A stretch of DNA of 64,000 bases from an uncultured Clostridia bacterium (lineage in GTDB: Bacteria; Bacillota; Clostridia; Oscillospirales; Acutalibacteraceae). Below the pieces are notes generated by a model that saw only the letters and a list, made by a program, of their open reading frames with translations, was not told the DNA's origin and searched no databases. The position numbers were made by a program, and so were the translations under genes. Positions 1 through 64,000 of this stretch are shown piece by piece. Position 1 is the stretch's first letter; each line of letters starts with the position of its first letter. The stretch lies in contig CALWVN010000001.1 in NCBI GenBank assembly GCA_944384995.1, positions 124,001 through 188,000 on the forward strand, given 5' to 3'.

Positions 1-693
1 CTGAAAAATGAATTTATTTCTACTGTCTCGCATGAGCTGCGCACGCCGCTGACGGCTATAAAGGGCTGGGGCGAAACACTGCTGGATTCCCCAAACGAGG
101 ATGCGTCGCTTACGCAAAAGGGCTTGAAGGTCATTATCAGCGAGTCGGAACGTCTTTCGCAGCTTGTAGAGGAGCTTTTAGACTTTTCCCGTATGGAAAG
201 CGGCAATCTTTCGATGCAGATGGATCGGTTCGACGTATTCGGTGCACTGCGTGAGGCGATTCTGCTGTTCAATGAGCGCGCCCGACGCGAGGCGATCACG
301 CTGACCTATGAGATCGCCTCTGAAAGCGCGGTCATGTACGGTGATCGAAACCGAATCAAGCAGGTGTTTGTAAATGTTTTGGATAACGCATTCAAATATT
401 CTGAGCAGGGCGGCAGCATTTTAGTTCAGGCTGTCCTCGACCAAAACACTGTACGAATTTCAATTCAAGACTGCGGATGCGGTATTTCACAGGCGGATCT
501 CCCGCACGTGACCGAAAAGTTTTATAAGGCGAATACGGCTGTGCGCGGTTCGGGGATCGGGCTTGCGGTGGTGGCAGAGATCGTTACCATGCACGGCGGA
601 GAACTGCATATCGACAGCACACCTGGCGAGGGGACGACCGTTTCCCTGCGCTTTCCGATAGAAACGCAAGCGGCTTTGCCGAAAGGAGAATAA
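1..693 (+). CDS. Sensor histidine kinase, 3' part (5' end outside window)
   Basis: The reading frame is open from base 1 and codes for the catalytic core of a membrane sensor kinase. The first codons give the dimerisation/phosphoacceptor H-box (SHELRTPLTAIKGW), then the N-box (NVLDNAFKYSE), the G1 box (DCGCGIS) and the G2 box (GSGIGLAVV) of a HATPase_c domain. The sensor domain, membrane segments and partner response regulator must lie to the left. It autophosphorylates the H-box histidine and passes phosphate to a response regulator; the signal cannot be told from this piece. The downstream yqhQ-like gene starts two bases after the stop, so the two are probably co-transcribed. Confidence 0.93.
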   Translation: MKNEFISTVSHELRTPLTAIKGWGETLLDSPNEDASLTQKGLKVIISESERLSQLVEELLDFSRMESGNLSMQMDRFDVFGALREAILLFNERARREAITLTYEIASESAVMYGDRNRIKQVFVNVLDNAFKYSEQGGSILVQAVLDQNTVRISIQDCGCGISQADLPHVTEKFYKANTAVRGSGIGLAVVAEIVTMHGGELHIDSTPGEGTTVSLRFPIETQAALPKGE

Positions 694-695
694 AA

Positions 696-1721
696 TTGGC
701 CAAAAAGCAGAAAAAACCTTGCAAATACAGCTCGGTCGGCGGGCAGGCGCTCATTGAAGGCGTTATGATGCGCGGCCCGAGCGGAACGGCGATGTCCGTA
801 CGTCTGCCGAGCGGCGAGATCGAAACGGAATATAAAGAAACAAAGCCGTGGCGCGAAAAGTGCAAATTCTTTTCACTCCCGCTTGTTCGCGGCATTGTCG
901 GCTTTGTTGAATCGCTTGTGACGGGTTACGGCTACCTTATGGAGTCCGCCGAAAAATCCACGCAGGGCTTGGAGGAGGACACGGAAAACCTTTCTAAGCT
1001 CGATCGCTGGATCAACGACCATTTCGGCGAAAAAATGATGAATATTATCGGCATCATCTCCGCCGTGCTCGGCTTTGGACTTGCTTTTTTCCTGTTTATG
1101 TGGCTGCCGACTTTTTTGGTCGATGTAGTGACACGCGGTATGCTTCTGAAGTTTCACGCCTTGTTTGAGGGCATCATCCGCGTAATCATCTTTGTCTTAT
1201 ATATGGTGCTTGTCTCCAAGATGAAAGATATCCATAGAGTATTCATGTATCATGGCGCCGAGCACAAATCCATTTTCTGCTATGAGCACGGGCTGGAGCT
1301 GACCGTGGAAAATGTCCGAAAGCAAAGCCGTTTTCACCCGCGCTGCGGTACAAGCTTCATGTTCGTAATGATTTTGTTGAGTATCTTGCTTTCGTCCGCG
1401 CTGGTTCTGATCTTCCCGGGACTTGCCGAGGTCAATCGGATTTTGTGGATTGCCGTAAAGATTTTGATTTTGCCGATCGTCATGGGGCTCGGCTATGAGT
1501 TTATCCGTTATGCAGGGCGTCACGACAACCTGTTCGTGAAAATCCTTGCCGCGCCAGGACTTTGGATGCAGCGGATTACTACAAAGGAACCGACCGATGA
1601 CATCATTGAGGTCGGCATTGCGTCCTTAAAAGCGGCGCTCGGTGAGGGAGAGAAGGTTAAAACGGAGACTCCGAAACCCGACAGTGACCCGCCCGTTCTC
1701 GGCGGAGAAAACGTAGAATGA
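696..1721 (+). CDS. DUF1385 family membrane protein (YqhQ-like)
   Basis: A 341-residue protein starting with TTG at 696, chosen because AAAGGAG lies about 9 bases upstream. The N-terminal GGQALIEGVMMRGP motif is the hallmark of the DUF1385/YqhQ family. Several hydrophobic segments follow (roughly residues 110-175 and 220-260), with a conserved YHGAEHKSIFCYEHG stretch between them that is rich in possible metal ligands. The biochemical role is not established. In Firmicutes it commonly sits directly before prmC and prfA. The stop overlaps the prmC start in an ATGA arrangement, implying translational coupling. No prfA is found here. Confidence 0.9.
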   Translation: MAKKQKKPCKYSSVGGQALIEGVMMRGPSGTAMSVRLPSGEIETEYKETKPWREKCKFFSLPLVRGIVGFVESLVTGYGYLMESAEKSTQGLEEDTENLSKLDRWINDHFGEKMMNIIGIISAVLGFGLAFFLFMWLPTFLVDVVTRGMLLKFHALFEGIIRVIIFVLYMVLVSKMKDIHRVFMYHGAEHKSIFCYEHGLELTVENVRKQSRFHPRCGTSFMFVMILLSILLSSALVLIFPGLAEVNRILWIAVKILILPIVMGLGYEFIRYAGRHDNLFVKILAAPGLWMQRITTKEPTDDIIEVGIASLKAALGEGEKVKTETPKPDSDPPVLGGENVE

Positions 1722-2554
1722 CTGTTTTAGAAGCATTTCAAAATGGCGAACGGATTTTGCTTGCCAACGGAATAGAGGATGCGGCCTTTGACTGCGGCTG
1801 TCTGTTTGAAGCGGCCTGCGGATATGCGCATGCGGCTCGTATTGCGCATGCATACGACGTTTTAGAGCCGGAGGCTGAAATACAGTTCTTTTCGTATGTC
1901 CGCCGCAGGGCTTCCGGCGAGCCGCTGCAATATATACTGGGAAAATGGACATTCTGCGGCAGGGAATTCCAAGTCGGTAAGGGTGTTCTGATCCCGCGTC
2001 CTGAGACGGAAGAACTTGCAGAGCACGCTTCCCGAACTGTACGGGAAAACAGATATACCGTAGTTTGGGATCTTTGCGCCGGTACGGGCTGCGTTGGGCT
2101 AACACTTGCACTTGAGAATTCCGATATTCATGTCGTACTATTTGAGAAATATAATCCCGCATTGGCGTATTTGGTTGAAAATCAGCAGACACTTGGCGTG
2201 CAGAATGCCGAAATTGTGCAAGCGGATGTGCTTTTGCCGCCGCCTGAGGGGCTTCCCTTACCCGATTTGATCGTCTCCAATCCACCCTATATCCCGGCAG
2301 GGGAGATCGATTCACTTCAACCCGAGGTGCTTTGTGAGCCGCGTACAGCGCTCGACGGCGGTGCCGACGGCTTGGATTTTTATCGCGCCATAAAAGAACT
2401 TTGGCTGCCTTGTGTACGTACGGGCGGATGCCTGTGGTTCGAGTGCGGCGACGGGCAGGGTGAAGCGATCGCTTTACTTTTTTCGGACTGTGCGCGAAGC
2501 CGTGTGCATTATGATGCAAATCATGTTGACAGATTCGTAGAAATCCATGTATAA
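1718..2554 (+). CDS. prmC: Peptide chain release factor N5-glutamine methyltransferase
   Basis: A 278-residue class I SAM-dependent methyltransferase that methylates the glutamine of the GGQ motif in release factors RF1/RF2. Visible features are the N-terminal helical domain with GEPLQYILG (about residues 67-75), RPETEEL, a SAM-binding loop DLCAGTGCVGLTLA (about 118-131), and the catalytic NPPY motif at residue 188. Length is normal for PrmC. It overlaps the upstream yqhQ-like gene by 4 bases. A good sigma-A promoter for the next gene lies inside its last codons. Confidence 0.95.
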   Translation: MTVLEAFQNGERILLANGIEDAAFDCGCLFEAACGYAHAARIAHAYDVLEPEAEIQFFSYVRRRASGEPLQYILGKWTFCGREFQVGKGVLIPRPETEELAEHASRTVRENRYTVVWDLCAGTGCVGLTLALENSDIHVVLFEKYNPALAYLVENQQTLGVQNAEIVQADVLLPPPEGLPLPDLIVSNPPYIPAGEIDSLQPEVLCEPRTALDGGADGLDFYRAIKELWLPCVRTGGCLWFECGDGQGEAIALLFSDCARSRVHYDANHVDRFVEIHV

Positions 2555-2555
2555 T
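2526..2555 (+). promoter_or_regulatory. Sigma-A promoter inside the end of prmC
   Basis: A perfect TTGACA (2526-2531), an 18-base spacer and a perfect TATAAT (2550-2555) lie 32 bases before the M50 protease start. It probably starts a transcript for the protease-scpAB-DUF2953-gerW genes separately from prmC. Confidence 0.7.
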
Positions 2556-2586
2556 ACTATTTCAAAGATGTTTTGGGAGTTCTGCT

Positions 2587-3252
2587 ATGCTTTTAGATAT
2601 TCTGCGAGGCGGATTTGATCCGATCGCTTTGATCGCGGGCTTGTTTGCCTCCGTATTCGTGGTTTTTTGCACTATGCCTGTGCATGAGTGTGCACATGCT
2701 TTTGTCGCCAACAAACTCGGCGACGGTACGGCGCGCCTGTCCGGACGTATGACGCTTAATCCCATGAAGCATATCGACCCCATCGGCGCGCTGATGATTA
2801 TTTTGGTCGGCTTCGGATATGCAAAGCCTGTCCCCGTCAACCCGCGCAACTTTAAAAACCCGAAAACCGGTATGGCGCTGACAGCGCTGGCGGGGCCTGT
2901 ATCCAACCTCCTTATGGCGGCGATTTTTATCCTGCTTAAAAATATTGTCGGGTTGTTTCCTGCGACCAATGTGTTGGCGACGGCGCTGTATCTCTTTTTC
3001 ACGTATGCCGCGATCATCAATATCGGTCTTGCCGTGTTTAACCTGATCCCTATACCGCCGCTGGACGGTTCGCGTGTACTGCAGCTGCTGATCCCCTCCA
3101 AATATTATTATAAATTTCTGCAATATGAGCGTTATATTGTCTTGATCGTATTTGCACTTTTGTTTTTCGGTGTGCTCAGTCGTCCGCTGGCATACTTGGA
3201 GACGGTGATCTTCAACGGCTTGGACTATGTCATTGGGTATCCGTTTCGCTGA
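2587..3252 (+). CDS. Site-2 protease family membrane metallopeptidase (M50)
   Basis: A 221-residue integral membrane protein of the rhomboid-independent S2P/M50 family. The zinc motif HECAH is at residues 33-37 within the first hydrophobic segment, and the third metal ligand is the aspartate of IPIPPLDGSRVL (D160). Four to six membrane segments are evident. It is a short member without a PDZ domain, like YwhC, so it is unlikely to be RseP/SpoIVFB with their extra domains. Such proteases cut membrane proteins; the substrate here is unknown. It precedes scpA by 11 bases, an arrangement found in many Clostridia. Confidence 0.92.
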   Translation: MLLDILRGGFDPIALIAGLFASVFVVFCTMPVHECAHAFVANKLGDGTARLSGRMTLNPMKHIDPIGALMIILVGFGYAKPVPVNPRNFKNPKTGMALTALAGPVSNLLMAAIFILLKNIVGLFPATNVLATALYLFFTYAAIINIGLAVFNLIPIPPLDGSRVLQLLIPSKYYYKFLQYERYIVLIVFALLFFGVLSRPLAYLETVIFNGLDYVIGYPFR

Positions 3253-3263
3253 GAGGTCGCTGT

Positions 3264-4004
3264 ATGGAGGAGATTTCCTATAAATTAGAGGTGTTTGAGG
3301 GCCCTATGGACCTGCTTTTGCACCTCATTTCCAAACACAAGCTGAATATTTACGACATTCCGATCTTTACGCTTGTCGAGCAGTATACTGATTATGTCAA
3401 ACGTATGCAGGAAGAGGACATGTATGTCGCCAGCGCCTTTTTGGAAATGGCGGCTCGCCTCGTTTACATTAAAACCGTTTCACTCCTGCCTGTCTATGAA
3501 GAAGCGGAAGAATTGAAAAAAGAGCTGACAGGCGAGCTGCTTGAATATCGGGATTGCCGTCTGATGGCGGAAAAGCTGTCACATCAAACGGAGGGCTTTG
3601 ACCGCTTTGTACGAGAGCCTACTGAGATTGAAGCTGACCCCACCTACACGCGGCTGCATGAGCCCTCGGAGCTTTTACGGGCGTATATGAGCGCGGTCGG
3701 TAAGCGGCTTCGTAAGCTTCCGCCGCCTGTAGAGGCATTCCGCGGCATTGTGGCGACTAAGATCGTCTCAGTGGAGTCCAAGATCAAGTCTATTTATTAT
3801 ACACTTAAGCGTAAAGGCAAAAAACAGCGGTTCCGTTCGCTGTTTGCCGATGCGCAGTCCAGATCCGATCTGGTAGCGACCTTCCTCGCCGTGCTCGAAC
3901 TTGCTAAAGCCAAGAAACTGCGTGTGCAGGGGGATGGCGATACAACGGATGTTGAGCTTTTAACGGAAGACTTTGGGGACTTCGGTTCCAAAGAATGGGG
4001 GTAA
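3264..4004 (+). CDS. scpA: Segregation and condensation protein A
   Basis: A 246-residue kleisin that bridges the SMC heads together with ScpB to form the bacterial condensin. The N-terminal region has the family signature LEVFEGPMDLLLHLISKHKL, followed by IYDIPI and the acidic helical middle. The C-terminal winged helix (about residues 165-235) contacts the SMC head, with the family-typical FLAVLELAK motif near 213-221. The scpB start lies 10 bases before its stop, so the two subunits are translationally coupled. Confidence 0.96.
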   Translation: MEEISYKLEVFEGPMDLLLHLISKHKLNIYDIPIFTLVEQYTDYVKRMQEEDMYVASAFLEMAARLVYIKTVSLLPVYEEAEELKKELTGELLEYRDCRLMAEKLSHQTEGFDRFVREPTEIEADPTYTRLHEPSELLRAYMSAVGKRLRKLPPPVEAFRGIVATKIVSVESKIKSIYYTLKRKGKKQRFRSLFADAQSRSDLVATFLAVLELAKAKKLRVQGDGDTTDVELLTEDFGDFGSKEWG

Positions 4005-4621
4005 GGGCGCTTTTGGCTCGTGCAAAAACCTTACAGGCTGCCGCAGAGGCGATTTTATTTTCGGTCGGCGAGCCCTTAGAGATACAGCGGCTTGCAGAGG
4101 CGTTGGAGATCGATGAGGAGCTGACCGAGCAGGTGCTTTTGAATTTGTCCGCCGCGCTGGACGAGCGAGGCAGCGGGGTTTGCCTTTTAAAGCTCGGTTC
4201 CAAATACCAGCTTGCCTCCCGTACGGAGTTCGCTCCACAGATCCGCAGCGTGTTAGAAGTGCGGCGCAACGCCCCGCTGTCGCAGGCGGCGTTTGAAGTG
4301 CTCGCGGTCATCGCGTATAATCAGCCCGTCACCAAATCCTTTGTTGAGCAGGTACGCGGTGTGGACTGCTCCGGCGTTATCGCGACGCTCTGCCAGAAAA
4401 GATTGATCGAAGAAAAAGGGCGGCTCGACCTGCCCGGCAGGCCGCTTCTATACGGTACAACGCCGGATTTTCTCCGCTGCTTCTCCGTTTCGTCACTGGA
4501 CGAGCTCCCGCAGCTTCCGAACAAAGAGGAGGCTGCCAACGATGCGGGTACAGCCGGTGAAGCCGTTTCGGACGACGCTTCGGCAGTTTCGGAAGAGCCC
4601 AACGAGCCGCTTACAGAATAG
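3995..4621 (+). CDS. scpB: Segregation and condensation protein B
   Basis: A 208-residue ScpB, the dimeric winged-helix partner of ScpA in the SMC condensin. Two winged-helix units are recognisable (about residues 10-90 and 95-165). They carry the family motifs AAEAILFSVGEPL, ALEVLAVIAYNQP-like (AFEVLAVIAYNQPVTK) and VDCSGVIATL. The last 45 residues are acidic and low in complexity (many E, A, S), as in many ScpB tails. The ATG at 3995 is used because the frame overlaps scpA by 10 bases; a slightly later start is possible. Confidence 0.95.
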   Translation: MGVRALLARAKTLQAAAEAILFSVGEPLEIQRLAEALEIDEELTEQVLLNLSAALDERGSGVCLLKLGSKYQLASRTEFAPQIRSVLEVRRNAPLSQAAFEVLAVIAYNQPVTKSFVEQVRGVDCSGVIATLCQKRLIEEKGRLDLPGRPLLYGTTPDFLRCFSVSSLDELPQLPNKEEAANDAGTAGEAVSDDASAVSEEPNEPLTE

Positions 4622-4660
4622 AAAACCGAATAGATAATATTCGGAAAAGGAGGTGTTCTT

Positions 4661-5359
4661 TTGGTCGCATTGTATATCCTTCTTGGGATTGTAGCTTTGC
4701 TGATTTTGCTGTTGAGCGTCAAAGTTCGTGTGGATGCGGAGTACATAGACAGCTTCCGTGCAAAGCTGCGCTGGGCGTTTTTGTCTTTTGATCTGTACCC
4801 GACAAAACCCAAAAAAGAGAAAAAGCCGAAAGAAGAAAAGCCAAAAGAGGAAGAACCGAAAGCGCCGGAAGAACCCAAGCCCAAAAAGCCGAATCCTTTT
4901 AAGACATTTTATGAAAACCAGGGGTATGAAGGCGTAAAGCAGTTGATCCGTGACACAGCGGATGCGCTCGGCTCTTTGATGAAAAGCATTAAAAAGCACT
5001 TGATTTTAGACGAGCTTTTCCTGTTTGTGATCGTTTCGCACAACCACGATGCCGCACGCACGGCAATCGAATACGGGGAGGCTTGTCGGGAGATCTTCCC
5101 GGCTATGGGTTTCATCTGCTCGAATCTCAAAGTCAAAAAATATGATGTAGAAGTCGAACCGGACTTTCTCGGTACGTTCAGCAGCGCACAGTTCTCTTTT
5201 TCCGTATCGATCCGCCCGATTTTCCTCATCAACGCCGCCCTTGTTTTGGCGGTACGATTTTTGTTCAAAGTGGTTTTGAAGGTGCTTCGCGCAAAGCCTG
5301 CGCCCGAAACCTTAGAAAATAAAGACAATGAAAACATACAAGGTGGTGCAACTGTATGA
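4661..5359 (+). CDS. DUF2953 domain protein (YtfI-like)
   Basis: A 232-residue membrane-anchored protein beginning with TTG at 4661, placed by a strong AAAGGAGG at 4646-4653. Residues 1-20 form an N-terminal membrane segment. Residues about 48-85 are a highly charged linker of alternating Lys/Glu/Pro. A DUF2953-type domain follows, with a second hydrophobic stretch near 190-215. In Bacillus the pair ytfI (DUF2953) - ytfJ (gerW) is conserved, and the same order is seen here, so a sporulation-linked role is likely but unproven. Its stop overlaps the gerW start (ATGA). Confidence 0.85.
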   Translation: MVALYILLGIVALLILLLSVKVRVDAEYIDSFRAKLRWAFLSFDLYPTKPKKEKKPKEEKPKEEEPKAPEEPKPKKPNPFKTFYENQGYEGVKQLIRDTADALGSLMKSIKKHLILDELFLFVIVSHNHDAARTAIEYGEACREIFPAMGFICSNLKVKKYDVEVEPDFLGTFSSAQFSFSVSIRPIFLINAALVLAVRFLFKVVLKVLRAKPAPETLENKDNENIQGGATV

Positions 5360-5805
5360 AAGAACAATCTGCAGCCGGGATCCTCGAAACGACGATTGAG
5401 AAGGTTAAGAATCTTGTCAGCGTCAGCACGATCATCGGCGACCCCATGCAAATCGAAGGCATGACGATCATCCCCGTATCCAAAGTAACTTATGGCTTTG
5501 CTTCGGGCGGTTCGGATTTTCCCTCGAAAAGCAATCAGGAGATTTTCGGCGGCGGCGGCGGCGCGGGCGTGACCATTACGCCGGTCGCGTTCCTTGTCAT
5601 CTCCGACGGCGAAGTCACGCTCAAGCATATCACGGCGTTCGATAATGCTGCTGAGCGCGTGGTCAACCTTGTCCCCGAAATGTTTGATAAGGTAACTTCC
5701 GTGGTCAACAAGGCGAAGAAAGAAAAAGCCAGAGCTGCACAGGAAGCGGCAGACGATGCGCTGGTGAGCGCTACGATGGAAGAACTCGCAAAGCCTGAGG
5801 CGTAA
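5356..5805 (+). CDS. gerW: Sporulation protein GerW (YtfJ family)
   Basis: A 149-residue GerW/YtfJ protein, known in Bacillus as a forespore protein needed for normal L-alanine germination. Family signatures are ETTIEKVKNLV, VSTIIGDPMQIEGMTIIPVS, the glycine-rich FGGGGGAGVTITPVAFLV and a C-terminal charged helix. Length matches the family. It is coupled to the DUF2953 gene by a 4-base overlap. Its presence supports an endospore former. Confidence 0.93.
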   Translation: MKEQSAAGILETTIEKVKNLVSVSTIIGDPMQIEGMTIIPVSKVTYGFASGGSDFPSKSNQEIFGGGGGAGVTITPVAFLVISDGEVTLKHITAFDNAAERVVNLVPEMFDKVTSVVNKAKKEKARAAQEAADDALVSATMEELAKPEA

Positions 5806-5849
5806 CTAAAATAGGACTTGCCTTGCCTGCATATACTTATTAAGACTTT

Positions 5850-5890
5850 GATTTTCCGCCCGGCGCATATTTGCTGCCGTGCGGAAAATC
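5850..5890. repeat. 10-bp inverted repeat between gerW and dacB
   Basis: GATTTTCCGC at 5850-5859 is repeated inverted as GCGGAAAATC at 5881-5890, with a 21-base loop. No T-run follows on either strand, so it is not a standard terminator. In RNA it would form a hairpin just upstream of the carboxypeptidase ribosome site at about 5901-5906, so it may be an operator or translation/processing element. Confidence 0.5.
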
Positions 5891-5911
5891 AAGCTTTGGC
5901 AGGTGGTGGAT

Positions 5912-7069
5912 TTGTCTGTAAAAATCTTTTCTGTTTGCTTGTGCGCGGCGCTGCTGCTTGCGCTTTTCCCCGTGAAAAGCGCTGCGGCTTCGCCAGGGGA
6001 TCTGTCCGCACAGGCTTGTGTTTTAATGGTTGCTGAAACGCGTGAAGTGCTTTATGCGCGAAATGCGGATGAACGCCTTTCCATGGCGAGCACGACTAAG
6101 ATCATGACGGCGCTTTTGGCGCTCGAGAGTGGGTACCCGGAGCGTGAGATCGTTGTGACCGATGAAATGGTGCGTGTCGAAGGCACCTCCATCGGTCTGC
6201 TTGCCGGTGATACCATTTCATTGCGGACGCTTGTGTCCGGCATGCTGCTGGAATCCGGCAATGACGCCGCCAATGTAACGGCATATGCCGTGGCGGGGGG
6301 GATCGAGTCCTTTGTGGAGTTGATGAACACAAAAGCGCAGGAAATCGGCATGCAGAACACGAATTTTGAAACGGTGTCCGGGCTGGATTCTGAAAATCAT
6401 TATTCAACAGCCTACGATATGGCGCTTTTGGCGGCTTGTGCGATAGAAAATCCGTTGTTTCGGCAAATCTGCTCGCTGGAAAGCGAGCGTGTATATTACG
6501 GGAATCCGCCGTACGCGCGTACGCTTTCCAACCATAACCGCTTGCTGAAAAGCTATGACGGTGCATTTGGCATCAAAACGGGCTATACTAAAAAAAGCGG
6601 CAGGTGTCTGGTGTCCGCAGCCGAGCGTGACGGCGTAACGCTTATTGCCGTGACGCTCAATGCGCCGAACGACTGGGCGGATCACCGAAAGCTTTTGGAT
6701 TACGGCTTTTCAGTTGCAGAAGCACGGAACTGTACCGAACTGACCGCACAGCTGCCGCATGTTCCCGTAGTAGGCGGGGATGCATCGACGGTGCGCGCCG
6801 TGCTTGCCGAAACACCTTCCATAGATGTTACGCAAAGCACACCGCAGATCACGGCGCAGGTATTTGTGCAGCCGTTTCTGTATGCCCCACTCAAAGCGGG
6901 GGACTGTATCGGCTCTGTGCGCTATTCGCTGAACGGGGAAACGATTTTAGAAGTACCACTTGTTGCTCAAAGTGATGTCTCCTGCACGACGTCGGAGCAA
7001 GAAGCGGCTCAGGAAACAGATAAGCCTTCTCTTTGGGAGCGGATCAAAAGCATATTCGGACGGGAGTAA
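5912..7069 (+). CDS. D-alanyl-D-alanine carboxypeptidase (S11 family, DacF/DacB type)
   Basis: A secreted penicillin-binding protein that trims the terminal D-Ala of peptidoglycan stem peptides. All three active-site motifs are present: SxxK in MASTTKIMTALLAL, SGN in ESGNDAANV, and KTG in IKTGYTKKSG. A C-terminal PBP5-like beta domain and a charged tail follow. I place the start at TTG 5912 because it follows AGGTGG and yields a clean signal peptide (VKIFSVCLCAALLLALFPVKSAAA). The longer frame from GTG 5879 begins inside a hairpin and adds 11 polar residues. Its place after gerW fits the sporulation paralogue DacF, but a vegetative role cannot be excluded. Confidence 0.93.
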   Translation: MSVKIFSVCLCAALLLALFPVKSAAASPGDLSAQACVLMVAETREVLYARNADERLSMASTTKIMTALLALESGYPEREIVVTDEMVRVEGTSIGLLAGDTISLRTLVSGMLLESGNDAANVTAYAVAGGIESFVELMNTKAQEIGMQNTNFETVSGLDSENHYSTAYDMALLAACAIENPLFRQICSLESERVYYGNPPYARTLSNHNRLLKSYDGAFGIKTGYTKKSGRCLVSAAERDGVTLIAVTLNAPNDWADHRKLLDYGFSVAEARNCTELTAQLPHVPVVGGDASTVRAVLAETPSIDVTQSTPQITAQVFVQPFLYAPLKAGDCIGSVRYSLNGETILEVPLVAQSDVSCTTSEQEAAQETDKPSLWERIKSIFGRE

Positions 7070-7070
7070 T

Positions 7071-7820
7071 ATGGCGGACGAAAAAATCAGACTGCAAAAA
7101 TTCATGGCGGACTGCGGCGTTGCTTCCCGCAGAAAATGCGAGGATTTGATCGCTTCGGGTGCAGTGCGTGTCAACGGTCGAAAAGCTTGTGTGGGGGATA
7201 AGGTCTGTCCCAATGACACCGTTACGGTGCACGGCAAGCAGGTTAGATTGCAAGTGCAAAATGCGTACTATATGCTTCACAAGCCGCGCGGGTATATCAC
7301 GACCATGCACGATGAAAAGGGCAGAAAATGCGTTGCCCAGCTGGTTGGCGACATCCCTGAGCGTGTATACCCCGTCGGCAGGCTTGACCGAGAATCCGAA
7401 GGGCTTTTGCTTATGACAAACGACGGCAATTTTGCTAATCTGCTTGCTCACCCATCGTCGCACGTTCCAAAGACCTATCGTGTAACTGTGCGTTCCGCTG
7501 TGACGGAGGAGCAAATTACAGACCTTTCGACCGGCGTTTTGATCGACGGCAAGCGGACGCTGCCCGCCGACGTGCGCATACTCGATGCAAACAGCACCGG
7601 CGCCGTGTTGGAAATTGTGATACATGAGGGCAGAAACCGGCAAATTCGAAAGATGTGTGAGGCGGTAGGTCTTGAGGTGGCGCGGCTCAAGCGCACAAAG
7701 GTTGGTTCTGTGAAGCTTGGAATGCTCAAAGTCGGTGCATGGCGGCGTTTGACCGAAGCAGAGGTCCGTGCGTTGACGAATGCCGCGGAAAAAAGGAGAA
7801 AGCACCATGCTGTATTGTAA
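7071..7820 (+). CDS. rluB: Pseudouridine synthase, RsuA/RluB family
   Basis: A 249-residue ribosomal RNA pseudouridine synthase. An N-terminal S4 RNA-binding domain (RLQKFMADCGVASRRKCEDL) is followed by the catalytic domain. Its motif II, GRLDRESEGLLLMTNDG, holds the catalytic aspartate; further on are KTYRV and GRNRQIRKMCEAVG. By family and by context after scpAB it is most likely RluB (23S rRNA U2605 in E. coli numbering). The start ATG 7071 is one base after the carboxypeptidase stop. Confidence 0.93.
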   Translation: MADEKIRLQKFMADCGVASRRKCEDLIASGAVRVNGRKACVGDKVCPNDTVTVHGKQVRLQVQNAYYMLHKPRGYITTMHDEKGRKCVAQLVGDIPERVYPVGRLDRESEGLLLMTNDGNFANLLAHPSSHVPKTYRVTVRSAVTEEQITDLSTGVLIDGKRTLPADVRILDANSTGAVLEIVIHEGRNRQIRKMCEAVGLEVARLKRTKVGSVKLGMLKVGAWRRLTEAEVRALTNAAEKRRKHHAVL

Positions 7821-8196
7821 ACCGTATACGGATCTTTCGGAGATCCGCATGCTGTTCCCCTCGGAAAGCTTGGATGCTAATGGCATCTATGGGGCGTATA
7901 CCGCATTGGAGGGCGACCTGCCACTCGGGAAAAGTCTTGTGCGCGTTGAGGGAAATAGCTGTCGCATTCTTCGGATCGAGACGCAGTCCTCCGACGCGCT
8001 GCTTTGCGAGCTGCTTGTGCGCGCATCGCTGCATTTTGCCGCCAATCGCGGCGCTTTTTTCGCGTATTGTGCACTATATGCGTATAAAGATACGCTGCTG
8101 ATGCTCGGCTTTTCGGAGCATGACGGCGATTTTCTCGGTGAGATCCCGACCCTTTTGCAGGGCAGCTGCGCACATTGCCATCCGCAGAATGGTTGA
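7807..8196 (+). CDS. Hypothetical protein, 129 residues
   Basis: I do not recognise this protein. The ATG at 7807 is preferred because AAAAGGAGAA ends six bases upstream; the preceding gene stops 14 bases into it, suggesting translational coupling. It has no signal peptide or membrane segment. The middle (SSDALLCELLVRASLHFAANRG, shown here only as its outline from S61 to G82) and the closing LLMLGFSEHDGDF look faintly like the alpha helix and last strands of a GNAT acetyltransferase, but the acetyl-CoA loop is not visible. Four cysteines sit in the C-terminal two thirds. Confidence 0.7.
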   Translation: MLYCKPYTDLSEIRMLFPSESLDANGIYGAYTALEGDLPLGKSLVRVEGNSCRILRIETQSSDALLCELLVRASLHFAANRGAFFAYCALYAYKDTLLMLGFSEHDGDFLGEIPTLLQGSCAHCHPQNG

Positions 8197-8221
8197 CAGT
8201 TAAAGAAAAGCGGTGTACAAT
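8193..8221 (+). promoter_or_regulatory. Strong sigma-A promoter for yicC-remA-gmk-rpoZ-priA
   Basis: TTGACA (8193-8198), 17-base spacer, TACAAT (8216-8221). It lies 30 bases before the yicC start and begins within the last codons of the preceding gene. It marks the start of a conserved transcription unit. Confidence 0.75.
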
Positions 8222-8250
8222 AAACCGATATTGCAAAAAGGTGAAGTCTT

Positions 8251-9129
8251 ATGATCAAAAGTATGACCGGCTTTGGCAGGGCGCAGTCAACGGTGGATGG
8301 CATGACCATTACCGTCGAACTCAAAAGCGTCAACCACCGTTATTTTGAATTCAGCGCCCGTGTACCGCGCAATTACGGTTTTTTGGAGGAAAAGCTCAAG
8401 AGCTTTGTAAACGCTACGGTTGCGCGCGGCAAAACGGAATGTTACGTCAGTATTGAAAACCCGGAAAACGATGAGGTCGAGGTCACTGTCAATACGGCGC
8501 TTGCGCGCGGCTATGCCGCTGCGATCCGTTCACTTTCGGATTTGGTCGGCACTAACGAACAACCGACCGCCTCGCAGTTGTCGCGCTTTCCTGATGTGCT
8601 GACCGTACATAAGGCGGAGCCGGATGAAGAACGTGTGTGGAACGCCGTGCAACAGACTGCACAACTTGCGCTTGAGCAGTTCCTTGCCATGCGGCAGACG
8701 GAGGGCGAAAAGCTACGTGCGGACATCCTGTCGCACGCCGACCGCATCGCGCAGCTTGTCGCCTTTGTGGAATCCCGTTCGCCGCAGACGGTGCGTGAAT
8801 ATAACGAGAAGTTGCATCGGCGTATGGCGGAATTGCTTGGGGATGCAAACGTGGACGAGCAGCGGCTGCTTACGGAAGCGGCGATTTTTGCCGATAAGGT
8901 CGCGGTGGATGAGGAGACGGTTCGTCTGCACAGCCACCTGTCCCAGCTGCATGACTTTCTGGGTGCAGACGAGCCCATTGGCAGAAAGCTCGACTTCCTT
9001 GTGCAGGAGATCAACCGTGAGTCGAACACGATCGGCTCCAAGGCACAGGATGTTGAGATCGCAAAAGCCGTAATTAATATCAAAGCGGAAGTCGAGAAAA
9101 TCCGCGAGCAGGTGCAGAACATCGAATGA
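8251..9129 (+). CDS. YicC/YloC family endoribonuclease
   Basis: A 292-residue YicC-family protein. The family's opening [11 protein letters not shown] and [12 protein letters not shown] are both present, as is the C-terminal DUF1732 part with [21 protein letters not shown]. coli YicC is a hexameric ribonuclease acting on small RNAs; the Firmicute member (YloC) sits in the same yicC-remA-gmk-rpoZ order. RBS AAAAGGTG is 7 bases upstream of the ATG and a good promoter precedes it. Confidence 0.93.
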
Positions 9130-9172
9130 TGCAGCACAAATTGCGGGCAGGAAAGGCACGGAAGACGAAGGT

Positions 9173-9442
9173 ATGAGACTGATCAACATCGGATTTGGCA
9201 ACGCGGTCAACGCCGACCGCGTTTTGGCGGTGGTTTCGCCGGATTCCGCCCCTGTAAAGCGTATGGTGCAGGAGGCGCGCGAACGGCATTTGCTGATTGA
9301 TGCTACGCAAGGGCGCCGTACCCGCGCAGTGCTCGTTACAGACAGCGATCATGTGCTCTTGACTTATTTGCAGACGGAAACGATCTTAAGTCGGTTCAAT
9401 TCTGAAGTCGGCGAGCAGGAGGCGGCAAATGAGCAGCGGTAA
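9173..9442 (+). CDS. remA: Extracellular matrix regulator RemA (DUF370)
   Basis: An 89-residue DUF370 protein. [21 protein letters not shown] and the basic [21 protein letters not shown] region are characteristic. In Bacillus subtilis RemA is a DNA-binding activator of matrix genes, but the family is conserved in many non-biofilm Clostridia beside gmk, so its regulon here is unknown. Its end overlaps the gmk start by 14 bases. Confidence 0.92.
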
Positions 9443-9992
9443 GTTGGTTTTGTTTTCGGGCCCGTCGGGTGTGGGCAAGGACACGCTATTGGATTTGCTC
9501 ACCCAAAAACGTCCCGCTTTGCAGCGGTCGATCTCCCTAACCACGCGGAAGCGCCGCAACGGGGAGAAGGACGGCGTGGATTACTTTTTTGTAACGCCGG
9601 CACATTTTCAGGAATTGCTTTCCGCAGGGGATATATTGGAATTTGCCCAATACGGCAAAAACCTTTACGGTACGCCAAAAAAACCTGTGGACGAGTGGCT
9701 GCGCGAAGGGAAAACGGTGATTCTGAAAATCGAGGTGCAGGGCGCGGAAAAGATTAAGCACATTTATCCGCAGGCGCTTTCCGTATTTATTTTGCCGCCG
9801 TCTATGGAGGTGCTTGAGCGCAGGCTACGCGACCGCGGCACAGAGGATGAGGAAGACCTTGCACGCCGCATGCGTATCGCCTGCGATGAGATCCGTAAAA
9901 GCGAAAACTATGATTATCGCATTGTAAATGACAGCTTGGAACGCGCTGCCGAAGAGTTTTTGACCATTTTGGATACAACTGCAATTCAATGA
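9429..9992 (+). CDS. gmk: Guanylate kinase
   Basis: A 187-residue GMP kinase converting GMP and ATP to GDP and ADP. It shows a P-loop [11 protein letters not shown] (residues 11-21; Asp in place of the more usual Gly/Ser after Lys), the GMP-binding [21 protein letters not shown] segment (about 36-56) and the lid [13 protein letters not shown]. Length is standard. It overlaps remA and is 14 bases ahead of rpoZ, the usual order. Confidence 0.96.
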
Positions 9993-10006
9993 AGTGAGGG
10001 ATCTTT

Positions 10007-10216
10007 ATGTTTAACCCGGATTTGAAGAATGTTTTAAAAGACCATGTCAGCCGCTATTCGCTTGTGACTGCAACGGCAAAGCTCGCGCGCGAGATCTCCG
10101 ATCAAGCACTTGAAGACGGCGAGATCATGACTGAAAAGCCCGTCAGCCTTGCGCTTGACGAGCTGGTGGAGGGCAAGTATGTGATCGTTGAGCCCGAGGA
10201 GATCCGCGATATCTGA
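10007..10216 (+). CDS. rpoZ: DNA-directed RNA polymerase omega subunit
   Basis: A 69-residue omega subunit that helps assemble the beta-prime subunit into RNA polymerase. Recognisable by SRYSLVTATAKLAREI, the KPVSLALDELVEGKY motif, and its invariant position after gmk. RBS GTGAGGG precedes the ATG. CoaBC, often found next, is absent; priA follows directly. Confidence 0.93.
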   Translation: MFNPDLKNVLKDHVSRYSLVTATAKLAREISDQALEDGEIMTEKPVSLALDELVEGKYVIVEPEEIRDI

Positions 10217-10232
10217 ACGTGAGGTGAATCGA

Positions 10233-12695
10233 GTGACGGAGGTAATTGCGAAAGTGGCTGTGGAAAATGCCGCTTACAGCTTTGACGACGCATTCGATTA
10301 CGCGATTCGCGAGGAGCACCTCGCGCAGGTGCAGCCGGGCGTGCGGGTGGTCGTGCCGTTCGGTAAGGGCAGCCGTAAACGACAGGGTTTAGTGTTTGCC
10401 CTGCGCGAAAATAAGCATCCTGAAAAAAAACTGAAAGCGATCGCCGAGGTTTTAGATCAAACGCCGCTTTTGAATGCGGAACTTTTACGATTGGCCGTAT
10501 TCCTGAAGGAGCATACTTTTTGTACGCTGTTTGAAGCTGCAAAAGCCATGCTTCCGTCGGGAATAGGGCTTCGTTTTGTTTTGTCGTATCTTGCAAATCC
10601 GGATATTATTGCAGAGAAAGCGGCATCTGTGATGTCGGAATCCGAACGAACGGTTTTTGACTATTTGTGCGAAAAAGAGATTTTTGTGCGCCGCGAAAAG
10701 CTGCTTGAGGATCTTGGCCTGCCGCAGGATTCTCGAATCCTTGAAGAAATGGTATACAAAGGGTTCCTCTTACGCAATACGGATGCGCACCGCCGCGTCG
10801 GCGATGCAACCGTAAAAATGGCGCGCCTGACCGAAGCGTATTTGCAGCAGGAGCTGTCCGTCAAGCTGACCAAAAAGCAAAAGGACGTCGTCGCGCTGTT
10901 GGAAAATGTCGGTTCGGCTTCGATTAAAGAAATCTGTTATTTTACGGGTGTAACGCCTGCCGTTGTTTCCACGCTCGCGGGCAAAGGTGTTGTGGAGCTG
11001 TTTCAAAATGAGGTGCTTCGCCGTCCGCAGTTTCAGCGCACTTCGTCCAAGCCTCAGCCGATCCGGCTGACTGAGGAGCAGTCCGCAGTTTATAATGGGC
11101 TGCGCGTACAGATGCAGGAGAAGGAACCCGGTACGGCGCTGCTGTACGGCGTCACGGGCTCGGGTAAAACGCAGATTTATATGAAGCTGTTGGATGATTG
11201 CATTGCGTGCGGACGCACTGCAGTCGTTATGGTGCCGGAAATTTCATTGACACCGCAGATGCTTGCACTGTTTTACGAGCGTTACGGCAGCACGGTTGCC
11301 GTTTTCCACAGCGCGCTTTCCATGGGGGAACGGCTGGATGAATGGAAACGCGTGAAAAATGGAGATGCAAAAATTGCGCTCGGCACGCGATCTGCCGTGT
11401 TTGCACCGCTGGAAAACATCGGGCTTCTGATTTTAGACGAAGAACAGGAGCACACTTATAAATCCGAAATGACACCACGCTACCATGCGCGCGACGTGGC
11501 GCGCCGGCGCGCTTCGGAGCATCATGCGCTGCTGTTGCTGGCCTCCGCTACACCATCCTTGGAAAGCTATGCACGCGCCAAAAACGGCATGTATACGCTG
11601 TATGCGCTGCAAAACCGTTATGGCGGTGCGATTCTTCCTAAAGTACACACCGTTTCCATGCCGATGCATCCCGGCGATGCGTCACAGATAAGCGGTGAAC
11701 TGCTTGAAGAACTGCATGCAACGCTTGACGCGGGGCAGCAGGCCATTCTGCTTTTGAATCGCCGTGGCTATAACACCTTTGCGGCTTGCGCCGCCTGCGG
11801 AAAGGTGATGACCTGTCCGAATTGCAGCATTTCGCTGACCTACCATGTGCGCAACCACCGCCTGATGTGCCACTACTGCGGCTATTCCGAGCCGTTTACG
11901 GAAACCTGCCGCTTCTGCGGTGAAAAGCAGGTGGCATATTCCGGTTACGGTACGCAGCGGCTGGAGGACGAGCTGATATCCGCACTGCCGGCTGCACGCA
12001 TTTTACGGCTTGACACGGACGCAACGGCTTCCAGATATTCTTTTGAAAAAGCACTAAAAAAGTTCACAAATTACGAGTATGATATTATGGTCGGTACGCA
12101 AATGGTGGCAAAAGGGCTGGATTTTCCGAATGTCACGCTGGTGGGGGTAGTCTCTGTTGACCAGATGCTGTATAACGACGACTATAAAAGTGCTGAACGC
12201 ACATTTGACTTGCTGACGCAGGTCGTCGGGCGCGCCGGGCGCGGTGAAAAACGCGGTCGTGCCGTGATTCAAACGGCGTTTCCCGATAACGAGATCATCC
12301 GCCTTGCGCAAAAGCAGGATTTTCCTGCTTTTTTTGAACTGGAAATGCAGATCCGGCGTTCAATGATCTATCCGCCGTTTTGTGATCTTTGCGCGATCGG
12401 GTTTACAGGAACGGAGGAAGCGCGTGTAAAATCGGCAGCGCAAGTATTTTTAGAGCACTTAAAAACGCTGCACCGTGAACAGTATGCCGATATGCAGCTG
12501 ATCGCGCTCGGGCCAATTGCACCGCGTATAGCCCGCGCGGCGGGGAAATACCGCTTTCGTGTGCTGCTCAAGGGCAGAAATAACCGTCGCTTCCGTGCTT
12601 TCATTTCAGAGCTGCTGAAAGATTTTGCAAAACAGTCCGCGTTTTCCAAAGCGGTTTCGGTGACAGCGGACATCAACCCCGAAAACATATATTGA
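10233..12695 (+). CDS. priA: Primosomal replication restart helicase PriA
   Basis: An 820-residue superfamily 2 helicase that reloads the replisome at stalled forks. The N-terminal DNA-binding domain starts VAVENAAYSFDDAFDYAI. Walker A is YGVTGSGKTQIYMKLL, the DEAH-like box is LDEEQEHTYK, and the cysteine-rich zinc insertion covers CAACGKVMTCPNC, CHYCGYSEPF and CRFCGEKQ. Later helicase motifs include GTQMVAKGLDFPNVTLVGV and VGRAGRG. GTG 10233 is chosen because GAGGTG lies 6 bases upstream and it begins after the rpoZ stop; the in-frame extension to 10188 would overlap rpoZ. Size is slightly larger than E. coli PriA. Confidence 0.95.
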   Translation: MTEVIAKVAVENAAYSFDDAFDYAIREEHLAQVQPGVRVVVPFGKGSRKRQGLVFALRENKHPEKKLKAIAEVLDQTPLLNAELLRLAVFLKEHTFCTLFEAAKAMLPSGIGLRFVLSYLANPDIIAEKAASVMSESERTVFDYLCEKEIFVRREKLLEDLGLPQDSRILEEMVYKGFLLRNTDAHRRVGDATVKMARLTEAYLQQELSVKLTKKQKDVVALLENVGSASIKEICYFTGVTPAVVSTLAGKGVVELFQNEVLRRPQFQRTSSKPQPIRLTEEQSAVYNGLRVQMQEKEPGTALLYGVTGSGKTQIYMKLLDDCIACGRTAVVMVPEISLTPQMLALFYERYGSTVAVFHSALSMGERLDEWKRVKNGDAKIALGTRSAVFAPLENIGLLILDEEQEHTYKSEMTPRYHARDVARRRASEHHALLLLASATPSLESYARAKNGMYTLYALQNRYGGAILPKVHTVSMPMHPGDASQISGELLEELHATLDAGQQAILLLNRRGYNTFAACAACGKVMTCPNCSISLTYHVRNHRLMCHYCGYSEPFTETCRFCGEKQVAYSGYGTQRLEDELISALPAARILRLDTDATASRYSFEKALKKFTNYEYDIMVGTQMVAKGLDFPNVTLVGVVSVDQMLYNDDYKSAERTFDLLTQVVGRAGRGEKRGRAVIQTAFPDNEIIRLAQKQDFPAFFELEMQIRRSMIYPPFCDLCAIGFTGTEEARVKSAAQVFLEHLKTLHREQYADMQLIALGPIAPRIARAAGKYRFRVLLKGRNNRRFRAFISELLKDFAKQSAFSKAVSVTADINPENIY

Positions 12696-12704
12696 GGTTA
12701 GACT

Positions 12705-13193
12705 ATGGCAATCCGAAATATTCGGGTCAAGGGTGACCCAATCTTGAAACTGAAAAGCCGCCATGTAGAACGTTTTGACGGCAGACTAGGCACTTTGCTT
12801 GACGATATGCGTGAGACGATGTATCGCGCCGACGGCTGCGGTCTTGCTGCCGTACAGGTCGGCGTTCTTAAGCGTGTGGTCGTTATCGATGTCGGCGACG
12901 GCCCCATAGAGTTAATCAACCCTGAGATCGTGGAAACGCGCGGCGAGCAGATGGAAGCCGAAGGCTGTCTTTCGCTGCCCGGCGAGAGCGGTATCACGCT
13001 CCGTCCGCAGTATGTGCGTGTGCGCGCACAGGATCGTGCGGGAGATGTGTGTGAATTCGAAGGGGAGGATCTTTTGGCAAGAGCGTTTTGCCACGAAATC
13101 GACCATTTGGACGGGATCCTTTACACCCAGCGTCTTGCGCCGAAAGAAGCGCTTGACCGCATCCGGCAGGAACACCCCGAAACGGAGGATTAA
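12705..13193 (+). CDS. def: Peptide deformylase
   Basis: A 162-residue metalloenzyme removing the N-formyl group from nascent proteins. The three motifs are GLAAVQVG (motif 1; Val in place of the common Pro), EGCLSLPG (motif 2, with the metal cysteine) and HEIDHLDG (motif 3, with two metal histidines and the catalytic Glu). It sits 9 bases after priA and 4 bases before fmt, the classic priA-def-fmt order. Confidence 0.96.
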   Translation: MAIRNIRVKGDPILKLKSRHVERFDGRLGTLLDDMRETMYRADGCGLAAVQVGVLKRVVVIDVGDGPIELINPEIVETRGEQMEAEGCLSLPGESGITLRPQYVRVRAQDRAGDVCEFEGEDLLARAFCHEIDHLDGILYTQRLAPKEALDRIRQEHPETED

Positions 13194-13197
13194 CCCT

Positions 13198-14127
13198 ATG
13201 CGTATTGTATTTATGGGTACACCTGACTTTGCCGTTCCCTGTCTTTCGCAGCTAATCGCAGACGGTGAGCAGGTCGTGGGCGTGTTCACACAGCCGGACA
13301 AGCCGAAAGGGCGCGGTTATACGCTTACACCGCCGCCCGTGAAATCAGTGGCGTTAGAACATGGTATTCCCGTTTTTCAGCCAACCACGCTGCGTGACGG
13401 TGAGGCGGAAAAGATCATCCGTTCCCTTGCGCCCGATTTGATCGTTGTTGTGGCGTACGGAAAGATTCTGCCGGCGGAGATTTTGTTTTTTCCGAAATAT
13501 CATTCGGTCAATATCCATGCTTCGCTTTTGCCCAAATATCGTGGTGCGGCGCCGATCCAGTGGAGCATCCTTTGCGGCGAAACCGAAACAGGCGTGACCT
13601 CTATGCTGATGGACGAGGGCATCGACACAGGCGACATGCTTTTGCATAAGACAACAAAAATCGAAAAAAATATGACCGCAGGCGAACTGCATGATGTTTT
13701 GGCAGAACTCGGCGCGCAGGTGCTCTCCGAAACCGTTTCGGCACTGGAAAACGGGACGCTTCGACCAATGCCGCAGACGGGGGAGAGCAGTTATGCATCG
13801 ATGCTCACGAAGGCGCTTTGCCCACTGGACTTTTCCAAGTCGGCGCAGGAAGTACACAATCAGATCCGCGGGCTGTCACCCTATCCCGCAGCGACGTTTT
13901 TTCTTTCGGGAAAGCGCGTCAAGGCGTTTCGAAGCAAACTCGGCGGCACTGCTGACAAAGCGTTCCCAGCCGGTACGGTCGTGTCCTGCGACGGTGATAT
14001 TGCCGTAGCCTGCGGCGATGGGAACCTTGTACACATTACGGAATTGCAGCCGGAGGGAAAAAAGCGTATGTCTGCATCCGCATTTTTGGTCGGGCACAAT
14101 TTGCCCGTCGGCACCCTTTTGGAATAA
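13198..14127 (+). CDS. fmt: Methionyl-tRNA formyltransferase
   Basis: A 309-residue enzyme that formylates initiator Met-tRNA with 10-formyltetrahydrofolate. The N-terminal Rossmann domain begins RIVFMGTPDFAVPCL. The catalytic region has VNIHASLLPKYRGAAPIQW, and the C-terminal OB-fold domain follows (about residues 205-309). The ATG at 13198 follows the def stop by four bases; longer in-frame extensions lie inside def and are not used. Confidence 0.96.
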   Translation: MRIVFMGTPDFAVPCLSQLIADGEQVVGVFTQPDKPKGRGYTLTPPPVKSVALEHGIPVFQPTTLRDGEAEKIIRSLAPDLIVVVAYGKILPAEILFFPKYHSVNIHASLLPKYRGAAPIQWSILCGETETGVTSMLMDEGIDTGDMLLHKTTKIEKNMTAGELHDVLAELGAQVLSETVSALENGTLRPMPQTGESSYASMLTKALCPLDFSKSAQEVHNQIRGLSPYPAATFFLSGKRVKAFRSKLGGTADKAFPAGTVVSCDGDIAVACGDGNLVHITELQPEGKKRMSASAFLVGHNLPVGTLLE

Positions 14128-14135
14128 TTTAGGCG

Positions 14136-14825
14136 GTGAGTCTTTTGGATTTATATTATTACTTTTTGCTTGTTGTACCGGCTCTGCTGATCTCCCTGCT
14201 TGCACAGTCGCGTGTGAATTCAGCGTATCGGCGCTATTCCGCCGTACAGAATATGCACGGACTTACGGGCGCACAGGCGGCGGAAGCTGTTCTGCGTTTT
14301 TACGGCGTGCAGGGCGTGCGTATCGAGCATGTCCGCGGTAAGCTGAACGACCATTATGACCCGAGGACGAACGTGATCCGCTTATCGGACGGTGTGTACG
14401 GAAGCTGCTCTGTTGCAGCAGTGGGCATTGCCTGCCATGAAGCGGGACATGCCGCGCAGTATGCGCTGGGGTACAGCCCCATTAAAATTCGTAATTCACT
14501 GCTTATGCCTGCGCAGATCGGTTCCAACGCCGCATGGCCGCTGGCGATTATCGGGCTTTTCCTCGGTTCTCAGCCGCTGGTGCTGTTCGGGATTATTCTC
14601 TACGTGGCCGTGCTGCTGTTCCAGCTGATCACTTTGCCCGTGGAGTTTAACGCCAGCCGCCGCGCGGTTTCCGTGATCGAGCAAACGGGCTTACTTGCAG
14701 GCGCAGAGCGCGACGGCGCAGTTAAGGTGCTGCGTGCTGCTGCCATGACCTATGTGGCGTCGTTTGCCGTGACTGCCGCGAATCTGCTGCGGCTTTTGCT
14801 GCTTGCCAATAATCGAAGGAAATAA
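14136..14825 (+). CDS. Zinc-dependent membrane metallopeptidase (YugP family)
   Basis: A 229-residue membrane protein with an N-terminal hydrophobic anchor, the gluzincin-like motif CHEAGHAAQYALGYSP (about residues 100-115) and two or three later membrane segments, typical of the YugP family. Also typical are the NDHYDPRTNVIRLSDGVY and VEFNASRRAV stretches. Its substrates are not known. The start is ambiguous: GTG 14136 gives the length quoted, but the AGGCGGTGAG at 14131-14140 is better spaced for TTG 14145. It is common between fmt and rsmB in Clostridia. Confidence 0.9.
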   Translation: MSLLDLYYYFLLVVPALLISLLAQSRVNSAYRRYSAVQNMHGLTGAQAAEAVLRFYGVQGVRIEHVRGKLNDHYDPRTNVIRLSDGVYGSCSVAAVGIACHEAGHAAQYALGYSPIKIRNSLLMPAQIGSNAAWPLAIIGLFLGSQPLVLFGIILYVAVLLFQLITLPVEFNASRRAVSVIEQTGLLAGAERDGAVKVLRAAAMTYVASFAVTAANLLRLLLLANNRRK

Positions 14826-14830
14826 GCGCT

Positions 14831-16111
14831 ATGGATGGACGGCAGACAGCGTTCCGCGTGCTGTTGCGTGTGGAACGGGAAAAGGCATATTCCAATTTGG
14901 CGCTCGACGCTGAATTGAAACGCTCTGCAAACGGTGCGCCGACGGCTTTTGTGACGGCACTCGTCTACGGCGCTTTGGAGCGACAGATCACGCTTGATTT
15001 TGTATTACAGCAGTGTCTTCACCAACCGCTTCGCAAATTGCGTCCCGAGGTGCGCGTCATTTTGCGCATGGGCGTTTTGCAGCTTTATTTTATGGATAAG
15101 GTGCCCGCGTCTGCTGCCGTCAACGAGAGCGTAAAGCTGGTAAAGAAAAACGGCTGCGCATATGCTTCGGGGCTTGTGAATTCCGTTTTGCGTAAAATTT
15201 CAGATACAACGCTTACATATCCCGAGACCGGTGACCTCGTTTCGGATTGGAGCATTCGGTATGCCTGCCCAAAGGCGCTTGTGGAGCGACTTGTAAAGGA
15301 ATACGGTGCGGCGGACGCACAAGGTATTTTGGCTGCTTCTCTCGGTGGCGCGCCGACCGTTTTGCGAGTCAATACGCTGAAAACCACAGCAAAAGATCTG
15401 CAAAGCCGATTGCAGTCTGAGGGCATAGAAACGAGCGCGGGCACTTTGGAAAACACACTGGTCGTGCAAAGCGGCGGCGCTATTGAACAGCTTTCGTCAT
15501 ATCGGGAAGGGCTTTTCCATGTTCAGGATACAGCCAGCGCGCTTTGTGTGCAGGCGTTGGGGCTGCAGCCCGGCCAGACGCTTTTGGACGTGTGCGCGGC
15601 GCCCGGCGGCAAAAGCTTTACCGCAGCGGAAATTATGCAAAATCAAGGCAGGATATTGGCGTTCGATCTGCACGAGCATCGCGTGCGATTGATTGCGGAC
15701 GGTGCAAAACGGCTCGGAATATCCATAATTGACGCACAGCCGCAGAATGCTTCTGTTTTTCATGCGGAGCTCCTAAAAACGGCAGACCGCGTTTTGTGCG
15801 ACGTGCCGTGCTCGGGGCTCGGGGTGCTTCGCAGAAAGCCCGAGATCCGTCTGCGTGAGCTTACATTTATTGACAATTTGACGGAAATACAGTATAATAT
15901 TTTAGTCCATGCGTCAAAATATCTGCGTATGGGCGGACTTTTGGTCTATTCGACCTGTACGCTCAACCGCGCCGAAAACGAAGGCGTTTGTGACCGCTTT
16001 CTGCGCGCGAATCCCGCGTTTCAAAAGGACGGGGATTACAAAACCCTTTTGCCGCATAAAGATGGAACGGACGGCTTTTTCATCGCGCGGCTTCGGAGAA
16101 TCGAACCGTGA
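14831..16111 (+). CDS. rsmB: 16S rRNA (cytosine-967-C5)-methyltransferase RsmB
   Basis: A 426-residue m5C methyltransferase. The N-terminal NusB-like RNA-binding domain occupies about residues 1-135. The Rossmann methyltransferase domain has LLDVCAAPGGKSFTAAE for SAM binding, CDVPCSGLGVLRRKPEIR with the release cysteine, and YSTCTLNRAEN with the nucleophilic cysteine. The ATG is 5 bases after the peptidase stop. Its end overlaps the rlmN start by four bases (GTGA), indicating coupled translation of two rRNA-modifying enzymes. Confidence 0.95.
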   Translation: MDGRQTAFRVLLRVEREKAYSNLALDAELKRSANGAPTAFVTALVYGALERQITLDFVLQQCLHQPLRKLRPEVRVILRMGVLQLYFMDKVPASAAVNESVKLVKKNGCAYASGLVNSVLRKISDTTLTYPETGDLVSDWSIRYACPKALVERLVKEYGAADAQGILAASLGGAPTVLRVNTLKTTAKDLQSRLQSEGIETSAGTLENTLVVQSGGAIEQLSSYREGLFHVQDTASALCVQALGLQPGQTLLDVCAAPGGKSFTAAEIMQNQGRILAFDLHEHRVRLIADGAKRLGISIIDAQPQNASVFHAELLKTADRVLCDVPCSGLGVLRRKPEIRLRELTFIDNLTEIQYNILVHASKYLRMGGLLVYSTCTLNRAENEGVCDRFLRANPAFQKDGDYKTLLPHKDGTDGFFIARLRRIEP

Positions 16112-17142
16112 ACCAAGCTGATATTCGTTCGCTGACATTTGAAGAATTGCAGGCGCTGATCACCTCGCGCGGGCTTCCGAAGTTCCGTGCCGCGCAGATC
16201 TATTCATGGCTGCATGAAAAGGGCGTAGGCTCGTTTTCGGAGATGCAGAACCTCCCGAAATCTTTGCGCGAAGCGTTGGAGCAGGAATATAAGCTGTATA
16301 ACTGCTCGATCGATACCAAACTTTGTTCCGAATCGGATGGAACGGTCAAATATCTGTACGAGCTACAGCCCGGTGAATACGCCGAATGCGTCGTTATGCG
16401 GTATAAATACGGGCTTTCCGTCTGCATCTCCACACAGCTCGGCTGCAAGATGGGCTGCTCGTTCTGCGCATCGGCGATCGGCGGTTTCCGTCGCCAGCTT
16501 CGCTCGTCGGAAATGCTTTCGGAGATTTATACCGCGCAGGCGGACCTCGGCGAACGCATCTCGCATATTGTGCTCATGGGTACGGGCGAGCCGCTGGATA
16601 ATTATGAAAATGTTTTGCGCTTTTTACGGCTTGTGACCGATGAACGCGGCTTAAATATTTCCATGCGGCATATTTCGCTTTCGACTTGCGGCATTGTCCC
16701 GCGTATCTATGATCTTGCAAAAGAACACCTTGGGCTGACGCTTTCCGTCTCGCTGCACGCGCCGAACGATGAGATCCGTTCCGGGCTTATGCCTGTAAAC
16801 CGTACATGGGGGATCGACGAGCTTTTGCGCGCCTGCCGCTTTTATACAAAGGAAACATCCAGACGCATTTCATTCGAATATACCATGATCGACGGCGTCA
16901 ACGACAGCGATGCCTGCGCCGAAGAACTCGCCGCAAGGCTTCACGGTATGCTTTGCCACGTCAATCTGATCCCGGTCAATACCGTTCGGGAAAAGCAGTA
17001 TCAAAAGAGCCGCGCAGACCGTCTGCGCCGCTTTTCCGAGATTCTCGAAAAGCGCGGGCTCACCGTCACGGTGCGCCGCACGCTCGGGGAGGATATCAAC
17101 GCCTCCTGCGGGCAGCTGCGAGCTGCAAAGATGCAGACATAA
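16108..17142 (+). CDS. rlmN: 23S rRNA (adenine-2503-C2)-methyltransferase RlmN
   Basis: A 344-residue radical-SAM methyltransferase that modifies A2503 of 23S rRNA and A37 of some tRNAs. The CxxxCxxC cluster is in TQLGCKMGCSFCASA (about residues 110-124), followed by VLMGTGEPLDNYENV and LSVSLHAPND. The conserved C-terminal cysteine is in EDINASCGQLR. The start is the GTG overlapping the rsmB stop. RlmN is distinguished from the resistance enzyme Cfr mainly by context and by typical RlmN motifs; the housekeeping operon argues for RlmN. Confidence 0.95.
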   Translation: MNQADIRSLTFEELQALITSRGLPKFRAAQIYSWLHEKGVGSFSEMQNLPKSLREALEQEYKLYNCSIDTKLCSESDGTVKYLYELQPGEYAECVVMRYKYGLSVCISTQLGCKMGCSFCASAIGGFRRQLRSSEMLSEIYTAQADLGERISHIVLMGTGEPLDNYENVLRFLRLVTDERGLNISMRHISLSTCGIVPRIYDLAKEHLGLTLSVSLHAPNDEIRSGLMPVNRTWGIDELLRACRFYTKETSRRISFEYTMIDGVNDSDACAEELAARLHGMLCHVNLIPVNTVREKQYQKSRADRLRRFSEILEKRGLTVTVRRTLGEDINASCGQLRAAKMQT

Positions 17143-17197
17143 CCGTTTTACTATCTCAAATTTCAATATAAAAACATCCCGCAAAGAAGGTGATGGT

Positions 17198-17923
17198 TTG
17201 AAAATTGCTGCAAAAACCGATGTCGGCAAGGTTCGCGAAAGCAATCAGGATGCATACGCGACCGGTGAATTGCCCGAAGGTGTCGCGTGGGCGGTCGTTT
17301 GCGACGGCATGGGCGGTGTGGCAGGCGGAAACATCGCTGCTACCACGGCGGTCAAAGTGATCTCCGAGCGTATCACATCGGCATATCGAACTTCCATGCG
17401 CGGCAGGTCGATCAAAAATCTGCTGGTTTCTGCCATAAACGCCGCAAACATCAGCGTGTATGATATTGCACAGGCAAATTCTTCCTTTGCCGGTATGGGC
17501 ACCACGGTCGTATGTGCAATCGTGACCGAGCACATGGCATACATTGCACATGCGGGTGACAGCCGCGCGTACATGCTCACAAACGGCGAACTGATTCAGC
17601 TGACGCGCGACCACTCCATGGTGCAGGATATGGTGGAGACGGGCAAGATCACGCAGTCCGAAGCCAAACGGCATCCCCACAAAAACATTATCACACGCGC
17701 GCTAGGCGTCCACCCGGAGGTGCGTGTTGATTTCTTCGAGCAAGCCATGGCGGATGACGGCATTCTGCTGTTGTGCACAGATGGGCTGACCAACTTTGTA
17801 GAAAGCGAGGAGATCTGTGCGCTTTCCAAAGGTACCTATTATGAGTTCGCGGAGCGTCTGGTCTCCAGAGCGCTCGATAACGGCGGCGGTGACAACGTCA
17901 CCGCAGTAACGCTTGCATATTAA
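17198..17923 (+). CDS. prpC: PP2C-type serine/threonine protein phosphatase (PrpC/Stp)
   Basis: A 241-residue metal-dependent PP2C phosphatase. The motifs are DVGKVRESNQDA, VCDGMGGVAGG (metal aspartates), GMGTTVV, HAGDSRAYML, LTRDHSMV and GGGDNVTAVTLA. It starts with TTG 17198 behind AGAAGGTGATGG. It reverses phosphorylation by the PrkC kinase encoded 9 bases downstream; the pair regulates cell wall metabolism, translation and spore germination in Firmicutes. No membrane segment is present. Confidence 0.95.
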   Translation: MKIAAKTDVGKVRESNQDAYATGELPEGVAWAVVCDGMGGVAGGNIAATTAVKVISERITSAYRTSMRGRSIKNLLVSAINAANISVYDIAQANSSFAGMGTTVVCAIVTEHMAYIAHAGDSRAYMLTNGELIQLTRDHSMVQDMVETGKITQSEAKRHPHKNIITRALGVHPEVRVDFFEQAMADDGILLLCTDGLTNFVESEEICALSKGTYYEFAERLVSRALDNGGGDNVTAVTLAY

Positions 17924-17932
17924 GGAGATGAA

Positions 17933-20086
17933 ATGATGGAAAATTATTGTGGCAAACGCTTAGACGGCAGATATGAGATCCGCGAGATCATCGGCGTGGG
18001 CGGTATGGCGGTGGTCTATAAAGCCTACGACAACATCGACGACCGCATCGTCGCCATTAAGATCCTCAAAGAGGAATTCCTTGCGAACGAGGAGTTCCGC
18101 CGGCGCTTCAAAAATGAGGCAAAAGCGATCGCGGTTCTGTCTCATCCGAATATCGTTAAGGTGTATGACGTGAGCTTCGGTGACCGTCTGCAGTATATCG
18201 TTATGGAATATATTGAGGGTATTACCCTCAAAGAGTATATTGAGCAGCAAAAGGTCATTAACTGGAAAGAGGCCGTTCACTTTGTCAATCAGATCCTGAA
18301 AGCGCTTCAGCATGCGCATGACAAGGGGATTGTCCACCGCGACATCAAGCCGCAGAACATCATGCTCTTGCAGGACGGCACCATTAAGGTCAGCGATTTC
18401 GGCATTGCGCGCTTCTCTCGCGGGGATACGCGCACCATGACCGAAAGCGCCATCGGTTCTGTACATTACATCAGCCCCGAGCAGGCGCGCGGTGAGATCA
18501 CCGACGATAAGGCGGATATTTATTCCGTCGGCGTGGTGATGTATGAAATGCTCACGGGTCAGCTGCCGTTCCAATCGGACAGCGCTGTTTCCGTCGCCAT
18601 CATGCAGCTTCAGCAGGATGCCAAGCGTCCGCGTGAGATCAATCCCGAGATCCCGCTTGGGCTTGAGCAGATCACCATGCGCGCTATGCAGAAGAACCCG
18701 AAGAATCGCTACCAGTCCGCTTCGGAAATGCTGCTGGATCTGGACGAGTTCCGTAAAAACCCGTCTATCAAATTCGATTATAACTATTTTGTGGATAATG
18801 AGCCCACCAAATTTGTCGGCGGCGCAGGTGCATCTGCGCCCGTTAAAAATCCTGCCAAGCCGCAGCCGGTGAAGCCGCAGGAGGAAAGCGAAGAAGAGGA
18901 AAATAAGAAATCGACCAAGACGCTGCCGATCCTGTTCGGCGTGCTTGCGGGTGTTGTTGTTCTCGTCGCGATCTTTGTGGGCATTTATTTCGGCGTGACC
19001 GCACGGCGCGTGGATGTCCCGAATTTTGTCGGCTTGAACTACAACGATGAGATTGCGAACAATGCGGAATATACGGATAACTTCACTTTTGAGACCACAC
19101 CGGTTTACAGCGCGGACGCGGAACCCGGTACGGTGCTTTCGCAGGATCCTGTGGCGGAGGAGCGTATACGCATCCACAGCACCATCACGCTTGAGATCGC
19201 CTATAATGACGACAGCATCCAGATCACCGGTATTATCGGGCTTACTGCGGATGAAGCGGAAGCCAAGCTGCGGCAAAGCGGCTTTGAGGTCAATACCATC
19301 GTGAATTATGACCCGAACGCGCAGGAGGGGATCGTGTATGACACCTATCCTGTTGAGGGTTCCTATGCTGAAAGCGGTTCGCTTGTGACCATTTATGTTG
19401 CAACGAATGAAAACCCGGATGCCACAACCGTACCGTATGTTGTAGGGTACAGCCGTGAGGTTGCCGAACAGTTAATTACCAGTGCGGGACTGAAGGTCGG
19501 CAATGTGACCGAGCAGGACAGTGACAAGGCCGCCGGCATCGTCCTTTCGCAGTCGCCGGAGGCTGACCAGCAGACCGATGCTGGCGGCGCAGTGAGCTTG
19601 GTCGTCAGCTCTGGCAAAGCTCCGGCTTCCTCCGCAACCATTTCCGTTACGCGCCCGAATGCCAACACCAGCGGTTCCATGCGCGTCTATCTCGACGGGG
19701 CGCTGGTGGACGGCTATCCGATCGAAGTCCGTCTCGACGGCGGTACCACGCAGATCACACTGCAAGGCTCCGGCAATGCCGTACCATATTCCGTAGTGAT
19801 CGATGATACGGAGATCCAAAGCGGCACGATCGATTTTACGCAGAATCCGCCTACCTTTACTTCCGTGACGAAGGAATATCCTGTTGCAGTGCCGGATGTT
19901 TCTGATAATACGCCAGTGGAAGAGGCGACAGATGATTTGGCGGTTGCAGGATTCACAAATATTAGGTTTGTGGATGAAAGCGGCAAAGAGATCCCGGGAC
20001 AGACCGGTGTTGTGATTGCACAAACCCCCGTGGGCGGTACAAGAGTCGTTCCCTCCACGCAAATCACACTCACGGTACGCCGATAA
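17933..20086 (+). CDS. prkC: PASTA-domain Ser/Thr protein kinase (PrkC/StkP type)
   Basis: A 717-residue eukaryotic-like kinase sensing peptidoglycan or muropeptides. The cytosolic kinase domain (about residues 11-270) has the glycine loop IGVGGMAVVYKA, the catalytic loop HRDIKPQN, DFG in VSDFGIARF and SPEQARGE. A low-complexity Pro/Glu/Lys linker leads to one membrane helix (about residues 325-350), then extracellular repeats. I count PASTA-like units starting near VDVPNFVGL, IQITGIIGL and TTVPYVVGY, and a last one at VAVPDVSDN. Between the third and fourth is an extra beta-rich stretch of about 90 residues that is not PASTA-like. Confidence 0.95.
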   Translation: MMENYCGKRLDGRYEIREIIGVGGMAVVYKAYDNIDDRIVAIKILKEEFLANEEFRRRFKNEAKAIAVLSHPNIVKVYDVSFGDRLQYIVMEYIEGITLKEYIEQQKVINWKEAVHFVNQILKALQHAHDKGIVHRDIKPQNIMLLQDGTIKVSDFGIARFSRGDTRTMTESAIGSVHYISPEQARGEITDDKADIYSVGVVMYEMLTGQLPFQSDSAVSVAIMQLQQDAKRPREINPEIPLGLEQITMRAMQKNPKNRYQSASEMLLDLDEFRKNPSIKFDYNYFVDNEPTKFVGGAGASAPVKNPAKPQPVKPQEESEEEENKKSTKTLPILFGVLAGVVVLVAIFVGIYFGVTARRVDVPNFVGLNYNDEIANNAEYTDNFTFETTPVYSADAEPGTVLSQDPVAEERIRIHSTITLEIAYNDDSIQITGIIGLTADEAEAKLRQSGFEVNTIVNYDPNAQEGIVYDTYPVEGSYAESGSLVTIYVATNENPDATTVPYVVGYSREVAEQLITSAGLKVGNVTEQDSDKAAGIVLSQSPEADQQTDAGGAVSLVVSSGKAPASSATISVTRPNANTSGSMRVYLDGALVDGYPIEVRLDGGTTQITLQGSGNAVPYSVVIDDTEIQSGTIDFTQNPPTFTSVTKEYPVAVPDVSDNTPVEEATDDLAVAGFTNIRFVDESGKEIPGQTGVVIAQTPVGGTRVVPSTQITLTVRR

Positions 20087-20100
20087 CGGTAAACAAAAGT

Positions 20101-20991
20101 ATGAATGACAGGCAATTGAACGGAATCTTGTTAAAAGGTGTCGGCGGCTTCTATACGGTGGAAGCCGCCGATGCGGTATATGTGTGCCGTGCCCGCGGCG
20201 CGTTTCGCAAGGAAAAGATAACGCCGCTTGCAGGCGACCGCGTGCGCATCACCGTGACCGACGGCAGGTCGGAAAACACCATAGACACAATCGAGCCGCG
20301 CAAAAATTTTCTCCTGCGCCCGCCTGTGGCGAATATCGACAACCTGATCATTGTGGCGGCGACCTCCGTGCCGCGCCCGTCGACGCTGTTGATCGACAAG
20401 CTCATCGCCATCGCGGAATATAAGGCGATGGAACCGATCGTTGTGTTCACCAAAACGGACGAGCAGCCCGCGGATGATCTCGCGACGATTTATAAAGCCG
20501 CGGGGATCTGCTGCTTGGCTGTCTCCAACGAAACAGGGGATGGCGTAGACGCCGTACGCGAGGTTCTGCAAGGCAAAGTCAGTGCTTTTACGGGCAACTC
20601 CGGTGTAGGAAAAACATCGCTTCTCAATCGGCTCGATCCCTCTTTGTCTCTGGCGACAGGTGAAGTGAGCGATAAGCTCGGCCGCGGCAGGCACACGACC
20701 CGCCAGGCGGAGCTTTTCAAGACATGCGGCGGCTATATTGTCGATACGCCCGGTTTCTCAGCGCTTGAACCTGAAAAAACCGAGTGGATCCCAAAGGAAG
20801 AGCTTGCCGACTGTTTCCGCGAATTCCGTCCCTTTTTGGGGCAGTGTAAATTTACCTCTTGCTCGCACACCTGCGACAAGGGCTGCAAGGTTTTGGAAGC
20901 AGTGCAAAACGGTGAGATCGACGCTTCCCGCCACCAAAGCTATGTGCAAATGTATAATGCGGTAAAGGATAAAAAAGCATGGGAAACATAA
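20101..20991 (+). CDS. rsgA: Ribosome small subunit GTPase RsgA
   Basis: A 296-residue circularly permuted GTPase that assists late 30S maturation. An N-terminal OB fold is followed by G motifs in permuted order: FTKTDE (G4), then GNSGVGKTSLLNRL (G1), then DTPGFSALE (G3). The C-terminal zinc module contains CKFTSCSHTCDKGC. The ATG is 14 bases after prkC. The downstream thiN start overlaps its last 13 bases. In Bacillus the order is prpC-prkC-rsgA-rpe-thiN-spoVM; here rpe is missing. Confidence 0.95.
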   Translation: MNDRQLNGILLKGVGGFYTVEAADAVYVCRARGAFRKEKITPLAGDRVRITVTDGRSENTIDTIEPRKNFLLRPPVANIDNLIIVAATSVPRPSTLLIDKLIAIAEYKAMEPIVVFTKTDEQPADDLATIYKAAGICCLAVSNETGDGVDAVREVLQGKVSAFTGNSGVGKTSLLNRLDPSLSLATGEVSDKLGRGRHTTRQAELFKTCGGYIVDTPGFSALEPEKTEWIPKEELADCFREFRPFLGQCKFTSCSHTCDKGCKVLEAVQNGEIDASRHQSYVQMYNAVKDKKAWET

Positions 20992-21626
20992 AAAAAGCGG
21001 ATTGCGCGATCTTTGCCGCAGGCAGCGCCGTCTCACCTGCACGCGTACGGGAATTTTTACAGGATGATGCATTTCTTGTTGCGGCGGATGCGGGATATAA
21101 GCTGTGCCTTGCCTGCGGCTTGCAGCCGGATCTTGTGATCGGGGATTTTGATTCCGGCGAAACCGTTTCTGAGAATCCCAATATGCAGGTGGTCCGCCTA
21201 AATCCCGTCAAGGACGATACCGACACCGCTTGTGCATATGCGCAGGCTGTCAATCGCGGGTACAAAAACATCGTGCTTTTCGGCGGCACGGGCGGGCGGC
21301 TTGACCATACGTTTGCAAATTTCGACCTGTGCGCGCATGCCAAAACGCAAGGGGTGGGTTTGACGGTCGTGGACGATCACCACGAGATCTTTGCCCTGAA
21401 AAACGAGACATGCGTCCTAAACGGCGACGCCGGAAAATATGTTTCGGTTTTCGCCGTCGGCGGCGCATGCACCGTGTCGCTGCGCGGCTTTGCCTATCCG
21501 CTGCAAAATTACACCTTCGCACCGTTCTGCGGGCTCGGTGTAAGCAACGAGACAACCGCCGAGAAAGCTGAGATTGAAGTGCAGACGGGGACGGCCCTCA
21601 TATTTGTAACCGACAAAGATCATTAA
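20979..21626 (+). CDS. thiN: Thiamine pyrophosphokinase
   Basis: A 215-residue kinase that makes thiamine diphosphate from thiamine and ATP. The conserved elements are FLVAADAGYKLCLACGLQPDLVIGDFDS (cited in part: AADAGYKL, DLVIGDFDS), DDTDTACAYAQAV and GGTGGRLDHTFAN, followed by the C-terminal beta-sandwich thiamine-binding domain. It overlaps rsgA by 13 bases and lies upstream of a tiny membrane peptide gene and spoVM. Confidence 0.93.
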   Translation: MGNIKKADCAIFAAGSAVSPARVREFLQDDAFLVAADAGYKLCLACGLQPDLVIGDFDSGETVSENPNMQVVRLNPVKDDTDTACAYAQAVNRGYKNIVLFGGTGGRLDHTFANFDLCAHAKTQGVGLTVVDDHHEIFALKNETCVLNGDAGKYVSVFAVGGACTVSLRGFAYPLQNYTFAPFCGLGVSNETTAEKAEIEVQTGTALIFVTDKDH

Positions 21627-21681
21627 CACATTTTTTGACGCCGCATATAGTGATAATAGCAACGGTAAAGGCGGTGTCTGC

Positions 21682-21837
21682 ATGAGAAGAAGGTCAAGAG
21701 GCGGCAATCTGGGACTGATGTTTGCCATGCTCGGCGCTGGTTTGATCCTCGCGCTGGTCTTTCCCTCCGGATTTCTGGTGGTTGCGTTGTCTTTGGCCTT
21801 GATCGTCAGCGGCATCCTGCTGTGCAAAAATTGCTGA
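21682..21837 (+). CDS. Small hydrophobic peptide, 51 residues, between thiN and spoVM
   Basis: ATG 21682 to TGA 21837 codes for a basic head (MRRRSRGGNLG) followed by two closely spaced hydrophobic stretches (about residues 12-28 and 30-47) and the ending LLCKNC. A GGTAAAGGCGG ribosome site precedes the ATG. I do not recognise a family. The position directly before spoVM, in the same direction with a 12-base gap, suggests it is co-expressed and might be a sporulation membrane peptide. That is inference only. Confidence 0.6.
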   Translation: MRRRSRGGNLGLMFAMLGAGLILALVFPSGFLVVALSLALIVSGILLCKNC

Positions 21838-21849
21838 GGAGGCTATGGT

Positions 21850-21936
21850 ATGAAGGTCGTTGTGGTCAAAAGTCCGAAGGTGCTCGGTGGGATATTGCGC
21901 TGGTTATTTCGAATCAAAAAGGACACGAACATATAA
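21850..21936 (+). CDS. spoVM: Stage V sporulation protein M (SpoVM), 28 residues
   Basis: The ATG at 21850, seven bases after AGGAGG (21837-21842), opens a 28-codon frame beginning MKVVVVKSPKVLGGILR. Bacillus subtilis SpoVM (26 residues) begins MKFYTIKLPKFLGGIVR. K2, K7, P9, K10, L12, G13, G14, I15 and R17 match, including the helix-breaking Pro9. SpoVM is an amphipathic helix that recognises the convex forespore membrane and anchors the SpoIVA coat ATPase. Context agrees: in Bacillus spoVM follows the prpC-prkC-rsgA-rpe-thiN cluster. A strong terminator follows within a few bases. Confidence 0.88.
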   Translation: MKVVVVKSPKVLGGILRWLFRIKKDTNI

Positions 21937-21938
21937 AT

Positions 21939-21973
21939 AAAAGAACAGCCCGCTTCAAACGGGCTGTTCTTTT
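21939..21973. terminator. Bidirectional intrinsic terminator between spoVM and nadE
   Basis: AAAAGAACAGCCCG (21939-21952) pairs perfectly with CGGGCTGTTCTTTT (21960-21973) around a 7-base loop. It ends in T-runs on both strands, so it serves both the converging spoVM and nadE transcripts. Confidence 0.9.
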
Positions 21974-21989
21974 ATACTGTGCAGGTGAA

Positions 21990-23900
21990 TCAGAAGTCCA
22001 TCCAATCCGCGCTGTCCGCATCAGAGGGCATCCGCCAGTCTCCGCGCGGCGAAAGGCTCACGGAACCGACCTTCGGCCCGTCCGGCAAGCAGGAACGCTT
22101 GAATTGGTTAGCAAAGAAGCGGCGTAAAAACAACTTGAGCCAACGTGTCAACTGCTCGTTCGAATAGGTTCCCTCAAAAGCACATGCAGCCATAAACAGC
22201 AATTTTTCAGGATGTGTCCCGAAGCGCAGGAAGTGATACAGGAAGAAATCGTGTACTTCATAGGGCCCGAGCGCTTCCTCGGTTTTTTGCTGAATATTTC
22301 CTTCTTTGTCGGGCGGTAAAAGCTCAGGGCTTACAGGCGTATCCAGAATATCACGCAGGATGCAGGCAACATTCTCGGACAGATGCTCCGCTTCGTTTTC
22401 GACCAAATGGCGCACAAGCGTCTTCGGCACACCTGCATTCACGCCGTACATGCTCATATGGTCTGCATTATAGGTGCACCAGCCGAGCGCCAGCTCACTT
22501 AAGTCACCCGTGCCGACTAAAAGCCCGCCGTGCTTGTTGGCGAGGTCCATCAAAATCTGCGTGCGCTCGCGCGCCTGCGTGTTTTCATAGGTCACGTCCT
22601 GCACACTTGGATCGTGCCCGATGTCGCGCATGTGCCCGAGCGCCGCGTCACGGATCGGGATCTCCATGAGCTGCGCGCCGAACGCGCGTACCAAATCGCA
22701 GGCGTTGTGATAGGTACGGTCCGTTGTGCCGAAGCCCGGCATTGTGACGCAAAGAATATTTTCCGTCGGCTGCTTTAGAATTTGCATGGTACGCACGCAC
22801 ACAAGCAGTGCCAGCGTGGAATCCAACCCGCCAGATATGCCGACGACCGCCTTTTGAAGCCCCGTGTGATCAAGGCGTTTTGCGAGCGCGTGGCTTTGGA
22901 TCGATAAAATTTCGCGGCAGCGCGCGTCCTTTTCCCGTTCATCTGAGGGAACGAAGGGATGCTTGTCAAAGCGGCGCGTGACATGCGCAAACGCCGTTTC
23001 GGGAACAGGTACACAGGTGCTTACAGCGGGAATGTCGGCAAGGTGCGCGGCGTTGTCGGCAAACGAACCGTCACGCAGCCGTTCGGCGAGGAGCTTGTCC
23101 AAATCGATATCCGCAACGGCGCGGCTGCCGTCAAAGGCGAAGCGCTCGCCCTCTGAGAGGATTGTGCCGTTTTCCGCCACAGTGCACGCACCTGAAAATA
23201 CAAGATCGGTAGAAGATTCGCCGACGCCTGCCGAAGCATATACATATGCGCAAAAGCATTTGGCGCTCTGCGTTGCAATAATGCTGCGGCGGTAATCATT
23301 TTTCGTAACAGCTTCATTGCTTGCGGAAAGATTGACAATGATGTTCGCGCCTGCAAGGCACAGCGAGGTGCTTGGCGGCGCGGGCACCCAAAGATCCTCA
23401 CAGAGCTCCACGCCAAGCATTGCATGCTCTGACAGGCGTACAAGCATTTGCCCGAACGGTACAGTCTGGGTGCCGAGTGTCAATGTACCCCGCACACCGT
23501 CGCCGCTTGCGAACCAGCGCTTTTCATAGTATTCGTTGTAATTCGGCAGATACGTTTTCGGGATCACGGCAAGGATTTCCCCGTTTTGCAGCACGGCAGC
23601 ACAGTTGTATAGCCTTGCTTTCCAAACCATCGGTACGCCGATACACACGACTATATCTGTGCCTTTGGTTTCGCCGCAAAGTGTGAGCAGGGCTTCTTTA
23701 CAATCCTCCTGCAACGTGCGCTGCAAAAACAGATCGCCGCAGGTGTATGCCGAAAGATACAATTCGGGAAAAGCCAAAAGTTTTATGCCATCACGCTCGG
23801 CGGCACGTAATTCCCGTACGGCGTTTTCCAAATTTTGCTTTATACCGCCCACCGTCACGCGCGGCGAAACGGCTGCGACTTTTAAAAATCCGCTGTTCAT
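21990..23900 (-). CDS. nadE: Glutamine-dependent NAD+ synthetase
   Basis: A 636-residue two-domain enzyme that amidates nicotinic acid adenine dinucleotide to NAD+. The N-terminal nitrilase-type glutaminase has its catalytic triad in LLAFPELYLSAY (Glu), IPKTYLPNY (Lys) and GVELCEDLWVP (Cys). The C-terminal synthetase has the ATP P-loop VGISGGLDSTLALLV, and GTGDLSELALGWCTY follows. Length is typical of the long glutamine-using form. It is transcribed leftward from its own promoter at 23939-23967. Confidence 0.96.
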   Translation of the reverse strand: MNSGFLKVAAVSPRVTVGGIKQNLENAVRELRAAERDGIKLLAFPELYLSAYTCGDLFLQRTLQEDCKEALLTLCGETKGTDIVVCIGVPMVWKARLYNCAAVLQNGEILAVIPKTYLPNYNEYYEKRWFASGDGVRGTLTLGTQTVPFGQMLVRLSEHAMLGVELCEDLWVPAPPSTSLCLAGANIIVNLSASNEAVTKNDYRRSIIATQSAKCFCAYVYASAGVGESSTDLVFSGACTVAENGTILSEGERFAFDGSRAVADIDLDKLLAERLRDGSFADNAAHLADIPAVSTCVPVPETAFAHVTRRFDKHPFVPSDEREKDARCREILSIQSHALAKRLDHTGLQKAVVGISGGLDSTLALLVCVRTMQILKQPTENILCVTMPGFGTTDRTYHNACDLVRAFGAQLMEIPIRDAALGHMRDIGHDPSVQDVTYENTQARERTQILMDLANKHGGLLVGTGDLSELALGWCTYNADHMSMYGVNAGVPKTLVRHLVENEAEHLSENVACILRDILDTPVSPELLPPDKEGNIQQKTEEALGPYEVHDFFLYHFLRFGTHPEKLLFMAACAFEGTYSNEQLTRWLKLFLRRFFANQFKRSCLPDGPKVGSVSLSPRGDWRMPSDADSADWMDF

Positions 23901-23938
23901 GGCAAAACCTCATCAATGGATTTGTTGTATCTGTTGGT

Positions 23939-23967
23939 ATTATACCGAAATTACAGCCTTTCCGCAA
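23939..23967 (-). promoter_or_regulatory. Sigma-A promoter of nadE
   Basis: On the minus strand TTGCGG (23962-23967), 17-base spacer, TATAAT (23939-23944). It lies back to back with the aminotransferase promoter. Confidence 0.6.
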
Positions 23968-23977
23968 GTCAAAAACA

Positions 23978-24005
23978 TTGACAAACCTTGCAAAATGGTT
24001 AAAAT
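23978..24005 (+). promoter_or_regulatory. Sigma-A promoter of the aminotransferase
   Basis: TTGACA (23978-23983), 16-base spacer, TAAAAT (24000-24005), 26 bases before the proposed GTG start. The -35 elements of this and the divergent nadE promoter are only 10 bases apart. Confidence 0.6.
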
Positions 24006-24031
24006 AGGGATAATCAAAAGGAGTGAGTGCT

Positions 24032-25249
24032 GTGCGCACATTTGAAAAATCCAAAAAATTAGATCATGTATGTTACGATATTCGCGGGCCTGTGCTTGAT
24101 GAAGCCGACCGTATGATTGCAAACGGCGTAGATATTTTGAAGCTGAATATCGGTAACCCCGCGCCGTTCCATTTTACGGCGCCGGACGAGATCATCCGTG
24201 ATATGATCTATACGCTGCGCAGTGCGGAAGGGTATTCGGAATCCAAGGGTATTTTTTCTGCGCGAAAGGCGATCATGCAGTATTGCCAAATCAAAGGTAT
24301 TGCCGATGTCGATGTGGATGACATCTATACAGGCAACGGCGTCAGCGAGCTGATCACCATGTCTATGCAGGGCCTTCTCGATGACGGTGACGAAATTCTG
24401 CTTCCGGCGCCCGATTATCCGCTTTGGACGGCTGCCGTATCGCTTGCGGGCGGTACGCCGGTGCACTATATGTGTGACGAACAAAACGAGTGGAACCCCG
24501 ACATCGCCGACATGGAAAGCAAGATAACAAAGCACACAAAGGGTATCGTGCTTATCAATCCGAACAACCCGACAGGCGCGCTGTATCCGCGCGAGATCTT
24601 AGAGGAGATTGTTCGCCTTGCCGACAAATACGGACTGATCCTATTTTCGGATGAAATTTACGACCGCTTGGTCATGGACGGCTTACAGCACATTTCTATT
24701 GCGTCCCTTGCGCCCCATGTGCCGTGTATTACGTTCAACGGGCTTTCCAAATCCCACCGCGTGGCGGGCTTTCGGTGCGGCTGGATGGTTGTCAGCGGCG
24801 ACAAAAAGCGGATCCGCGGTTATATCGAGGGGCTGAATCTGCTTTCCTCCATGCGTCTTTGCTCCAATGTGCCCGCGCAGCATATCATCCAGACGGCGCT
24901 CGGCGGTTATCAGAGCGCGGACGAGCTGTTGTGCCCCGGCGGCCGCGTGTATGAACAGCGAGAATTTATATATAATGCGCTCAATTCCATTGACGGCGTT
25001 TCCGCCGTGAAGCCGAAAGCGGCGTTTTATATCTTCCCACGCTTTGATATGCGCAAATTCAATTTAAAGGACGATGAACGCTTTGTCTTAGAGTTCCTGC
25101 GCAAAAAGAAAACTTTGCTCGTGCAGGGGACGGCGTTCAATTATCCGCAGCCCGACCACGTGCGCATCGTGTATCTGCCGACGGTCAAGGAGCTCTCCTT
25201 TGCCGCGGACGCGCTGCGCGATTTCCTGAAAGATTATTCGCAGGCATAA
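24032..25249 (+). CDS. PLP-dependent aminotransferase, class I/II (AlaA/AlaT-like)
   Basis: A 405-residue fold-type I aminotransferase. It resembles alanine-forming transaminases by RTFEKSKKLDHVCYDIRGPV, the ILKLNIGNPAPF substrate loop, GNGVSELITM, INPNNPTGALYP and the PLP lysine in FNGLSKSHRVAGFRCGW. It probably interconverts pyruvate or another 2-oxo acid and alanine with glutamate. GTG 24032 is chosen over GTG 24023 because AAAAGGAG ends at about 24022. A hairpin terminator follows the stop. Confidence 0.9.
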   Translation: MRTFEKSKKLDHVCYDIRGPVLDEADRMIANGVDILKLNIGNPAPFHFTAPDEIIRDMIYTLRSAEGYSESKGIFSARKAIMQYCQIKGIADVDVDDIYTGNGVSELITMSMQGLLDDGDEILLPAPDYPLWTAAVSLAGGTPVHYMCDEQNEWNPDIADMESKITKHTKGIVLINPNNPTGALYPREILEEIVRLADKYGLILFSDEIYDRLVMDGLQHISIASLAPHVPCITFNGLSKSHRVAGFRCGWMVVSGDKKRIRGYIEGLNLLSSMRLCSNVPAQHIIQTALGGYQSADELLCPGGRVYEQREFIYNALNSIDGVSAVKPKAAFYIFPRFDMRKFNLKDDERFVLEFLRKKKTLLVQGTAFNYPQPDHVRIVYLPTVKELSFAADALRDFLKDYSQA

Positions 25250-25273
25250 GAGAAATGCTGAAAGATAAAGCGA

Positions 25274-25306
25274 CGGTCTGTCGGGTAACCCCGGCAGACC
25301 GCCTTT
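25274..25306 (+). terminator. Intrinsic terminator after the aminotransferase
   Basis: A 12-bp stem, CGGTCTGTCGGG with CCCGGCAGACCG (one G-U pair), around a very small loop, followed by CCTTTTG. Confidence 0.75.
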
Positions 25307-25336
25307 TGTCCGAAAGAATTTAAACGAACCGTGAAG

Positions 25337-25528
25337 TTATTTCATGCCGTCTTCATAGGCCTTGATCATCTTTTTAACCATCTGGCCGCCGACAGAACCC
25401 GCCTGCTTCGAGGTCAGGTCGCCGTTATAACCCTGCTTGAGGTTCACGCCCACTTCGGAAGCAGCCTCCATCTTGAACTTATCAAGCGCCGCACGAGCCT
25501 CGGGAACAACGTTCTTTTTGCTTGCCAC
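25337..25528 (-). CDS. Small acid-soluble spore protein, alpha/beta type
   Basis: A 63-residue DNA-binding spore protein that coats and protects forespore DNA. The family core EVGVNLKQGYNGDLTSKQ and GSVGGQMVKKMI are intact. The expected germination protease site appears as KMEAASE, with Ala in place of the more usual Ile after the Glu. GTG 25528 is chosen because AAAGGAG lies 8 bases upstream; the 3-codon longer start at 25537 falls beside that site. Upstream on the minus strand GGATA and AATAGTA resemble sigma-G elements, but the 20-base spacing is not ideal. Confidence 0.93.
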   Translation of the reverse strand: MASKKNVVPEARAALDKFKMEAASEVGVNLKQGYNGDLTSKQAGSVGGQMVKKMIKAYEDGMK

Positions 25529-25664
25529 TGTAAACACTCCTTTGCTGTGTATTTGCGTTTGCAGTACTATTCTGTGATGCGCAAAACAGAATATCCTTGA
25601 TAATAAATTCTAAAGCTGTCAAAAAAATGCAAAGTCAAGTATAAAATCTGCGAATAAAACGGCT

Positions 25665-25693
25665 GCATATCCGACTTTCTCCTTACATATGTA
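25665..25693 (+). promoter_or_regulatory. Possible sigma-E promoter of spoIIID
   Basis: GCATAT (25665-25670), 15-base spacer, CATATGTA (25686-25693), 28 bases before the spoIIID start. It resembles the sigma-E pattern (GNATA, CATACANT) only partly, so this is a suggestion based on the known sigma-E dependence of spoIIID in Bacillus. Confidence 0.3.
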
Positions 25694-25721
25694 TTATTGA
25701 CATAGGTAAGGAGGGCTCGAA

Positions 25722-25982
25722 GTGAAAGACACAGTGGAAGATCGCGCCGTGGAACTCGGCGAATATATCGTGCACAATAAAGCGACCGTCCGCGCGGCGG
25801 CAAAGGTTTTCGGTATCAGCAAAAGCACGGTACATATGGACGTTGCCCAGCGCCTGCAGCGCATCAGCCCCGGACTTTATAATGAGGTGCGCGAGGTGCT
25901 TGATGTCAACAAGGCGCAAAGACATATCCGCGGTGGGCTTGCCACACGCGAAAAATATAAAGCGACAGAAATGCGGAAATAA
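25722..25982 (+). CDS. spoIIID: Sporulation transcriptional regulator SpoIIID
   Basis: An 86-residue mother-cell regulator that tunes the sigma-E regulon. The helix-turn-helix (ATVRAAAKVFGISKSTVHMD, about residues 22-41) and the basic tail (NKAQRHIRGGLATREKYK) needed for minor groove contact are present. Size is close to the Bacillus protein. The GTG 25722 follows TAAGGAGGG. A strong terminator follows, so it is monocistronic. It is divergent from the SASP gene. Confidence 0.95.
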   Translation: MKDTVEDRAVELGEYIVHNKATVRAAAKVFGISKSTVHMDVAQRLQRISPGLYNEVREVLDVNKAQRHIRGGLATREKYKATEMRK

Positions 25983-25995
25983 CGAATATAATATC

Positions 25996-26032
25996 GCGGT
26001 CGACAGTAAAAAGCTGTCGGCCGCAGTTTTTT
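25996..26032 (+). terminator. Intrinsic terminator after spoIIID
   Basis: GCGGTCGACAG pairs with CTGTCGGCCGC (11 bp, one G-U), followed by AGTTTTTTC. Confidence 0.85.
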
Positions 26033-26034
26033 CT

Positions 26035-26062
26035 TTGCTTCGCGCAAAAAATATGGTACAAT
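26035..26062 (+). promoter_or_regulatory. Sigma-A promoter of the glycosyltransferase gene
   Basis: TTGCTT (26035-26040), 16-base spacer, TACAAT (26057-26062). Transcription from here would give a leader of about 110 bases before ATG 26182. Confidence 0.55.
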
Positions 26063-26069
26063 AACGCTG

Positions 26070-26164
26070 ATATATTTTGTACGAAGCCAATGCCTGCCGA
26101 CGCTCTCCCTTGCGGTGAACCGCAGGATATGGCGAAAGGCAGCATAACAGATTGCAAAAACGGT
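26070..26164 (+). other. Structured leader of unknown class upstream of the glycosyltransferase
   Basis: TGCCTGCC (26091-26098) can pair with GGC (26131-26133) and AGGCA (26137-26141) across an asymmetric GAA bulge, enclosing a hairpin at 26108-26126 (CCTTGCGG-TGAA-CCGCAGG). It does not match a riboswitch class I can name. Confidence 0.35.
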
Positions 26165-26181
26165 TAAAGGCGGCGCTTTTG

Positions 26182-27162
26182 ATGCACACTTTGGATTTGA
26201 TTGTACCCTGCTATAACGAAGAGGAGGCTTTGCCCCTGTTTTTTTCTGCTGTGCAGGACGTGCTTCCGCAGCTAACAGACACCAAAACGCGCCTGATTTT
26301 TGTGGATGACGGCAGCACGGATAACACCCTGTCGGTACTGCGTACGCTTTGCGAAGCGAATGAAAACGCGCGGTATATTTCATTCTCTCGCAATTTCGGA
26401 AAAGAGGCGGCTATGCTTGCGGGGCTGCGCGCGTCAACTGCGAAATTTGTCGGGATTCTCGACGCCGATTTGCAGCATTCCCCGCAGCTTCTGCCTGAAA
26501 TGCTGCGTGCTCTGACGGAGGAAGGCTGCGACATTGCCGCAGCACGGCGCGAGACGCGCACGGGGGAGGCAAAGCTGAAAAGCGGTTTTTCCAAGCTGTT
26601 TTATAAGATCATCAGCCGCATTTCCGATGCCGATATAGAAGCCGGCGCGCAGGACTTCCGCATTATGAAGCGCAAGGTCGTCAACGCCGTGCTGCAAGTG
26701 CCCGAATACAACCGCTTTTCAAAAGGCATTTTCAGCTGGGTGGGGTTCAAAACCAAATGGTTCCCGCACGAAAACCGCGCGCGTGCGGCGGGCAAAACCA
26801 AATGGTCGTTTTGGTCGCTGTTTTCCTATGCCGTGGACGGTATCGTGAATTTCTCCACCGCGCCGCTGAAAATATCTTTGCTGTGCGGTGCGATCTGCAG
26901 CCTTGCGGGTATCGCATATGCGCTTTATATCATTGTGCGCACGCTGATCTACGGCAGCGACGTGCCGGGCTATCCGTCCACGATCTGCGCGATCCTGATC
27001 ATCGGCGGGTTGATCCTGCTTTCTTTGGGCATTTTGGGGGAATATATATCCCGCATATACATGGAGGTAAAGCGCCGTCCGCACTATATCATTGACGAGA
27101 CGGATATTTTACCGGAAGAAGCAGAAAGCGACGTGGACGACGACCCTGCCGCGCGCGGATAA
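26182..27162 (+). CDS. Family 2 glycosyltransferase (GtrB/polyprenyl-phosphate type)
   Basis: A 326-residue GT2 enzyme. The nucleotide-sugar domain has LDLIVPCYNEEEALPLFF, FVDDGSTDNT, SFSRNFGKEAAMLAGL and DADLQHSP (the metal-binding DxD-like site). A C-terminal pair of membrane helices (about residues 225-290) and a cytosolic acidic tail follow. This architecture is that of polyprenyl-phosphate glucosyl- or arabinosyltransferases (GtrB, ArnC-like). ATG 26182 is preferred, 9 bases after AAAGGCGG; a TTG at 26152 is less well served. A GtrA-like flippase gene occurs in the window near 45847 but is not adjacent. Confidence 0.9.
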   Translation: MHTLDLIVPCYNEEEALPLFFSAVQDVLPQLTDTKTRLIFVDDGSTDNTLSVLRTLCEANENARYISFSRNFGKEAAMLAGLRASTAKFVGILDADLQHSPQLLPEMLRALTEEGCDIAAARRETRTGEAKLKSGFSKLFYKIISRISDADIEAGAQDFRIMKRKVVNAVLQVPEYNRFSKGIFSWVGFKTKWFPHENRARAAGKTKWSFWSLFSYAVDGIVNFSTAPLKISLLCGAICSLAGIAYALYIIVRTLIYGSDVPGYPSTICAILIIGGLILLSLGILGEYISRIYMEVKRRPHYIIDETDILPEEAESDVDDDPAARG

Positions 27163-27214
27163 GCGCAGGGTGTGCAAATCCGTCCGCATTGTGCAAAAAA
27201 ATTCAAAATAAGCC

Positions 27215-27243
27215 TTGTATTGACGGCTGATTTTTTATATAAT
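27215..27243 (+). promoter_or_regulatory. Sigma-A promoter of ileS
   Basis: TTGTAT (27215-27220), 17-base spacer, TATAAT (27238-27243). The leader is only about 30 bases, too short for a T-box. Confidence 0.6.
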
Positions 27244-27281
27244 ATTTGTCTGTATAAAAGTTCTGAAAGGTGGCGCGCCGC

Positions 27282-30200
27282 GTGGCTGACGAAAAAAACA
27301 AGTTCGTAGAGCTTGAGCACGAGATCATGGATTTTTGGGAACGGGAGCACTGCTTTGACAAGCTGGTTGCCAAAAATAAAGGCAACAAAATGTTCCGCTT
27401 TTTAGACGGCCCGATTACCGCAAACAATCCCATGGGGATTCACCATGCGTGGGGCAGAAGCATTAAGGATATTTTTATCCGTTACCATGCCATGAACGGG
27501 TGTGACTGCCGCTATCAAAACGGCTTTGACTCTCAGGGACTTTGGGTCGAGGTCGAGGTGGAGAAGCAGCTCGGCTTTCAAACCAAAAAGGATATTGAAA
27601 ATTACGGGATGGACAAGTTCACGCAAGCCTGCAAAGACCGCGTGAAGCATTTTTCCTCCATCATCACCGAGCAGTCCAAGCGGCTGGGACAGTGGATGGA
27701 CTGGGACCATTCCTATTTTACCAATACCGACGAAAACATCGAGGGGATCTGGCACTTCTTAAAGAAGTGCGACGAGCACGGCTGGATCCAGCGCGAATAC
27801 AAGCCGATGCCCTGGTGCCCGCGCTGCGGCACGTCGCTTTCCGAGCATGAAATGACCGGCTCGTATAAGCTGATGACCCACAATTCCGTCTACTTTAAGC
27901 TGCCCGTAAAAGAGCTTAACAGCAAGATCCTTGTCTGGACAACTACGCCGTGGACGCTTTCTTCGAACGTGGCGCTGGCGGTCAATCCCGACATTGACTA
28001 TGTGGAAGTCAAGATCAAAAGCGACGAGCAGACGCTGATTCTTGCAAAAAATGCGATCAAGCATCTTGGGGACGATAAGCTTGAAGTCCTGCGTGCCTTT
28101 AAGGGCGGCGAGCTCGTTGGGCTGCATTTTGAGACCTGCTTCCCGTATCTGCCTGCACAAGCCGGCATCGAGCATAAGATCGTCGCGTGGGAGGATGTAG
28201 ACGCTGACGAGGGTACGGGTGTCGTACATATCGCGCCCGGCTGCGGTATCGAGGACTTTGAGCTCGGCGAGCGCATTGGTCTTCCGAAGGTGATGCCGAT
28301 TGATGACATGGGTATTTACCTTGAAGGTTTTGATTGGATGACCGGTAAGGACAGCCATACCATTGCGGACGAGGTTTTCGAGCACCTGCAAGCGGATAAT
28401 AAGCTGTATAAGGTCGAGCCGCACGAGCACAGCTACCCGGTGTGCTGGCGCTGCAAGTCCGAGGTCGTGTTCCGCCTTGTGCCCGCGTGGTATATCCGTA
28501 CTGCGGAAGTCAAGCCCAAGCTGATCGAAGCTGCCGCTGCCGTTAAATGGGAGCCCGCCTCCAACGGCAAGCGTATGCACGACTGGCTGACGAATATGGG
28601 CGATTGGAACATTTCGCGCAAACGCTATTACGGTATGCCGCTGCCGTTTTATCCGTGTGACTGCGGGCATGTGACGGTGGTTGGTTCGCGCAAGGAACTG
28701 CGGGAACTTGCGGTAGATCCTGCAAAGGTAGACGCGCTGCCCGAGTTGCACCGTCCGTGGGTGGATGAGATTCAAATCAAATGCCCCCACTGCGGCAAGC
28801 CCGTTTCGCGCGTGACCGAGATCGGCGACGTGTGGCTGGATGCGGGTATCGTGCCGTTTTCCACGCTCAAGTATTTCAGCGATAAGGAATACTGGAAAAA
28901 GAATTTCCCCGCCGAGTGGGTCACCGAAATGCACGAGCAGGTGCGTTTGTGGTTCTATTCGCTCTTGTTCATGAGCGTCGTACTCGAAGGCAGAGCACCG
29001 TATGAGCGCGTACTGACCAACAGCGCGGTCGTTTCGGAGGATGGTTCTAAATTCTCCAAAACCGGATTTATGATCAAGTTTGACGAGGCGGCGGAAAAGA
29101 TCGGCGCGGACACCGTGCGCTATATGTATGCGGGTGCTCCCGTGGCAAGCGATGTGCGTTTTGGCTATACCTTGGGTGACGAAGCGCGCCGCAAGCTGCT
29201 GTCGTTCTGGAACATTTATACGTTCTTTGAGACCTATGCCAAGATCGACAAGCCGAATTTTGAGGGATATGTGCCCGATAAATCCAAAATGACGCCCACC
29301 GACCTTTGGCTCACCGTGCGCACCAACGAATTTTTGAAGCGCGCTACGGCTTGCTATGATGACTACAAAGTCTATCTGCTGGTCAAGGACTTTGAAGTCT
29401 TTGTAGATGATATTTCCAACTGGTATGTCCGCACCAACCGCCGCCGCTTCTGGAAGGCCGACGACGAGCAGGACAAAATGCTGGCATATTGGGTGCTGTT
29501 CCACGCGCTCAACACTGCTGTGCAGGTCATGGCGCCCGTGATCCCGTTCATGACGGAATACATTTGGCAGACGCTCACACGCAAGGTGTTGCCGAACGCG
29601 CCGCTTTCCGTGCATTTAAGTGATTGGCCGCAGCCGCTTGCGGATTTTGAAGACAACGGCATTGTGGAGCAGACCGCATTCGCACGCGAAGCCATTGCGG
29701 TCGCCATGCGGCTTCGCAATGAACAGCAGCTCAAGGTTCGCCAGCCGCTTGCCGCTATGTATGTCTGCTGTGATAAAGCGTCCGCGGATAAACTGAAAAC
29801 CTTTGAGAAAAATATTCTCGATGAGCTCAACATCAAAACGCTTCACTATTTGGAGTCTGCCGACGCGCTGGAAGATAAATACCTGACCGTGAACTTTAAG
29901 GTCGCGGGTGCGGTGCTCAAGCAGAACGTCAATAAGATGAAGCAGACGCTTGAAGCACTTTCAGACGCGGATATGGCTGCTGCCGTTTCCGCAGTAGAAG
30001 CCGGCGGCGAGGTCACGATCCCGGGCTTTGACGGGAGCTTTGACGCAGGGCTGTTTAACGTCTCCACCAAAACCAAGGCGGGTATCGTTTCCGCAGAATT
30101 CGCGAACGGTACTGCCGTGGTCGCGCTGGATACGAAGCTGACCGAAACGCTGATCCGCGAAGGCCTTGTGCGCGATGTTGTGCGCCAGTGCCAGATCGCA

Positions 30201-30419
30201 CGCAAGGAAGCTGGCTATGAGGTCGAGCAGCGTGTGCGTGTTTCGATCTGCACGGACAATGCGCAGATCGCGGATGCGCTTTCCGAAAAAGCAGACTATC
30301 TGCAAAACGAGCTGCTTGCCGAAGAGATTTGCATTGGTTCACCGCTTGTGTCGGCGGACTATGTAAAAGAAGCCGAAATTTCCGGCAGTAAAGTCACACT
30401 GTCGGTTTGTAAAGCATAA
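27282..30419 (+). CDS. ileS: Isoleucyl-tRNA synthetase, divergent signature
   Basis: A 1045-residue class I synthetase, full length with a zinc-type CPRCGTSLSEHE insertion, editing domain and anticodon/C-terminal domains as in the long IleRS group. The signature motifs are unusual. The HIGH region reads PMGIHHAWG (residues 50-58), the segment normally GWDCHGLPVE reads GFDSQGLWVE, and the KMSKS loop reads KFSKT (590-594). GTG 27282 is chosen because AAAGGTGG is 8 bases upstream; GTG 27270 overlaps that site. There is no T-box. IleRS is the best fit from overall layout, but the substrate amino acid is inferred. Confidence 0.87.
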   Translation: MADEKNKFVELEHEIMDFWEREHCFDKLVAKNKGNKMFRFLDGPITANNPMGIHHAWGRSIKDIFIRYHAMNGCDCRYQNGFDSQGLWVEVEVEKQLGFQTKKDIENYGMDKFTQACKDRVKHFSSIITEQSKRLGQWMDWDHSYFTNTDENIEGIWHFLKKCDEHGWIQREYKPMPWCPRCGTSLSEHEMTGSYKLMTHNSVYFKLPVKELNSKILVWTTTPWTLSSNVALAVNPDIDYVEVKIKSDEQTLILAKNAIKHLGDDKLEVLRAFKGGELVGLHFETCFPYLPAQAGIEHKIVAWEDVDADEGTGVVHIAPGCGIEDFELGERIGLPKVMPIDDMGIYLEGFDWMTGKDSHTIADEVFEHLQADNKLYKVEPHEHSYPVCWRCKSEVVFRLVPAWYIRTAEVKPKLIEAAAAVKWEPASNGKRMHDWLTNMGDWNISRKRYYGMPLPFYPCDCGHVTVVGSRKELRELAVDPAKVDALPELHRPWVDEIQIKCPHCGKPVSRVTEIGDVWLDAGIVPFSTLKYFSDKEYWKKNFPAEWVTEMHEQVRLWFYSLLFMSVVLEGRAPYERVLTNSAVVSEDGSKFSKTGFMIKFDEAAEKIGADTVRYMYAGAPVASDVRFGYTLGDEARRKLLSFWNIYTFFETYAKIDKPNFEGYVPDKSKMTPTDLWLTVRTNEFLKRATACYDDYKVYLLVKDFEVFVDDISNWYVRTNRRRFWKADDEQDKMLAYWVLFHALNTAVQVMAPVIPFMTEYIWQTLTRKVLPNAPLSVHLSDWPQPLADFEDNGIVEQTAFAREAIAVAMRLRNEQQLKVRQPLAAMYVCCDKASADKLKTFEKNILDELNIKTLHYLESADALEDKYLTVNFKVAGAVLKQNVNKMKQTLEALSDADMAAAVSAVEAGGEVTIPGFDGSFDAGLFNVSTKTKAGIVSAEFANGTAVVALDTKLTETLIREGLVRDVVRQCQIARKEAGYEVEQRVRVSICTDNAQIADALSEKADYLQNELLAEEICIGSPLVSADYVKEAEISGSKVTLSVCKA

Positions 30420-30431
30420 AAGGAGACCATT

Positions 30432-30638
30432 ATGTTAAAAGAAGTAACAAAAGACATGACCATTGGCGATATTTTGGACGCCGACCGCGAAACTGTTCCT
30501 TTCTTTTTGGAAATGGGAATGCACTGTCTCGGCTGCCCCGCTTCTCGCGGCGAAACGCTTGAGCAGGCGTGCGAGGTGCATGGCGTGGACGCGGACGCGT
30601 TGGTTGAAAAGATCAACGCATTTTTGCAGTCCAAATAA
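30432..30638 (+). CDS. DUF1858 domain protein
   Basis: A 68-residue protein with the DUF1858 signature: MTIGDILDADRETVPFFLEMGMHCLGCPASRGETLEQAC. Key residues are the CxxC pair (HCLGCPAS) and a third Cys about 14 residues on. The fold is a small helical domain often found beside hybrid-cluster or redox proteins; its function is unknown. It is 12 bases after ileS with its own AAAAGGAG site and is followed by a GC-rich hairpin. Confidence 0.88.
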   Translation: MLKEVTKDMTIGDILDADRETVPFFLEMGMHCLGCPASRGETLEQACEVHGVDADALVEKINAFLQSK

Positions 30639-30648
30639 ACTAAGCCTT

Positions 30649-30677
30649 CGGGGCGCGCGCCGAAAAGCCGCGCCCCG
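30649..30677 (+). other. GC-rich intercistronic hairpin after the DUF1858 gene
   Basis: CGGGGCGCG (30649-30657) and CGCGCCCCG (30669-30677) form a 9-bp perfect stem. CTTGCG follows, not a T-run, so it is more likely an mRNA stability or partial termination element than a full terminator. Confidence 0.5.
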
Positions 30678-30698
30678 CTTGCGCTATTAAGGAGCGTT

Positions 30699-31376
30699 AT
30701 GCTGCATTTAACACCGAGACTCGCGGCAGTCACCGATGCGGTCAAGCCTTGCGGCTGTGTTGCAGATATCGGAACGGACCACGCATATGTACCCATCCGT
30801 CTTTTGCAAGAAGGCAAGGTATGCCGTGCGATTGCTGCGGATATTCATAAACAGCCTTTGGAAAACGCGCGCCGTTCTGTTGAACGCTATGGTTTGGAAG
30901 ATCGTGTGGAACTGCGTCTTTCCGATGGACTTCAAAACATATGTGCGGGTGAAGCGCAGACGATCATAATTGCAGGCATGGGCGGCGAGCAGATCGCCGA
31001 AATGCTGAACTCGACACTCTGGCTGCGCCAAAAGGGGATTCAGCTTGTATTGCAGCCCATGACACACAGCGAGGACGTGCGGCGCGCTTTGCGCGAAAAC
31101 GGCTTTTTCAAGATGACTGAAACCACGGTCGCCGAGGGCAGGCGTATCTATTTGGTGATTTCTGCTGCGTGGGATGATATAAAAATGTCGCGTGTAACGG
31201 CGGGCAACGATTATATCGGTGCGCTTCGCCCGCACGAGATAGAAACGGACCGTCTGTTTTTACAAAATGTATTGCGCCGCTTACAAACAAAAGCGGATGC
31301 GCTGCGCGAAAAAGGCGATCGGCAGGCTGCGGCTTTGAACGAAATCATACGGGAGGTTTCTGATGCTTGCAGGTGA
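30699..31376 (+). CDS. trmK: tRNA (adenine-22-N1)-methyltransferase TrmK
   Basis: A 225-residue SAM-dependent enzyme that methylates A22 in the tRNA D-loop. The signature is LTPRLAAVTDAV, ADIGTDHAYVPIRLL (SAM loop), IIIAGMGGEQIAEML (catalytic region) and LQPMTHSEDVRRAL. A C-terminal coiled coil (about residues 185-220) is visible. It overlaps the Nif3-like gene by 14 bases, the usual trmK-yqfO pairing in Firmicutes. Confidence 0.93.
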   Translation: MLHLTPRLAAVTDAVKPCGCVADIGTDHAYVPIRLLQEGKVCRAIAADIHKQPLENARRSVERYGLEDRVELRLSDGLQNICAGEAQTIIIAGMGGEQIAEMLNSTLWLRQKGIQLVLQPMTHSEDVRRALRENGFFKMTETTVAEGRRIYLVISAAWDDIKMSRVTAGNDYIGALRPHEIETDRLFLQNVLRRLQTKADALREKGDRQAAALNEIIREVSDACR

Positions 31377-32106
31377 AATTTACGACTACATAGACTCTGT
31401 CGCGCCCTTTGCGGGACAGGCGGAATGGGACAACAGCGGCTTTTTGGTCGGGGAACGGGGCGCGAGCGCTGACCGCATCTTGTTTGCACTCGATGCTACA
31501 CCGCAGGTGATCGAAGAAGCAGTGCAAAAGGAGTGCGCGCTGCTTGTAACGCACCATCCGATCTTGTTCAGCGCTGTAAAGGCTTTTACGGAATCCGATC
31601 CCGCGTATCTCGCGGCAAAACGCGGCGTTTCTGTGATTTGTGCGCATACATCTTATGATTTTGCAGCGAACGGTGTTGCTGATGTATTGGCGGAGAAAGT
31701 CGGCCTTGCCGGTGTACACGCGTCGGAATGCGGCGAATTCCGTATCGGCAGAACCGAGTGTATAACGGCACAGGATTTTGCGCAAAAGGCAAAAGCGGCG
31801 CTGCATGCGCCCGTATTTGTCGCCTTGCCGCAAAAGCAAGTGCGTATAGTCGCGGTTTGCGGCGGTGCAGGTGCGTCTTTTTTGCAGGCGGCAAAAGAGA
31901 AGGGGGCAGACCTCTTGTTCACAGGCGAAGCCAAGCACCACGAAATGCTCGAAGCCGCCGCGTTGGATATCGCGCTAGTCACGGCCGGGCATTTTGAAAC
32001 GGAACACCCCGCTGTTCGCGCACTTTGCAAGCGAATTCAGGCAGCATTCCCTGAAACGGTCTGCCTGCTTTCTGAGCAGACCTCTCCCATGCAAATCATT
32101 GAATAA
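31363..32106 (+). CDS. Nif3-like dinuclear metal centre hexameric protein
   Basis: A 247-residue Nif3/DUF34 protein (YqfO-like, short form without the inserted CutA-like domain). Metal ligands are seen in LVTHHPILFSAVKAF, CAHTSYDF and TGEAKHHEMLEAA. GTP cyclohydrolase type 2 and metal-insertion roles have been suggested for relatives; function is not settled. It is translationally coupled to trmK. Confidence 0.92.
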   Translation: MLAGEIYDYIDSVAPFAGQAEWDNSGFLVGERGASADRILFALDATPQVIEEAVQKECALLVTHHPILFSAVKAFTESDPAYLAAKRGVSVICAHTSYDFAANGVADVLAEKVGLAGVHASECGEFRIGRTECITAQDFAQKAKAALHAPVFVALPQKQVRIVAVCGGAGASFLQAAKEKGADLLFTGEAKHHEMLEAAALDIALVTAGHFETEHPAVRALCKRIQAAFPETVCLLSEQTSPMQIIE

Positions 32107-32118
32107 AGGAAACAAATC

Positions 32119-33852
32119 ATGGCACTGGACGGCATTACGCTGCATTTTATCAAAACGGAATTGGAAGAGACTCTTTTAGGTGCGCGCGTGGAAAAGGTAC
32201 ACCAGCCTGCGAAATGCGAGCTCACCTTGCATATGCGCACGCGCAGCGGCGCGTATCGGCTTCTGCTTTCGGCGGAGTCTGCCTCGCCGCGCATCCACAT
32301 TACACAAAGACCGAGTGAAAACCCGCAGAATCCGCCTATGCTCTGCATGCTGCTGCGCAAGCATTTAAGCGGTGCTGTGCTTGTTGGCTTGCGGCAATCT
32401 GGCCTTGACCGCGTGCTGTTTTTAGATTTTGACGCGACCAATGAAATCGGCGACAAGGTGCGGCTGTCCCTCTGTGTAGAGATTATGGGCCAGCACAGCA
32501 ATATCATATTGATCGACGGCAATGGTATGATCTTAGATGCGGTCAAGCGTGTAGATTCCTCTAAATCCGCGTACCGAGAGATCTTACCCGGTGTAGCATA
32601 TCAGCTCCCGCCGCGGCAGGATAAAATACAGCTAGCAAAGGATAATATTTCCAATTGCCTTATCCGGCTGTTTATGAACCCCGAGCAGCAGCTTCCTGCG
32701 GCGTTTATGAAAAATATTGAGGGAATTTCGCCCATTGTCAGCCGTGAGCTTGCGTTTCGCGCCGCAGGCGACTGCACCTGTACGGTGCAGGAAGCAGGGA
32801 AGGCGCGTGTGCGCGCGGCGCTCGAATATCTTAGCTCTTGCCTGCAAAATGTCCCGGCGCACTGTGTCGTTTGCGATGAAGAAGAGAAACCTTTTGACTT
32901 TTCTTTTTTAGAAATTCTGCAATACGGCGGCTTTTGCAAAAAAATCGAATACGCTTCGTTCTGCACGCTGCTTGACGATTTTTACGCGGAGCGTGACCGC
33001 TTGCTGCGTGCCAAGCGCAGGGCGGGTGATTTGCATAAAACACTGCAAACGCTGCGCGAGCGCACCGCGCGTAAAATGGCGAATCGTCAGGCACAGCTCA
33101 AAGACAGCGCCGAAAAAGAGCGCCTGCGCATCTTTGGAGAACTGATCCAAGCCAATCAGTACGCGCTCGAAAAAGGCGCGAGCTTTTATGAACTGGAAAA
33201 TTATTATGACGAAAACCGCTTGGTGCGTATCCCCGTTGATCCTGCGTTGTCGCCGTCGCAAAACGCGCAAAAATATTATAAGGCTTACAAAAAAGCGTCT
33301 ACGGCGGAAAAAATGCTTGCAGAGCTCATTGCCCACGACGAACAGGAACTTGCTTATTTTGCTTCTGTGGAGGATGCGCTTTCCCGTGCCGAGGCGGAAA
33401 GCGACCTTGCCGCCATTCGGCAGGAGCTGATCGACGGCAAATACCTGAAACGCAAAAAAGGCGGCAAACAGAGGCTCCCGAAAGAACTTCCGCCGCACAA
33501 ATTCAAGACGAGTGAGGGCTTTACGGTACTTGTCGGGCGCAACAATGTCCAGAACGATAAGCTGACGCTGAAAACGGCAAAAAATTACGATATGTGGCTG
33601 CACACGCAGCATTATGCGGGTTCGCATACGATCTTAATATCGGACAATCGTGAAATTACAGATCAAGCCATTTCCGAAGCCGCCGCGATCGCCGCGTTTT
33701 TCAGCAGCGCGCGCGACGCGCAAAAGGTGCCTGTTGATTATACCCGTGTCAAGAATATCAAAAAGCCTGTCGGCGCAAAGCCCGGCAAGGTGATCTACAA
33801 CACTTACAATACCATTTATGTTACGCCTACCGAGCCGAAAGAAGAATTATAA
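32119..33852 (+). CDS. rqcH: Ribosome quality control protein RqcH (NFACT family)
   Basis: A 577-residue NFACT protein that binds stalled 50S-peptidyl-tRNA complexes and adds alanine tails. The NFACT-N domain has MALDGITLHFIKTEL and the DR motif in RQSGLDRVLFLDF (near residue 99), needed for tail addition in Bacillus. Coiled-coil helices (about 280-430) carry the HhH and CC regions, and the C-terminal NFACT-R domain has GRNNVQNDKLTLK and DMWLHTQHYAGSHTIL. Older annotations call it fibronectin-binding protein. A convergent terminator follows. Confidence 0.93.
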   Translation: MALDGITLHFIKTELEETLLGARVEKVHQPAKCELTLHMRTRSGAYRLLLSAESASPRIHITQRPSENPQNPPMLCMLLRKHLSGAVLVGLRQSGLDRVLFLDFDATNEIGDKVRLSLCVEIMGQHSNIILIDGNGMILDAVKRVDSSKSAYREILPGVAYQLPPRQDKIQLAKDNISNCLIRLFMNPEQQLPAAFMKNIEGISPIVSRELAFRAAGDCTCTVQEAGKARVRAALEYLSSCLQNVPAHCVVCDEEEKPFDFSFLEILQYGGFCKKIEYASFCTLLDDFYAERDRLLRAKRRAGDLHKTLQTLRERTARKMANRQAQLKDSAEKERLRIFGELIQANQYALEKGASFYELENYYDENRLVRIPVDPALSPSQNAQKYYKAYKKASTAEKMLAELIAHDEQELAYFASVEDALSRAEAESDLAAIRQELIDGKYLKRKKGGKQRLPKELPPHKFKTSEGFTVLVGRNNVQNDKLTLKTAKNYDMWLHTQHYAGSHTILISDNREITDQAISEAAAIAAFFSSARDAQKVPVDYTRVKNIKKPVGAKPGKVIYNTYNTIYVTPTEPKEEL

Positions 33853-33859
33853 GCATATA

Positions 33860-33891
33860 AAACGACGCTGTGTTTTTGCACAGCGTCGTTT
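33860..33891. terminator. Bidirectional terminator between rqcH and the DUF378 gene
   Basis: AAACGACGCTGTG (33860-33872) pairs with CACAGCGTCGTTT (33879-33891) around TTTTTG. Flanking T/A tracts are short. It lies between two convergent genes. Confidence 0.75.
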
Positions 33892-33906
33892 CGGATTTCG
33901 TTTCGG

Positions 33907-34134
33907 TTACTCGTCGTTGTTGGCGGGTGCAAGGACTTCGCTTTCGCGGAAGAGCAGGGAGATGCACCAAACCGCCGCAATGGCGACAAGCGTATAAATG
34001 ATTCTGCTGATTACGGCGTCCTGCCCGCCGAAGATCCAGCCGACAATATCAAATTGGAAAAGCCCGATGGAGCCCCAGTTGATGCCGCCGATGATGACCA
34101 GAATCAGCGCGATCCTATCCAGCATATTTCTCAA
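33907..34134 (-). CDS. DUF378 small membrane protein
   Basis: A 75-residue protein with two membrane helices. LDRIALILVIIGGINWGSIGL and FDIVGWIFGG are typical of DUF378 (YuzA-like) proteins, whose function is unknown. The ribosome site AAGGAG lies about 9 bases upstream. The tail is polar. It appears monocistronic. Confidence 0.9.
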   Translation of the reverse strand: MRNMLDRIALILVIIGGINWGSIGLFQFDIVGWIFGGQDAVISRIIYTLVAIAAVWCISLLFRESEVLAPANNDE

Positions 34135-34212
34135 CTCCTTATCAATGCTTATTGATAGTATAGCTCGAAACAGCGTGGATATACGATTTCAAAATTTTTA
34201 CAATTTTGTCTA

Positions 34213-35400
34213 TTAAAGTGTACCGGCCGCTTTTTTCAAAGCGTCAACGCGGTCGGTCTTTTCCCAGGTCAGATCAAGATCCGTTCTGCCCATATGGCCG
34301 TAAGCGGCAAGCGGACGGTAGATCGGGCGGCGCAGGTCGAGATATTCGATGATTGCCGCCGGGCGCAGGTCAAAGACCTCGGTGACGATCTCGCTTAATA
34401 CGTCATCCGAGAGCGCCCCCGTGCCGAAGGTGTCCACCATAACGGAAACAGGGTTCGCAACACCGATGGCATAGGCAAGCTGGATCTCACAACGTCTTGC
34501 AAGACCTGCCGCAACAATGTTTTTGGCAACATACCGCGCCGCGTATGCGGCGGAACGATCCACCTTGGTTGGGTCCTTGCCTGAGAAGCAGCCGCCGCCG
34601 TGACGGCCGATGCCGCCGTAGGTGTCGACAATGATCTTTCTGCCCGTAAGCCCCGAATCCCCGGCGGGGCCGCCCGTTACAAATCTGCCTGTAGGGTTGA
34701 CATAAATGATCGTGTCCTCGTCAAACAGGTTTTCGGGCACAACAGGTTTGATGACATGCTGTAAAATATCCGAACGGATCTGTGTAAGCGGGATCTCTGC
34801 GCGGTGCTGCGCAGAAACAACGATTGTATCAACACGAACAGGCTTGTTGTCATCGTACTCAACCGTAACCTGCGTTTTGCCGTCCGGGAACAGATACGGC
34901 AATGTGCCATCCTTGCGCACGTCGGTCAGCCGCTTTGCCAATTTATGTGCCAAAGCAATGGGCAGCGGCATCAATTCCGGTGTTTCACAGCAGGCATAGC
35001 CGAACATCATGCCTTGATCACCCGCGCCGTGCAGGTTGTAGTCGTCCTGTTTGCCGGTTTTCAGTTCATAGGAAGCGTCTACACCCATGGCAATGTCTGC
35101 CGATTGCTTGTCGATAGCGATATCTACACGGCAGTTGTGCCCGTTGAAGCCGGTGTCGTCGTTATCATAGCCGATCTCACAAACGACGTCGCGTGCGATT
35201 TTTTCAATGTCTACCTTGGCGGTCGTTGTGATCTCGCCCATGACCATCAAGCGGTTTGTGATGCAGGTCGTCTCACACGCAACACGGCCGTTCGGATCCT
35301 GTGCTAAAATTGCGTCTAAAATCGCATCGGAAACAGTGTCGCAAACCTTATCGGGATGCCCTTCCGTTACGGATTCGGATGTAAAAAGATGCTTTGTCAT
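34213..35400 (-). CDS. metK: S-adenosylmethionine synthetase
   Basis: A 395-residue enzyme making SAM from methionine and ATP. Motifs are [25 protein letters not shown], the P-loop-like [29 protein letters not shown] (in part: [12 protein letters not shown]) and [11 protein letters not shown] 35400 is used: AAAGGAG lies 12 bases before it, whereas the longer start at 35430 would put that ribosome site inside the gene. Expression is controlled by the SAM-I riboswitch immediately upstream. Confidence 0.97.
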
Positions 35401-35448
35401 ATGTTGTACGGTCTCCTTTGAAAAATCCACAGGATGTCATTCCCGCAT

Positions 35449-35478
35449 AAAAAAGCACCCGGGCGCAGGCCAAGGTGC
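35449..35478 (-). terminator. Riboswitch-controlled terminator of metK
   Basis: On the minus strand GCACC-TT-GGC-CTGC-GCC-CG-GGTGC is followed by TTTTTT. It lies just downstream of the SAM-I aptamer and would form when SAM is bound. Confidence 0.8.
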
Positions 35479-35490
35479 GTGGTTCGTCAC

Positions 35491-35587
35491 CTTATCTTTC
35501 AGCCGAAAGGCTGTAGGATTTGGCACCTTGCATTTTGTGCAGGTTGCCGGACTTCACAGGGCCTGTCCCTCCGTCACTCTTTATAAG
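35491..35587 (-). ncRNA. SAM-I (S-box) riboswitch upstream of metK
   Basis: The minus strand reads CTTATAAAGAGTGACGGAGG, then GGCCCTGTGAAGTCCGGCAACC, then AAGGTGCCAAATCC, and closes with GAAAGATAAG. These are the conserved P1, J1/2, P3 and P4 elements of the S-box. An expression platform with a terminator follows before metK. Confidence 0.93.
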
Positions 35588-35613
35588 GAATGTCTATCCG
35601 TTTGTCAGTGAAT

Positions 35614-35642
35614 ATTGTATAACGGAACGTTCGGCTTGTCAA
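35614..35642 (-). promoter_or_regulatory. Sigma-A promoter of the metK riboswitch transcript
   Basis: On the minus strand TTGACA (35637-35642), 17-base spacer, TACAAT (35614-35619). The transcript would begin some 20 bases before the S-box aptamer. Confidence 0.75.
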
Positions 35643-35692
35643 CCGCCGACAGACACATTTTGCGGAAATTTGACAATTTCCCGAAGCGTTTC

Positions 35693-36274
35693 TCAACCGA
35701 GCACGGCGGGAAACTGTGCCTCGGCGGCGGCCAGTATCGCCTGTGGGTTTTTGCCGATGATGTCAAGCCCTTCGGCAGCGATATGAAACGACTGCTTTAC
35801 GCCGAAAAACTGTTCCATAACGGCGCGGATATAGGTGAATCCAAAATCGTTTTCTCCGATGTATCCGCCTGCTGTCGTGATGTAAATCAGCCGTTCCGCG
35901 CGGCAGAGACTCACGGGTTTGCCTGTTTCGTCGTAGGCGAAGGTCACCCCCGAGCAACTCACATTTTCCACATAAAGCTTCAAAAGCGCAGGAAAAGAAA
36001 AGTCCCAATACGGCGCTGCGATCACGATCCATTGTGCGTTTCGGAAGGTGTTGGCATGTAAGAAAAAGGACGTGTCGGTTTTACCTTCATGCAAAAGGTG
36101 ATCGCGTTCGTGCAGACGCGCTTTGTCAAGCGGCTGCAGCCCGAGCGTGTCGAGCTTCAAATGTGTGATCTGTGCATCTGCCAAATTTGATAATAACCGA
36201 TTGGCGAGCTCAAGTGTGCGCGAAGCTTCCCCGCGTACGCAGGCATCTAAAAACAGGACGTCCTTTTTCGGCAT
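35693..36274 (-). CDS. NAD(P)H-dependent FMN oxidoreductase (AzoR/flavodoxin fold)
   Basis: A 193-residue flavodoxin-fold protein like FMN-dependent NADH:azo/quinone reductases. FMN-binding elements are the first loop CVRGEASRTLELA (like SPRGERSxS), APYWDFSFPALLKLYVE (like APMYNFSIPAQLKAYID) and TTAGGYIG. It starts 13 bases after ribU behind a GGAGG site, so it is co-transcribed from the FMN riboswitch promoter. Its flavin need fits this control. The physiological electron acceptor is unknown. Confidence 0.88.
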   Translation of the reverse strand: MPKKDVLFLDACVRGEASRTLELANRLLSNLADAQITHLKLDTLGLQPLDKARLHERDHLLHEGKTDTSFFLHANTFRNAQWIVIAAPYWDFSFPALLKLYVENVSCSGVTFAYDETGKPVSLCRAERLIYITTAGGYIGENDFGFTYIRAVMEQFFGVKQSFHIAAEGLDIIGKNPQAILAAAEAQFPAVLG

Positions 36275-36287
36275 GGTTTTCCTCCGT

Positions 36288-36917
36288 TCAGCCCGCTTTC
36301 CCTTTTAAAACGGGAGATAGGCGTTTATACAAAATAAAGGTGACTACGGTGCAAAGCATCCCTTTGATGAAGGTAAACGGTACATTAAAGACCAAAAGCG
36401 CTTTCCAAAGATTGTCAACAGAAGGCAGGATCGCCTGATACGCAGCCAATATCGCGTCCATAGGCATAAAGTTGGTATAAACGGGATACACGATAAAATA
36501 GTTGGTGAACAGGCTGAATACTGCCATACAGCAAGCGCCCGTCAGCGCCCCGAGAAACGCAAATTTTCGATTCTTTTTGTGCTTATATATGAGTCCTGCT
36601 GGGATCACCAGAAAACAGCCCAAAATAAAATTGGAAAGCTCGCCGACGCCGCCTGTAGAGGTGGTCAGCAGATTGATAAGATTTTTCAACAGACAGACCA
36701 TAACGCCGCTCAAAGGACCTAAAGAAAATGAGGCGATCAGCGCAGGAAAGTCGGAAAGATCCATTTTGATGAAGCTCGGCATCAGCGGTACGCTGAAATC
36801 CAAAAACATCAAAACAGCGGATACGGCGGCGAGCAGCGCAGTAACGGTCAGTTTACGGATGCGCGCCCCGGAAAAGACCTTTTTTTTATTCGTGGATCGG
36901 ACAGCTTGTTCGGACAT
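36288..36917 (-). CDS. ribU: Riboflavin ECF transporter S component RibU
   Basis: A 209-residue membrane protein with about six helices. It is recognised as an energy-coupling factor S component by LTVTALLAAVSAVLMFLDF, the conserved MDLSDFPALIASFSLGPL stretch and LLTTSTGGVGELSNFILGC. The FMN riboswitch directly upstream identifies the substrate as riboflavin. RibU binds riboflavin and works with the shared EcfT-EcfAA' module, which is not in this window. A downstream flavoprotein gene shares the operon. Confidence 0.92.
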   Translation of the reverse strand: MSEQAVRSTNKKKVFSGARIRKLTVTALLAAVSAVLMFLDFSVPLMPSFIKMDLSDFPALIASFSLGPLSGVMVCLLKNLINLLTTSTGGVGELSNFILGCFLVIPAGLIYKHKKNRKFAFLGALTGACCMAVFSLFTNYFIVYPVYTNFMPMDAILAAYQAILPSVDNLWKALLVFNVPFTFIKGMLCTVVTFILYKRLSPVLKGKAG

Positions 36918-36964
36918 TATACATCGTCCCTTTCAAAGAATATTCAAATGCGGCTGTCCAAAAG

Positions 36965-36995
36965 AAAAAGCCCCGCAAGAAAAGTCTTGCGAGGC
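36965..36995 (-). terminator. Riboswitch terminator of ribU
   Basis: On the minus strand GCCTCGCAAGA-CTTT-TCTTGCGGGGC is followed by TTTTT. It is the expression platform of the FMN riboswitch. Confidence 0.85.
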
Positions 36996-37013
36996 GAAAG
37001 TGCAGAAAAAGCA

Positions 37014-37118
37014 TCTTCTTTCATCCGGACTTTGACCGTCGGTTCGGGAATTGCACCCGATCAGCAAAGAGCTTGTGGACTTTTACCACCGGTGGGGACT
37101 TCCACCCCGCCTTGAAGA
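37014..37118 (-). ncRNA. FMN (RFN) riboswitch upstream of ribU
   Basis: The minus strand carries TCTTCAAGGCGGGGTGGAAG, CCCCACCGGTGGTAAAAGTC, GATCGGGTGCAATTCCCGAA, CCGACGGTCAAAGTCCGGAT and the closing GAAAGAAGA, the six-stem RFN element. FMN binding would favour the terminator at 36965-36995. Confidence 0.94.
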
Positions 37119-37139
37119 CAGCTGTTGATTTGTAATGCC

Positions 37140-37168
37140 ATTATATGCTTATGATTTTGTTTTGTCAA
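37140..37168 (-). promoter_or_regulatory. Sigma-A promoter of the FMN riboswitch-ribU transcript
   Basis: On the minus strand a perfect TTGACA (37163-37168), 17-base spacer and perfect TATAAT (37140-37145). It overlaps the 3' end of the MFS gene. Confidence 0.8.
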
Positions 37169-38384
37169 CCCGTGCACCGGCTGATTTTCGGAACACGCCC
37201 AAAAGAATCAGCCCTAAAATAGCGAGGATCGGGAAAAGATTGCCGAAGCCCAATCCGACTTTCAGTGCAGCACCGTCCGTAAGGCCTGCATCTGCGCGCT
37301 GTGCGGCGGAGGAGACGAAGCTGACGATCCAGGGGCCTACCGAGCAGCCAATATCGCCCAAAATCGCAAGCACACCGAACATTGCCGCGCCGCCGTTCGG
37401 ATAAAGCGCCGATACCAAACTGAATGTGCCGGGCCAAAACAGACTGATCGAAAAGCCCGTGATCGCACAGCCGAACAGCGCAAGCAGGGGATTCGGCGAG
37501 ACTGCGGTGGTCGTGTAACAGACAATGCACAAAACCGCGCAAAAAAACATAGCTTTTTTTAAGTCAAGGCGATTGCCGTAAATACCGAACAAAAGCCGCC
37601 CAAGACCCATAAAAACGGCAAACAGACAGGGACCGAGCAGGTCGCCCATCACCTTGGTGACGCCGAGCCCTGTTTCGGCGAAGAAAGACGACCACTGCGA
37701 CATCGCAAGCTCTGAAGCGCCCGCGCACAGCATAAGCAGCATGGCAATGCGGAAGTTTCGTTCGGAAAACAGCTTGCCGAGCGGGATCTTTTCTTCTTCC
37801 TTAAGCGTTTTCGGAAAAGGGAGTGTTGTGAAATTTATCAGGTTCACAAACGACACGCACGCCCAGACCAACGGCAAAACATACCAATAGGAATTGCCCG
37901 CAAACCAGACAAACAGGGTGGAAAGCGCCACAACCGTCATCTGTCCCCAGCAATAAAAAGAATGCAAAAGGCTCATGTCCGCCTCTTTTTTGTTACTCGG
38001 GATGGCGTCTACAATCGGGCTGATGGTCACCTCGATCATGCCGCTGCCCATGGCGGAGATCACCGTCGCGAGCACCAGTGCCGGAAACGGTGCGGACACG
38101 AAGCGCGGCAGCGTGCCGAGCAGTATGAGTCCTGCTGTTGCACAGGCGTGCGAAGCAAGGATAACTTTTTTGTACCCGATTCGATCCACGACCTTGACAG
38201 AAATCAGATCCACAACAGTCTGGGAAAGAAAATTGATGAGGATCAGGCTGCCGATCTGTGTGAGCGATATGCCGAATTCCTCCTGAAAAATGATAAACAG
38301 AATGGGGGAAAGGTTGTTGATAATAGCCTGCACGAAATAACCCGCATAGCAGGCGATGGTTGTGCCTTTGTAGGTCCGCTGCAT
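37149..38384 (-). CDS. MFS transporter, 12 membrane helices
   Basis: A roughly 411-residue major facilitator protein with a YKGTTIACYAGYFVQAIINN opening helix, the loop VVDRIGYKKVIL matching the MFS motif A position, and ISPIVDAIPSNKKEADMSLLHSFY (in part: IPSNKKEADM) after helix 5. It is similar to fucose/sugar-type MFS permeases, but the substrate is not evident. The start is uncertain. ATG 38384 is 13 bases after AAGGAG, while ATG 38396 is one base after it; both lie over the end of the upstream DUF218 gene, so translation is probably coupled. Confidence 0.85.
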   Translation of the reverse strand: MQRTYKGTTIACYAGYFVQAIINNLSPILFIIFQEEFGISLTQIGSLILINFLSQTVVDLISVKVVDRIGYKKVILASHACATAGLILLGTLPRFVSAPFPALVLATVISAMGSGMIEVTISPIVDAIPSNKKEADMSLLHSFYCWGQMTVVALSTLFVWFAGNSYWYVLPLVWACVSFVNLINFTTLPFPKTLKEEEKIPLGKLFSERNFRIAMLLMLCAGASELAMSQWSSFFAETGLGVTKVMGDLLGPCLFAVFMGLGRLLFGIYGNRLDLKKAMFFCAVLCIVCYTTTAVSPNPLLALFGCAITGFSISLFWPGTFSLVSALYPNGGAAMFGVLAILGDIGCSVGPWIVSFVSSAAQRADAGLTDGAALKVGLGFGNLFPILAILGLILLGVFRKSAGARVDKTKS

Positions 38385-38388
38385 AAAA

Positions 38389-39075
38389 TTAAACATACTC
38401 CTTGTCATCGGAAAGTTCTGCAGAGCCGCTGATCGGGATGGCTTCGCCGAGATAGGTTGGTTCGGGCTCTATAATACAGATTACAAAATCTTTGACCCGT
38501 GCCAAAGATTCCCGCACCTGATTTCTAAGGTCAGACAGAAATGAATGATCCGGTCCGTCAGCCGCAACGCCATATGCCTCCATTCCCAATGCGCGCGCAA
38601 TATAAATCGCTCTATAAAGATGATAACTCTGTGTCACAATAATGACTTTGCGAACGCCAAAAATATCGCGCGCACGGTACATGGAGTCGTAGGTGGAAAA
38701 CCCGGCGTGATCTAAAAATATAACGTTTGCTTCTACGCCTTTGTCCACACAGTATTGTTTCATACTGTTGACTTCGTCATAGTCCTTTTCCCCGTGGTCT
38801 CCACTCATCAAAAGCCTGTCCGAAGCACCGCTTTCATACAGAGCAAGACCCGTTAAAACACGGTTCTCTACGGTGGGGCCGAGCGTATTGCCGTATACGG
38901 AACTGCCGAGCACCAAAATGCAGTCTGCATCCAGCGTGCGCGCTTCTTCTTCGGTTAAAATGTGCGGCCACGCGGTCAGTACGACCGCTGCATTTATGCT
39001 ACCGAATACGGCACCGCCAAGCAGGCAGAGGCAGACGACAGCCAATATTATTTTTTTCAAACGCTTTTTAAACAT
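38389..39075 (-). CDS. DUF218 (ElyC/SanA/YdcF) family membrane-anchored protein
   Basis: A 228-residue protein with an N-terminal membrane anchor (about residues 8-35) and an extracellular DUF218 domain. Recognisable parts are ADCILVLGSSVYGNTLGP, NRVLTGLALYESGASDRLLMSGDHG, AGFSTYDSMYRAR and ITQSYHLYRAIYIARALG. SanA/ElyC homologues affect envelope integrity and peptidoglycan precursor metabolism, but their chemistry is unknown. It is 3 bases after manA and overlaps the MFS gene, forming a three-gene operon. Confidence 0.9.
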   Translation of the reverse strand: MFKKRLKKIILAVVCLCLLGGAVFGSINAAVVLTAWPHILTEEEARTLDADCILVLGSSVYGNTLGPTVENRVLTGLALYESGASDRLLMSGDHGEKDYDEVNSMKQYCVDKGVEANVIFLDHAGFSTYDSMYRARDIFGVRKVIIVTQSYHLYRAIYIARALGMEAYGVAADGPDHSFLSDLRNQVRESLARVKDFVICIIEPEPTYLGEAIPISGSAELSDDKEYV

Positions 39076-39078
39076 GGT

Positions 39079-40038
39079 TTAGATCCTTGTCTCTACTAAG
39101 GAAAGTCTGCCTTTGATTTGAAAGTTGCCGCTGTCTGCTGCAAGGAAGATGCTGTCTCCTTTCTTTAAGGAAAGCTTTTCCCCGTTGCAGCTGATTTCGC
39201 CATTCCCCTCAGTAATAAGGACGGATACAAACGAGGTCTTGTCCGCAACATTGTTGTATACGCTTTCAACATTTACGGTAAGTACGGTAAACATGTCGCA
39301 GGCTGTCAGCATCTGTTCGGTATAACCGTCTTTGTGTACAATGTGGCCTTCCGGCTTACAGGCGCGTTCGGGTGGTGCCGTTACGGTCACGTCCAGTGCT
39401 TTTTCTGTATGCAGTGGACGGGGCTTGCCGTCCGCGCCGAGCCTGCCGTAGTCGTAAACGCGGTAGGTCGTGTTGGAATTCTGTTGAATCTCCGCGAGCA
39501 GGATCCCGCCGCCGATGGCGTGCAGCGTGCCTGCCTCGATAAAGAAAAAGTCCCCCTTATGCACCTTTACGTGGTTTACGACCTCTAAAAAGGTGTTGTT
39601 TTCGATTCTCTCGCGAAACTCCGCTTTGGAAATCTTTTGCTTAAAGCCATAGATCAGCTCCGCGCCCTCGTCGCAATCGAGGATATACCAGCATTCCGTT
39701 TTGCCCGGCTCACCCTCCACACGGCGTGCATAATCGTCGTTTGGGTGCACCTGTACGGACAAATTCGACTTTGCGTCAATGAGCTTGATCAAAATCGGGA
39801 ATTCCGTCATGCCCGCGCAATGCGTGCCGAGTATGTCCTTTCCCTCTTCTGCAATGACTTGCGAGAGCGTTTCTCCCTTGTGTATGCCGTTTGCGACCGT
39901 GTTCTGCCCGTCCTTGTGGCAGGAAAGCATCCAGCCTTCTGCTACGGGATCCATATCTGTTTGAAAGCCGAAGTCTGTTTTTAAGCGTGTGCCGCCCCAA
40001 AGATAATCTTTGAATGCAGGCTGTAATTGTAAAAGCAT
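39079..40038 (-). CDS. manA: Mannose-6-phosphate isomerase, class I
   Basis: A 319-residue cupin metalloenzyme interconverting mannose 6-phosphate and fructose 6-phosphate. Signatures are YLWGGTRLKTDFG, LIKLIDAKSNLSVQVHPND (metal ligands), GKTECWYIL, FIEAGTLHAIGGGILLAEIQ and TYRVYDYGR. It is a short, Bacillus-like form. It has a promoter at 40069-40097 and GGGAG before the ATG. It heads an operon with the DUF218 and MFS genes, which suggests sugar uptake or envelope sugar supply. Confidence 0.95.
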   Translation of the reverse strand: MLLQLQPAFKDYLWGGTRLKTDFGFQTDMDPVAEGWMLSCHKDGQNTVANGIHKGETLSQVIAEEGKDILGTHCAGMTEFPILIKLIDAKSNLSVQVHPNDDYARRVEGEPGKTECWYILDCDEGAELIYGFKQKISKAEFRERIENNTFLEVVNHVKVHKGDFFFIEAGTLHAIGGGILLAEIQQNSNTTYRVYDYGRLGADGKPRPLHTEKALDVTVTAPPERACKPEGHIVHKDGYTEQMLTACDMFTVLTVNVESVYNNVADKTSFVSVLITEGNGEISCNGEKLSLKKGDSIFLAADSGNFQIKGRLSLVETRI

Positions 40039-40068
40039 ATTGCTGTCTCCCTATAATTGTTTTGTTCT

Positions 40069-40097
40069 ATCTTAGCAAAGTTTTCCGGGGAAATCAA
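40069..40097 (-). promoter_or_regulatory. Sigma-A promoter of manA
   Basis: On the minus strand TTGATT (40092-40097), 17-base spacer, TAAGAT (40069-40074), 31 bases before the ATG. Confidence 0.6.
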
Positions 40098-40135
40098 CAA
40101 GGTAGAAAAAGGTTCCGTAAATTTTCCGTACCAAC

Positions 40136-40165
40136 TTGCCGTGGCAGTACCCTTTATGCTACAAT
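40136..40165 (+). promoter_or_regulatory. Probable promoter of the sulfatase gene
   Basis: TTGCCG (40136-40141), 18-base spacer, TACAAT (40160-40165). It leaves a leader of about 70 bases before ATG 40243 and faces away from the manA promoter. Confidence 0.5.
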
Positions 40166-40242
40166 ACAAGAAAAGCTCGCGCTTTGTTTCCTTTCATAAT
40201 GAAATGTGCGGTGTGAAATATCAGCCGAAAGGTGGTACAAAA

Positions 40243-41580
40243 ATGAAAAAAACGGATACGCGGCCGAACATCATTTTTTATTTCAGCGATCAACAGCGGT
40301 GGGACACATTGAACGCCGACTGTATGCCGAATCTCACAGAGATTGCGCGCGACGGCGTGACCTTTGACAATTCCTTTACCTGCCAGCCTGTGTGCGGACC
40401 TGCTCGTGCCTGTCTGCAAACGGGAACATACGCCACGCAGAACGGCTGCTATTGGAACGGGATTGCCTTGCCGGAGAACACCAAAACACTTGCGGATCAT
40501 CTCAACGAAGCCGGCTATGAGACGGCTTATGTCGGCAAATGGCACCTCGCCTCCGACCGGTATCCGGGGATCGGTGTGCACTGTGAGTCTTCCGCTGTTC
40601 CCAAAACGCGGCAGGGGGGTTACCGGGACTATTGGCGCGCGGCGGATGTTTTGGAATTCACCTCACATGGCTACGACGGTTATGTGTTTGACGGCGACGG
40701 GAACCAAATTGATTTTAAAGGCTACCGTGCAGACTGTATCAATGACTTTGCGCTGGAGTACATTGACCAAAAGACGTCGGATAAGCCGTTTTTTCTCTTT
40801 GTATCCCAGCTTGAGCCGCACCACCAGAACGACCACGGCTGTTACGAGGGGAAAAAAGAGTATCTTGCACAGTATAAAGACGCTCCAATCCCAAATGACC
40901 TTTCCGTTCTGCCCGGGGACTATGAGAAAATGTATCCCGATTATCTGGCGGCGATCCGTGCGCTTGACGAGAATGTAGCACGTCTGGTGCGTAAGCTAAA
41001 AGAAAAAGGGCTTTATGAAAATACAGTGCTCATATACACAAGCGACCACGGCTCACACTTTAAAACACGCAATATGGAGTATAAGCGAAGCTGCCATGAC
41101 AGCTGTACGCATACGCCGCTTGTTATCTGCGGCGGGCCGTTCCGAAGCGGCGGACATGACGAACGGCTGGTAAGCCTTATCGACCTGCCGCCGACGATTT
41201 TAGATTTGGCAGGCGTGGATGTGCCGCCTGAATATATGGGACGCTCCCTTGTTGCACAGTACGCTGGGAAAGAGAAGCCGAGGGATTTCGTGTTTATGCA
41301 GATCAGTGAAAGCCAGTGCGGCAGGGCCATCCGCACCGCACGCTACAAATACGCCGTGCGTGCAACCGGATCCGGGCTCACGCGCCACAGCGCTAAGGTC
41401 TATTTTGAGGATTATTTATATGATCTTGCGCAAGACCCGGTCGAAGCGCATAATCTTATTCGCAGCGGCTCATATGCATCTGTGCGCGCACGCCTTCGCG
41501 CAATGCTTGTGCAGGAAATGGAGCGCGCAGGGGAAAAGACACCCAAGATCTTGCCTGCGGTGCTCGTTCGAAAAAAATAA
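40243..41580 (+). CDS. Type I sulfatase (formylglycine-dependent)
   Basis: A 445-residue arylsulfatase-family hydrolase. The N-terminal metal site is in PNIIFYFSDQQRWD and the modification signature CGPAR is at residues 51-55 (Cys51 would be oxidised to formylglycine by an anaerobic radical-SAM maturase, not seen here). GKWHLA, YTSDHGSH and the C-terminal subdomain follow. There is no signal peptide from ATG 40243, whose site is AAAGGTGG, so it seems cytoplasmic, perhaps acting on imported sulfated sugars. Substrate unknown; the divergent manA operon may be functionally linked. Confidence 0.92.
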   Translation: MKKTDTRPNIIFYFSDQQRWDTLNADCMPNLTEIARDGVTFDNSFTCQPVCGPARACLQTGTYATQNGCYWNGIALPENTKTLADHLNEAGYETAYVGKWHLASDRYPGIGVHCESSAVPKTRQGGYRDYWRAADVLEFTSHGYDGYVFDGDGNQIDFKGYRADCINDFALEYIDQKTSDKPFFLFVSQLEPHHQNDHGCYEGKKEYLAQYKDAPIPNDLSVLPGDYEKMYPDYLAAIRALDENVARLVRKLKEKGLYENTVLIYTSDHGSHFKTRNMEYKRSCHDSCTHTPLVICGGPFRSGGHDERLVSLIDLPPTILDLAGVDVPPEYMGRSLVAQYAGKEKPRDFVFMQISESQCGRAIRTARYKYAVRATGSGLTRHSAKVYFEDYLYDLAQDPVEAHNLIRSGSYASVRARLRAMLVQEMERAGEKTPKILPAVLVRKK

Positions 41581-41671
41581 CGGATTTTTGGATGTATTCG
41601 ACGAAAAGCTTATGAAAAAGAGGAACACCTTGGTTCTTTTATCGAATTTTTGCAGGAAAAGCAAACGATGG

Positions 41672-41700
41672 TTGCAAATTCGTAGGAAATGGTATAGAAT
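41672..41700 (+). promoter_or_regulatory. Sigma-A promoter of the aspartate aminotransferase gene
   Basis: TTGCAA (41672-41677), 17-base spacer, TAGAAT (41695-41700), 43 bases before the ATG. Confidence 0.55.
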
Positions 41701-41743
41701 TTATCCGTGAATTTGTAAAAGATGCATTTTGGAGGTGCGTATC

Positions 41744-43018
41744 ATGCAGTATGCAGAGATGAACGCCGAACAGCTCCTCGCTGCAAAGCAAGCAGCACAG
41801 GCGGCGTACACGGAAATGAAAAAGCTGAATTTAAAGCTCGATATGTCCCGCGGTAAACCCGGCCCCGATCAGCTGGACCTTTCCATGGATATGCTCAAAG
41901 AGGTCATCGGTGTTTGTGACTGCAAAGCTGCAAACGGAACGGACTGCCGCAATTACGGCGCTTTGGAAGGCCTTCCGGAATGCCGCGCTTTGTTTGCGAA
42001 GATTATGGAGGTTTCACCCGAAAATGTGATCATCGGCGGCGCTTCAAGCCTGAATTTAATGTTTGACTATATTGCCCAGTGCATGACAAAAGGCGCGGGC
42101 GGCACTCCCTGGATGCAGCAGGGGAAGATTAAATTCATTTGTAACGTACCCGGCTATGACCGTCACTTCACCATTTGTGAGCACTTCGGCATTGAGATGA
42201 TCAATGTGGAAATGACCGAAAACGGCCCCGATATAGAAAAGATCCAAGAATTGGTTAAGGATGAAAGTGTAAAGGGCATGTTCTGCGTGCCGAAATACTC
42301 AAATCCCGACGGTATCACCTATTCGGATGACACGGTTCGCGCGCTGGCAGCATTAAAGCCTGCGGCTAAGGATTTCCGCGTGATTTGGGATAACGCGTAT
42401 ATCGTTCATCACCTCACAGACTACCCGGATCATCTGTTGAATATTTTCGAAGCCTGCAAGCCTTACGGCAGTGAGGATATGTTCGTAGAGTTCACCTCTA
42501 CCTCCAAAATCACGTTCCCGGGCGCGGGCGTTTCGGCACTTGCCGCATCGGACAACAATATCCGCGCGATCCGCGCACGGCTTGCCATGCAGACGATCAG
42601 CTATGACAAAATGAACCAGCTTCGGCATGTAAAGTTTTTGAAAAATGCCGAAGGGGTGCGGGCACATATGAAAAAGCATGCCGCGATCATTGCACCGAAA
42701 TTCCGCATTGTGCTCGACGCGCTCGACCGAGAACTGCGCGAAAATGATTTGGCGCGCTGGACGGAACCTAACGGCGGCTACTTCATCAGCCTCAACACCA
42801 CGAAATGCAGCGCGAAGCGCGTCGGCGAGCTTTGCCGGGAAATGGGCGTGGTGCTAACACCCGTCGGCGCGACTTATCCTTACGGTGTGGACGAAGCAGA
42901 CCGTAACATTCGCATTGCGCCGACGTATCCATCCATTGAAGAGCTTAAAAAGGCAGTCGAGGTGCTTTGTCTTGCAATTCGCCTTGCAACACTTGAAAAA
43001 ATGACGGAAAAGGTATAA
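41744..43018 (+). CDS. Aspartate aminotransferase, type Ic (PF12897-like)
   Basis: A 424-residue fold-type I PLP enzyme. The opening LKLDMSRGKPGPDQLDLS and RNYGALEGLPECRALF are characteristic of the type Ic aspartate aminotransferases. Also seen are FCVPKYSNPDGITYS, WDNAYIVHHL and the PLP lysine in FTSTSKITFPGAGVS. It would interconvert aspartate and oxaloacetate with glutamate/2-oxoglutarate. The ATG 41744 has GGAGG eight bases upstream; the apparent longer frame from 41729 lies over that site. Confidence 0.92.
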   Translation: MQYAEMNAEQLLAAKQAAQAAYTEMKKLNLKLDMSRGKPGPDQLDLSMDMLKEVIGVCDCKAANGTDCRNYGALEGLPECRALFAKIMEVSPENVIIGGASSLNLMFDYIAQCMTKGAGGTPWMQQGKIKFICNVPGYDRHFTICEHFGIEMINVEMTENGPDIEKIQELVKDESVKGMFCVPKYSNPDGITYSDDTVRALAALKPAAKDFRVIWDNAYIVHHLTDYPDHLLNIFEACKPYGSEDMFVEFTSTSKITFPGAGVSALAASDNNIRAIRARLAMQTISYDKMNQLRHVKFLKNAEGVRAHMKKHAAIIAPKFRIVLDALDRELRENDLARWTEPNGGYFISLNTTKCSAKRVGELCREMGVVLTPVGATYPYGVDEADRNIRIAPTYPSIEELKKAVEVLCLAIRLATLEKMTEKV

Positions 43019-43035
43019 GATAGGCATAGGGCTTT

Positions 43036-43066
43036 CCCGTAGCTCAATTTTCCTGCGGGGGTTTTC
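43036..43066 (+). terminator. Possible terminator or attenuator before ispD
   Basis: CCCGTAG and CTGCGGG can form a 7-bp stem (one G-U) around CTCAATTTTC, followed by GGTTTTCT. It overlaps the ispD ribosome site, so it might instead affect ispD translation. Confidence 0.35.
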
Positions 43067-43067
43067 T

Positions 43068-43811
43068 ATGCGTATGCATTCAAAAAAACAAAATATCGAG
43101 AATATTTCCGCGGCTTCTGTGCGTCCGTTTGTATCGGCTGTTCTGGTCGCCGCAGGGAATTCTACACGCATGGGCGGCGTCAATAAGCAGTTTTTGCAGC
43201 TTGACGGCGCCCCTGTGCTTTTGCGGACGGTTCGCGTATTTGAAGCGTGCGCGCTTGTGGATGAAGTCGTCATTGCCGCACGCGAGCAGGATATTCCGCA
43301 GATGGCAGCGCTGCTGCGCGGTGCCGGTGTGCGCAAGGTCAAGGATATCGTTCGCGGCGGCGATACGCGGCAGGAAAGCGTTTTTGCGGCAGTGGCGCGC
43401 TGCGACGCGCAAAGCGAATTCCTTGCCATCCACGACGGCGCGCGTCCGCTTGTGACCGACAGGATATTGATGGACACTATCCAAGCGGCTTTTCAATTCG
43501 GTGCGGCGGCAACAGGCGTGCGTATCAAAGACACCGTAAAAGTAGTGAGTCTTGACGGCGTGATCGTGGATACACCCGACCGCAGCACGCTTTGGGCGGT
43601 ACACACGCCGCAGGTGTTTGAAAAAGAAACCTATCTGCGCGCTTCGCGTGAAGTGTCCGACAGCGTCCTGTTTACCGACGACTGTAAGCTGCTGGAAGCG
43701 GCGGGCATACCGGTGCACATGGTCGAGGGCAGCTATGAAAATATAAAGATTACCACACCGGAAGATATTTGGATTGCCGAAGGGATTTTGGCAGGGAGGA
43801 AACAGCCATGA
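43068..43811 (+). CDS. ispD: 2-C-methyl-D-erythritol 4-phosphate cytidylyltransferase
   Basis: A 247-residue enzyme of the non-mevalonate isoprenoid pathway making CDP-methylerythritol. The CTP loop [34 protein letters not shown] and HDGARPLV are present, as are [17 protein letters not shown] and FTDDCKLLE. The first 22 residues are an extra polar leader compared with typical IspD, so ATG 43074 or a later start cannot be excluded. It overlaps ispF. Confidence 0.95.
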
Positions 43812-44305
43812 TGCGTATCGGGCACGGCTACGACGTACATAAATTAGTGGAGGGACGCAAGCTGATCCTCGGCGGCGTGGAGATTCCAAATGGTAATATT
43901 GGGCTTTTGGGTCATTCCGACGCAGACGTGCTGTTACATGCAATTTCGGATGCCCTTTTGGGCGCGGCGGCGCTCGGTGACATCGGCAAGCATTTTCCCG
44001 ACACGGACGAGCGATATAAGGATGCCGATAGTTTGGCGCTTTTGCGAGAAGTCGTTCAACTTTTGAAAAAGCAGGGATTTACGGTTGGGAATATCGACGC
44101 GACCGTGTTGGCGCAATCACCGAAGCTCGCACCGTATATTACGGATATGCGCAAAAATATTGCGCAGGTGTGTAAAGTGCCGCTTGATGCGGTAAGCGTA
44201 AAAGCGACAACGGAAGAGGGACTGGGCTTTACGGGTACAAAGCAGGGGATTGCCGCACACGCTGTCTGCCTTTTGCAAGGCGACAAGCGCATAAAGTTTA
44301 TTTAA
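43808..44305 (+). CDS. ispF: 2-C-methyl-D-erythritol 2,4-cyclodiphosphate synthase
   Basis: A 165-residue zinc enzyme following IspD/IspE in isoprenoid synthesis. Motifs are [11 protein letters not shown] (zinc ligands), [31 protein letters not shown] and [22 protein letters not shown] (in part: [10 protein letters not shown]). It starts at one of two tandem ATGs at 43808/43811, within the ispD stop and behind GGGAGG. The order ispD-ispF is common. Confidence 0.96.
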
Positions 44306-44346
44306 GGCAAGAATATAAGGTACAAGCGGGAGAAACGGAGGCTGCC

Positions 44347-45828
44347 ATGCAATCATCCAAAGCGACTAAAACGAAAAAGGGCTTTTGGAATCCTTTCAGC
44401 AAGGATGCCGAAGAGGGCTGCGTGCCGAACCGTGAGCTGCTGGCATATTCTGCCGCACTGACGGGGCAGAATATGGCGTATGTGTTTGTGTCGCAGTGGC
44501 TTTTCTATTTCTGCACAAACATTTTGCGCATTTCACCTGCGCGCGTCGGTTTCCTGACAGGCTTCACGCGGATTTGGGACGCGATCAATGATCCTATCGT
44601 CGGCGCTATAGTGGATCGCCGTAAATGCAAAGACGGCAATAAGCTGCACCCGTATCTCGGGAAATTGCCGATTGCCATCGGTGCGTTGACGGCGCTGATG
44701 TTCGTGGATTTCGGCGTTGGGGAGACGGCGGCGCTTGTGATCCTGCTTTGTGTCTACATTGCGTGGGATGTGACCTATTCTTTCCAAGATGTTGCCCTTT
44801 GGGGTATGATGTCTCTGATCTCGCCGCTTCCGCATGAGCGTTCCCGCGTTTCGCAGTGGCTGAACATCGGCGTCGGCGCAGCGTGGGGTGTAACGAGCCT
44901 TGTGCCGCTTATCATGGGGGCGCGTGAGGCGATCGGCATCAGTGAAAAAACGCTGTTTTTACTGTTCGGTATCGTATTTGGCTTCGGCGGAGAATGCTTA
45001 TCGATCCTTGCGAGTAAAACAAAGGAACGCGTTGCATATGTGGAGAACCGCCGTGAGCAGTCTCTGTTGCAGGACTTGGCACTGCTGCGGCACAACAAAA
45101 TTTTGATCCTGCTGCTGCTTGCGCAGATTTTAAATTTCCTTAACGGCGCGGTGCCGCAGATTTATTTTTTCCAGTACTGTGTTTCTGTGCAGGTCGGCAG
45201 TACAACGCTCAACGGTGAGACCGTTCAATTTTACTACGGGATTTTAGTCAGCGTGCTGTCTGCCGTAAGCATGTTCTTTGCCGTCAAGCTGTCGGATAAG
45301 ATCGGCGGCATGCGGAATATCGTGATTTTAGCACAACTTATGAATATTGTTTTCCGCGTTGCAGCGTATTTTGTCGGCTTCCAAACGCTGCCGCAGATGC
45401 TGCTTGTCGTGCTTCTTATCTCCATTTCCTCCATACCCGTCAATATGGTTGGCATTGCGCAGCGTTCCATTCTCTGTGACGCGGTGGATTATGTGGAGTG
45501 GAAAACGGGTAAACGTACGGAGGGTATCAGCAACTCTTTACAGAACCTCACCAACAAACTGACGGATGCACTCAAGCTGATGACCAGTGGTTTGGTGCTT
45601 ACAGCCCTCGGCTTTAGTGCGGATTTGGGGAATGCCGGGCAGCCTGAGATCTTCTATCGCGCGCAGTGGCCGCTGTTCATGCTGTTGCCTGCGCTCGGTT
45701 CGGCTTTGTATTTGATCCCGTTTTTGTGTATCCGCTATTCCAAAGAACAAAAAGCACGTGTCGAGCGCGAGCTCGCCAAACGCCGCGCAGCGGCGCAAGC
45801 CGAGGATGAAACAAAGGCGCAGGCATAA
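44347..45828 (+). CDS. GPH-family sugar:cation symporter (MFS, MelB-like)
   Basis: A 493-residue transporter with 12 predicted helices, of the glycoside-pentoside-hexuronide:cation symporter family. The loop GFTRIWDAINDPIVGAIVDR holds the family motif (AITDPIIG-like). YSFQDVALWGMMSLIS, the helix 10-11 loop with RSILCDAVDYVEWKTGKR (DxxDYxE..TG) and the basic tail also fit. Substrate is unknown. It is 41 bases after ispF and 18 bases before a GtrA gene, so it may share their transcript. Confidence 0.9.
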   Translation: MQSSKATKTKKGFWNPFSKDAEEGCVPNRELLAYSAALTGQNMAYVFVSQWLFYFCTNILRISPARVGFLTGFTRIWDAINDPIVGAIVDRRKCKDGNKLHPYLGKLPIAIGALTALMFVDFGVGETAALVILLCVYIAWDVTYSFQDVALWGMMSLISPLPHERSRVSQWLNIGVGAAWGVTSLVPLIMGAREAIGISEKTLFLLFGIVFGFGGECLSILASKTKERVAYVENRREQSLLQDLALLRHNKILILLLLAQILNFLNGAVPQIYFFQYCVSVQVGSTTLNGETVQFYYGILVSVLSAVSMFFAVKLSDKIGGMRNIVILAQLMNIVFRVAAYFVGFQTLPQMLLVVLLISISSIPVNMVGIAQRSILCDAVDYVEWKTGKRTEGISNSLQNLTNKLTDALKLMTSGLVLTALGFSADLGNAGQPEIFYRAQWPLFMLLPALGSALYLIPFLCIRYSKEQKARVERELAKRRAAAQAEDETKAQA

Positions 45829-45846
45829 GAAAGGCAAGAGGCAAAC

Positions 45847-46341
45847 ATGCAAAACGTCCGCAGTCTGCTCAAAAAACATAAAGAACTGATATTATATGTT
45901 ATTTTCGGCGGGCTGACGACGCTTGTCAACTATGTGGTTTACTTCCTTTGTAAGGCGGTTGGGCTATCTTATTCGCCCGCAACGGTTGTTGCCTGGCTTG
46001 TAGCCGTCGGCTTTGCTTATGTCGTCAACCGCGTATGGGTGTTTGAAAGCAAAAGCTGCGGCGTGCGTGCCGTACTTCGTGAAATCGTACTGTTTGTCGG
46101 GGCACGGCTGCTTTCTCTGGTTTTGGAGCTTGCCGTGATGTTTGTCGGCATGGATCTGCTGCACGCGGGACACCTCATCATCGTGATCTCTGCGACTGCC
46201 TTGCCGCTCGGCGAGTTTCTGACCAAGACCGTTGCGCAGATTCTTGTGGTGCTTTCGAACTACGTGTTCAGCAAGCTCGTGATTTTCCGCAAGCAACGTT
46301 CTCAAAGCGCCGATCCCGGCGAAACGCACGAGAACACATAA
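45847..46341 (+). CDS. GtrA family membrane protein
   Basis: A 164-residue protein with four membrane helices. The opening KELILYVIFGGLTTLVNYVV and VVAWLVAVGFAYVVNRVWVF are diagnostic for the GtrA/DPMS family. These proteins are thought to flip polyprenyl-linked sugars or teichoic acid precursors. They usually accompany a GtrB-like GT2; here the closest candidate is at 26182, far away. The polar tail runs to the stop at 46341. Confidence 0.9.
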   Translation: MQNVRSLLKKHKELILYVIFGGLTTLVNYVVYFLCKAVGLSYSPATVVAWLVAVGFAYVVNRVWVFESKSCGVRAVLREIVLFVGARLLSLVLELAVMFVGMDLLHAGHLIIVISATALPLGEFLTKTVAQILVVLSNYVFSKLVIFRKQRSQSADPGETHENT

Positions 46342-46367
46342 AATCTCTGTATAAATATACGTTTTTC

Positions 46368-46396
46368 TTGCTTTTTGCCTCAAGCGGGTGTATAAT
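46368..46396 (+). promoter_or_regulatory. Sigma-A promoter of the amino acid ABC transporter operon
   Basis: TTGCTT (46368-46373), 17-base spacer, perfect TATAAT (46391-46396), 30 bases before the ATG. Confidence 0.7.
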
Positions 46397-46426
46397 GGCT
46401 TATAATCTTAGAAAGGGGAACAAACC

Positions 46427-47317
46427 ATGAAAACCGTAACAAAAGCTTTGTCTGTTTTGCTCGCACTTGCACTGGTTGTCGGTTGTTTTGCCGCCTGCGG
46501 CAGCGACACTGCGAATGATACCACGACGCCTGCTGCGAATGCAGCGCTGGTAAAAGTCATTGACATTGAATTGACCGAGGAGTACTATGGCTTCGGCGTG
46601 GACAAAACCCAGCCGGAACTTCTTGAGCAGGTGAACGAATTTATTGCGGAGATCAAAGCAAACGGGCAGCTGCAGGAAATTTTTGACAAATACTTTGTCG
46701 AAGGCGGCACGCCTTCACCTGTGACCTCTGCGGAGCTTGACGAAAGCAAAGATCAGCTTGTCGTCGCGACCAATGCGGAATTCCCGCCTTTTGAATATAC
46801 GGAAGGTACCAGCTATCTCGGTGTAGATATGGAACTTGCCGCCCTGCTTGCGCAGAAGCTTGGCAAAGAGCTGGTTATCCAAAACATGGACTTTGATGCC
46901 GTTTGCCTTTCTGTCGGCAGCCAGATGTGCGATATCGCTTTAGCGGGCTTGACGATTGCTACGGACCGTGAAGAAGCTGTTATGTTCTCGGATTCTTATT
47001 ATCAGGCATCGCAAAAGCTTATCGTTCCTGCAAGCGATACGACTTTTGATAATTGCACTACGGCGGATGAGGTTCTGTCCATTCTGCAGGGCTTTGATTC
47101 CAGTGTACGTATCGGCTACCAAACCGGCACTACGGGGCAAAAATATACGGAGTCGACGAACGACTATGAAAGCAACGCCTTGAAAGTAACGGCGACCGGC
47201 TACCAGAGTGGCGCTTTGGCAGTACAGGCCATGGTCAACGGCAATCTGGATTATGTCATCATTGATGCTGCACCTGCACAGTCCATTGCGGATTCTGTCA
47301 ACGGCGTCACAGCATAA
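46427..47317 (+). CDS. Polar amino acid ABC transporter substrate-binding lipoprotein, apparently circularly permuted
   Basis: A 296-residue SBP_bac_3-type lipoprotein with a signal peptide and lipobox cysteine (C20 or C24, AACGS). The order of its parts is unusual. Residues 42-90 (VKVIDIELTEEYYGFGVDKT to EIFDKYF) are the segment that in ordinary family members ends the protein. After a linker (about 91-106) the normal N-terminal lobe starts at DQLVVATNAEFPPFEY (109-124). The protein stops at residue 296 in QSIADSVNGVTA, just where that terminal segment would follow. The permease and ATPase genes follow. The substrate is probably a polar amino acid. Confidence 0.92.
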   Translation: MKTVTKALSVLLALALVVGCFAACGSDTANDTTTPAANAALVKVIDIELTEEYYGFGVDKTQPELLEQVNEFIAEIKANGQLQEIFDKYFVEGGTPSPVTSAELDESKDQLVVATNAEFPPFEYTEGTSYLGVDMELAALLAQKLGKELVIQNMDFDAVCLSVGSQMCDIALAGLTIATDREEAVMFSDSYYQASQKLIVPASDTTFDNCTTADEVLSILQGFDSSVRIGYQTGTTGQKYTESTNDYESNALKVTATGYQSGALAVQAMVNGNLDYVIIDAAPAQSIADSVNGVTA

Positions 47318-47344
47318 AGAAACTTGAAAGCCGCATAGCATTTG

Positions 47345-47376
47345 ACAATAACCTCACCGTCAGGTGAGGCTATTGT
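47345..47376 (+). other. Intercistronic hairpin between binding protein and permease genes
   Basis: ACAATA-A-CCTCACC, loop GTCA, GGTGAGG-C-TATTGT gives a 14-bp stem with one mismatch. No T-run follows, so it is likely an mRNA-stabilising or partial termination element that raises binding protein levels over the permease. Confidence 0.65.
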
Positions 47377-47403
47377 TATGCGTGTGGCAAAAGGATTTGG
47401 ATC

Positions 47404-48123
47404 ATGGATAATTTCGGTCAAAGGGTAGAAAAATTTATATCCCTTTTCCAGGGTGGCAGTGCGGACGCCTATATCTCCGATATTTTGACAGGTTTACAGA
47501 ACACAGTCAAAATAGCGGTTCTGGGACTTATCATCGGTATCGTCATCGGTACGCTGATTGCCGCTGTTCGTGTCATGCCGAAATATAAGCGGCTGCCGCG
47601 GGTGCTTAACGCCATTTGCGGCGTGTATGTCGGCTTTTTCCGCGGGACGCCTATGGTGGTGCAGTTACTGTTATTCTACTATGTTGCACTGCCGCTGATG
47701 GAAATTCACGCCTCCTCCGTAGCGGTCGCAATCACCGTGTTCGGTATGAATTCCGGTGCGTACATATCCGAGATCATGCGCGGCGGGATCATGTCGGTCG
47801 ACCCCGGGCAGATGGAGGGCGGTCGTTCTGTCGGCTTGAGCTTTGGCACGACAATGATGAAGATTGTCATTCCACAAGCGATCAAAAACATTATCCCGAC
47901 ACTTGGCAACGAATTCATCACGCTTGTCAAGGAAACTTCGGTCGTCAGCTTCGTCGGCGCTACGGATTTGTATGTGGCTTTCCGAAAGATCGGTACAAAC
48001 ACCTATGAGTTTATGGTGCCTTATATTGTTATGGCGCTGATTTATATTGTGCTGGTGCTGCTGATTACCGCGCTCATTAAACTCGTGGAGAGGAGGCTGC
48101 GTAAAAGTGATCGAGGTCGTTAA
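47404..48123 (+). CDS. Amino acid ABC transporter permease (HisM/GlnP type)
   Basis: A 239-residue inner membrane permease. It has about five helices, the [17 protein letters not shown] segment and the EAA loop [23 protein letters not shown] that docks on the ATPase. [23 protein letters not shown] is also family-typical. As the only permease gene in the operon it would form a homodimer. Its last 17 bases overlap the ATPase gene. Confidence 0.94.
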
Positions 48124-48889
48124 CTTAAATAAATCGTTCGGGGATCTGCATGTCCTCAAGGACATCAGTACCACCATTCAAAAGGGCGAAAAGGTCGTTG
48201 TGATCGGGCCGTCCGGTTCGGGCAAGAGTACGTTTTTACGCTGTCTCAACTGTATGGAGGATCCTACTTCCGGCAGCATCCTGTTTCATGGTGTGGATCT
48301 TACGGATATGAAGGTGGATATCAATCTGCATCGGCAGAAAATGGGGATGGTGTTCCAGCATTTTAATCTGTTCAACAACAAAACCGTGCTGGAAAATATA
48401 ACCCTTGCGCCCGAATATATCGAGAAGAAGCAGATGCGAAAGCTGAAATTGCGCAGGAAATCGGGCGCTGAAATTAAATCCGCAAAGCAGATCAAAGAAG
48501 AAAATAAGGCTCGCGCCATGGAGCTTTTGGAGCGCGTTGGGCTTTCTGACAAGGCGGATGCGTATCCTTCACAGCTGTCCGGCGGGCAGAAACAGCGCGT
48601 AGCAATCGTGCGTTCGCTTGCCATGCAGCCGGAGGTCATGCTGTTTGACGAACCGACATCGGCGCTCGACCCGGAAATGGTCGGCGAGGTTCTGGAGGTC
48701 ATGAAGGATCTTGCCAAAAGCGGTATGACAATGGTTGTCGTGACGCATGAAATGGGCTTTGCACGCGAGGTTGCGGACCGTGTTTTGTTCATGGATGAAG
48801 GCAGGATCTTGGAAGAGGGGACGCCGGACGCGATCTTCAACCATCCGCAAAATGATCGGTTAAAAGAGTTTTTGTCCAAAGTGCTGTAA
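48107..48889 (+). CDS. Amino acid ABC transporter ATP-binding protein (GlnQ type)
   Basis: A 260-residue ATPase. Walker A is [15 protein letters not shown], the Q-loop is [12 protein letters not shown], the signature is [18 protein letters not shown], and Walker B is [17 protein letters not shown] with the switch [13 protein letters not shown]. Compared with ordinary GlnQ there is an insertion of about 20 basic residues in the helical subdomain ([20 protein letters not shown], about residues 106-125). It starts with GTG 48107 within the permease gene. A terminator follows. Confidence 0.94.
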
Positions 48890-48903
48890 ACCCTAAATCT
48901 ATG

Positions 48904-48940
48904 AAAAAACCGACAGTGCGTTTCCGCACCGTCGGTTTTT
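48904..48940. terminator. Terminator between the ABC operon and ridA (convergent)
   Basis: AAAAACCGACAGTGCG and CGCACCGTCGGTTTTT form a long stem with one mismatch and a TTTC loop, ending in T-runs on both strands. Confidence 0.85.
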
Positions 48941-48965
48941 ATGTATTTTAGATGCAATGTATGTG

Positions 48966-49340
48966 TTATACTTCGGCTATGACCTCGATCTCAGCAAGCA
49001 CATCTTTCGGAAGCGCAGCAGCAGCCACGCAGGAGCGCGCGGGCTTTGAGGTGAAAAAGCTGCCGTATATACCGTTAAATACGGCAAAGTCGGACATGTT
49101 TTTCAAAAAGCAGGTGGTTTTGATGACTTTGGAAAAATCCGTGCCTGCCGCTTCCAAAATTGCGCCGATGTTTTCGCAGATCTGCTGCGTCTGCCCCTCG
49201 ATTGTATCCGCTTCCACTTCGCCGGAAGCGGGATTGATGGCGATTTGACCCGAGGCATACAGGATACCGTTGACGATCTTTGCCTGTGAATACGGCCCGA
49301 TTGCAGCGGGCGCATTGTCTGTGTGTAAAGTTTTGATCAT
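48966..49340 (-). CDS. ridA: RidA family enamine/imine deaminase
   Basis: A 124-residue Rid protein that hydrolyses reactive enamines such as 2-aminoacrylate and 2-aminocrotonate. The signature is NAPAAIGPYSQAKIVNGILYASGQIAINP. The catalytic arginine is in KPARSCVAAAALPKDV and the end is EIEVIAEV. ATG 49340 is preferred, 8 bases after AAGGAG; the frame extends 8 codons further to 49364. It lies 30 bases after ilvA, the enzyme that generates such enamines, so function and context agree. Confidence 0.94.
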   Translation of the reverse strand: MIKTLHTDNAPAAIGPYSQAKIVNGILYASGQIAINPASGEVEADTIEGQTQQICENIGAILEAAGTDFSKVIKTTCFLKNMSDFAVFNGIYGSFFTSKPARSCVAAAALPKDVLAEIEVIAEV

Positions 49341-49370
49341 ATCAAACACTCCTTCGGAGAACAATTTGCA

Positions 49371-50570
49371 TCAATACGCCTGCACTTTATATCCGCGTGC
49401 GATCAGCGCATTTTTAATGGCTTCGATATGCTCGAAATTACGCGTTTCCATCACAAGACGCAGGTAGCAGCCGTTGATATCCGACCCTTCCGAAGCGCGT
49501 TCGTGGTGGACGGAAATGACGTTTCCGCCCTCAGCGGCGATCGCCGCCGCTACATCCTGCAGCTGACCGGGCTTATCAAGCAGTTCTACCGTCATGGAGA
49601 ATGTGCGCCCGGATTTCAGCAGACCGCGCTTGATTACACGCGACAGGATCGTCACGTCAATATTGCCGCCCGAAACCAGGCAGCAGACCTTTTTGCCTTT
49701 GAGATCCACTTTATTGAACATGGCAGCGGCGACAGATACTGCACCTGCGCCCTCTGCAATCAGCTTCTGCTGTTCAATGAGTGCCAAAATTGCAGCAGCG
49801 ATCTCGTCCTCAGAAACCGAAACAATGCCGTCTACATATTTTTGGCAAAGGGCAAAGGTGAGATCGCCCGGCTCTTTCACAGCAATGCCGTCTGCAATGG
49901 TCGAGACCTCGTCAAGTGCCTCGATCTTGCCGTCAGCAATAGAGCGCAGCATGCTCGGCGCGCCGTCCGCCTGTACGCCGTAAACCTTGACCTGCGGGTT
50001 CAGCGCTTTAATGGCATATGCAACGCCGGAGATCAGCCCGCCGCCGCCGACCGGGACGATCACAACGTCCACATCGGGAAGCTGTTCTAAGATTTCGAGC
50101 CCGATGGTGCCCTGACCCGCAATAACATCTTCGTCGTTGAACGGATGGATAAAAGTGTATCCCTTTTCGTCTTTGAGCTGCAAGGCACGGTTGTATGCGT
50201 CGTCATACACGCCGGGAACCAAGCAGATCTCTGCGCCAAATTTGCGCGTGGCTTCAACCTTGGAGATCGGTGCGCCGTCCGGCAGACAGATCAGTGATTT
50301 GATTCCGTTTTTGGTCGCGGCAAGTGCCACACCCTGTGCGTGGTTGCCCGCCGAGCAGGCAATTACGCCTTTTTTCTTTTCTTCATCAGAAAGCTGTGAA
50401 ATTTTGTATGCCGCGCCGCGTACTTTGAAAGAACCCGTTTTCTGCAAATTTTCTGTTTTCAGGTGGATCTCACAATCGGGATTGATGTCGGGTGCCATGA
50501 TCATGTCCGTGCGCCGAATCACGTCTTTCAGTTGATAGGAGGCGTGGTAGATCTTATCAAGCGTCAGCAT
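49371..50570 (-). CDS. ilvA: Threonine ammonia-lyase (threonine deaminase)
   Basis: A 399-residue fold-type II PLP enzyme turning threonine into 2-oxobutanoate and ammonia via an enamine. The PLP lysine is in GSFKVRGAAYK, ACSAGNHAQGVALAA binds substrate and VPVGGGGLISGVAYAI binds phosphate. A C-terminal ACT domain (about residues 325-399) with VISVHHERA and the closing LIARGYKVQ marks the short, single-ACT group found in many anaerobes. ATG 50570 is used. Promoter at 50610-50638; ridA follows. Confidence 0.95.
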   Translation of the reverse strand: MLTLDKIYHASYQLKDVIRRTDMIMAPDINPDCEIHLKTENLQKTGSFKVRGAAYKISQLSDEEKKKGVIACSAGNHAQGVALAATKNGIKSLICLPDGAPISKVEATRKFGAEICLVPGVYDDAYNRALQLKDEKGYTFIHPFNDEDVIAGQGTIGLEILEQLPDVDVVIVPVGGGGLISGVAYAIKALNPQVKVYGVQADGAPSMLRSIADGKIEALDEVSTIADGIAVKEPGDLTFALCQKYVDGIVSVSEDEIAAAILALIEQQKLIAEGAGAVSVAAAMFNKVDLKGKKVCCLVSGGNIDVTILSRVIKRGLLKSGRTFSMTVELLDKPGQLQDVAAAIAAEGGNVISVHHERASEGSDINGCYLRLVMETRNFEHIEAIKNALIARGYKVQAY

Positions 50571-50609
50571 ATGCACATTTCTCTTCTTTCCGTAAACAAT
50601 TTAACTGAT

Positions 50610-50638
50610 ATTATAAACCCAAAACTTTGTAAAAGCAA
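50610..50638 (-). promoter_or_regulatory. Sigma-A promoter of ilvA-ridA
   Basis: On the minus strand TTGCTT (50633-50638), 17-base spacer, TATAAT (50610-50615), about 40 bases before ATG 50570. Confidence 0.65.
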
Positions 50639-50678
50639 TGAAAAATCTGCTAAAGAATAGAATATGTATCCATTTTTA

Positions 50679-50707
50679 TTGATTAAATTTGCAGATGATG
50701 GTATACT
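50679..50707 (+). promoter_or_regulatory. Sigma-A promoter of trpS
   Basis: TTGATT (50679-50684), 17-base spacer, TATACT (50702-50707). The leader is about 27 bases, so there is no T-box. Confidence 0.65.
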
Positions 50708-50740
50708 ATACTCCCGTATTCTGGTAAAAGGAAGATTCAA

Positions 50741-51745
50741 ATGGAAACACAAAGCGAAAGAAAAGTGGTATTAAGCGCGATTCAGCCAACGGGTACGCCT
50801 ACGTTGGGCAATTATCTCGGTGCTCTGAAAAATTGGAAAGAGATGGCGAAGGATTACGACTGCTTTTACGCAGTGGCGGATCTCCATTCTATTACCGTGC
50901 GACCCGAACCCGCACAATTGCGCCGCAGAACGCTTGAGATGTATGCGCTGCTGCTGGCGATCGGACTTGACCCCGAAAAGAATACCGTTTTTGTACAGAG
51001 CCATGTGAACGCGCACGCGCAGCTTGCCTGGGTGCTCAACTGCTATACGCAGTTCGGCGAGGCGGCGCGGATGACGCAGTTTAAGGACAAGAGCGAAAAA
51101 CACCCGGAAAATGTCAACGTCGGGCTTTTCGCTTATCCTACGCTTATGGCGGCGGATATTCTGCTCTATCAGGCGCACTATGTGCCCATCGGTGCGGATC
51201 AAAAGCAGCATTTGGAGATCACGCGCGACATTGCCGAACGCTTTAACGGGTTGTACGGCGAAACGTTTCGTTTGCCGGAGCCTTTTATCGGCAAAGCTGG
51301 AGCGCGTGTAATGTCGCTGCAGGAGCCCACTAAGAAAATGAGCAAATCCGACACCAACGTTAAGGCGTTCATTTCCGTGTTGGACGACAAGGATACGATC
51401 GTGCGCAAGATCAAAAGCGCTGTGACCGATTCCGAGGCACGTGTGTACTATGCCGAGGGTAAGGACGGCGTGAACAATCTGATGGGCATCTATGCCTGCT
51501 GTACGGGAAAGACCTTTGACGAGATCGAGAAAGACTTTGCCGGCAAGGGCTACGGCGATTTCAAAGCCGCCGTTGCTGAGGCGGTTGTGGAGGAGTTGGC
51601 GCCCGTCAAGGAGACGTTTGACCGCCTGATCGCGGACAAGGCATATTTGAACGATTGCATGGCAAAAGGCGCCGAACAAGCGGCGCGCGTTGCGAACAAA
51701 ACCCTGCGCAAGGTCATGCGCAAGGTCGGTTTTTACCAGCTGTAA
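50741..51745 (+). CDS. trpS: Tryptophanyl-tRNA synthetase
   Basis: A 334-residue class I synthetase. The HIGH-type motif is in IQPTGTPTLGNYLGALKNW, YQAHYVPIGADQKQHLEITRDIAERF (in part: VPIGADQKQHLE) recognises tryptophan, and the KMSKS loop reads KKMSKSDTN. Length is standard for bacterial TrpRS. It is 15 bases ahead of a YbaK-type deacylase gene. Confidence 0.96.
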   Translation: METQSERKVVLSAIQPTGTPTLGNYLGALKNWKEMAKDYDCFYAVADLHSITVRPEPAQLRRRTLEMYALLLAIGLDPEKNTVFVQSHVNAHAQLAWVLNCYTQFGEAARMTQFKDKSEKHPENVNVGLFAYPTLMAADILLYQAHYVPIGADQKQHLEITRDIAERFNGLYGETFRLPEPFIGKAGARVMSLQEPTKKMSKSDTNVKAFISVLDDKDTIVRKIKSAVTDSEARVYYAEGKDGVNNLMGIYACCTGKTFDEIEKDFAGKGYGDFKAAVAEAVVEELAPVKETFDRLIADKAYLNDCMAKGAEQAARVANKTLRKVMRKVGFYQL

Positions 51746-51760
51746 ACGGAGGAAAAATAT

Positions 51761-52231
51761 ATGTCTATGGAACGTGCGCGCAAATGGCTTGCGCAATTCG
51801 GCTTAGCAGATCGGATTCGGGAATTTTCCGTTTCCAGTGCCACGGTGGAGCTTGCCGCTAAGGCGCTCGGCACAGAGGAAGCTCGCATCGCCAAAACCCT
51901 TTCTTTTTTGGTGGACGGCGCACCGGTGCTTATCGTGGCGGCAGGGGATGTAAAAATTGACAACCCGAAGTACAAAGCGCAGTTTCATACGAAAGCCGTT
52001 ATGCTGCCTGCGGATCAGGTCGAATCGCTGGTTGGCCACGCCGTGGGCGGTGTGTGCCCCTTTGGGGTGAATGAGGGTGTGTGTGTGTATCTGGATGAAT
52101 CGCTCAAACGCTTCGAAACGGTTTTCCCCGCCTGCGGGACGGCCAACAGCGCCGTGGAACTGACGATCCCGGAGCTTGAACGCTGTTCGGGATACCGTGC
52201 CTGGATCGATGTTTGTAAGCCGCGCGGGTAA
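51761..52231 (+). CDS. YbaK/EbsC family aminoacyl-tRNA deacylase
   Basis: A 156-residue editing-domain protein that clears mischarged tRNAs. Family marks are the catalytic lysine region ARIAKTLSFLVDGAPVLIVAAGD, VGHAVGGVCPFG and FPACGTANSAVELTIPELE. It belongs to the YbaK/ProX group, but the exact specificity (Cys-tRNAPro, Ala-tRNAPro or other) cannot be read here. GGAGG precedes the ATG. Location after trpS is suggestive only. A terminator follows. Confidence 0.92.
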   Translation: MSMERARKWLAQFGLADRIREFSVSSATVELAAKALGTEEARIAKTLSFLVDGAPVLIVAAGDVKIDNPKYKAQFHTKAVMLPADQVESLVGHAVGGVCPFGVNEGVCVYLDESLKRFETVFPACGTANSAVELTIPELERCSGYRAWIDVCKPRG

Positions 52232-52246
52232 ATGAATTTTTGACGA

Positions 52247-52276
52247 GAGGGTGGCTTCCGAGCCGCCTTCTTTTTT
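52247..52276 (+). terminator. Intrinsic terminator after the trpS-ybaK genes
   Basis: GAGGGTGGCT pairs with AGCCGCCTTC (10 bp, two G-U) around TCCG, followed by TTTTTT. Confidence 0.85.
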
Positions 52277-52310
52277 GCTGAAAATTCTTTTACGAATTTT
52301 TGTAAAATTA

Positions 52311-52339
52311 TTGACTTTTTTGCGAATTTTCTCTAATAT
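52311..52339 (+). promoter_or_regulatory. Sigma-A promoter of the potABCD operon
   Basis: TTGACT (52311-52316), 17-base spacer, TAATAT (52334-52339), with a leader of about 68 bases. Confidence 0.6.
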
Positions 52340-52412
52340 GTGTATCATACCAAATAGGGCACGAATTTCCGTGATCCCAACTATATCTATCGGTTGGAAA
52401 GGGGCTGCATAA

Positions 52413-53558
52413 TTGGAAAAAAACGCAGTGATCATTGACCTGAAAAACATCTCCGTCAGTTTTGACGGGCAACCGGTGCTTAAAAACATCAATTTGTACA
52501 TCCGCGACGGGGAGTTTGTCACTTTGCTCGGTCCTTCCGGCTGCGGAAAAACCACAACGCTTCGCATCATTGCCGGCTTTCAGGCGCCGGACAGCGGCGA
52601 AGTCATTTTTGAAGGGAAAGTCATCAATGGTGTGCCGGCGCACAAGCGTCAGGTCAACACCATTTTTCAGCGTTATGCTCTGTTTCCGAACCGCAACGTT
52701 TTCGACAACGTCGCGTTCGGGCTGGAACAGAAAAAGCTCCCTAAGGCAGAGATCCGAAAAACGGTAGAGGAAATGCTGGCACTTGTCAATCTCAAAGGTT
52801 TTGAAAAGCGTCGTATCTCCTCGCTTTCGGGCGGGCAGCAGCAGCGCGTTGCCATCGCGCGTGCGCTGGCAGTCAAACCACGCGTCCTGCTTTTGGATGA
52901 ACCACTCGGCGCGCTTGATCTGAAACTGCGCAAGGATATGCAGGTGGAGCTTAAAAATATCCAGCAGCGGCTCGGCATAACGTTTATTTATGTTACGCAC
53001 GATCAGGAAGAGGCGCTGTCGATGTCCGATACCATTGTCGTGCTGGATAACGGCGAGATCCAACAGATCGGTACGCCGACCGACATTTACAATGAGCCGA
53101 AAAACGCTTTCGTGGCGGATTTCATCGGCGAAAGCAATATCTTAGACGGCATCATGCACGAGGACTTCTCTGTGGAGTTCCACGGGATGCGCTTTCAGTG
53201 TGTGGATAAGGGCTTCGGCAAAGACGAGCCTGTGGATGTCGTTGTGCGCCCGGAGGACGTCGATATCGTACCGCCCGAAGAGGGGATGCTGCGCGGTGTC
53301 GTGACCTCCGTGACCTTTAAGGGCGTACATTATGAGATCATTGTGGACATTGACGGCTTTAAATGGATGGTGCAGACGACCGGATATTCCGCAGTCGGCG
53401 ATGAGATCGGGCTTTCTATTAAGCCTGATGAAATCCAAGTTATGAAGAAGAGTGCCTATTCCGGGCTGTACGGCGATTACAGTTCGTTCAGCGAGGAGTT
53501 TGATGAGCTTTCGGATCCCGACTCCGAGTCGTCCGATGATGCTCCGGCGGAGGTATAG
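52413..53558 (+). CDS. potA: Spermidine/putrescine ABC transporter ATP-binding protein
   Basis: A 381-residue ATPase of the polyamine importer. Walker A is [17 protein letters not shown], the signature is [17 protein letters not shown], Walker B is [16 protein letters not shown], and the switch is [16 protein letters not shown]-terminal TOBE domain (about residues 245-355) follows, and the tail is acidic. It starts with TTG 52413 behind GGAAAGGGG. The next gene is two bases downstream. Confidence 0.95.
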
Positions 53559-53560
53559 CT

Positions 53561-54388
53561 ATGAAAAAAACCTCGCTGACGGCGAAACTCGTTAATGCGC
53601 CGTACATCGTCTGGTCGATTCTTTTTATTCTTGCGCCGATGATCATGGTCGTGTATTACGCGCTGACCGACCGCGACGGCAATTTTACACTGTCCAATTT
53701 GACCTCGCTTTCCGATTACACGGAAACGTTCGGGCGTTCAATCTGGTATGCGTTTCTTGCGACTGTGATCTGTCTGCTTTTGTCATATCCGCTGGCGTAT
53801 ATCATGGCGCGCTCGAAAGTCTCCAAGCAGCGCACGCTGATGATGCTCATCATGCTGCCGATGTGGATGAACTTCCTCATCCGCACCTACTCATGGATCA
53901 CGATATTAAATAACACCGGCATCCTCAACACGCTGTTTGAAGCGATAGGCATCGGACGCGTACAGATGATCAATACGCCGGGCGCGGTCATTTTGGGTAT
54001 GGTTTATAACTTTTTGCCCTATATGGTCCTGCCGATCTATTCGGTTATGTCCAAGCTCGACCAGAGCTTGATTGAAGCCGCGCAGGATCTCGGCTGTAAT
54101 GGCAGGGCAGTCTTAAAAACCGTTATTTTTCCGCAGAGCCTGCCGGGCGTGATCTCCGGCATCACCATGGTCTTTGTACCATCGGTCAGTACCTTTTACA
54201 TCAGCCAAAAGCTCGGTGGCGGCAAATTTATGTTGGTTGGCGACGCGATCGAAATGCAGTTTCAATCCGCCTACAATTATAATCTCGGCGCGGCGCTGTC
54301 ACTGGTGTTGATGCTGATGATCGTCGTCTGTATGCTGATTATGAACCGCTTTACGGATGATGCACAGGAGGGGGCGATGCTGTTTTGA
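53561..54388 (+). CDS. potB: Spermidine/putrescine ABC transporter permease PotB
   Basis: A 275-residue membrane permease with six helices. The N-terminal VNAPYIVWSILFILAPMIMV, FLIRTYSWITILNNTGILN and the EAA loop SLIEAAQDLGCNGRAVLKTVIFPQSLPG (in part: EAAQDLGCNGRAV) are PotB-typical. It pairs with PotC. Its stop overlaps the potC TTG start by four bases. Confidence 0.95.
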   Translation: MKKTSLTAKLVNAPYIVWSILFILAPMIMVVYYALTDRDGNFTLSNLTSLSDYTETFGRSIWYAFLATVICLLLSYPLAYIMARSKVSKQRTLMMLIMLPMWMNFLIRTYSWITILNNTGILNTLFEAIGIGRVQMINTPGAVILGMVYNFLPYMVLPIYSVMSKLDQSLIEAAQDLGCNGRAVLKTVIFPQSLPGVISGITMVFVPSVSTFYISQKLGGGKFMLVGDAIEMQFQSAYNYNLGAALSLVLMLMIVVCMLIMNRFTDDAQEGAMLF

Positions 54389-55212
54389 AACCGAAACGCG
54401 CACTCTCGAACATCTACATTGCTTTGATCATGCTGTTTCTGTATGCGCCGATGCTTGTGATGGTGGTGTTCTCCTTTAACGGTACTTCGAGTACAGGCGT
54501 GCTGGACGGCTTTTCGACCAAGTGGTACGGCGAGCTTCTCAAAGACAGCGTGACCTTACAGGCGCTTACCAACACGCTGATTCTTGCGGTCACTTCGTCT
54601 TTAATCGCGATGGTGCTCGGTACTGCTGCCGCGGTCGGTATCCATTCCATGAAAAAGAAGTGGCTAAAAACATCGGTACTTACCGTGACCAATATCCCGA
54701 TGGTCAATCCCGAGATCGTCACCGGCGTCTCCATGATGCTGCTGTTCGTGTTTGTCGGACGGCTGGTCGGAAAAAGCGATGTGCTCGGGTTCCCGACGCT
54801 GCTCATCGCACACGTCACTTTCAGCCTGCCGTATGTCATCCTTTCGGTGCTCCCGAAACTGCGGCAAACGGATCGGCACTTAGGAGAAGCTGCGCAGGAC
54901 CTCGGCTGTCCGCCGGTCACGGCATTTTTCAAAGTGATCTTGCCGAATATTTCTTCGGGAATTATTACGGGCCTTATTATGGCGTTCACGCTTTCGCTCG
55001 ACGATTTTATTATCAGTTATTTCGTGAGCGGGCCGAAATTCCAAACCTTGCCGATCGTTATTTTTTCAATGACAAAAAAGAAAGTCAAGCCCGACATGTA
55101 TGCGCTCTCCACGCTGATTTTCCTTGCCGTGCTGCTTTTGTTGGTGCTGATGAATATTATGCAGGCGCGCGCCGAAAAGAAAGAAAAAAAGGCGCAGTCC
55201 GCAAGACTTTAA
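54385..55212 (+). CDS. potC: Spermidine/putrescine ABC transporter permease PotC
   Basis: A 275-residue permease with six helices. Family features are YIALIMLFLYAPMLVMVVFSF, the partner EAA loop LGEAAQDLGCPPVTAFFKVILP and FTLSLDDFIISYFVSGP, a PotC hallmark. It starts with TTG 54385 overlapping potB. The last 20 residues are basic and cytosolic. Confidence 0.95.
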   Translation: MKPKRALSNIYIALIMLFLYAPMLVMVVFSFNGTSSTGVLDGFSTKWYGELLKDSVTLQALTNTLILAVTSSLIAMVLGTAAAVGIHSMKKKWLKTSVLTVTNIPMVNPEIVTGVSMMLLFVFVGRLVGKSDVLGFPTLLIAHVTFSLPYVILSVLPKLRQTDRHLGEAAQDLGCPPVTAFFKVILPNISSGIITGLIMAFTLSLDDFIISYFVSGPKFQTLPIVIFSMTKKKVKPDMYALSTLIFLAVLLLLVLMNIMQARAEKKEKKAQSARL

Positions 55213-55227
55213 AAAGGGGATGAAACC

Positions 55228-56343
55228 ATGAAAAAAATCATTTCTGTTGTTTTGGCGCTTGCGCTTTGCGCAGGGATCCTTGCGCTGTCGGGCTGCGGCG
55301 GCACACAAACGGTAGAGCTGGATACCTCCAGGCTTGTCGGAAATTATGATGTGCCGGAATTGCGCGGCACGGAGATCAACGTCTACAACTGGGGCGAGTA
55401 TGTTTCGGACGGTTCCGAGGACACGCTCGACGTCATTCAGGCGTTTGAGGACGTAACGGGTATTCAGGTCAACTACACGATGTACGATTCCAACGAGGAT
55501 ATGTACGCGAAGATGAAGAGCGGCGGCGCAAGCTACGATGTGGTCATTCCCTCGGACTATATGATCGCCCGCATGATCGAGGAGGGTATGCTGCAAACGA
55601 TTGATTTTGCGAACGTTCCCAACTACTCCTATATTGCCGACGACTTCAAAAACCTGTATTTTGATCCCGACAACGCTTACAGCGTACCGTATACGGGCGG
55701 CATGGTCGGTCTTATTTACAACACCACCATGGTCGAAGGCACGCCGGACAGCTGGGAGATCATGTGGGACGAAGCGTATTCGGGGCAGATTTTGATGTTT
55801 AACAACCCGCGCGACGCATTCGGCATTGCGCAGTTCCTGCTCGGGCAGTCCGTCAACACGACGGATGCGGCCCAGTGGCAGGCAGCGGCGGATAAGCTCA
55901 TCGAGCAAAAGCCCGTGGTGCAGTCCTATGTCATGGACGAAGTGTTCGACAAAATGGAAAGCGGCGAGGCTGCGATCGCGGCATATTACGGCGGCGATTA
56001 CCTGACCATGGCGGACATCAACCCCGCCCTTGCTTTCGTGTATCCGAAAGAGGGCACCAATATCTTTGTGGATTCGATGTGCATTCCCGCAAACGCCAAC
56101 AACAAGGCGGCAGCGGAGCTGTTCATCAACTTTATGTGCGAGCCGGAGATCGCACTTGCAAACGCCGAGTATCTCTGCTATCTATGCCCGCACACGGCAG
56201 TGCTCGAGGATGAGCGCTACACGCTTCGGGATAATGAAGTGCTGTATCCGCAGCAAGAGGTCAAAACCGAGTATTTCTACAACTTGGACCGCGATACGCA
56301 GGATCTGCTTTCGCGCCTTTGGGAACAGGTCAAGCTCGCGTAA
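55228..56343 (+). CDS. potD: Spermidine/putrescine-binding lipoprotein
   Basis: A 371-residue lipoprotein with a signal peptide and lipobox ending ALSGCGG. The mature protein has ELRGTEINVYNWGEYVSDG, the PotD/PotF opening, YDVVIPSDYMIARMIEEGML and VPYTGGMVGLIYN. FVYPKEGTNIFVDSMCIP lies near the binding cleft. It delivers polyamine to PotABC. Five hundred or so bases later a small gene follows in the same direction without a gap. Confidence 0.94.
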   Translation: MKKIISVVLALALCAGILALSGCGGTQTVELDTSRLVGNYDVPELRGTEINVYNWGEYVSDGSEDTLDVIQAFEDVTGIQVNYTMYDSNEDMYAKMKSGGASYDVVIPSDYMIARMIEEGMLQTIDFANVPNYSYIADDFKNLYFDPDNAYSVPYTGGMVGLIYNTTMVEGTPDSWEIMWDEAYSGQILMFNNPRDAFGIAQFLLGQSVNTTDAAQWQAAADKLIEQKPVVQSYVMDEVFDKMESGEAAIAAYYGGDYLTMADINPALAFVYPKEGTNIFVDSMCIPANANNKAAAELFINFMCEPEIALANAEYLCYLCPHTAVLEDERYTLRDNEVLYPQQEVKTEYFYNLDRDTQDLLSRLWEQVKLA

Positions 56344-56361
56344 GTGCGCACAGAGGTTTTT

Positions 56362-56610
56362 ATGGATCAAATACAAAAGCCGGATGTGCCCGCCCTGCCG
56401 TTTTTTGAGAGCGGAAACGTGTATACGGGCAGTATCCGCCAAAGCTACCGATTCCGCATAGCCAAAGAAGAAAACGGACTTACGGGCTCGTTTTGGACAC
56501 AGGATGTCTGCTATGAATGTGCAAAAGACGTGCAGGCTGAGCAATTTCCGCTTTCGGAAGAAGGTTTGAAATCCTGTGTGGATTGGATCGCGGCGCATCA
56601 ACCGCTGTAA
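56362..56610 (+). CDS. Hypothetical small protein at the end of the pot operon
   Basis: An 82-residue soluble protein I do not recognise. It starts at ATG 56362 (AGAGG just upstream) 18 bases after the potD stop; the frame is open back to a GTG at 56344. Visible stretches are YTGSIRQSYRFRI, LTGSFWTQDVCYECA and FPLSEEGLKSCVDWIAAH. It is rich in aromatic and acidic residues and has three cysteines. Its length and lone terminal position in a transporter operon suggest a small accessory protein. Confidence 0.7.
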   Translation: MDQIQKPDVPALPFFESGNVYTGSIRQSYRFRIAKEENGLTGSFWTQDVCYECAKDVQAEQFPLSEEGLKSCVDWIAAHQPL

Positions 56611-56632
56611 ACGAAATAAAAAATAAAATCTG

Positions 56633-56667
56633 ACAGGGAAGCCATACATCTGGCTTCCCTGTTTCTA
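56633..56667 (+). terminator. Intrinsic terminator of the pot operon
   Basis: ACAGGGAAGCCA (56633-56644) pairs perfectly with TGGCTTCCCTGT (56651-56662), followed by TTCT. Confidence 0.85.
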
Positions 56668-56865
56668 CATAGCGTTAGCTTATTGTTTATTTCATAGAAG
56701 CATATCTCCCTTCTCTCTATTTTGACCGATTTTGTGATAAGCATGCATGGGAGAAGGTCTGTGTATATGCACATCAATGATGCGTAAAGCATTATGCCGA
56801 AAGGATTATGTTCTATTCGAAAACCTATTTGAATTGCAAACACTTCATGCATCCAAACATAACAA
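56663..56865. other. AT-richer intergenic stretch with no gene seen
   Basis: About 200 bases between the pot terminator and the tRNA terminator. I find no supported coding frame or RNA element; one short open frame crosses into the tRNA and is rejected. Confidence 0.6.
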
Positions 56866-56897
56866 TAACGCCGAACTCAAAAGTGAGCTCGGCGTTA
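56866..56897 (-). terminator. Terminator downstream of tRNA-Leu
   Basis: TAACGCCGAACTCA (56866-56879) and TGAGCTCGGCGTTA (56884-56897) form a 14-bp stem (one G-U on the minus strand), followed on that strand by TTGTTATG. Confidence 0.75.
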
Positions 56898-56900
56898 CGC

Positions 56901-56983
56901 TGGTGCGGATAACAGGACTTGAACCTGCACGCTTGCGCACAAGATCCTAAATCTTGCGTGTCTGCCAATTCCACCATATCCGC
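56901..56983 (-). tRNA. tRNA-Leu (anticodon UAG), CCA encoded
   Basis: The minus strand folds into a class II tRNA. The acceptor arms are GCGGATA and TATCCGC, the anticodon stem CAAGA/TCTTG encloses loop TTTAGGA with anticodon TAG, there is a short variable stem (TGCGCAAGCGTG region), a GTTCAAGTC T-arm, and A plus CCA at the 3' end. It has its own promoter and terminator and is a single-gene unit. Confidence 0.95.
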
Positions 56984-57000
56984 AAATCGGTTGTGCCAAG

Positions 57001-57029
57001 ATTATAACAAATTTATGTCTGATTTTCAA
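57001..57029 (-). promoter_or_regulatory. Sigma-A promoter of tRNA-Leu
   Basis: On the minus strand TTGAAA (57024-57029), 17-base spacer, perfect TATAAT (57001-57006), 18 bases before the tRNA. Confidence 0.75.
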
Positions 57030-57050
57030 TATGGAATTCCAAGTTTTGGA

Positions 57051-57079
57051 TAGACAAAATCCGCAGCTTGGTATACAAT
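57051..57079 (+). promoter_or_regulatory. Probable promoter of the GH2 gene
   Basis: TAGACA (57051-57056), 17-base spacer, TACAAT (57074-57079), 36 bases before GTG 57115; divergent from the tRNA promoter. Confidence 0.55.
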
Positions 57080-57114
57080 ACATATAAAAGAATCCTTGAA
57101 AGGACGTGTTTTGT

Positions 57115-58863
57115 GTGAAATCCGTCTGGACAGATCAAGTGGACAGGGCCTGCCCGTTACCCGAATACCCGCGCCCGCAGCTTGTACGCGAGAATTGGAT
57201 AAATTTAAACGGACTTTTTTCTTACGCGATCCTGCCGCAGTCGCTGCCGTGGCCCGAGCAATACGACGGTGAGATCTTGGTACCGTTTGCCGTGGAATCC
57301 CTGCTTTCCGGTGTGGAAAAACCGCTGCTCCCAAATGAACAGCTTTGGTATCGAAAGTGCTTTACGCTTCCCGAGCGCATGGCGGGTAAGACTATTCTGC
57401 TGCACTTCGGCGCAGTGGATTGGAAATGCCGCGTGTATATCAACAAAGCTCTGGTTGGGGAGCATACAGGCGGGTATTGCGCATTTTCCTTTGACATAAC
57501 CGCTTTTTTGCTGCCCGGTGAAAACGAATTGGTTGTCAGCGTCTATGACCCAACTGACAACGGCTGGCAGCAGCGCGGCAAGCAGGTCATAAAAACGCAC
57601 GGATTCTGGTATACGGCGACCTCCGGTATTTGGCAGACCGTTTGGCTGGAGGCGGTCAGCGATTGCTATGTGAAGAGCTTAAAGCTGCTGCCGGATATCG
57701 ATCAAGGCACGGTTTCTGCTAAAACAACGCTGAATAATACTGAGGGCACTGCTTTAAAGCTGTCTGTTGCCTTTGAGGGAACTACAGTGTTTGAAGGCGA
57801 GGTAGAAAGCGATGCAATCGTTCCGATCCCGGAGCCTCGGCTGTGGAGTCCGGAAGAGCCGAATCTCTACGACATTAAGCTTGAGGTTTTCCGCGACGGC
57901 GAGTGCACGGACACCGTCACAAGCTATTTCGGCATGCGTAAATTCCACGTGGACAAGGATGCATCCGGCAAGCCGCGGCTTTTCTTAAACAATAAACCGT
58001 ACTTTCAAAAAGGACTTCTGGATCAGGGGTACTGGCCCGACGGCGGGCTTACTGCTCCGACGGATGAAGCTATGGTTTTTGATATCTCCGAAATGAAGCG
58101 ACTTGGCTTCAATATGCTGCGTAAGCATATCAAGGTAGAGCCCTTGCGCTGGTACTACCACTGCGACAGGCTTGGGATGCTCGTTTGGCAGGATATGGTC
58201 AGCGGTGGAGAGTATATCGGCAATTTTTATGCAGGCGTATTGCCGAACATCGGCATTTTGCATGTGAAGGACAACAAAAACTACGCACGCTTCAAGCGAA
58301 CCAAGCCGGAATGGCGCGAGGACTACCGCCGTGAGCTTTCCGAGATGATCGACCTGCTGTACAACGCGGTTTCCCTGTACGCCTGGGTGCCCTTCAATGA
58401 GGCGTGGGGGCAGTTTGACGCGCTGGAGATCTGTGACCGTGTGCGAAAACAGGATGCAAGCCGTGTGATCGACCATGCGAGCGGCTGGTACGACCAGGGC
58501 GGCGGCGATATTCAAAGCATGCACAAGTACATTTTACCCATTCGTATGCGCAAGCTCGATGACCGCGCCTTTGTCATTACGGAATTCGGCGGCTATTCCC
58601 GCAAGGTCCCGGGGCACACATGGAATATGAAAAAGGCATTCGGCTATCTGATGTTCCCGGACAAAGCAAAGCTGACCGCCGCCTATGCGCGCCTTTTGCA
58701 AAGGCAGGTGATCCCACTTATAGAACAAGGGCTTTCCGGGACGATTTATACGCAGCTGAGCGATGTGGAGAACGAGGTCAACGGCATTTACACCTATGAC
58801 CGCGCGGAACTGAAGATCGACGAGCAGACTTTGATCGAGCTCAACCGTCAGATGACGTTGTAA
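57115..58863 (+). CDS. Glycoside hydrolase family 2 protein
   Basis: A 582-residue GH2 enzyme. The N-terminal sugar-binding jelly roll (about 1-170) starts YPRPQLVRENWINLNG and includes VYINKALVGEHTGGY. An Ig-like domain (about 175-275) ends with WSPEEPNLYDIKLEVF, and the TIM barrel follows. The acid/base Glu is in WVPFNEAWGQF and the nucleophile Glu in AFVITEFGGYS. No signal peptide, so it is cytoplasmic. It is shorter than LacZ and closer to the beta-glucuronidase/galactosidase-like short group; substrate unknown. GTG 57115 is favoured 10 bases after AAAGGACG. A WYL regulator gene follows. Confidence 0.92.
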   Translation: MKSVWTDQVDRACPLPEYPRPQLVRENWINLNGLFSYAILPQSLPWPEQYDGEILVPFAVESLLSGVEKPLLPNEQLWYRKCFTLPERMAGKTILLHFGAVDWKCRVYINKALVGEHTGGYCAFSFDITAFLLPGENELVVSVYDPTDNGWQQRGKQVIKTHGFWYTATSGIWQTVWLEAVSDCYVKSLKLLPDIDQGTVSAKTTLNNTEGTALKLSVAFEGTTVFEGEVESDAIVPIPEPRLWSPEEPNLYDIKLEVFRDGECTDTVTSYFGMRKFHVDKDASGKPRLFLNNKPYFQKGLLDQGYWPDGGLTAPTDEAMVFDISEMKRLGFNMLRKHIKVEPLRWYYHCDRLGMLVWQDMVSGGEYIGNFYAGVLPNIGILHVKDNKNYARFKRTKPEWREDYRRELSEMIDLLYNAVSLYAWVPFNEAWGQFDALEICDRVRKQDASRVIDHASGWYDQGGGDIQSMHKYILPIRMRKLDDRAFVITEFGGYSRKVPGHTWNMKKAFGYLMFPDKAKLTAAYARLLQRQVIPLIEQGLSGTIYTQLSDVENEVNGIYTYDRAELKIDEQTLIELNRQMTL

Positions 58864-58881
58864 ACAAAAGGGGAGGGGTAT

Positions 58882-59877
58882 ATGGCGAATTCCAAGCTGA
58901 AGCTTTTGTATATTTTGGAGTTGCTCTACAACGAAAGCGATGAAGAGCATCCCGTAGATACGGAACGTATCCTCTTGTATCTCCGCAATCACAGCATCGA
59001 ATGCGAGCGCAAATCCATTTACAGCGATATTACGGTGCTTAAGGAATTTGGCTTGGATATCCTGCTGAGCAAAGGCGCTTCTGGCGGTTATTTTCTGGCT
59101 TCGCGCGATTTTGAGGTCGCCGAGATCCGTCTGCTGTGTGATGCCGTGCAGGCCGCAGGATTTATCTCACCGAAAAAGAGCCGGCATCTCATTGATAAGA
59201 TTCTCACACTTGTCAGCGCCCCGCAGGCTCGGCAGATCAAAAGCCAGGTCTACGTGGACAACCGTCCGAAATCTGTCAACGAGGAGATCTATTATCATAT
59301 CGACAAGCTCAACCGTGCAATTCAAAACGGCAGTCAGGTACAGGTGCTTTACCGTCGCCGCAAGATCACGGAGCAAAATGCGGTGGAGTATGACGACCGC
59401 TTACACACCGTCAGCCCTTACGCGATGATTTGGGCGGATGACCATTATTATCTGGTGTGCAACAAAGCGAAATACGATAATTTAATGGTTTTGCGCATTG
59501 ACCGCATCAAGAAGCTGGAGGTACTCGAAAATGAACGGGCACGCCATTTCTCCGAGGTGTCACCGTATAAGACCTCCTTTGATTCCGCCGATTATGCCAA
59601 GCGGCATTTTCACATGTTTTCCGGCATGCCCGAAAGCGTAGAGCTGATCTGTCAAAACGATCTTTTGGAACAGGTGCTCGATCGCTTTGGTGAGGATGTG
59701 CGTTTGTACCGCGCGGGGGAGGATAAATTCGGTTTGCGCACGCAGGCAGCGGTCAACGATGGGCTTGTCGCGTGGATCATGCAGTTTGGCGCGAAAGTCC
59801 GCGTCAAAAAGCCGGATAGCCTCAAAAAATTGCTGCTTGAAAAGGCACAGGAGATCGAGAGCGTGTATAAAATTTAA
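58882..59877 (+). CDS. WYL-domain transcriptional regulator
   Basis: A 331-residue regulator. The N-terminal winged helix (about residues 1-75) has LKLLYILELLYNES, RILLYLRNHSIECERKSIYSDITVLKEFGLDI (in part: RKSIYSDITVLKEFG) as recognition helix, and a wing GASGGYFL. The WYL ligand-binding domain (about 140-215) includes VSPYAMIWADDHYYLVCN, where a WYL-type tryptophan sits, and a WCX-like C-terminal domain follows. It is 18 bases after the GH2 gene, so it may sense a sugar-related ligand, and it lies just before pgk. Confidence 0.92.
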   Translation: MANSKLKLLYILELLYNESDEEHPVDTERILLYLRNHSIECERKSIYSDITVLKEFGLDILLSKGASGGYFLASRDFEVAEIRLLCDAVQAAGFISPKKSRHLIDKILTLVSAPQARQIKSQVYVDNRPKSVNEEIYYHIDKLNRAIQNGSQVQVLYRRRKITEQNAVEYDDRLHTVSPYAMIWADDHYYLVCNKAKYDNLMVLRIDRIKKLEVLENERARHFSEVSPYKTSFDSADYAKRHFHMFSGMPESVELICQNDLLEQVLDRFGEDVRLYRAGEDKFGLRTQAAVNDGLVAWIMQFGAKVRVKKPDSLKKLLLEKAQEIESVYKI

Positions 59878-59938
59878 GCCCTTGTGCACAATAGACAAAA
59901 AAACTTTGCAATTTTTTATGCATTGTCCGACCTGCCTC

Positions 59939-59967
59939 TTGAAAAAAAAGGAAGATTGTTATAAAAT
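59939..59967 (+). promoter_or_regulatory. Sigma-A promoter of pgk
   Basis: TTGAAA (59939-59944), 17-base spacer, TAAAAT (59962-59967), 47 bases before the ATG. Confidence 0.6.
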
Positions 59968-60014
59968 AATCAAGGTTGCGGAAAGGCCGCTATAAATCGG
60001 AAAGGATGAAAAAT

Positions 60015-61211
60015 ATGAGTAGTGCACTGAACAAGAAAACGGTTGAAGATCTGGACGTAAAAGGCAAGCGTGTCCTTGTACGCTGCGACTTCAACGTTAA
60101 AATGGAAAACGGCGTGATCACCAGCGACAAGCGTATCGTCGCATCTCTGCCGACCATTCAGTACTTGATCAAAAACGGCGCAAAAGTCATTCTCTGCTCG
60201 CATCTCGGCAGACCGAAGGGCGAGTTTAATCCCGAATTTTCGATGAAGCCTGTTGCCGAACGCTTGTCCGAGCTTTTGGGTCAACCCGTGAAGCTTGCGA
60301 AAGACGTAGTCGGCGAGAGCGCGCAGGAGCTTGACGCTTCGCTTCAGGACGGCGAAGTTCTGCTGTTGGAAAATGTCCGTTTTGAACCCGGCGAGACCAA
60401 AAACGATCCCGAGCTTTCCAAGAAGTTTGCGGCTTTGGCGGATCTGTATGTCAACGATGCATTCGGCTCGGCGCACAGAGCGCATTCTTCCACGGCGGGC
60501 GTTGCCGATTACCTGCCTTCCGCCTGCGGTTACCTGATTCAGAAAGAAATCCAATTCATCGGTGGTGCGCTTGAAAATCCGAAGCGCCCGTTGGTCGCTA
60601 TTCTCGGCGGCGCAAAGGTTTCCGACAAGATCGGCGTGATCACCAACCTGATCGACAAATGTGACACCCTGATCATCGGCGGCGGCATGGCATATACCTT
60701 TATGAAAGCACTTGGTCACAGCATCGGCAATTCGCTTTTGGAGGCGGATAAAGTGGAGCTGGCTGCTGAAATGATGCAGAAGGCGAAGGATAAGGGCGTG
60801 AAGTTCCTTATCCCCGTAGATAACAAGGTCGGTAAGGAATATAAGCCCGATACGGAAGCCAAGGTCGTTAATTCCGACGAGATCCCGGATGGCTGGATGG
60901 GCCTTGACATCGGCCCTGAAACGCAGAAGCTGTTTGCAGATGCAGTCAAGGGCGCCGGTACCGTCATTTGGAACGGCCCGATGGGTGTTTCCGAGTGGGA
61001 GAACTTCGCTGCCGGCACCATTGCCGTGGCAACCGCCATTGCGGACAGCGGTGCGATCTCGATCATCGGCGGCGGTGACTCCGCTGCGGCGATCCAAAAG
61101 CTCGGCTTTGCGGATAAAATGTCGCATATTTCTACGGGCGGCGGCGCTTCTCTCGAATACCTTGAGGGCAAAGAACTGCCCGGCATTGCCGCATTGGACG
61201 ATAAAGAATAA
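60015..61211 (+). CDS. pgk: Phosphoglycerate kinase
   Basis: A 398-residue glycolytic kinase making ATP and 3-phosphoglycerate. Signatures are [68 protein letters not shown] and the nucleotide-binding [16 protein letters not shown] 60015 has AAAGGATG upstream. It heads pgk-tpiA-gpmI; the gap gene often found first is not here. Confidence 0.97.
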
Positions 61212-61217
61212 TGCAGT

Positions 61218-61247
61218 ATACAGGTGGGCGCTTGCGTTCACCTGTAT
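61218..61247 (+). other. Intercistronic hairpin between pgk and tpiA
   Basis: ATACAGGTG (61218-61226) and CACCTGTAT (61239-61247) form a 9-bp perfect stem. CTCAATTTTTG follows, so it could be a weak terminator or attenuator that sets the ratio of pgk to tpiA expression. Confidence 0.6.
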
Positions 61248-61274
61248 CTCAATTTTTGATAAGGAGAAGACAAC

Positions 61275-62042
61275 ATGAATAAAGCAAAACGTGCGGCGGT
61301 CATCGCCGGCAACTGGAAAATGAACAAAACCCCCTCTGAGGCGAAAGCATTGATCGAAGAAATGAAGCCGCTGGTCAAAGACGCCGGCTGCGATGTAGTT
61401 CTGTGTGTGCCTTTTATCGACATTCCTGCCGCAGTTGAAGCAGCAAAGGGCTCGAACATCAAGATCGGTGCCGAGAACGTACACTTCAAGGCTTCCGGCG
61501 CCTACACCGGTGAGGTTTCCGCTGACATGCTGACGGAAGCCGGTGTGGAATATGTTGTGATCGGGCACAGCGAAAGAAGAACCTATTTCGGTGAAACGGA
61601 CCAGACCGTCAATCTGCGCACGCTTGCAGCGCTGAATGCGGGCCTGAAAGCGATCGTCTGTGTCGGCGAAACGCTGGAGCAGCGTGAGCTCGGCTATACC
61701 GAGACCTTGCTGAAGTTCCAGACCAAAATGGCGCTGACCAACGTGACGGCTGAACAGCTTAAAAATGTTATTATTGCTTATGAGCCGGTTTGGGCAATCG
61801 GCACCGGCGTGACCGCGACTGCGGAACAGGCGGACGAGGGCAACGGTTTTGTCCGTGCGGCTGTCGCGGAAGTGTACGGCGAGGATGCTGCGCAAGCGCT
61901 TACCGTGCAGTACGGCGGCTCGATGAATGCGGGCAACGCGGAAGAACTCTTGGCAAAAGAAAATGTAGACGGCGGGCTCATCGGCGGCGCATCGCTGAAA
62001 GCAAAGGATTTTGCCGCTATCGTTGCCGCTGCATCGAAGTAA
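61275..62042 (+). CDS. tpiA: Triosephosphate isomerase
   Basis: A 255-residue TIM-barrel enzyme interconverting dihydroxyacetone phosphate and glyceraldehyde 3-phosphate. AGNWKMNKTPSEA carries the catalytic Lys, VIGHSERRTYFGE the His and IIAYEPVWAIGTGV the Glu. The loop after GSMNAGNAEELL and GGASLKAKDF bind phosphate. AAGGAG precedes the ATG, and gpmI follows by 20 bases. Confidence 0.97.
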   Translation: MNKAKRAAVIAGNWKMNKTPSEAKALIEEMKPLVKDAGCDVVLCVPFIDIPAAVEAAKGSNIKIGAENVHFKASGAYTGEVSADMLTEAGVEYVVIGHSERRTYFGETDQTVNLRTLAALNAGLKAIVCVGETLEQRELGYTETLLKFQTKMALTNVTAEQLKNVIIAYEPVWAIGTGVTATAEQADEGNGFVRAAVAEVYGEDAAQALTVQYGGSMNAGNAEELLAKENVDGGLIGGASLKAKDFAAIVAAASK

Positions 62043-62062
62043 GAAAGAGGAACCGAACTACC

Positions 62063-63598
62063 ATGAAAAAACCTGTTGTTTTGTGTATAATGGACGGTTT
62101 CGGCTACAACCCGTCCGATTACGGCAACGCCATTCGCGCTGCAAAAACGCCGCGTCTGGACGAAATCATGAAAAACAACCCCATGACCTATATCGGCGCG
62201 TCCGGCATGGATGTCGGGCTTCCCGACGGGCAGATGGGTAACTCTGAGGTCGGGCACACCAATATCGGCGCAGGACGTATCGTCTATCAAGAGTTGACGC
62301 GCATCACCAAGTCCATTCAAGACGGGGATTTCTTCCAAAACGAAGCCTTTGTAGGCGCAGTGGACAATTGCAAGAAAAACGGTACGGCGCTGCATCTGAT
62401 CGGGCTTTTATCCGATGGTGGTGTGCACAGTCATAACACACACCTGTATGCGCTTTTAAAGCTTGCCAAAGACAGCGGGCTTACCGACGTATATGTGCAC
62501 TGCCTGTTGGACGGCAGAGATGTGCCGCCGGCCTCCGGCGTAGAATATATTCGCGAATTGCAGCAGAAAATGCAGGAGATCGGCGTCGGCAGGATCGCTA
62601 CGGTCATGGGTCGTTTTTACGCGATGGATCGTGACAATATTTGGGATCGTGTCGGTATGGCATACAATGCTATGGTCAACCGTGAGGGTATCGAAGCCGA
62701 TGATGCGATCGCCGCTGTGGAAAAATCGTATGATTCGATCGATGAAGACGGCAAGCACCTGACCGATGAATTCGTGATGCCGACTGTGATTGCAGGCGGC
62801 GCACCGATTTCGGCGAATGATTCCGTGATCTTCTTCAACTTCCGTCCCGACCGTGCCCGTGAGATCACGCGCTCGTTCGTGGATCCCGATTTTACCGGCT
62901 TTGCTCGCAAGGCGTATTTCCCGTTATACTATGTCTGCATGACGCAGTATGACGAGGAAATGCCGAACGTAGAGGTTGCTTTTAAGCCCGAACGGCTTGT
63001 CAACACCATGGGCGAGTATCTGTCCAAGCTCGGTAAAACGCAGCTTCGCATCGCCGAAACACAAAAATATGCACATGTAACCTTCTTCTATAACGGCGGT
63101 GAGGAAAAGGTTTATCCGGGGGAAGATCGCATTTTGATCGATTCCCCGAAGATCTCCACCTTTGACCTCAAGCCCGAAATGAGCGCCTATGAGGTCTGTG
63201 ATGCCGCCTGTAAGGAGATCCTCAGCGGCAAATATGACGTTGTGATCCTAAACTACGCGAACTGTGACATGGTTGGGCATACAGGTATTTTTGATGCGGC
63301 TGTCAAAGCAGTGGAGGCTGTGGATACCTGCGTCGGTAAGCTGACCGATGCGGTCATGCAGATGGGCGGTGTGATCCTGATTACCGCCGACCATGGTAAT
63401 GCGGACCAGATGTATGCAGAGGACGGTTCACCGTTCACGGCACACACCACAAATCCTGTTCCGCTGGTGATCGTGGGCAAGGATTGCAAGCTTAAAGCCA
63501 CCGGCGGCAGGCTTTGTGATCTTTCGCCGACGATGCTGGACATCATGGGACTTGAACAGCCAAAAGAGATGACCGGCGTTTCGTTAATCGAAAAATAA
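62063..63598 (+). CDS. gpmI: 2,3-bisphosphoglycerate-independent phosphoglycerate mutase
   Basis: A 511-residue alkaline phosphatase-superfamily enzyme converting 3- to 2-phosphoglycerate through a phosphoserine. LCIMDGFGYNPSDYGN binds metal and MGNSEVGHTNIGAGR holds the catalytic Ser. LLSDGGVHSHNTHL, NYANCDMVGHTG and ITADHGNADQMY provide further metal ligands. ATG 62063 is used; the longer frame runs back through tpiA. It converges with spmB and overlaps it by 15 bases. Confidence 0.97.
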   Translation: MKKPVVLCIMDGFGYNPSDYGNAIRAAKTPRLDEIMKNNPMTYIGASGMDVGLPDGQMGNSEVGHTNIGAGRIVYQELTRITKSIQDGDFFQNEAFVGAVDNCKKNGTALHLIGLLSDGGVHSHNTHLYALLKLAKDSGLTDVYVHCLLDGRDVPPASGVEYIRELQQKMQEIGVGRIATVMGRFYAMDRDNIWDRVGMAYNAMVNREGIEADDAIAAVEKSYDSIDEDGKHLTDEFVMPTVIAGGAPISANDSVIFFNFRPDRAREITRSFVDPDFTGFARKAYFPLYYVCMTQYDEEMPNVEVAFKPERLVNTMGEYLSKLGKTQLRIAETQKYAHVTFFYNGGEEKVYPGEDRILIDSPKISTFDLKPEMSAYEVCDAACKEILSGKYDVVILNYANCDMVGHTGIFDAAVKAVEAVDTCVGKLTDAVMQMGGVILITADHGNADQMYAEDGSPFTAHTTNPVPLVIVGKDCKLKATGGRLCDLSPTMLDIMGLEQPKEMTGVSLIEK

Positions 63599-64000
63599 CC
63601 GTACAAAAACGGCAGACAGCAAAAAGCTGATCCCATCGGCACACAGTGCGCAAAGCACCGTGTGCCGAATTTTTTTGATCCCGACCGCGCCGTAGTACAC
63701 CGTAACGGTATAAAATGTAGTTTCGGTCGATCCCGCAATGACTGAGGCTGTACGCCCGATAAAGGAGTCTGCGCCGTAGGTTGTAAGCAGACTTTGAAAC
63801 GCGCTTAAAGACCCGCTTCCGGAGATCGGCGATAAAATACAAAGCGGCAGCACCTCTGCGGGAAACCCGAGCTTGGAAAGCAGGGGTGTGAGTGCGGCGG
63901 TAAGCGCGTCCGAAACACCGCTCGCCGTAAGCATTTGTACGGCGAGCAGCAGCCCGACGAAGGCCGGCAGGACGGCGACGGCGCAGGATATGTTTTCTTT
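63584..64000 (-). CDS. spmB: Spore maturation protein B, 3' part (5' end outside window)
   Basis: The frame is open from the right edge to the stop at 63584 and codes for the last 139 residues of a membrane protein. It has at least four hydrophobic stretches. LPLCILSPISGSGSLSAFQSLL, YGADSFIGRTASVIAGSTETTFYTVTVYYG (in part: RTASVIAGSTETTFYT) and a hydrophobic end match the nucleoside-recognition/gate domain of SpmB, which with SpmA aids spore core dehydration. SpmA should lie upstream, to the right of the window. It overlaps the gpmI end by 15 bases. Confidence 0.9.
   Translation of the reverse strand, partial: KENISCAVAVLPAFVGLLLAVQMLTASGVSDALTAALTPLLSKLGFPAEVLPLCILSPISGSGSLSAFQSLLTTYGADSFIGRTASVIAGSTETTFYTVTVYYGAVGIKKIRHTVLCALCADGISFLLSAVFVRLFFD

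Follow-up and report, generated by a model that had tools for sequence, protein, structure and literature searches.

The locus analysed here raises the question of whether the binding protein of a common type of bacterial transporter can carry the normal end of its domain ahead of the normal beginning and, if so, how that order came about and what it does to the protein. Within the window, the stretch of 64,000 nucleotides from an uncultured Clostridia bacterium that we analysed, one gene encodes a lipoprotein for which an earlier note had claimed precisely this: that residues 42-90 are the usual end of a family-3 solute-binding domain, that its usual start lies at about residue 110, and that the arrangement is a permutation and not a duplication. 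The gene and its parts are as follows:

46427..47317, plus strand: circularly permuted SBP_bac_3 lipoprotein (P0001) in the type I order described below, 296 amino acids; open reading frame and coordinates exact
46427..46498, plus strand: lipoprotein signal peptide up to the lipobox residue Cys24, from the sequence; C24 invariant in 19/19 aligned proteins
46550..46699, plus strand: residues 42-91, normal C-terminal part of the domain, from Pfam and PDB sequence matches
46700..46753, plus strand: linker, residues 92-109 (18 residues), from the normal C-terminus to the normal N-terminus, from the alignment and linker measurements
46754..47314, plus strand: residues 110-296, normal N-terminal part, from Pfam and PDB sequence matches

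We take Cys24 to be a lipobox cysteine. With lobes named after E. coli GlnH, residues 42-91 presumably comprise the last strand of lobe 2, hinge 2 and the last helices of lobe 1, and residues 110-296 the N-terminal part of lobe 1, hinge 1 and lobe 2 minus its last strand.

Both boundaries claimed in the earlier note are borne out by Pfam and PDB matches. Residues 111-220 match positions 1-98 of the Pfam profile SBP_bac_3 (PF00497; gathering score 26.4 bits), and residues 37-91, when residues 1-110 are searched alone, match positions 97-131 of 132 with 31.6 bits. The native protein scores 104.3 bits, above the gathering score, in two stretches of exchanged order, whereas the rotated protein scores 111.8 bits in a single stretch covering positions 1-131. 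In a sequence search of the PDB, residues 110-285 align with residues 11-172 of AncQR (4zv1), and residues 40-91 with residues 181-232 of the same chain. Against a profile of relatives in the canonical order, the best single stretch of the native protein reaches 148.6 bits (positions 2-172), and the protein rotated to start at residue 91 reaches 167.2 bits (2-219); when every possible rotation was scored, the top seven began at residues 79-119, with residue 91 ranking first. The whole-sequence score, which sums the stretches, shows no gain (176.6 bits native, 175.8 rotated), and three canonical controls gain at most 0.4 bits on rotation. No match runs end to end in the native order, and each part of the domain is present once, which rules out a duplication or a two-domain protein. 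Thus, the window protein is a circular permutation of a family-3 solute-binding protein with one copy of each part.

The order, C-terminal part before N-terminal part, is conserved over the whole protein in 19 genomes, each from a different species; because of this conservation, the order is neither a chance event nor an assembly error. That the gene is degenerate or chimeric, two half domains brought together by a sequencing or assembly error, has a negligible probability: many of the genomes are metagenome assemblies, but the gene is intact and conserved in the 19 genomes, type I is also found in the named strain record of Mediterraneibacter massiliensis Marseille-P2086 (L110), and the operon is kept.

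An AlphaFold2 model of the window protein, computed from a 19-sequence alignment (mean pLDDT 86.2, pTM 0.73), contains many strands and helices, with ten-residue blocks of residues 41-290 at pLDDT 87-98; confidence is low for the signal peptide and the first linker and intermediate for the last six residues. High confidence extends to residues 42-90 as part of the one chain, the separate domain that would have refuted the earlier note was not seen, and the protein would presumably pack as the usual two lobes. In a Foldseek search with this model, family-3 binding proteins rank first. The well-superposed matches mostly cover 172-187 columns of targets with 219-240 residues, at TM-scores by target of about 0.55-0.63; such partial alignment is expected of a permuted protein, because a sequential aligner meets the last 50 residues at the wrong end of the chain. 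The model of a relative cut at another site (type II, from congener G004; pLDDT 90.4, pTM 0.79) returned, at low identity, mainly binding proteins of other families together with regulators and ATP phosphoribosyltransferases; kinship with these was rejected in favour of the same limit of sequential alignment, and the matches lend no fold support by themselves. In GlnH, we take residues R75, D157, G68, T70 and F13 to hold the backbone of the amino acid or to line the site, and the window residues aligned to them, R181, D280, G174, T176 and F119, are invariant in 19/19 proteins. A domain-swapped dimer, in which the N-terminal segment would complete lobe 2 of a neighbouring molecule, is improbable: a linker of about 17 residues permits the exchange and the models are of monomers, but both single-chain models are confident, and all 175 permuted proteins measured have 15-30 residues of linker, which is what closure within a single chain would call for.

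The permuted gene is the first of an operon for a binding protein, a permease and an ATPase, with the following neighbours:

45847..46341, plus strand: GtrA-like membrane protein gene, without an NCBIfam match; helps to mark the chromosomal slot
47404..48123, plus strand: amino-acid ABC permease, single gene, same operon; TIGR01726 (HEQRo_perm_3TM) 78.2 bits, cut-off 42.2
48107..48889, plus strand: ABC ATPase, GlnQ-like, same operon; 308.9 bits to GlnQ

The name GtrA-like is our assumption for the first of these. A gene for a GPH-family symporter (window 44347-45828; TIGR00792, 204.6 bits, below the cut-off of 231.35) precedes it; in congeners G007, G014, G016 and G031, IspD, IspF and GtrA are found without the symporter. 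The ATPase falls below the cut-off of the GlnQ glutamine equivalog (308.9 vs 379 bits) and has a lysine-rich stretch of about 26 residues that is presumably absent from GlnQ-type proteins. Of the type I genes examined, 150 of 157 are followed by a permease, as are 34 of the 36 type II genes; both counts include duplicates and genes at contig ends. The window protein probably serves as a functional binding protein in an amino-acid ABC importer.

Where the relatives are cut was measured on a common profile of 220 positions for 141 type I and 34 type II proteins (175 distinct, identical ends removed). The chain ends at profile positions 165-171 in every type I protein (141/141), and at 91-97 in 27 and 107-109 in 7 of the type II proteins. 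The starts are less sharply defined than the ends: type I chains start at 165-170 in 117/141, and most others start earlier as the match spills into the leader. The linker that bridges the two normal ends is, at the median, 17 residues long in type I and 19 in type II proteins. The cut sites are probably the edges of lobe 2, type II being cut at the other edge than type I, if the lobe limits of GlnH are assumed to apply. By the same presumed limits, the window protein is cut in lobe 2, just before its last strand, and not at the interlobe hinge, where the earlier note had expected the termini. Many type II proteins end directly past the hinge strand, so that only one covalent crossover between the lobes would remain.

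Some relatives are longer. Fusions to the permease occur in type I (L115) and in type II (L162, L171, L172), the latter three departing shortly beyond the hinge strand. Arrays of 748-1224 amino acids (L134, L135, L290) have the hinge at either end and whole domains in between, and those of L134 and L135 continue into a fused permease; the half domains at the two ends may pair, closing the array ring-like. Two other cut sites were searched for with rotated profiles, each in 60 genomes of the class. Near position 46, no short-frame protein spans the model; one 1000-aa array, L290, does (1-210 of 220), and a few canonical-looking rows that reach 180-193 stop inside. Near position 195, 19 rows run from 8-14 to 216-221; 14 of these 19 (L274-L285, L292, L293) and one further row (L291) were fetched, and 15/15 are canonical. 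Cuts deep in lobe 1 are harder to detect with the junction profile of C-part, linker and N-part.

How widespread the permuted orders are was surveyed from genus to phylum. Among 36 genomes of the genus, including that of the window, 16 carry type I, 15 a relative in canonical order that is 35-44% identical where matched, and one another permutation; no relative was found at this level in the remaining 4/36, several genomes being incomplete, and no genome of the 36 carries two of the three. Three of the 16 type I genomes (G015, G016, G030) also bear, elsewhere, type II members of another subfamily (L133, L130, L131). This second binding-protein subfamily is present in the genus and the class in canonical, type I and type II order (G000:C1:31132 (L002), L130, L131, L133, L191, L198), its canonical members being thinly sampled. 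In named genomes, the best 80 loci of a longer list, 56-84% identical, are type I in 80/80, and 77 of these best 80 are classified as Clostridia, Lachnospiraceae and Oscillospiraceae among them. The permuted profile is matched at 1e-50 in 31 of 295 genomes of the order. In the class (391 genomes), the profile of C-part, linker and N-part yields at least 82 spanning rows in at least 75 genomes; the 60 of these loci that were fetched all have the C-part before the N-part, 33 as type I, 24 as type II (including L186, which runs off its contig and is of unsure type) and 3 fused to more sequence. Across 398 genomes of the phylum, a strict threshold leaves 5 matches, the window's genome among them, and the sole match outside the class, in G778, is type II (L289). 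At L114 (minus strand of G298:C33, 1988-3770), a single permease and a single ATPase are preceded by two adjacent permuted genes, one of type I and one of type II. The remark in the earlier note on similar layouts in gut Clostridia thus stands, although the existence of several different permutations had escaped it.

Within the genus, the different chain orders share a chromosomal neighbourhood. A GtrA-like relative lies upstream at 13/16 type I, 6/15 canonical and 1/1 type II loci, and either this gene upstream or TrpS downstream at 13/16, 9/15 and 1/1, respectively; at the other 9 loci, neither was found in the stretch examined, which in some cases ends at a contig end. Both neighbours are seen at G015 (type I), G032 (canonical) and G004 (type II), among others. 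Therefore, a single slot is occupied by three chain orders, at least in these three genomes.

The type II gene of G004 provides a direct view of such an event. On the tree, G004 falls in a well-supported (starred) group with 9 canonical congeners. Aligned with the canonical binding-protein gene of congener G008, its blocks 3363-3682 and 2973-3314 correspond to 1302-1621 and 1620-1958, in exchanged order, with DNA identities of 77% for the N-part and 73% for lobe 2 with the C-part; rotation raises the best single match of the G004 protein from 175 to 349 bits. Around it, the DNA of the permease and the beginning of the ATPase shows 78% identity over 1017 columns, that of an upstream gene 69% over 412 columns, and TrpS lies downstream in both. 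A GtrA-like gene precedes the binding protein in G004, and none is present on the 6.3-kb contig of G008. Thus, in this case, which is that of one assembly (75% complete, 298-kb contig), the swap took place within an orthologous gene, in place. The permease and ATPase have remained close to those of the canonical congener, which suggests that docking was probably preserved. The G004 event is young enough for a canonical gene and its permuted orthologue to be compared base by base.

The number of origins was approached with a tree of 94 of 239 de-permuted units after clustering, in which permuted rows are over-represented, having been searched for on purpose; L186, with its contig end, was left out of tree and statistics, L001 and L032 were dropped from the statistics as duplicates of L151 and L145, and L133 was re-cut by hand for the tree. 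Without the arrays, the topology labels need 12 changes, and the starred branches require no fewer than 6 for type I, 6 for type II and 4 for canonical, counts that do not separate gain from loss. Trees in which type I or type II forms a single clade are rejected (p-AU 3.8e-35 and 3.2e-8, respectively). The window's clade is a starred group of 20 rows, 14 type I and 6 type II, and since these also have similar linkers, the type I clade of the window and one type II group may derive one from the other. The canonical L002 is nested among type I rows. Arrays L134 and L135 group apart from the window's clade; L290 is not on the tree. Permutation is thus recurrent among the relatives, at few sites. 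One could instead posit one old permuted or tandem ancestor, followed by differing trimming, reversion and spread between lineages, and not many independent permutations. The mixed window clade, the position of L002 and the blindness of the counts to the direction of change would all agree with such an ancestor, but the rejection of the one-clade trees for both types and the syntenic, in-place swap in G004 amid canonical congeners speak against it, and we regard it as unlikely.

For the permuted order itself, we propose that two copies of the gene were fused in frame, so that the normal C-terminus of the first would have run through a short linker into the normal N-terminus of the second; the first copy would then have lost its front, downstream of the signal peptide, and the second its tail. 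The new linker (median 17 residues) resembles the canonical tether (15) in length and therefore fits a two-copy fusion followed by trimming. Among the relatives examined, none from the window's own clade is a fused intermediate with two copies. The permuted chain would fold into the usual two lobes, clamp an alpha-amino acid in the cleft and dock on the permease as canonical relatives presumably do, a form cut exactly at hinge 1 being expected to retain a single covalent crossover. The lipid anchor would have shifted from lobe 1 to lobe 2, mostly on a short leash. Taken as a whole, this explanation, comprising a functional binding protein for an amino-acid ABC importer, its origin by fusion and trimming and the relocated anchor, is in our judgement very probably correct.

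That the anchor moves to the other lobe, as the earlier note had claimed, follows from the order of the parts, the correction being that the cut lies inside lobe 2 and not at the hinge; by the GlnH lobe limits, the lipidated terminus apparently moves from lobe 1 to lobe 2 with these cuts. The tether is shortened as well. From the lipid cysteine to the domain, the median is 15 residues in canonical proteins (n=37, a set that holds one outlier from the automatic cysteine call), 5 in type I (n=139), and 5 (n=24) and 4 (n=7) in the two type II groups; in a rank test that ignores shared descent, canonical tethers differ significantly from those of type I and from those of the larger type II group. 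The short leash is not universal, as some members of the window's clade, P0001 included, keep long leaders.

Whether these changes matter for transport divides the remaining readings. The permutations may be neutral, the edges of lobe 2 tolerating breaks and the side of the anchor being irrelevant given a permease encoded by a single gene (a homodimer) and a flexible tether. Consistent with this, the permease and ATPase of G004 stay close to those of its canonical congener, and loci with common neighbours in the genus hold canonical, type I and type II genes; the restriction of the cuts to the vicinity of the lobe-2 edges and the shorter tethers argue the other way, although a folding constraint could also explain them. 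We give neutrality a little less than an even chance. More doubtful, and put forward tentatively, is a reading in which natural permutation occurred repeatedly, at three cut sites and in several events, one of them in place and one slot holding three orders, and in which anchorage on lobe 2 was selected, altering how the closed protein is presented to the permease.

Circular permutation is generally regarded as a rare and old event. Here, it is seen again and again, and at the same few sites, in a common component of transporters, and this natural material makes it testable both how permutations arise and whether the side of the tether matters for transport. A warning for annotation also follows: such proteins appear as two partial domain matches, and sequential structure searches align them only in part.

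Among the literature matches listed, we found no open-access description of a natural permutation in SBP_bac_3. The canonical members of this family in cluster F, such as GlnH and HisJ, share with the window protein all segments of the domain, the residues that hold the ligand backbone, the lipoprotein nature and the operon with permease and ATPase; the difference lies in the order of the segments and, by the GlnH lobe limits, in both chain ends being in lobe 2 and not in lobe 1. The closest natural parallel is TpMglB-2 (Tp0684) of Treponema pallidum, a naturally permuted sugar-binding lipoprotein assigned, in the accessible part of its description, to 'Type Ic / Cluster Bc' (PMC4990184). That part of the report presents it as a tethered ABC binding protein that still binds and closes despite its permutation, with relatives in gut Gram-positives, and its authors raised a link between permutation and anchoring (PMC4990184). 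Unlike the window protein, TpMglB-2 has the cluster B sugar fold, with the first three strands of the N-lobe moved to the C-terminus and a fourth crossover, and the portion available describes one topology (PMC4990184), as against several in the SBP_bac_3 relatives. The window protein lies outside Type Ic / Cluster Bc: it belongs to PF00497 and is cut at profile 165-171. The tandem substrate-binding domains of GlnPQ (6h30; PMC8025302) contain the same junction of C-part, linker and N-part as the permuted proteins and are likewise fused to the permease, but they are complete canonical domains in tandem, whereas the arrays L134, L135 and L290 start and end at the hinge. Finally, cut or permuted pieces of binding proteins can fold, as indicated by the accessible part of the work on engineered permuted halves of the Thermotoga ribose-binding protein (PMC9815098) and by the constructs of TmArgBP domain 1 (6y16, 7a99); those, however, were engineered, whereas the permutation described here is natural.
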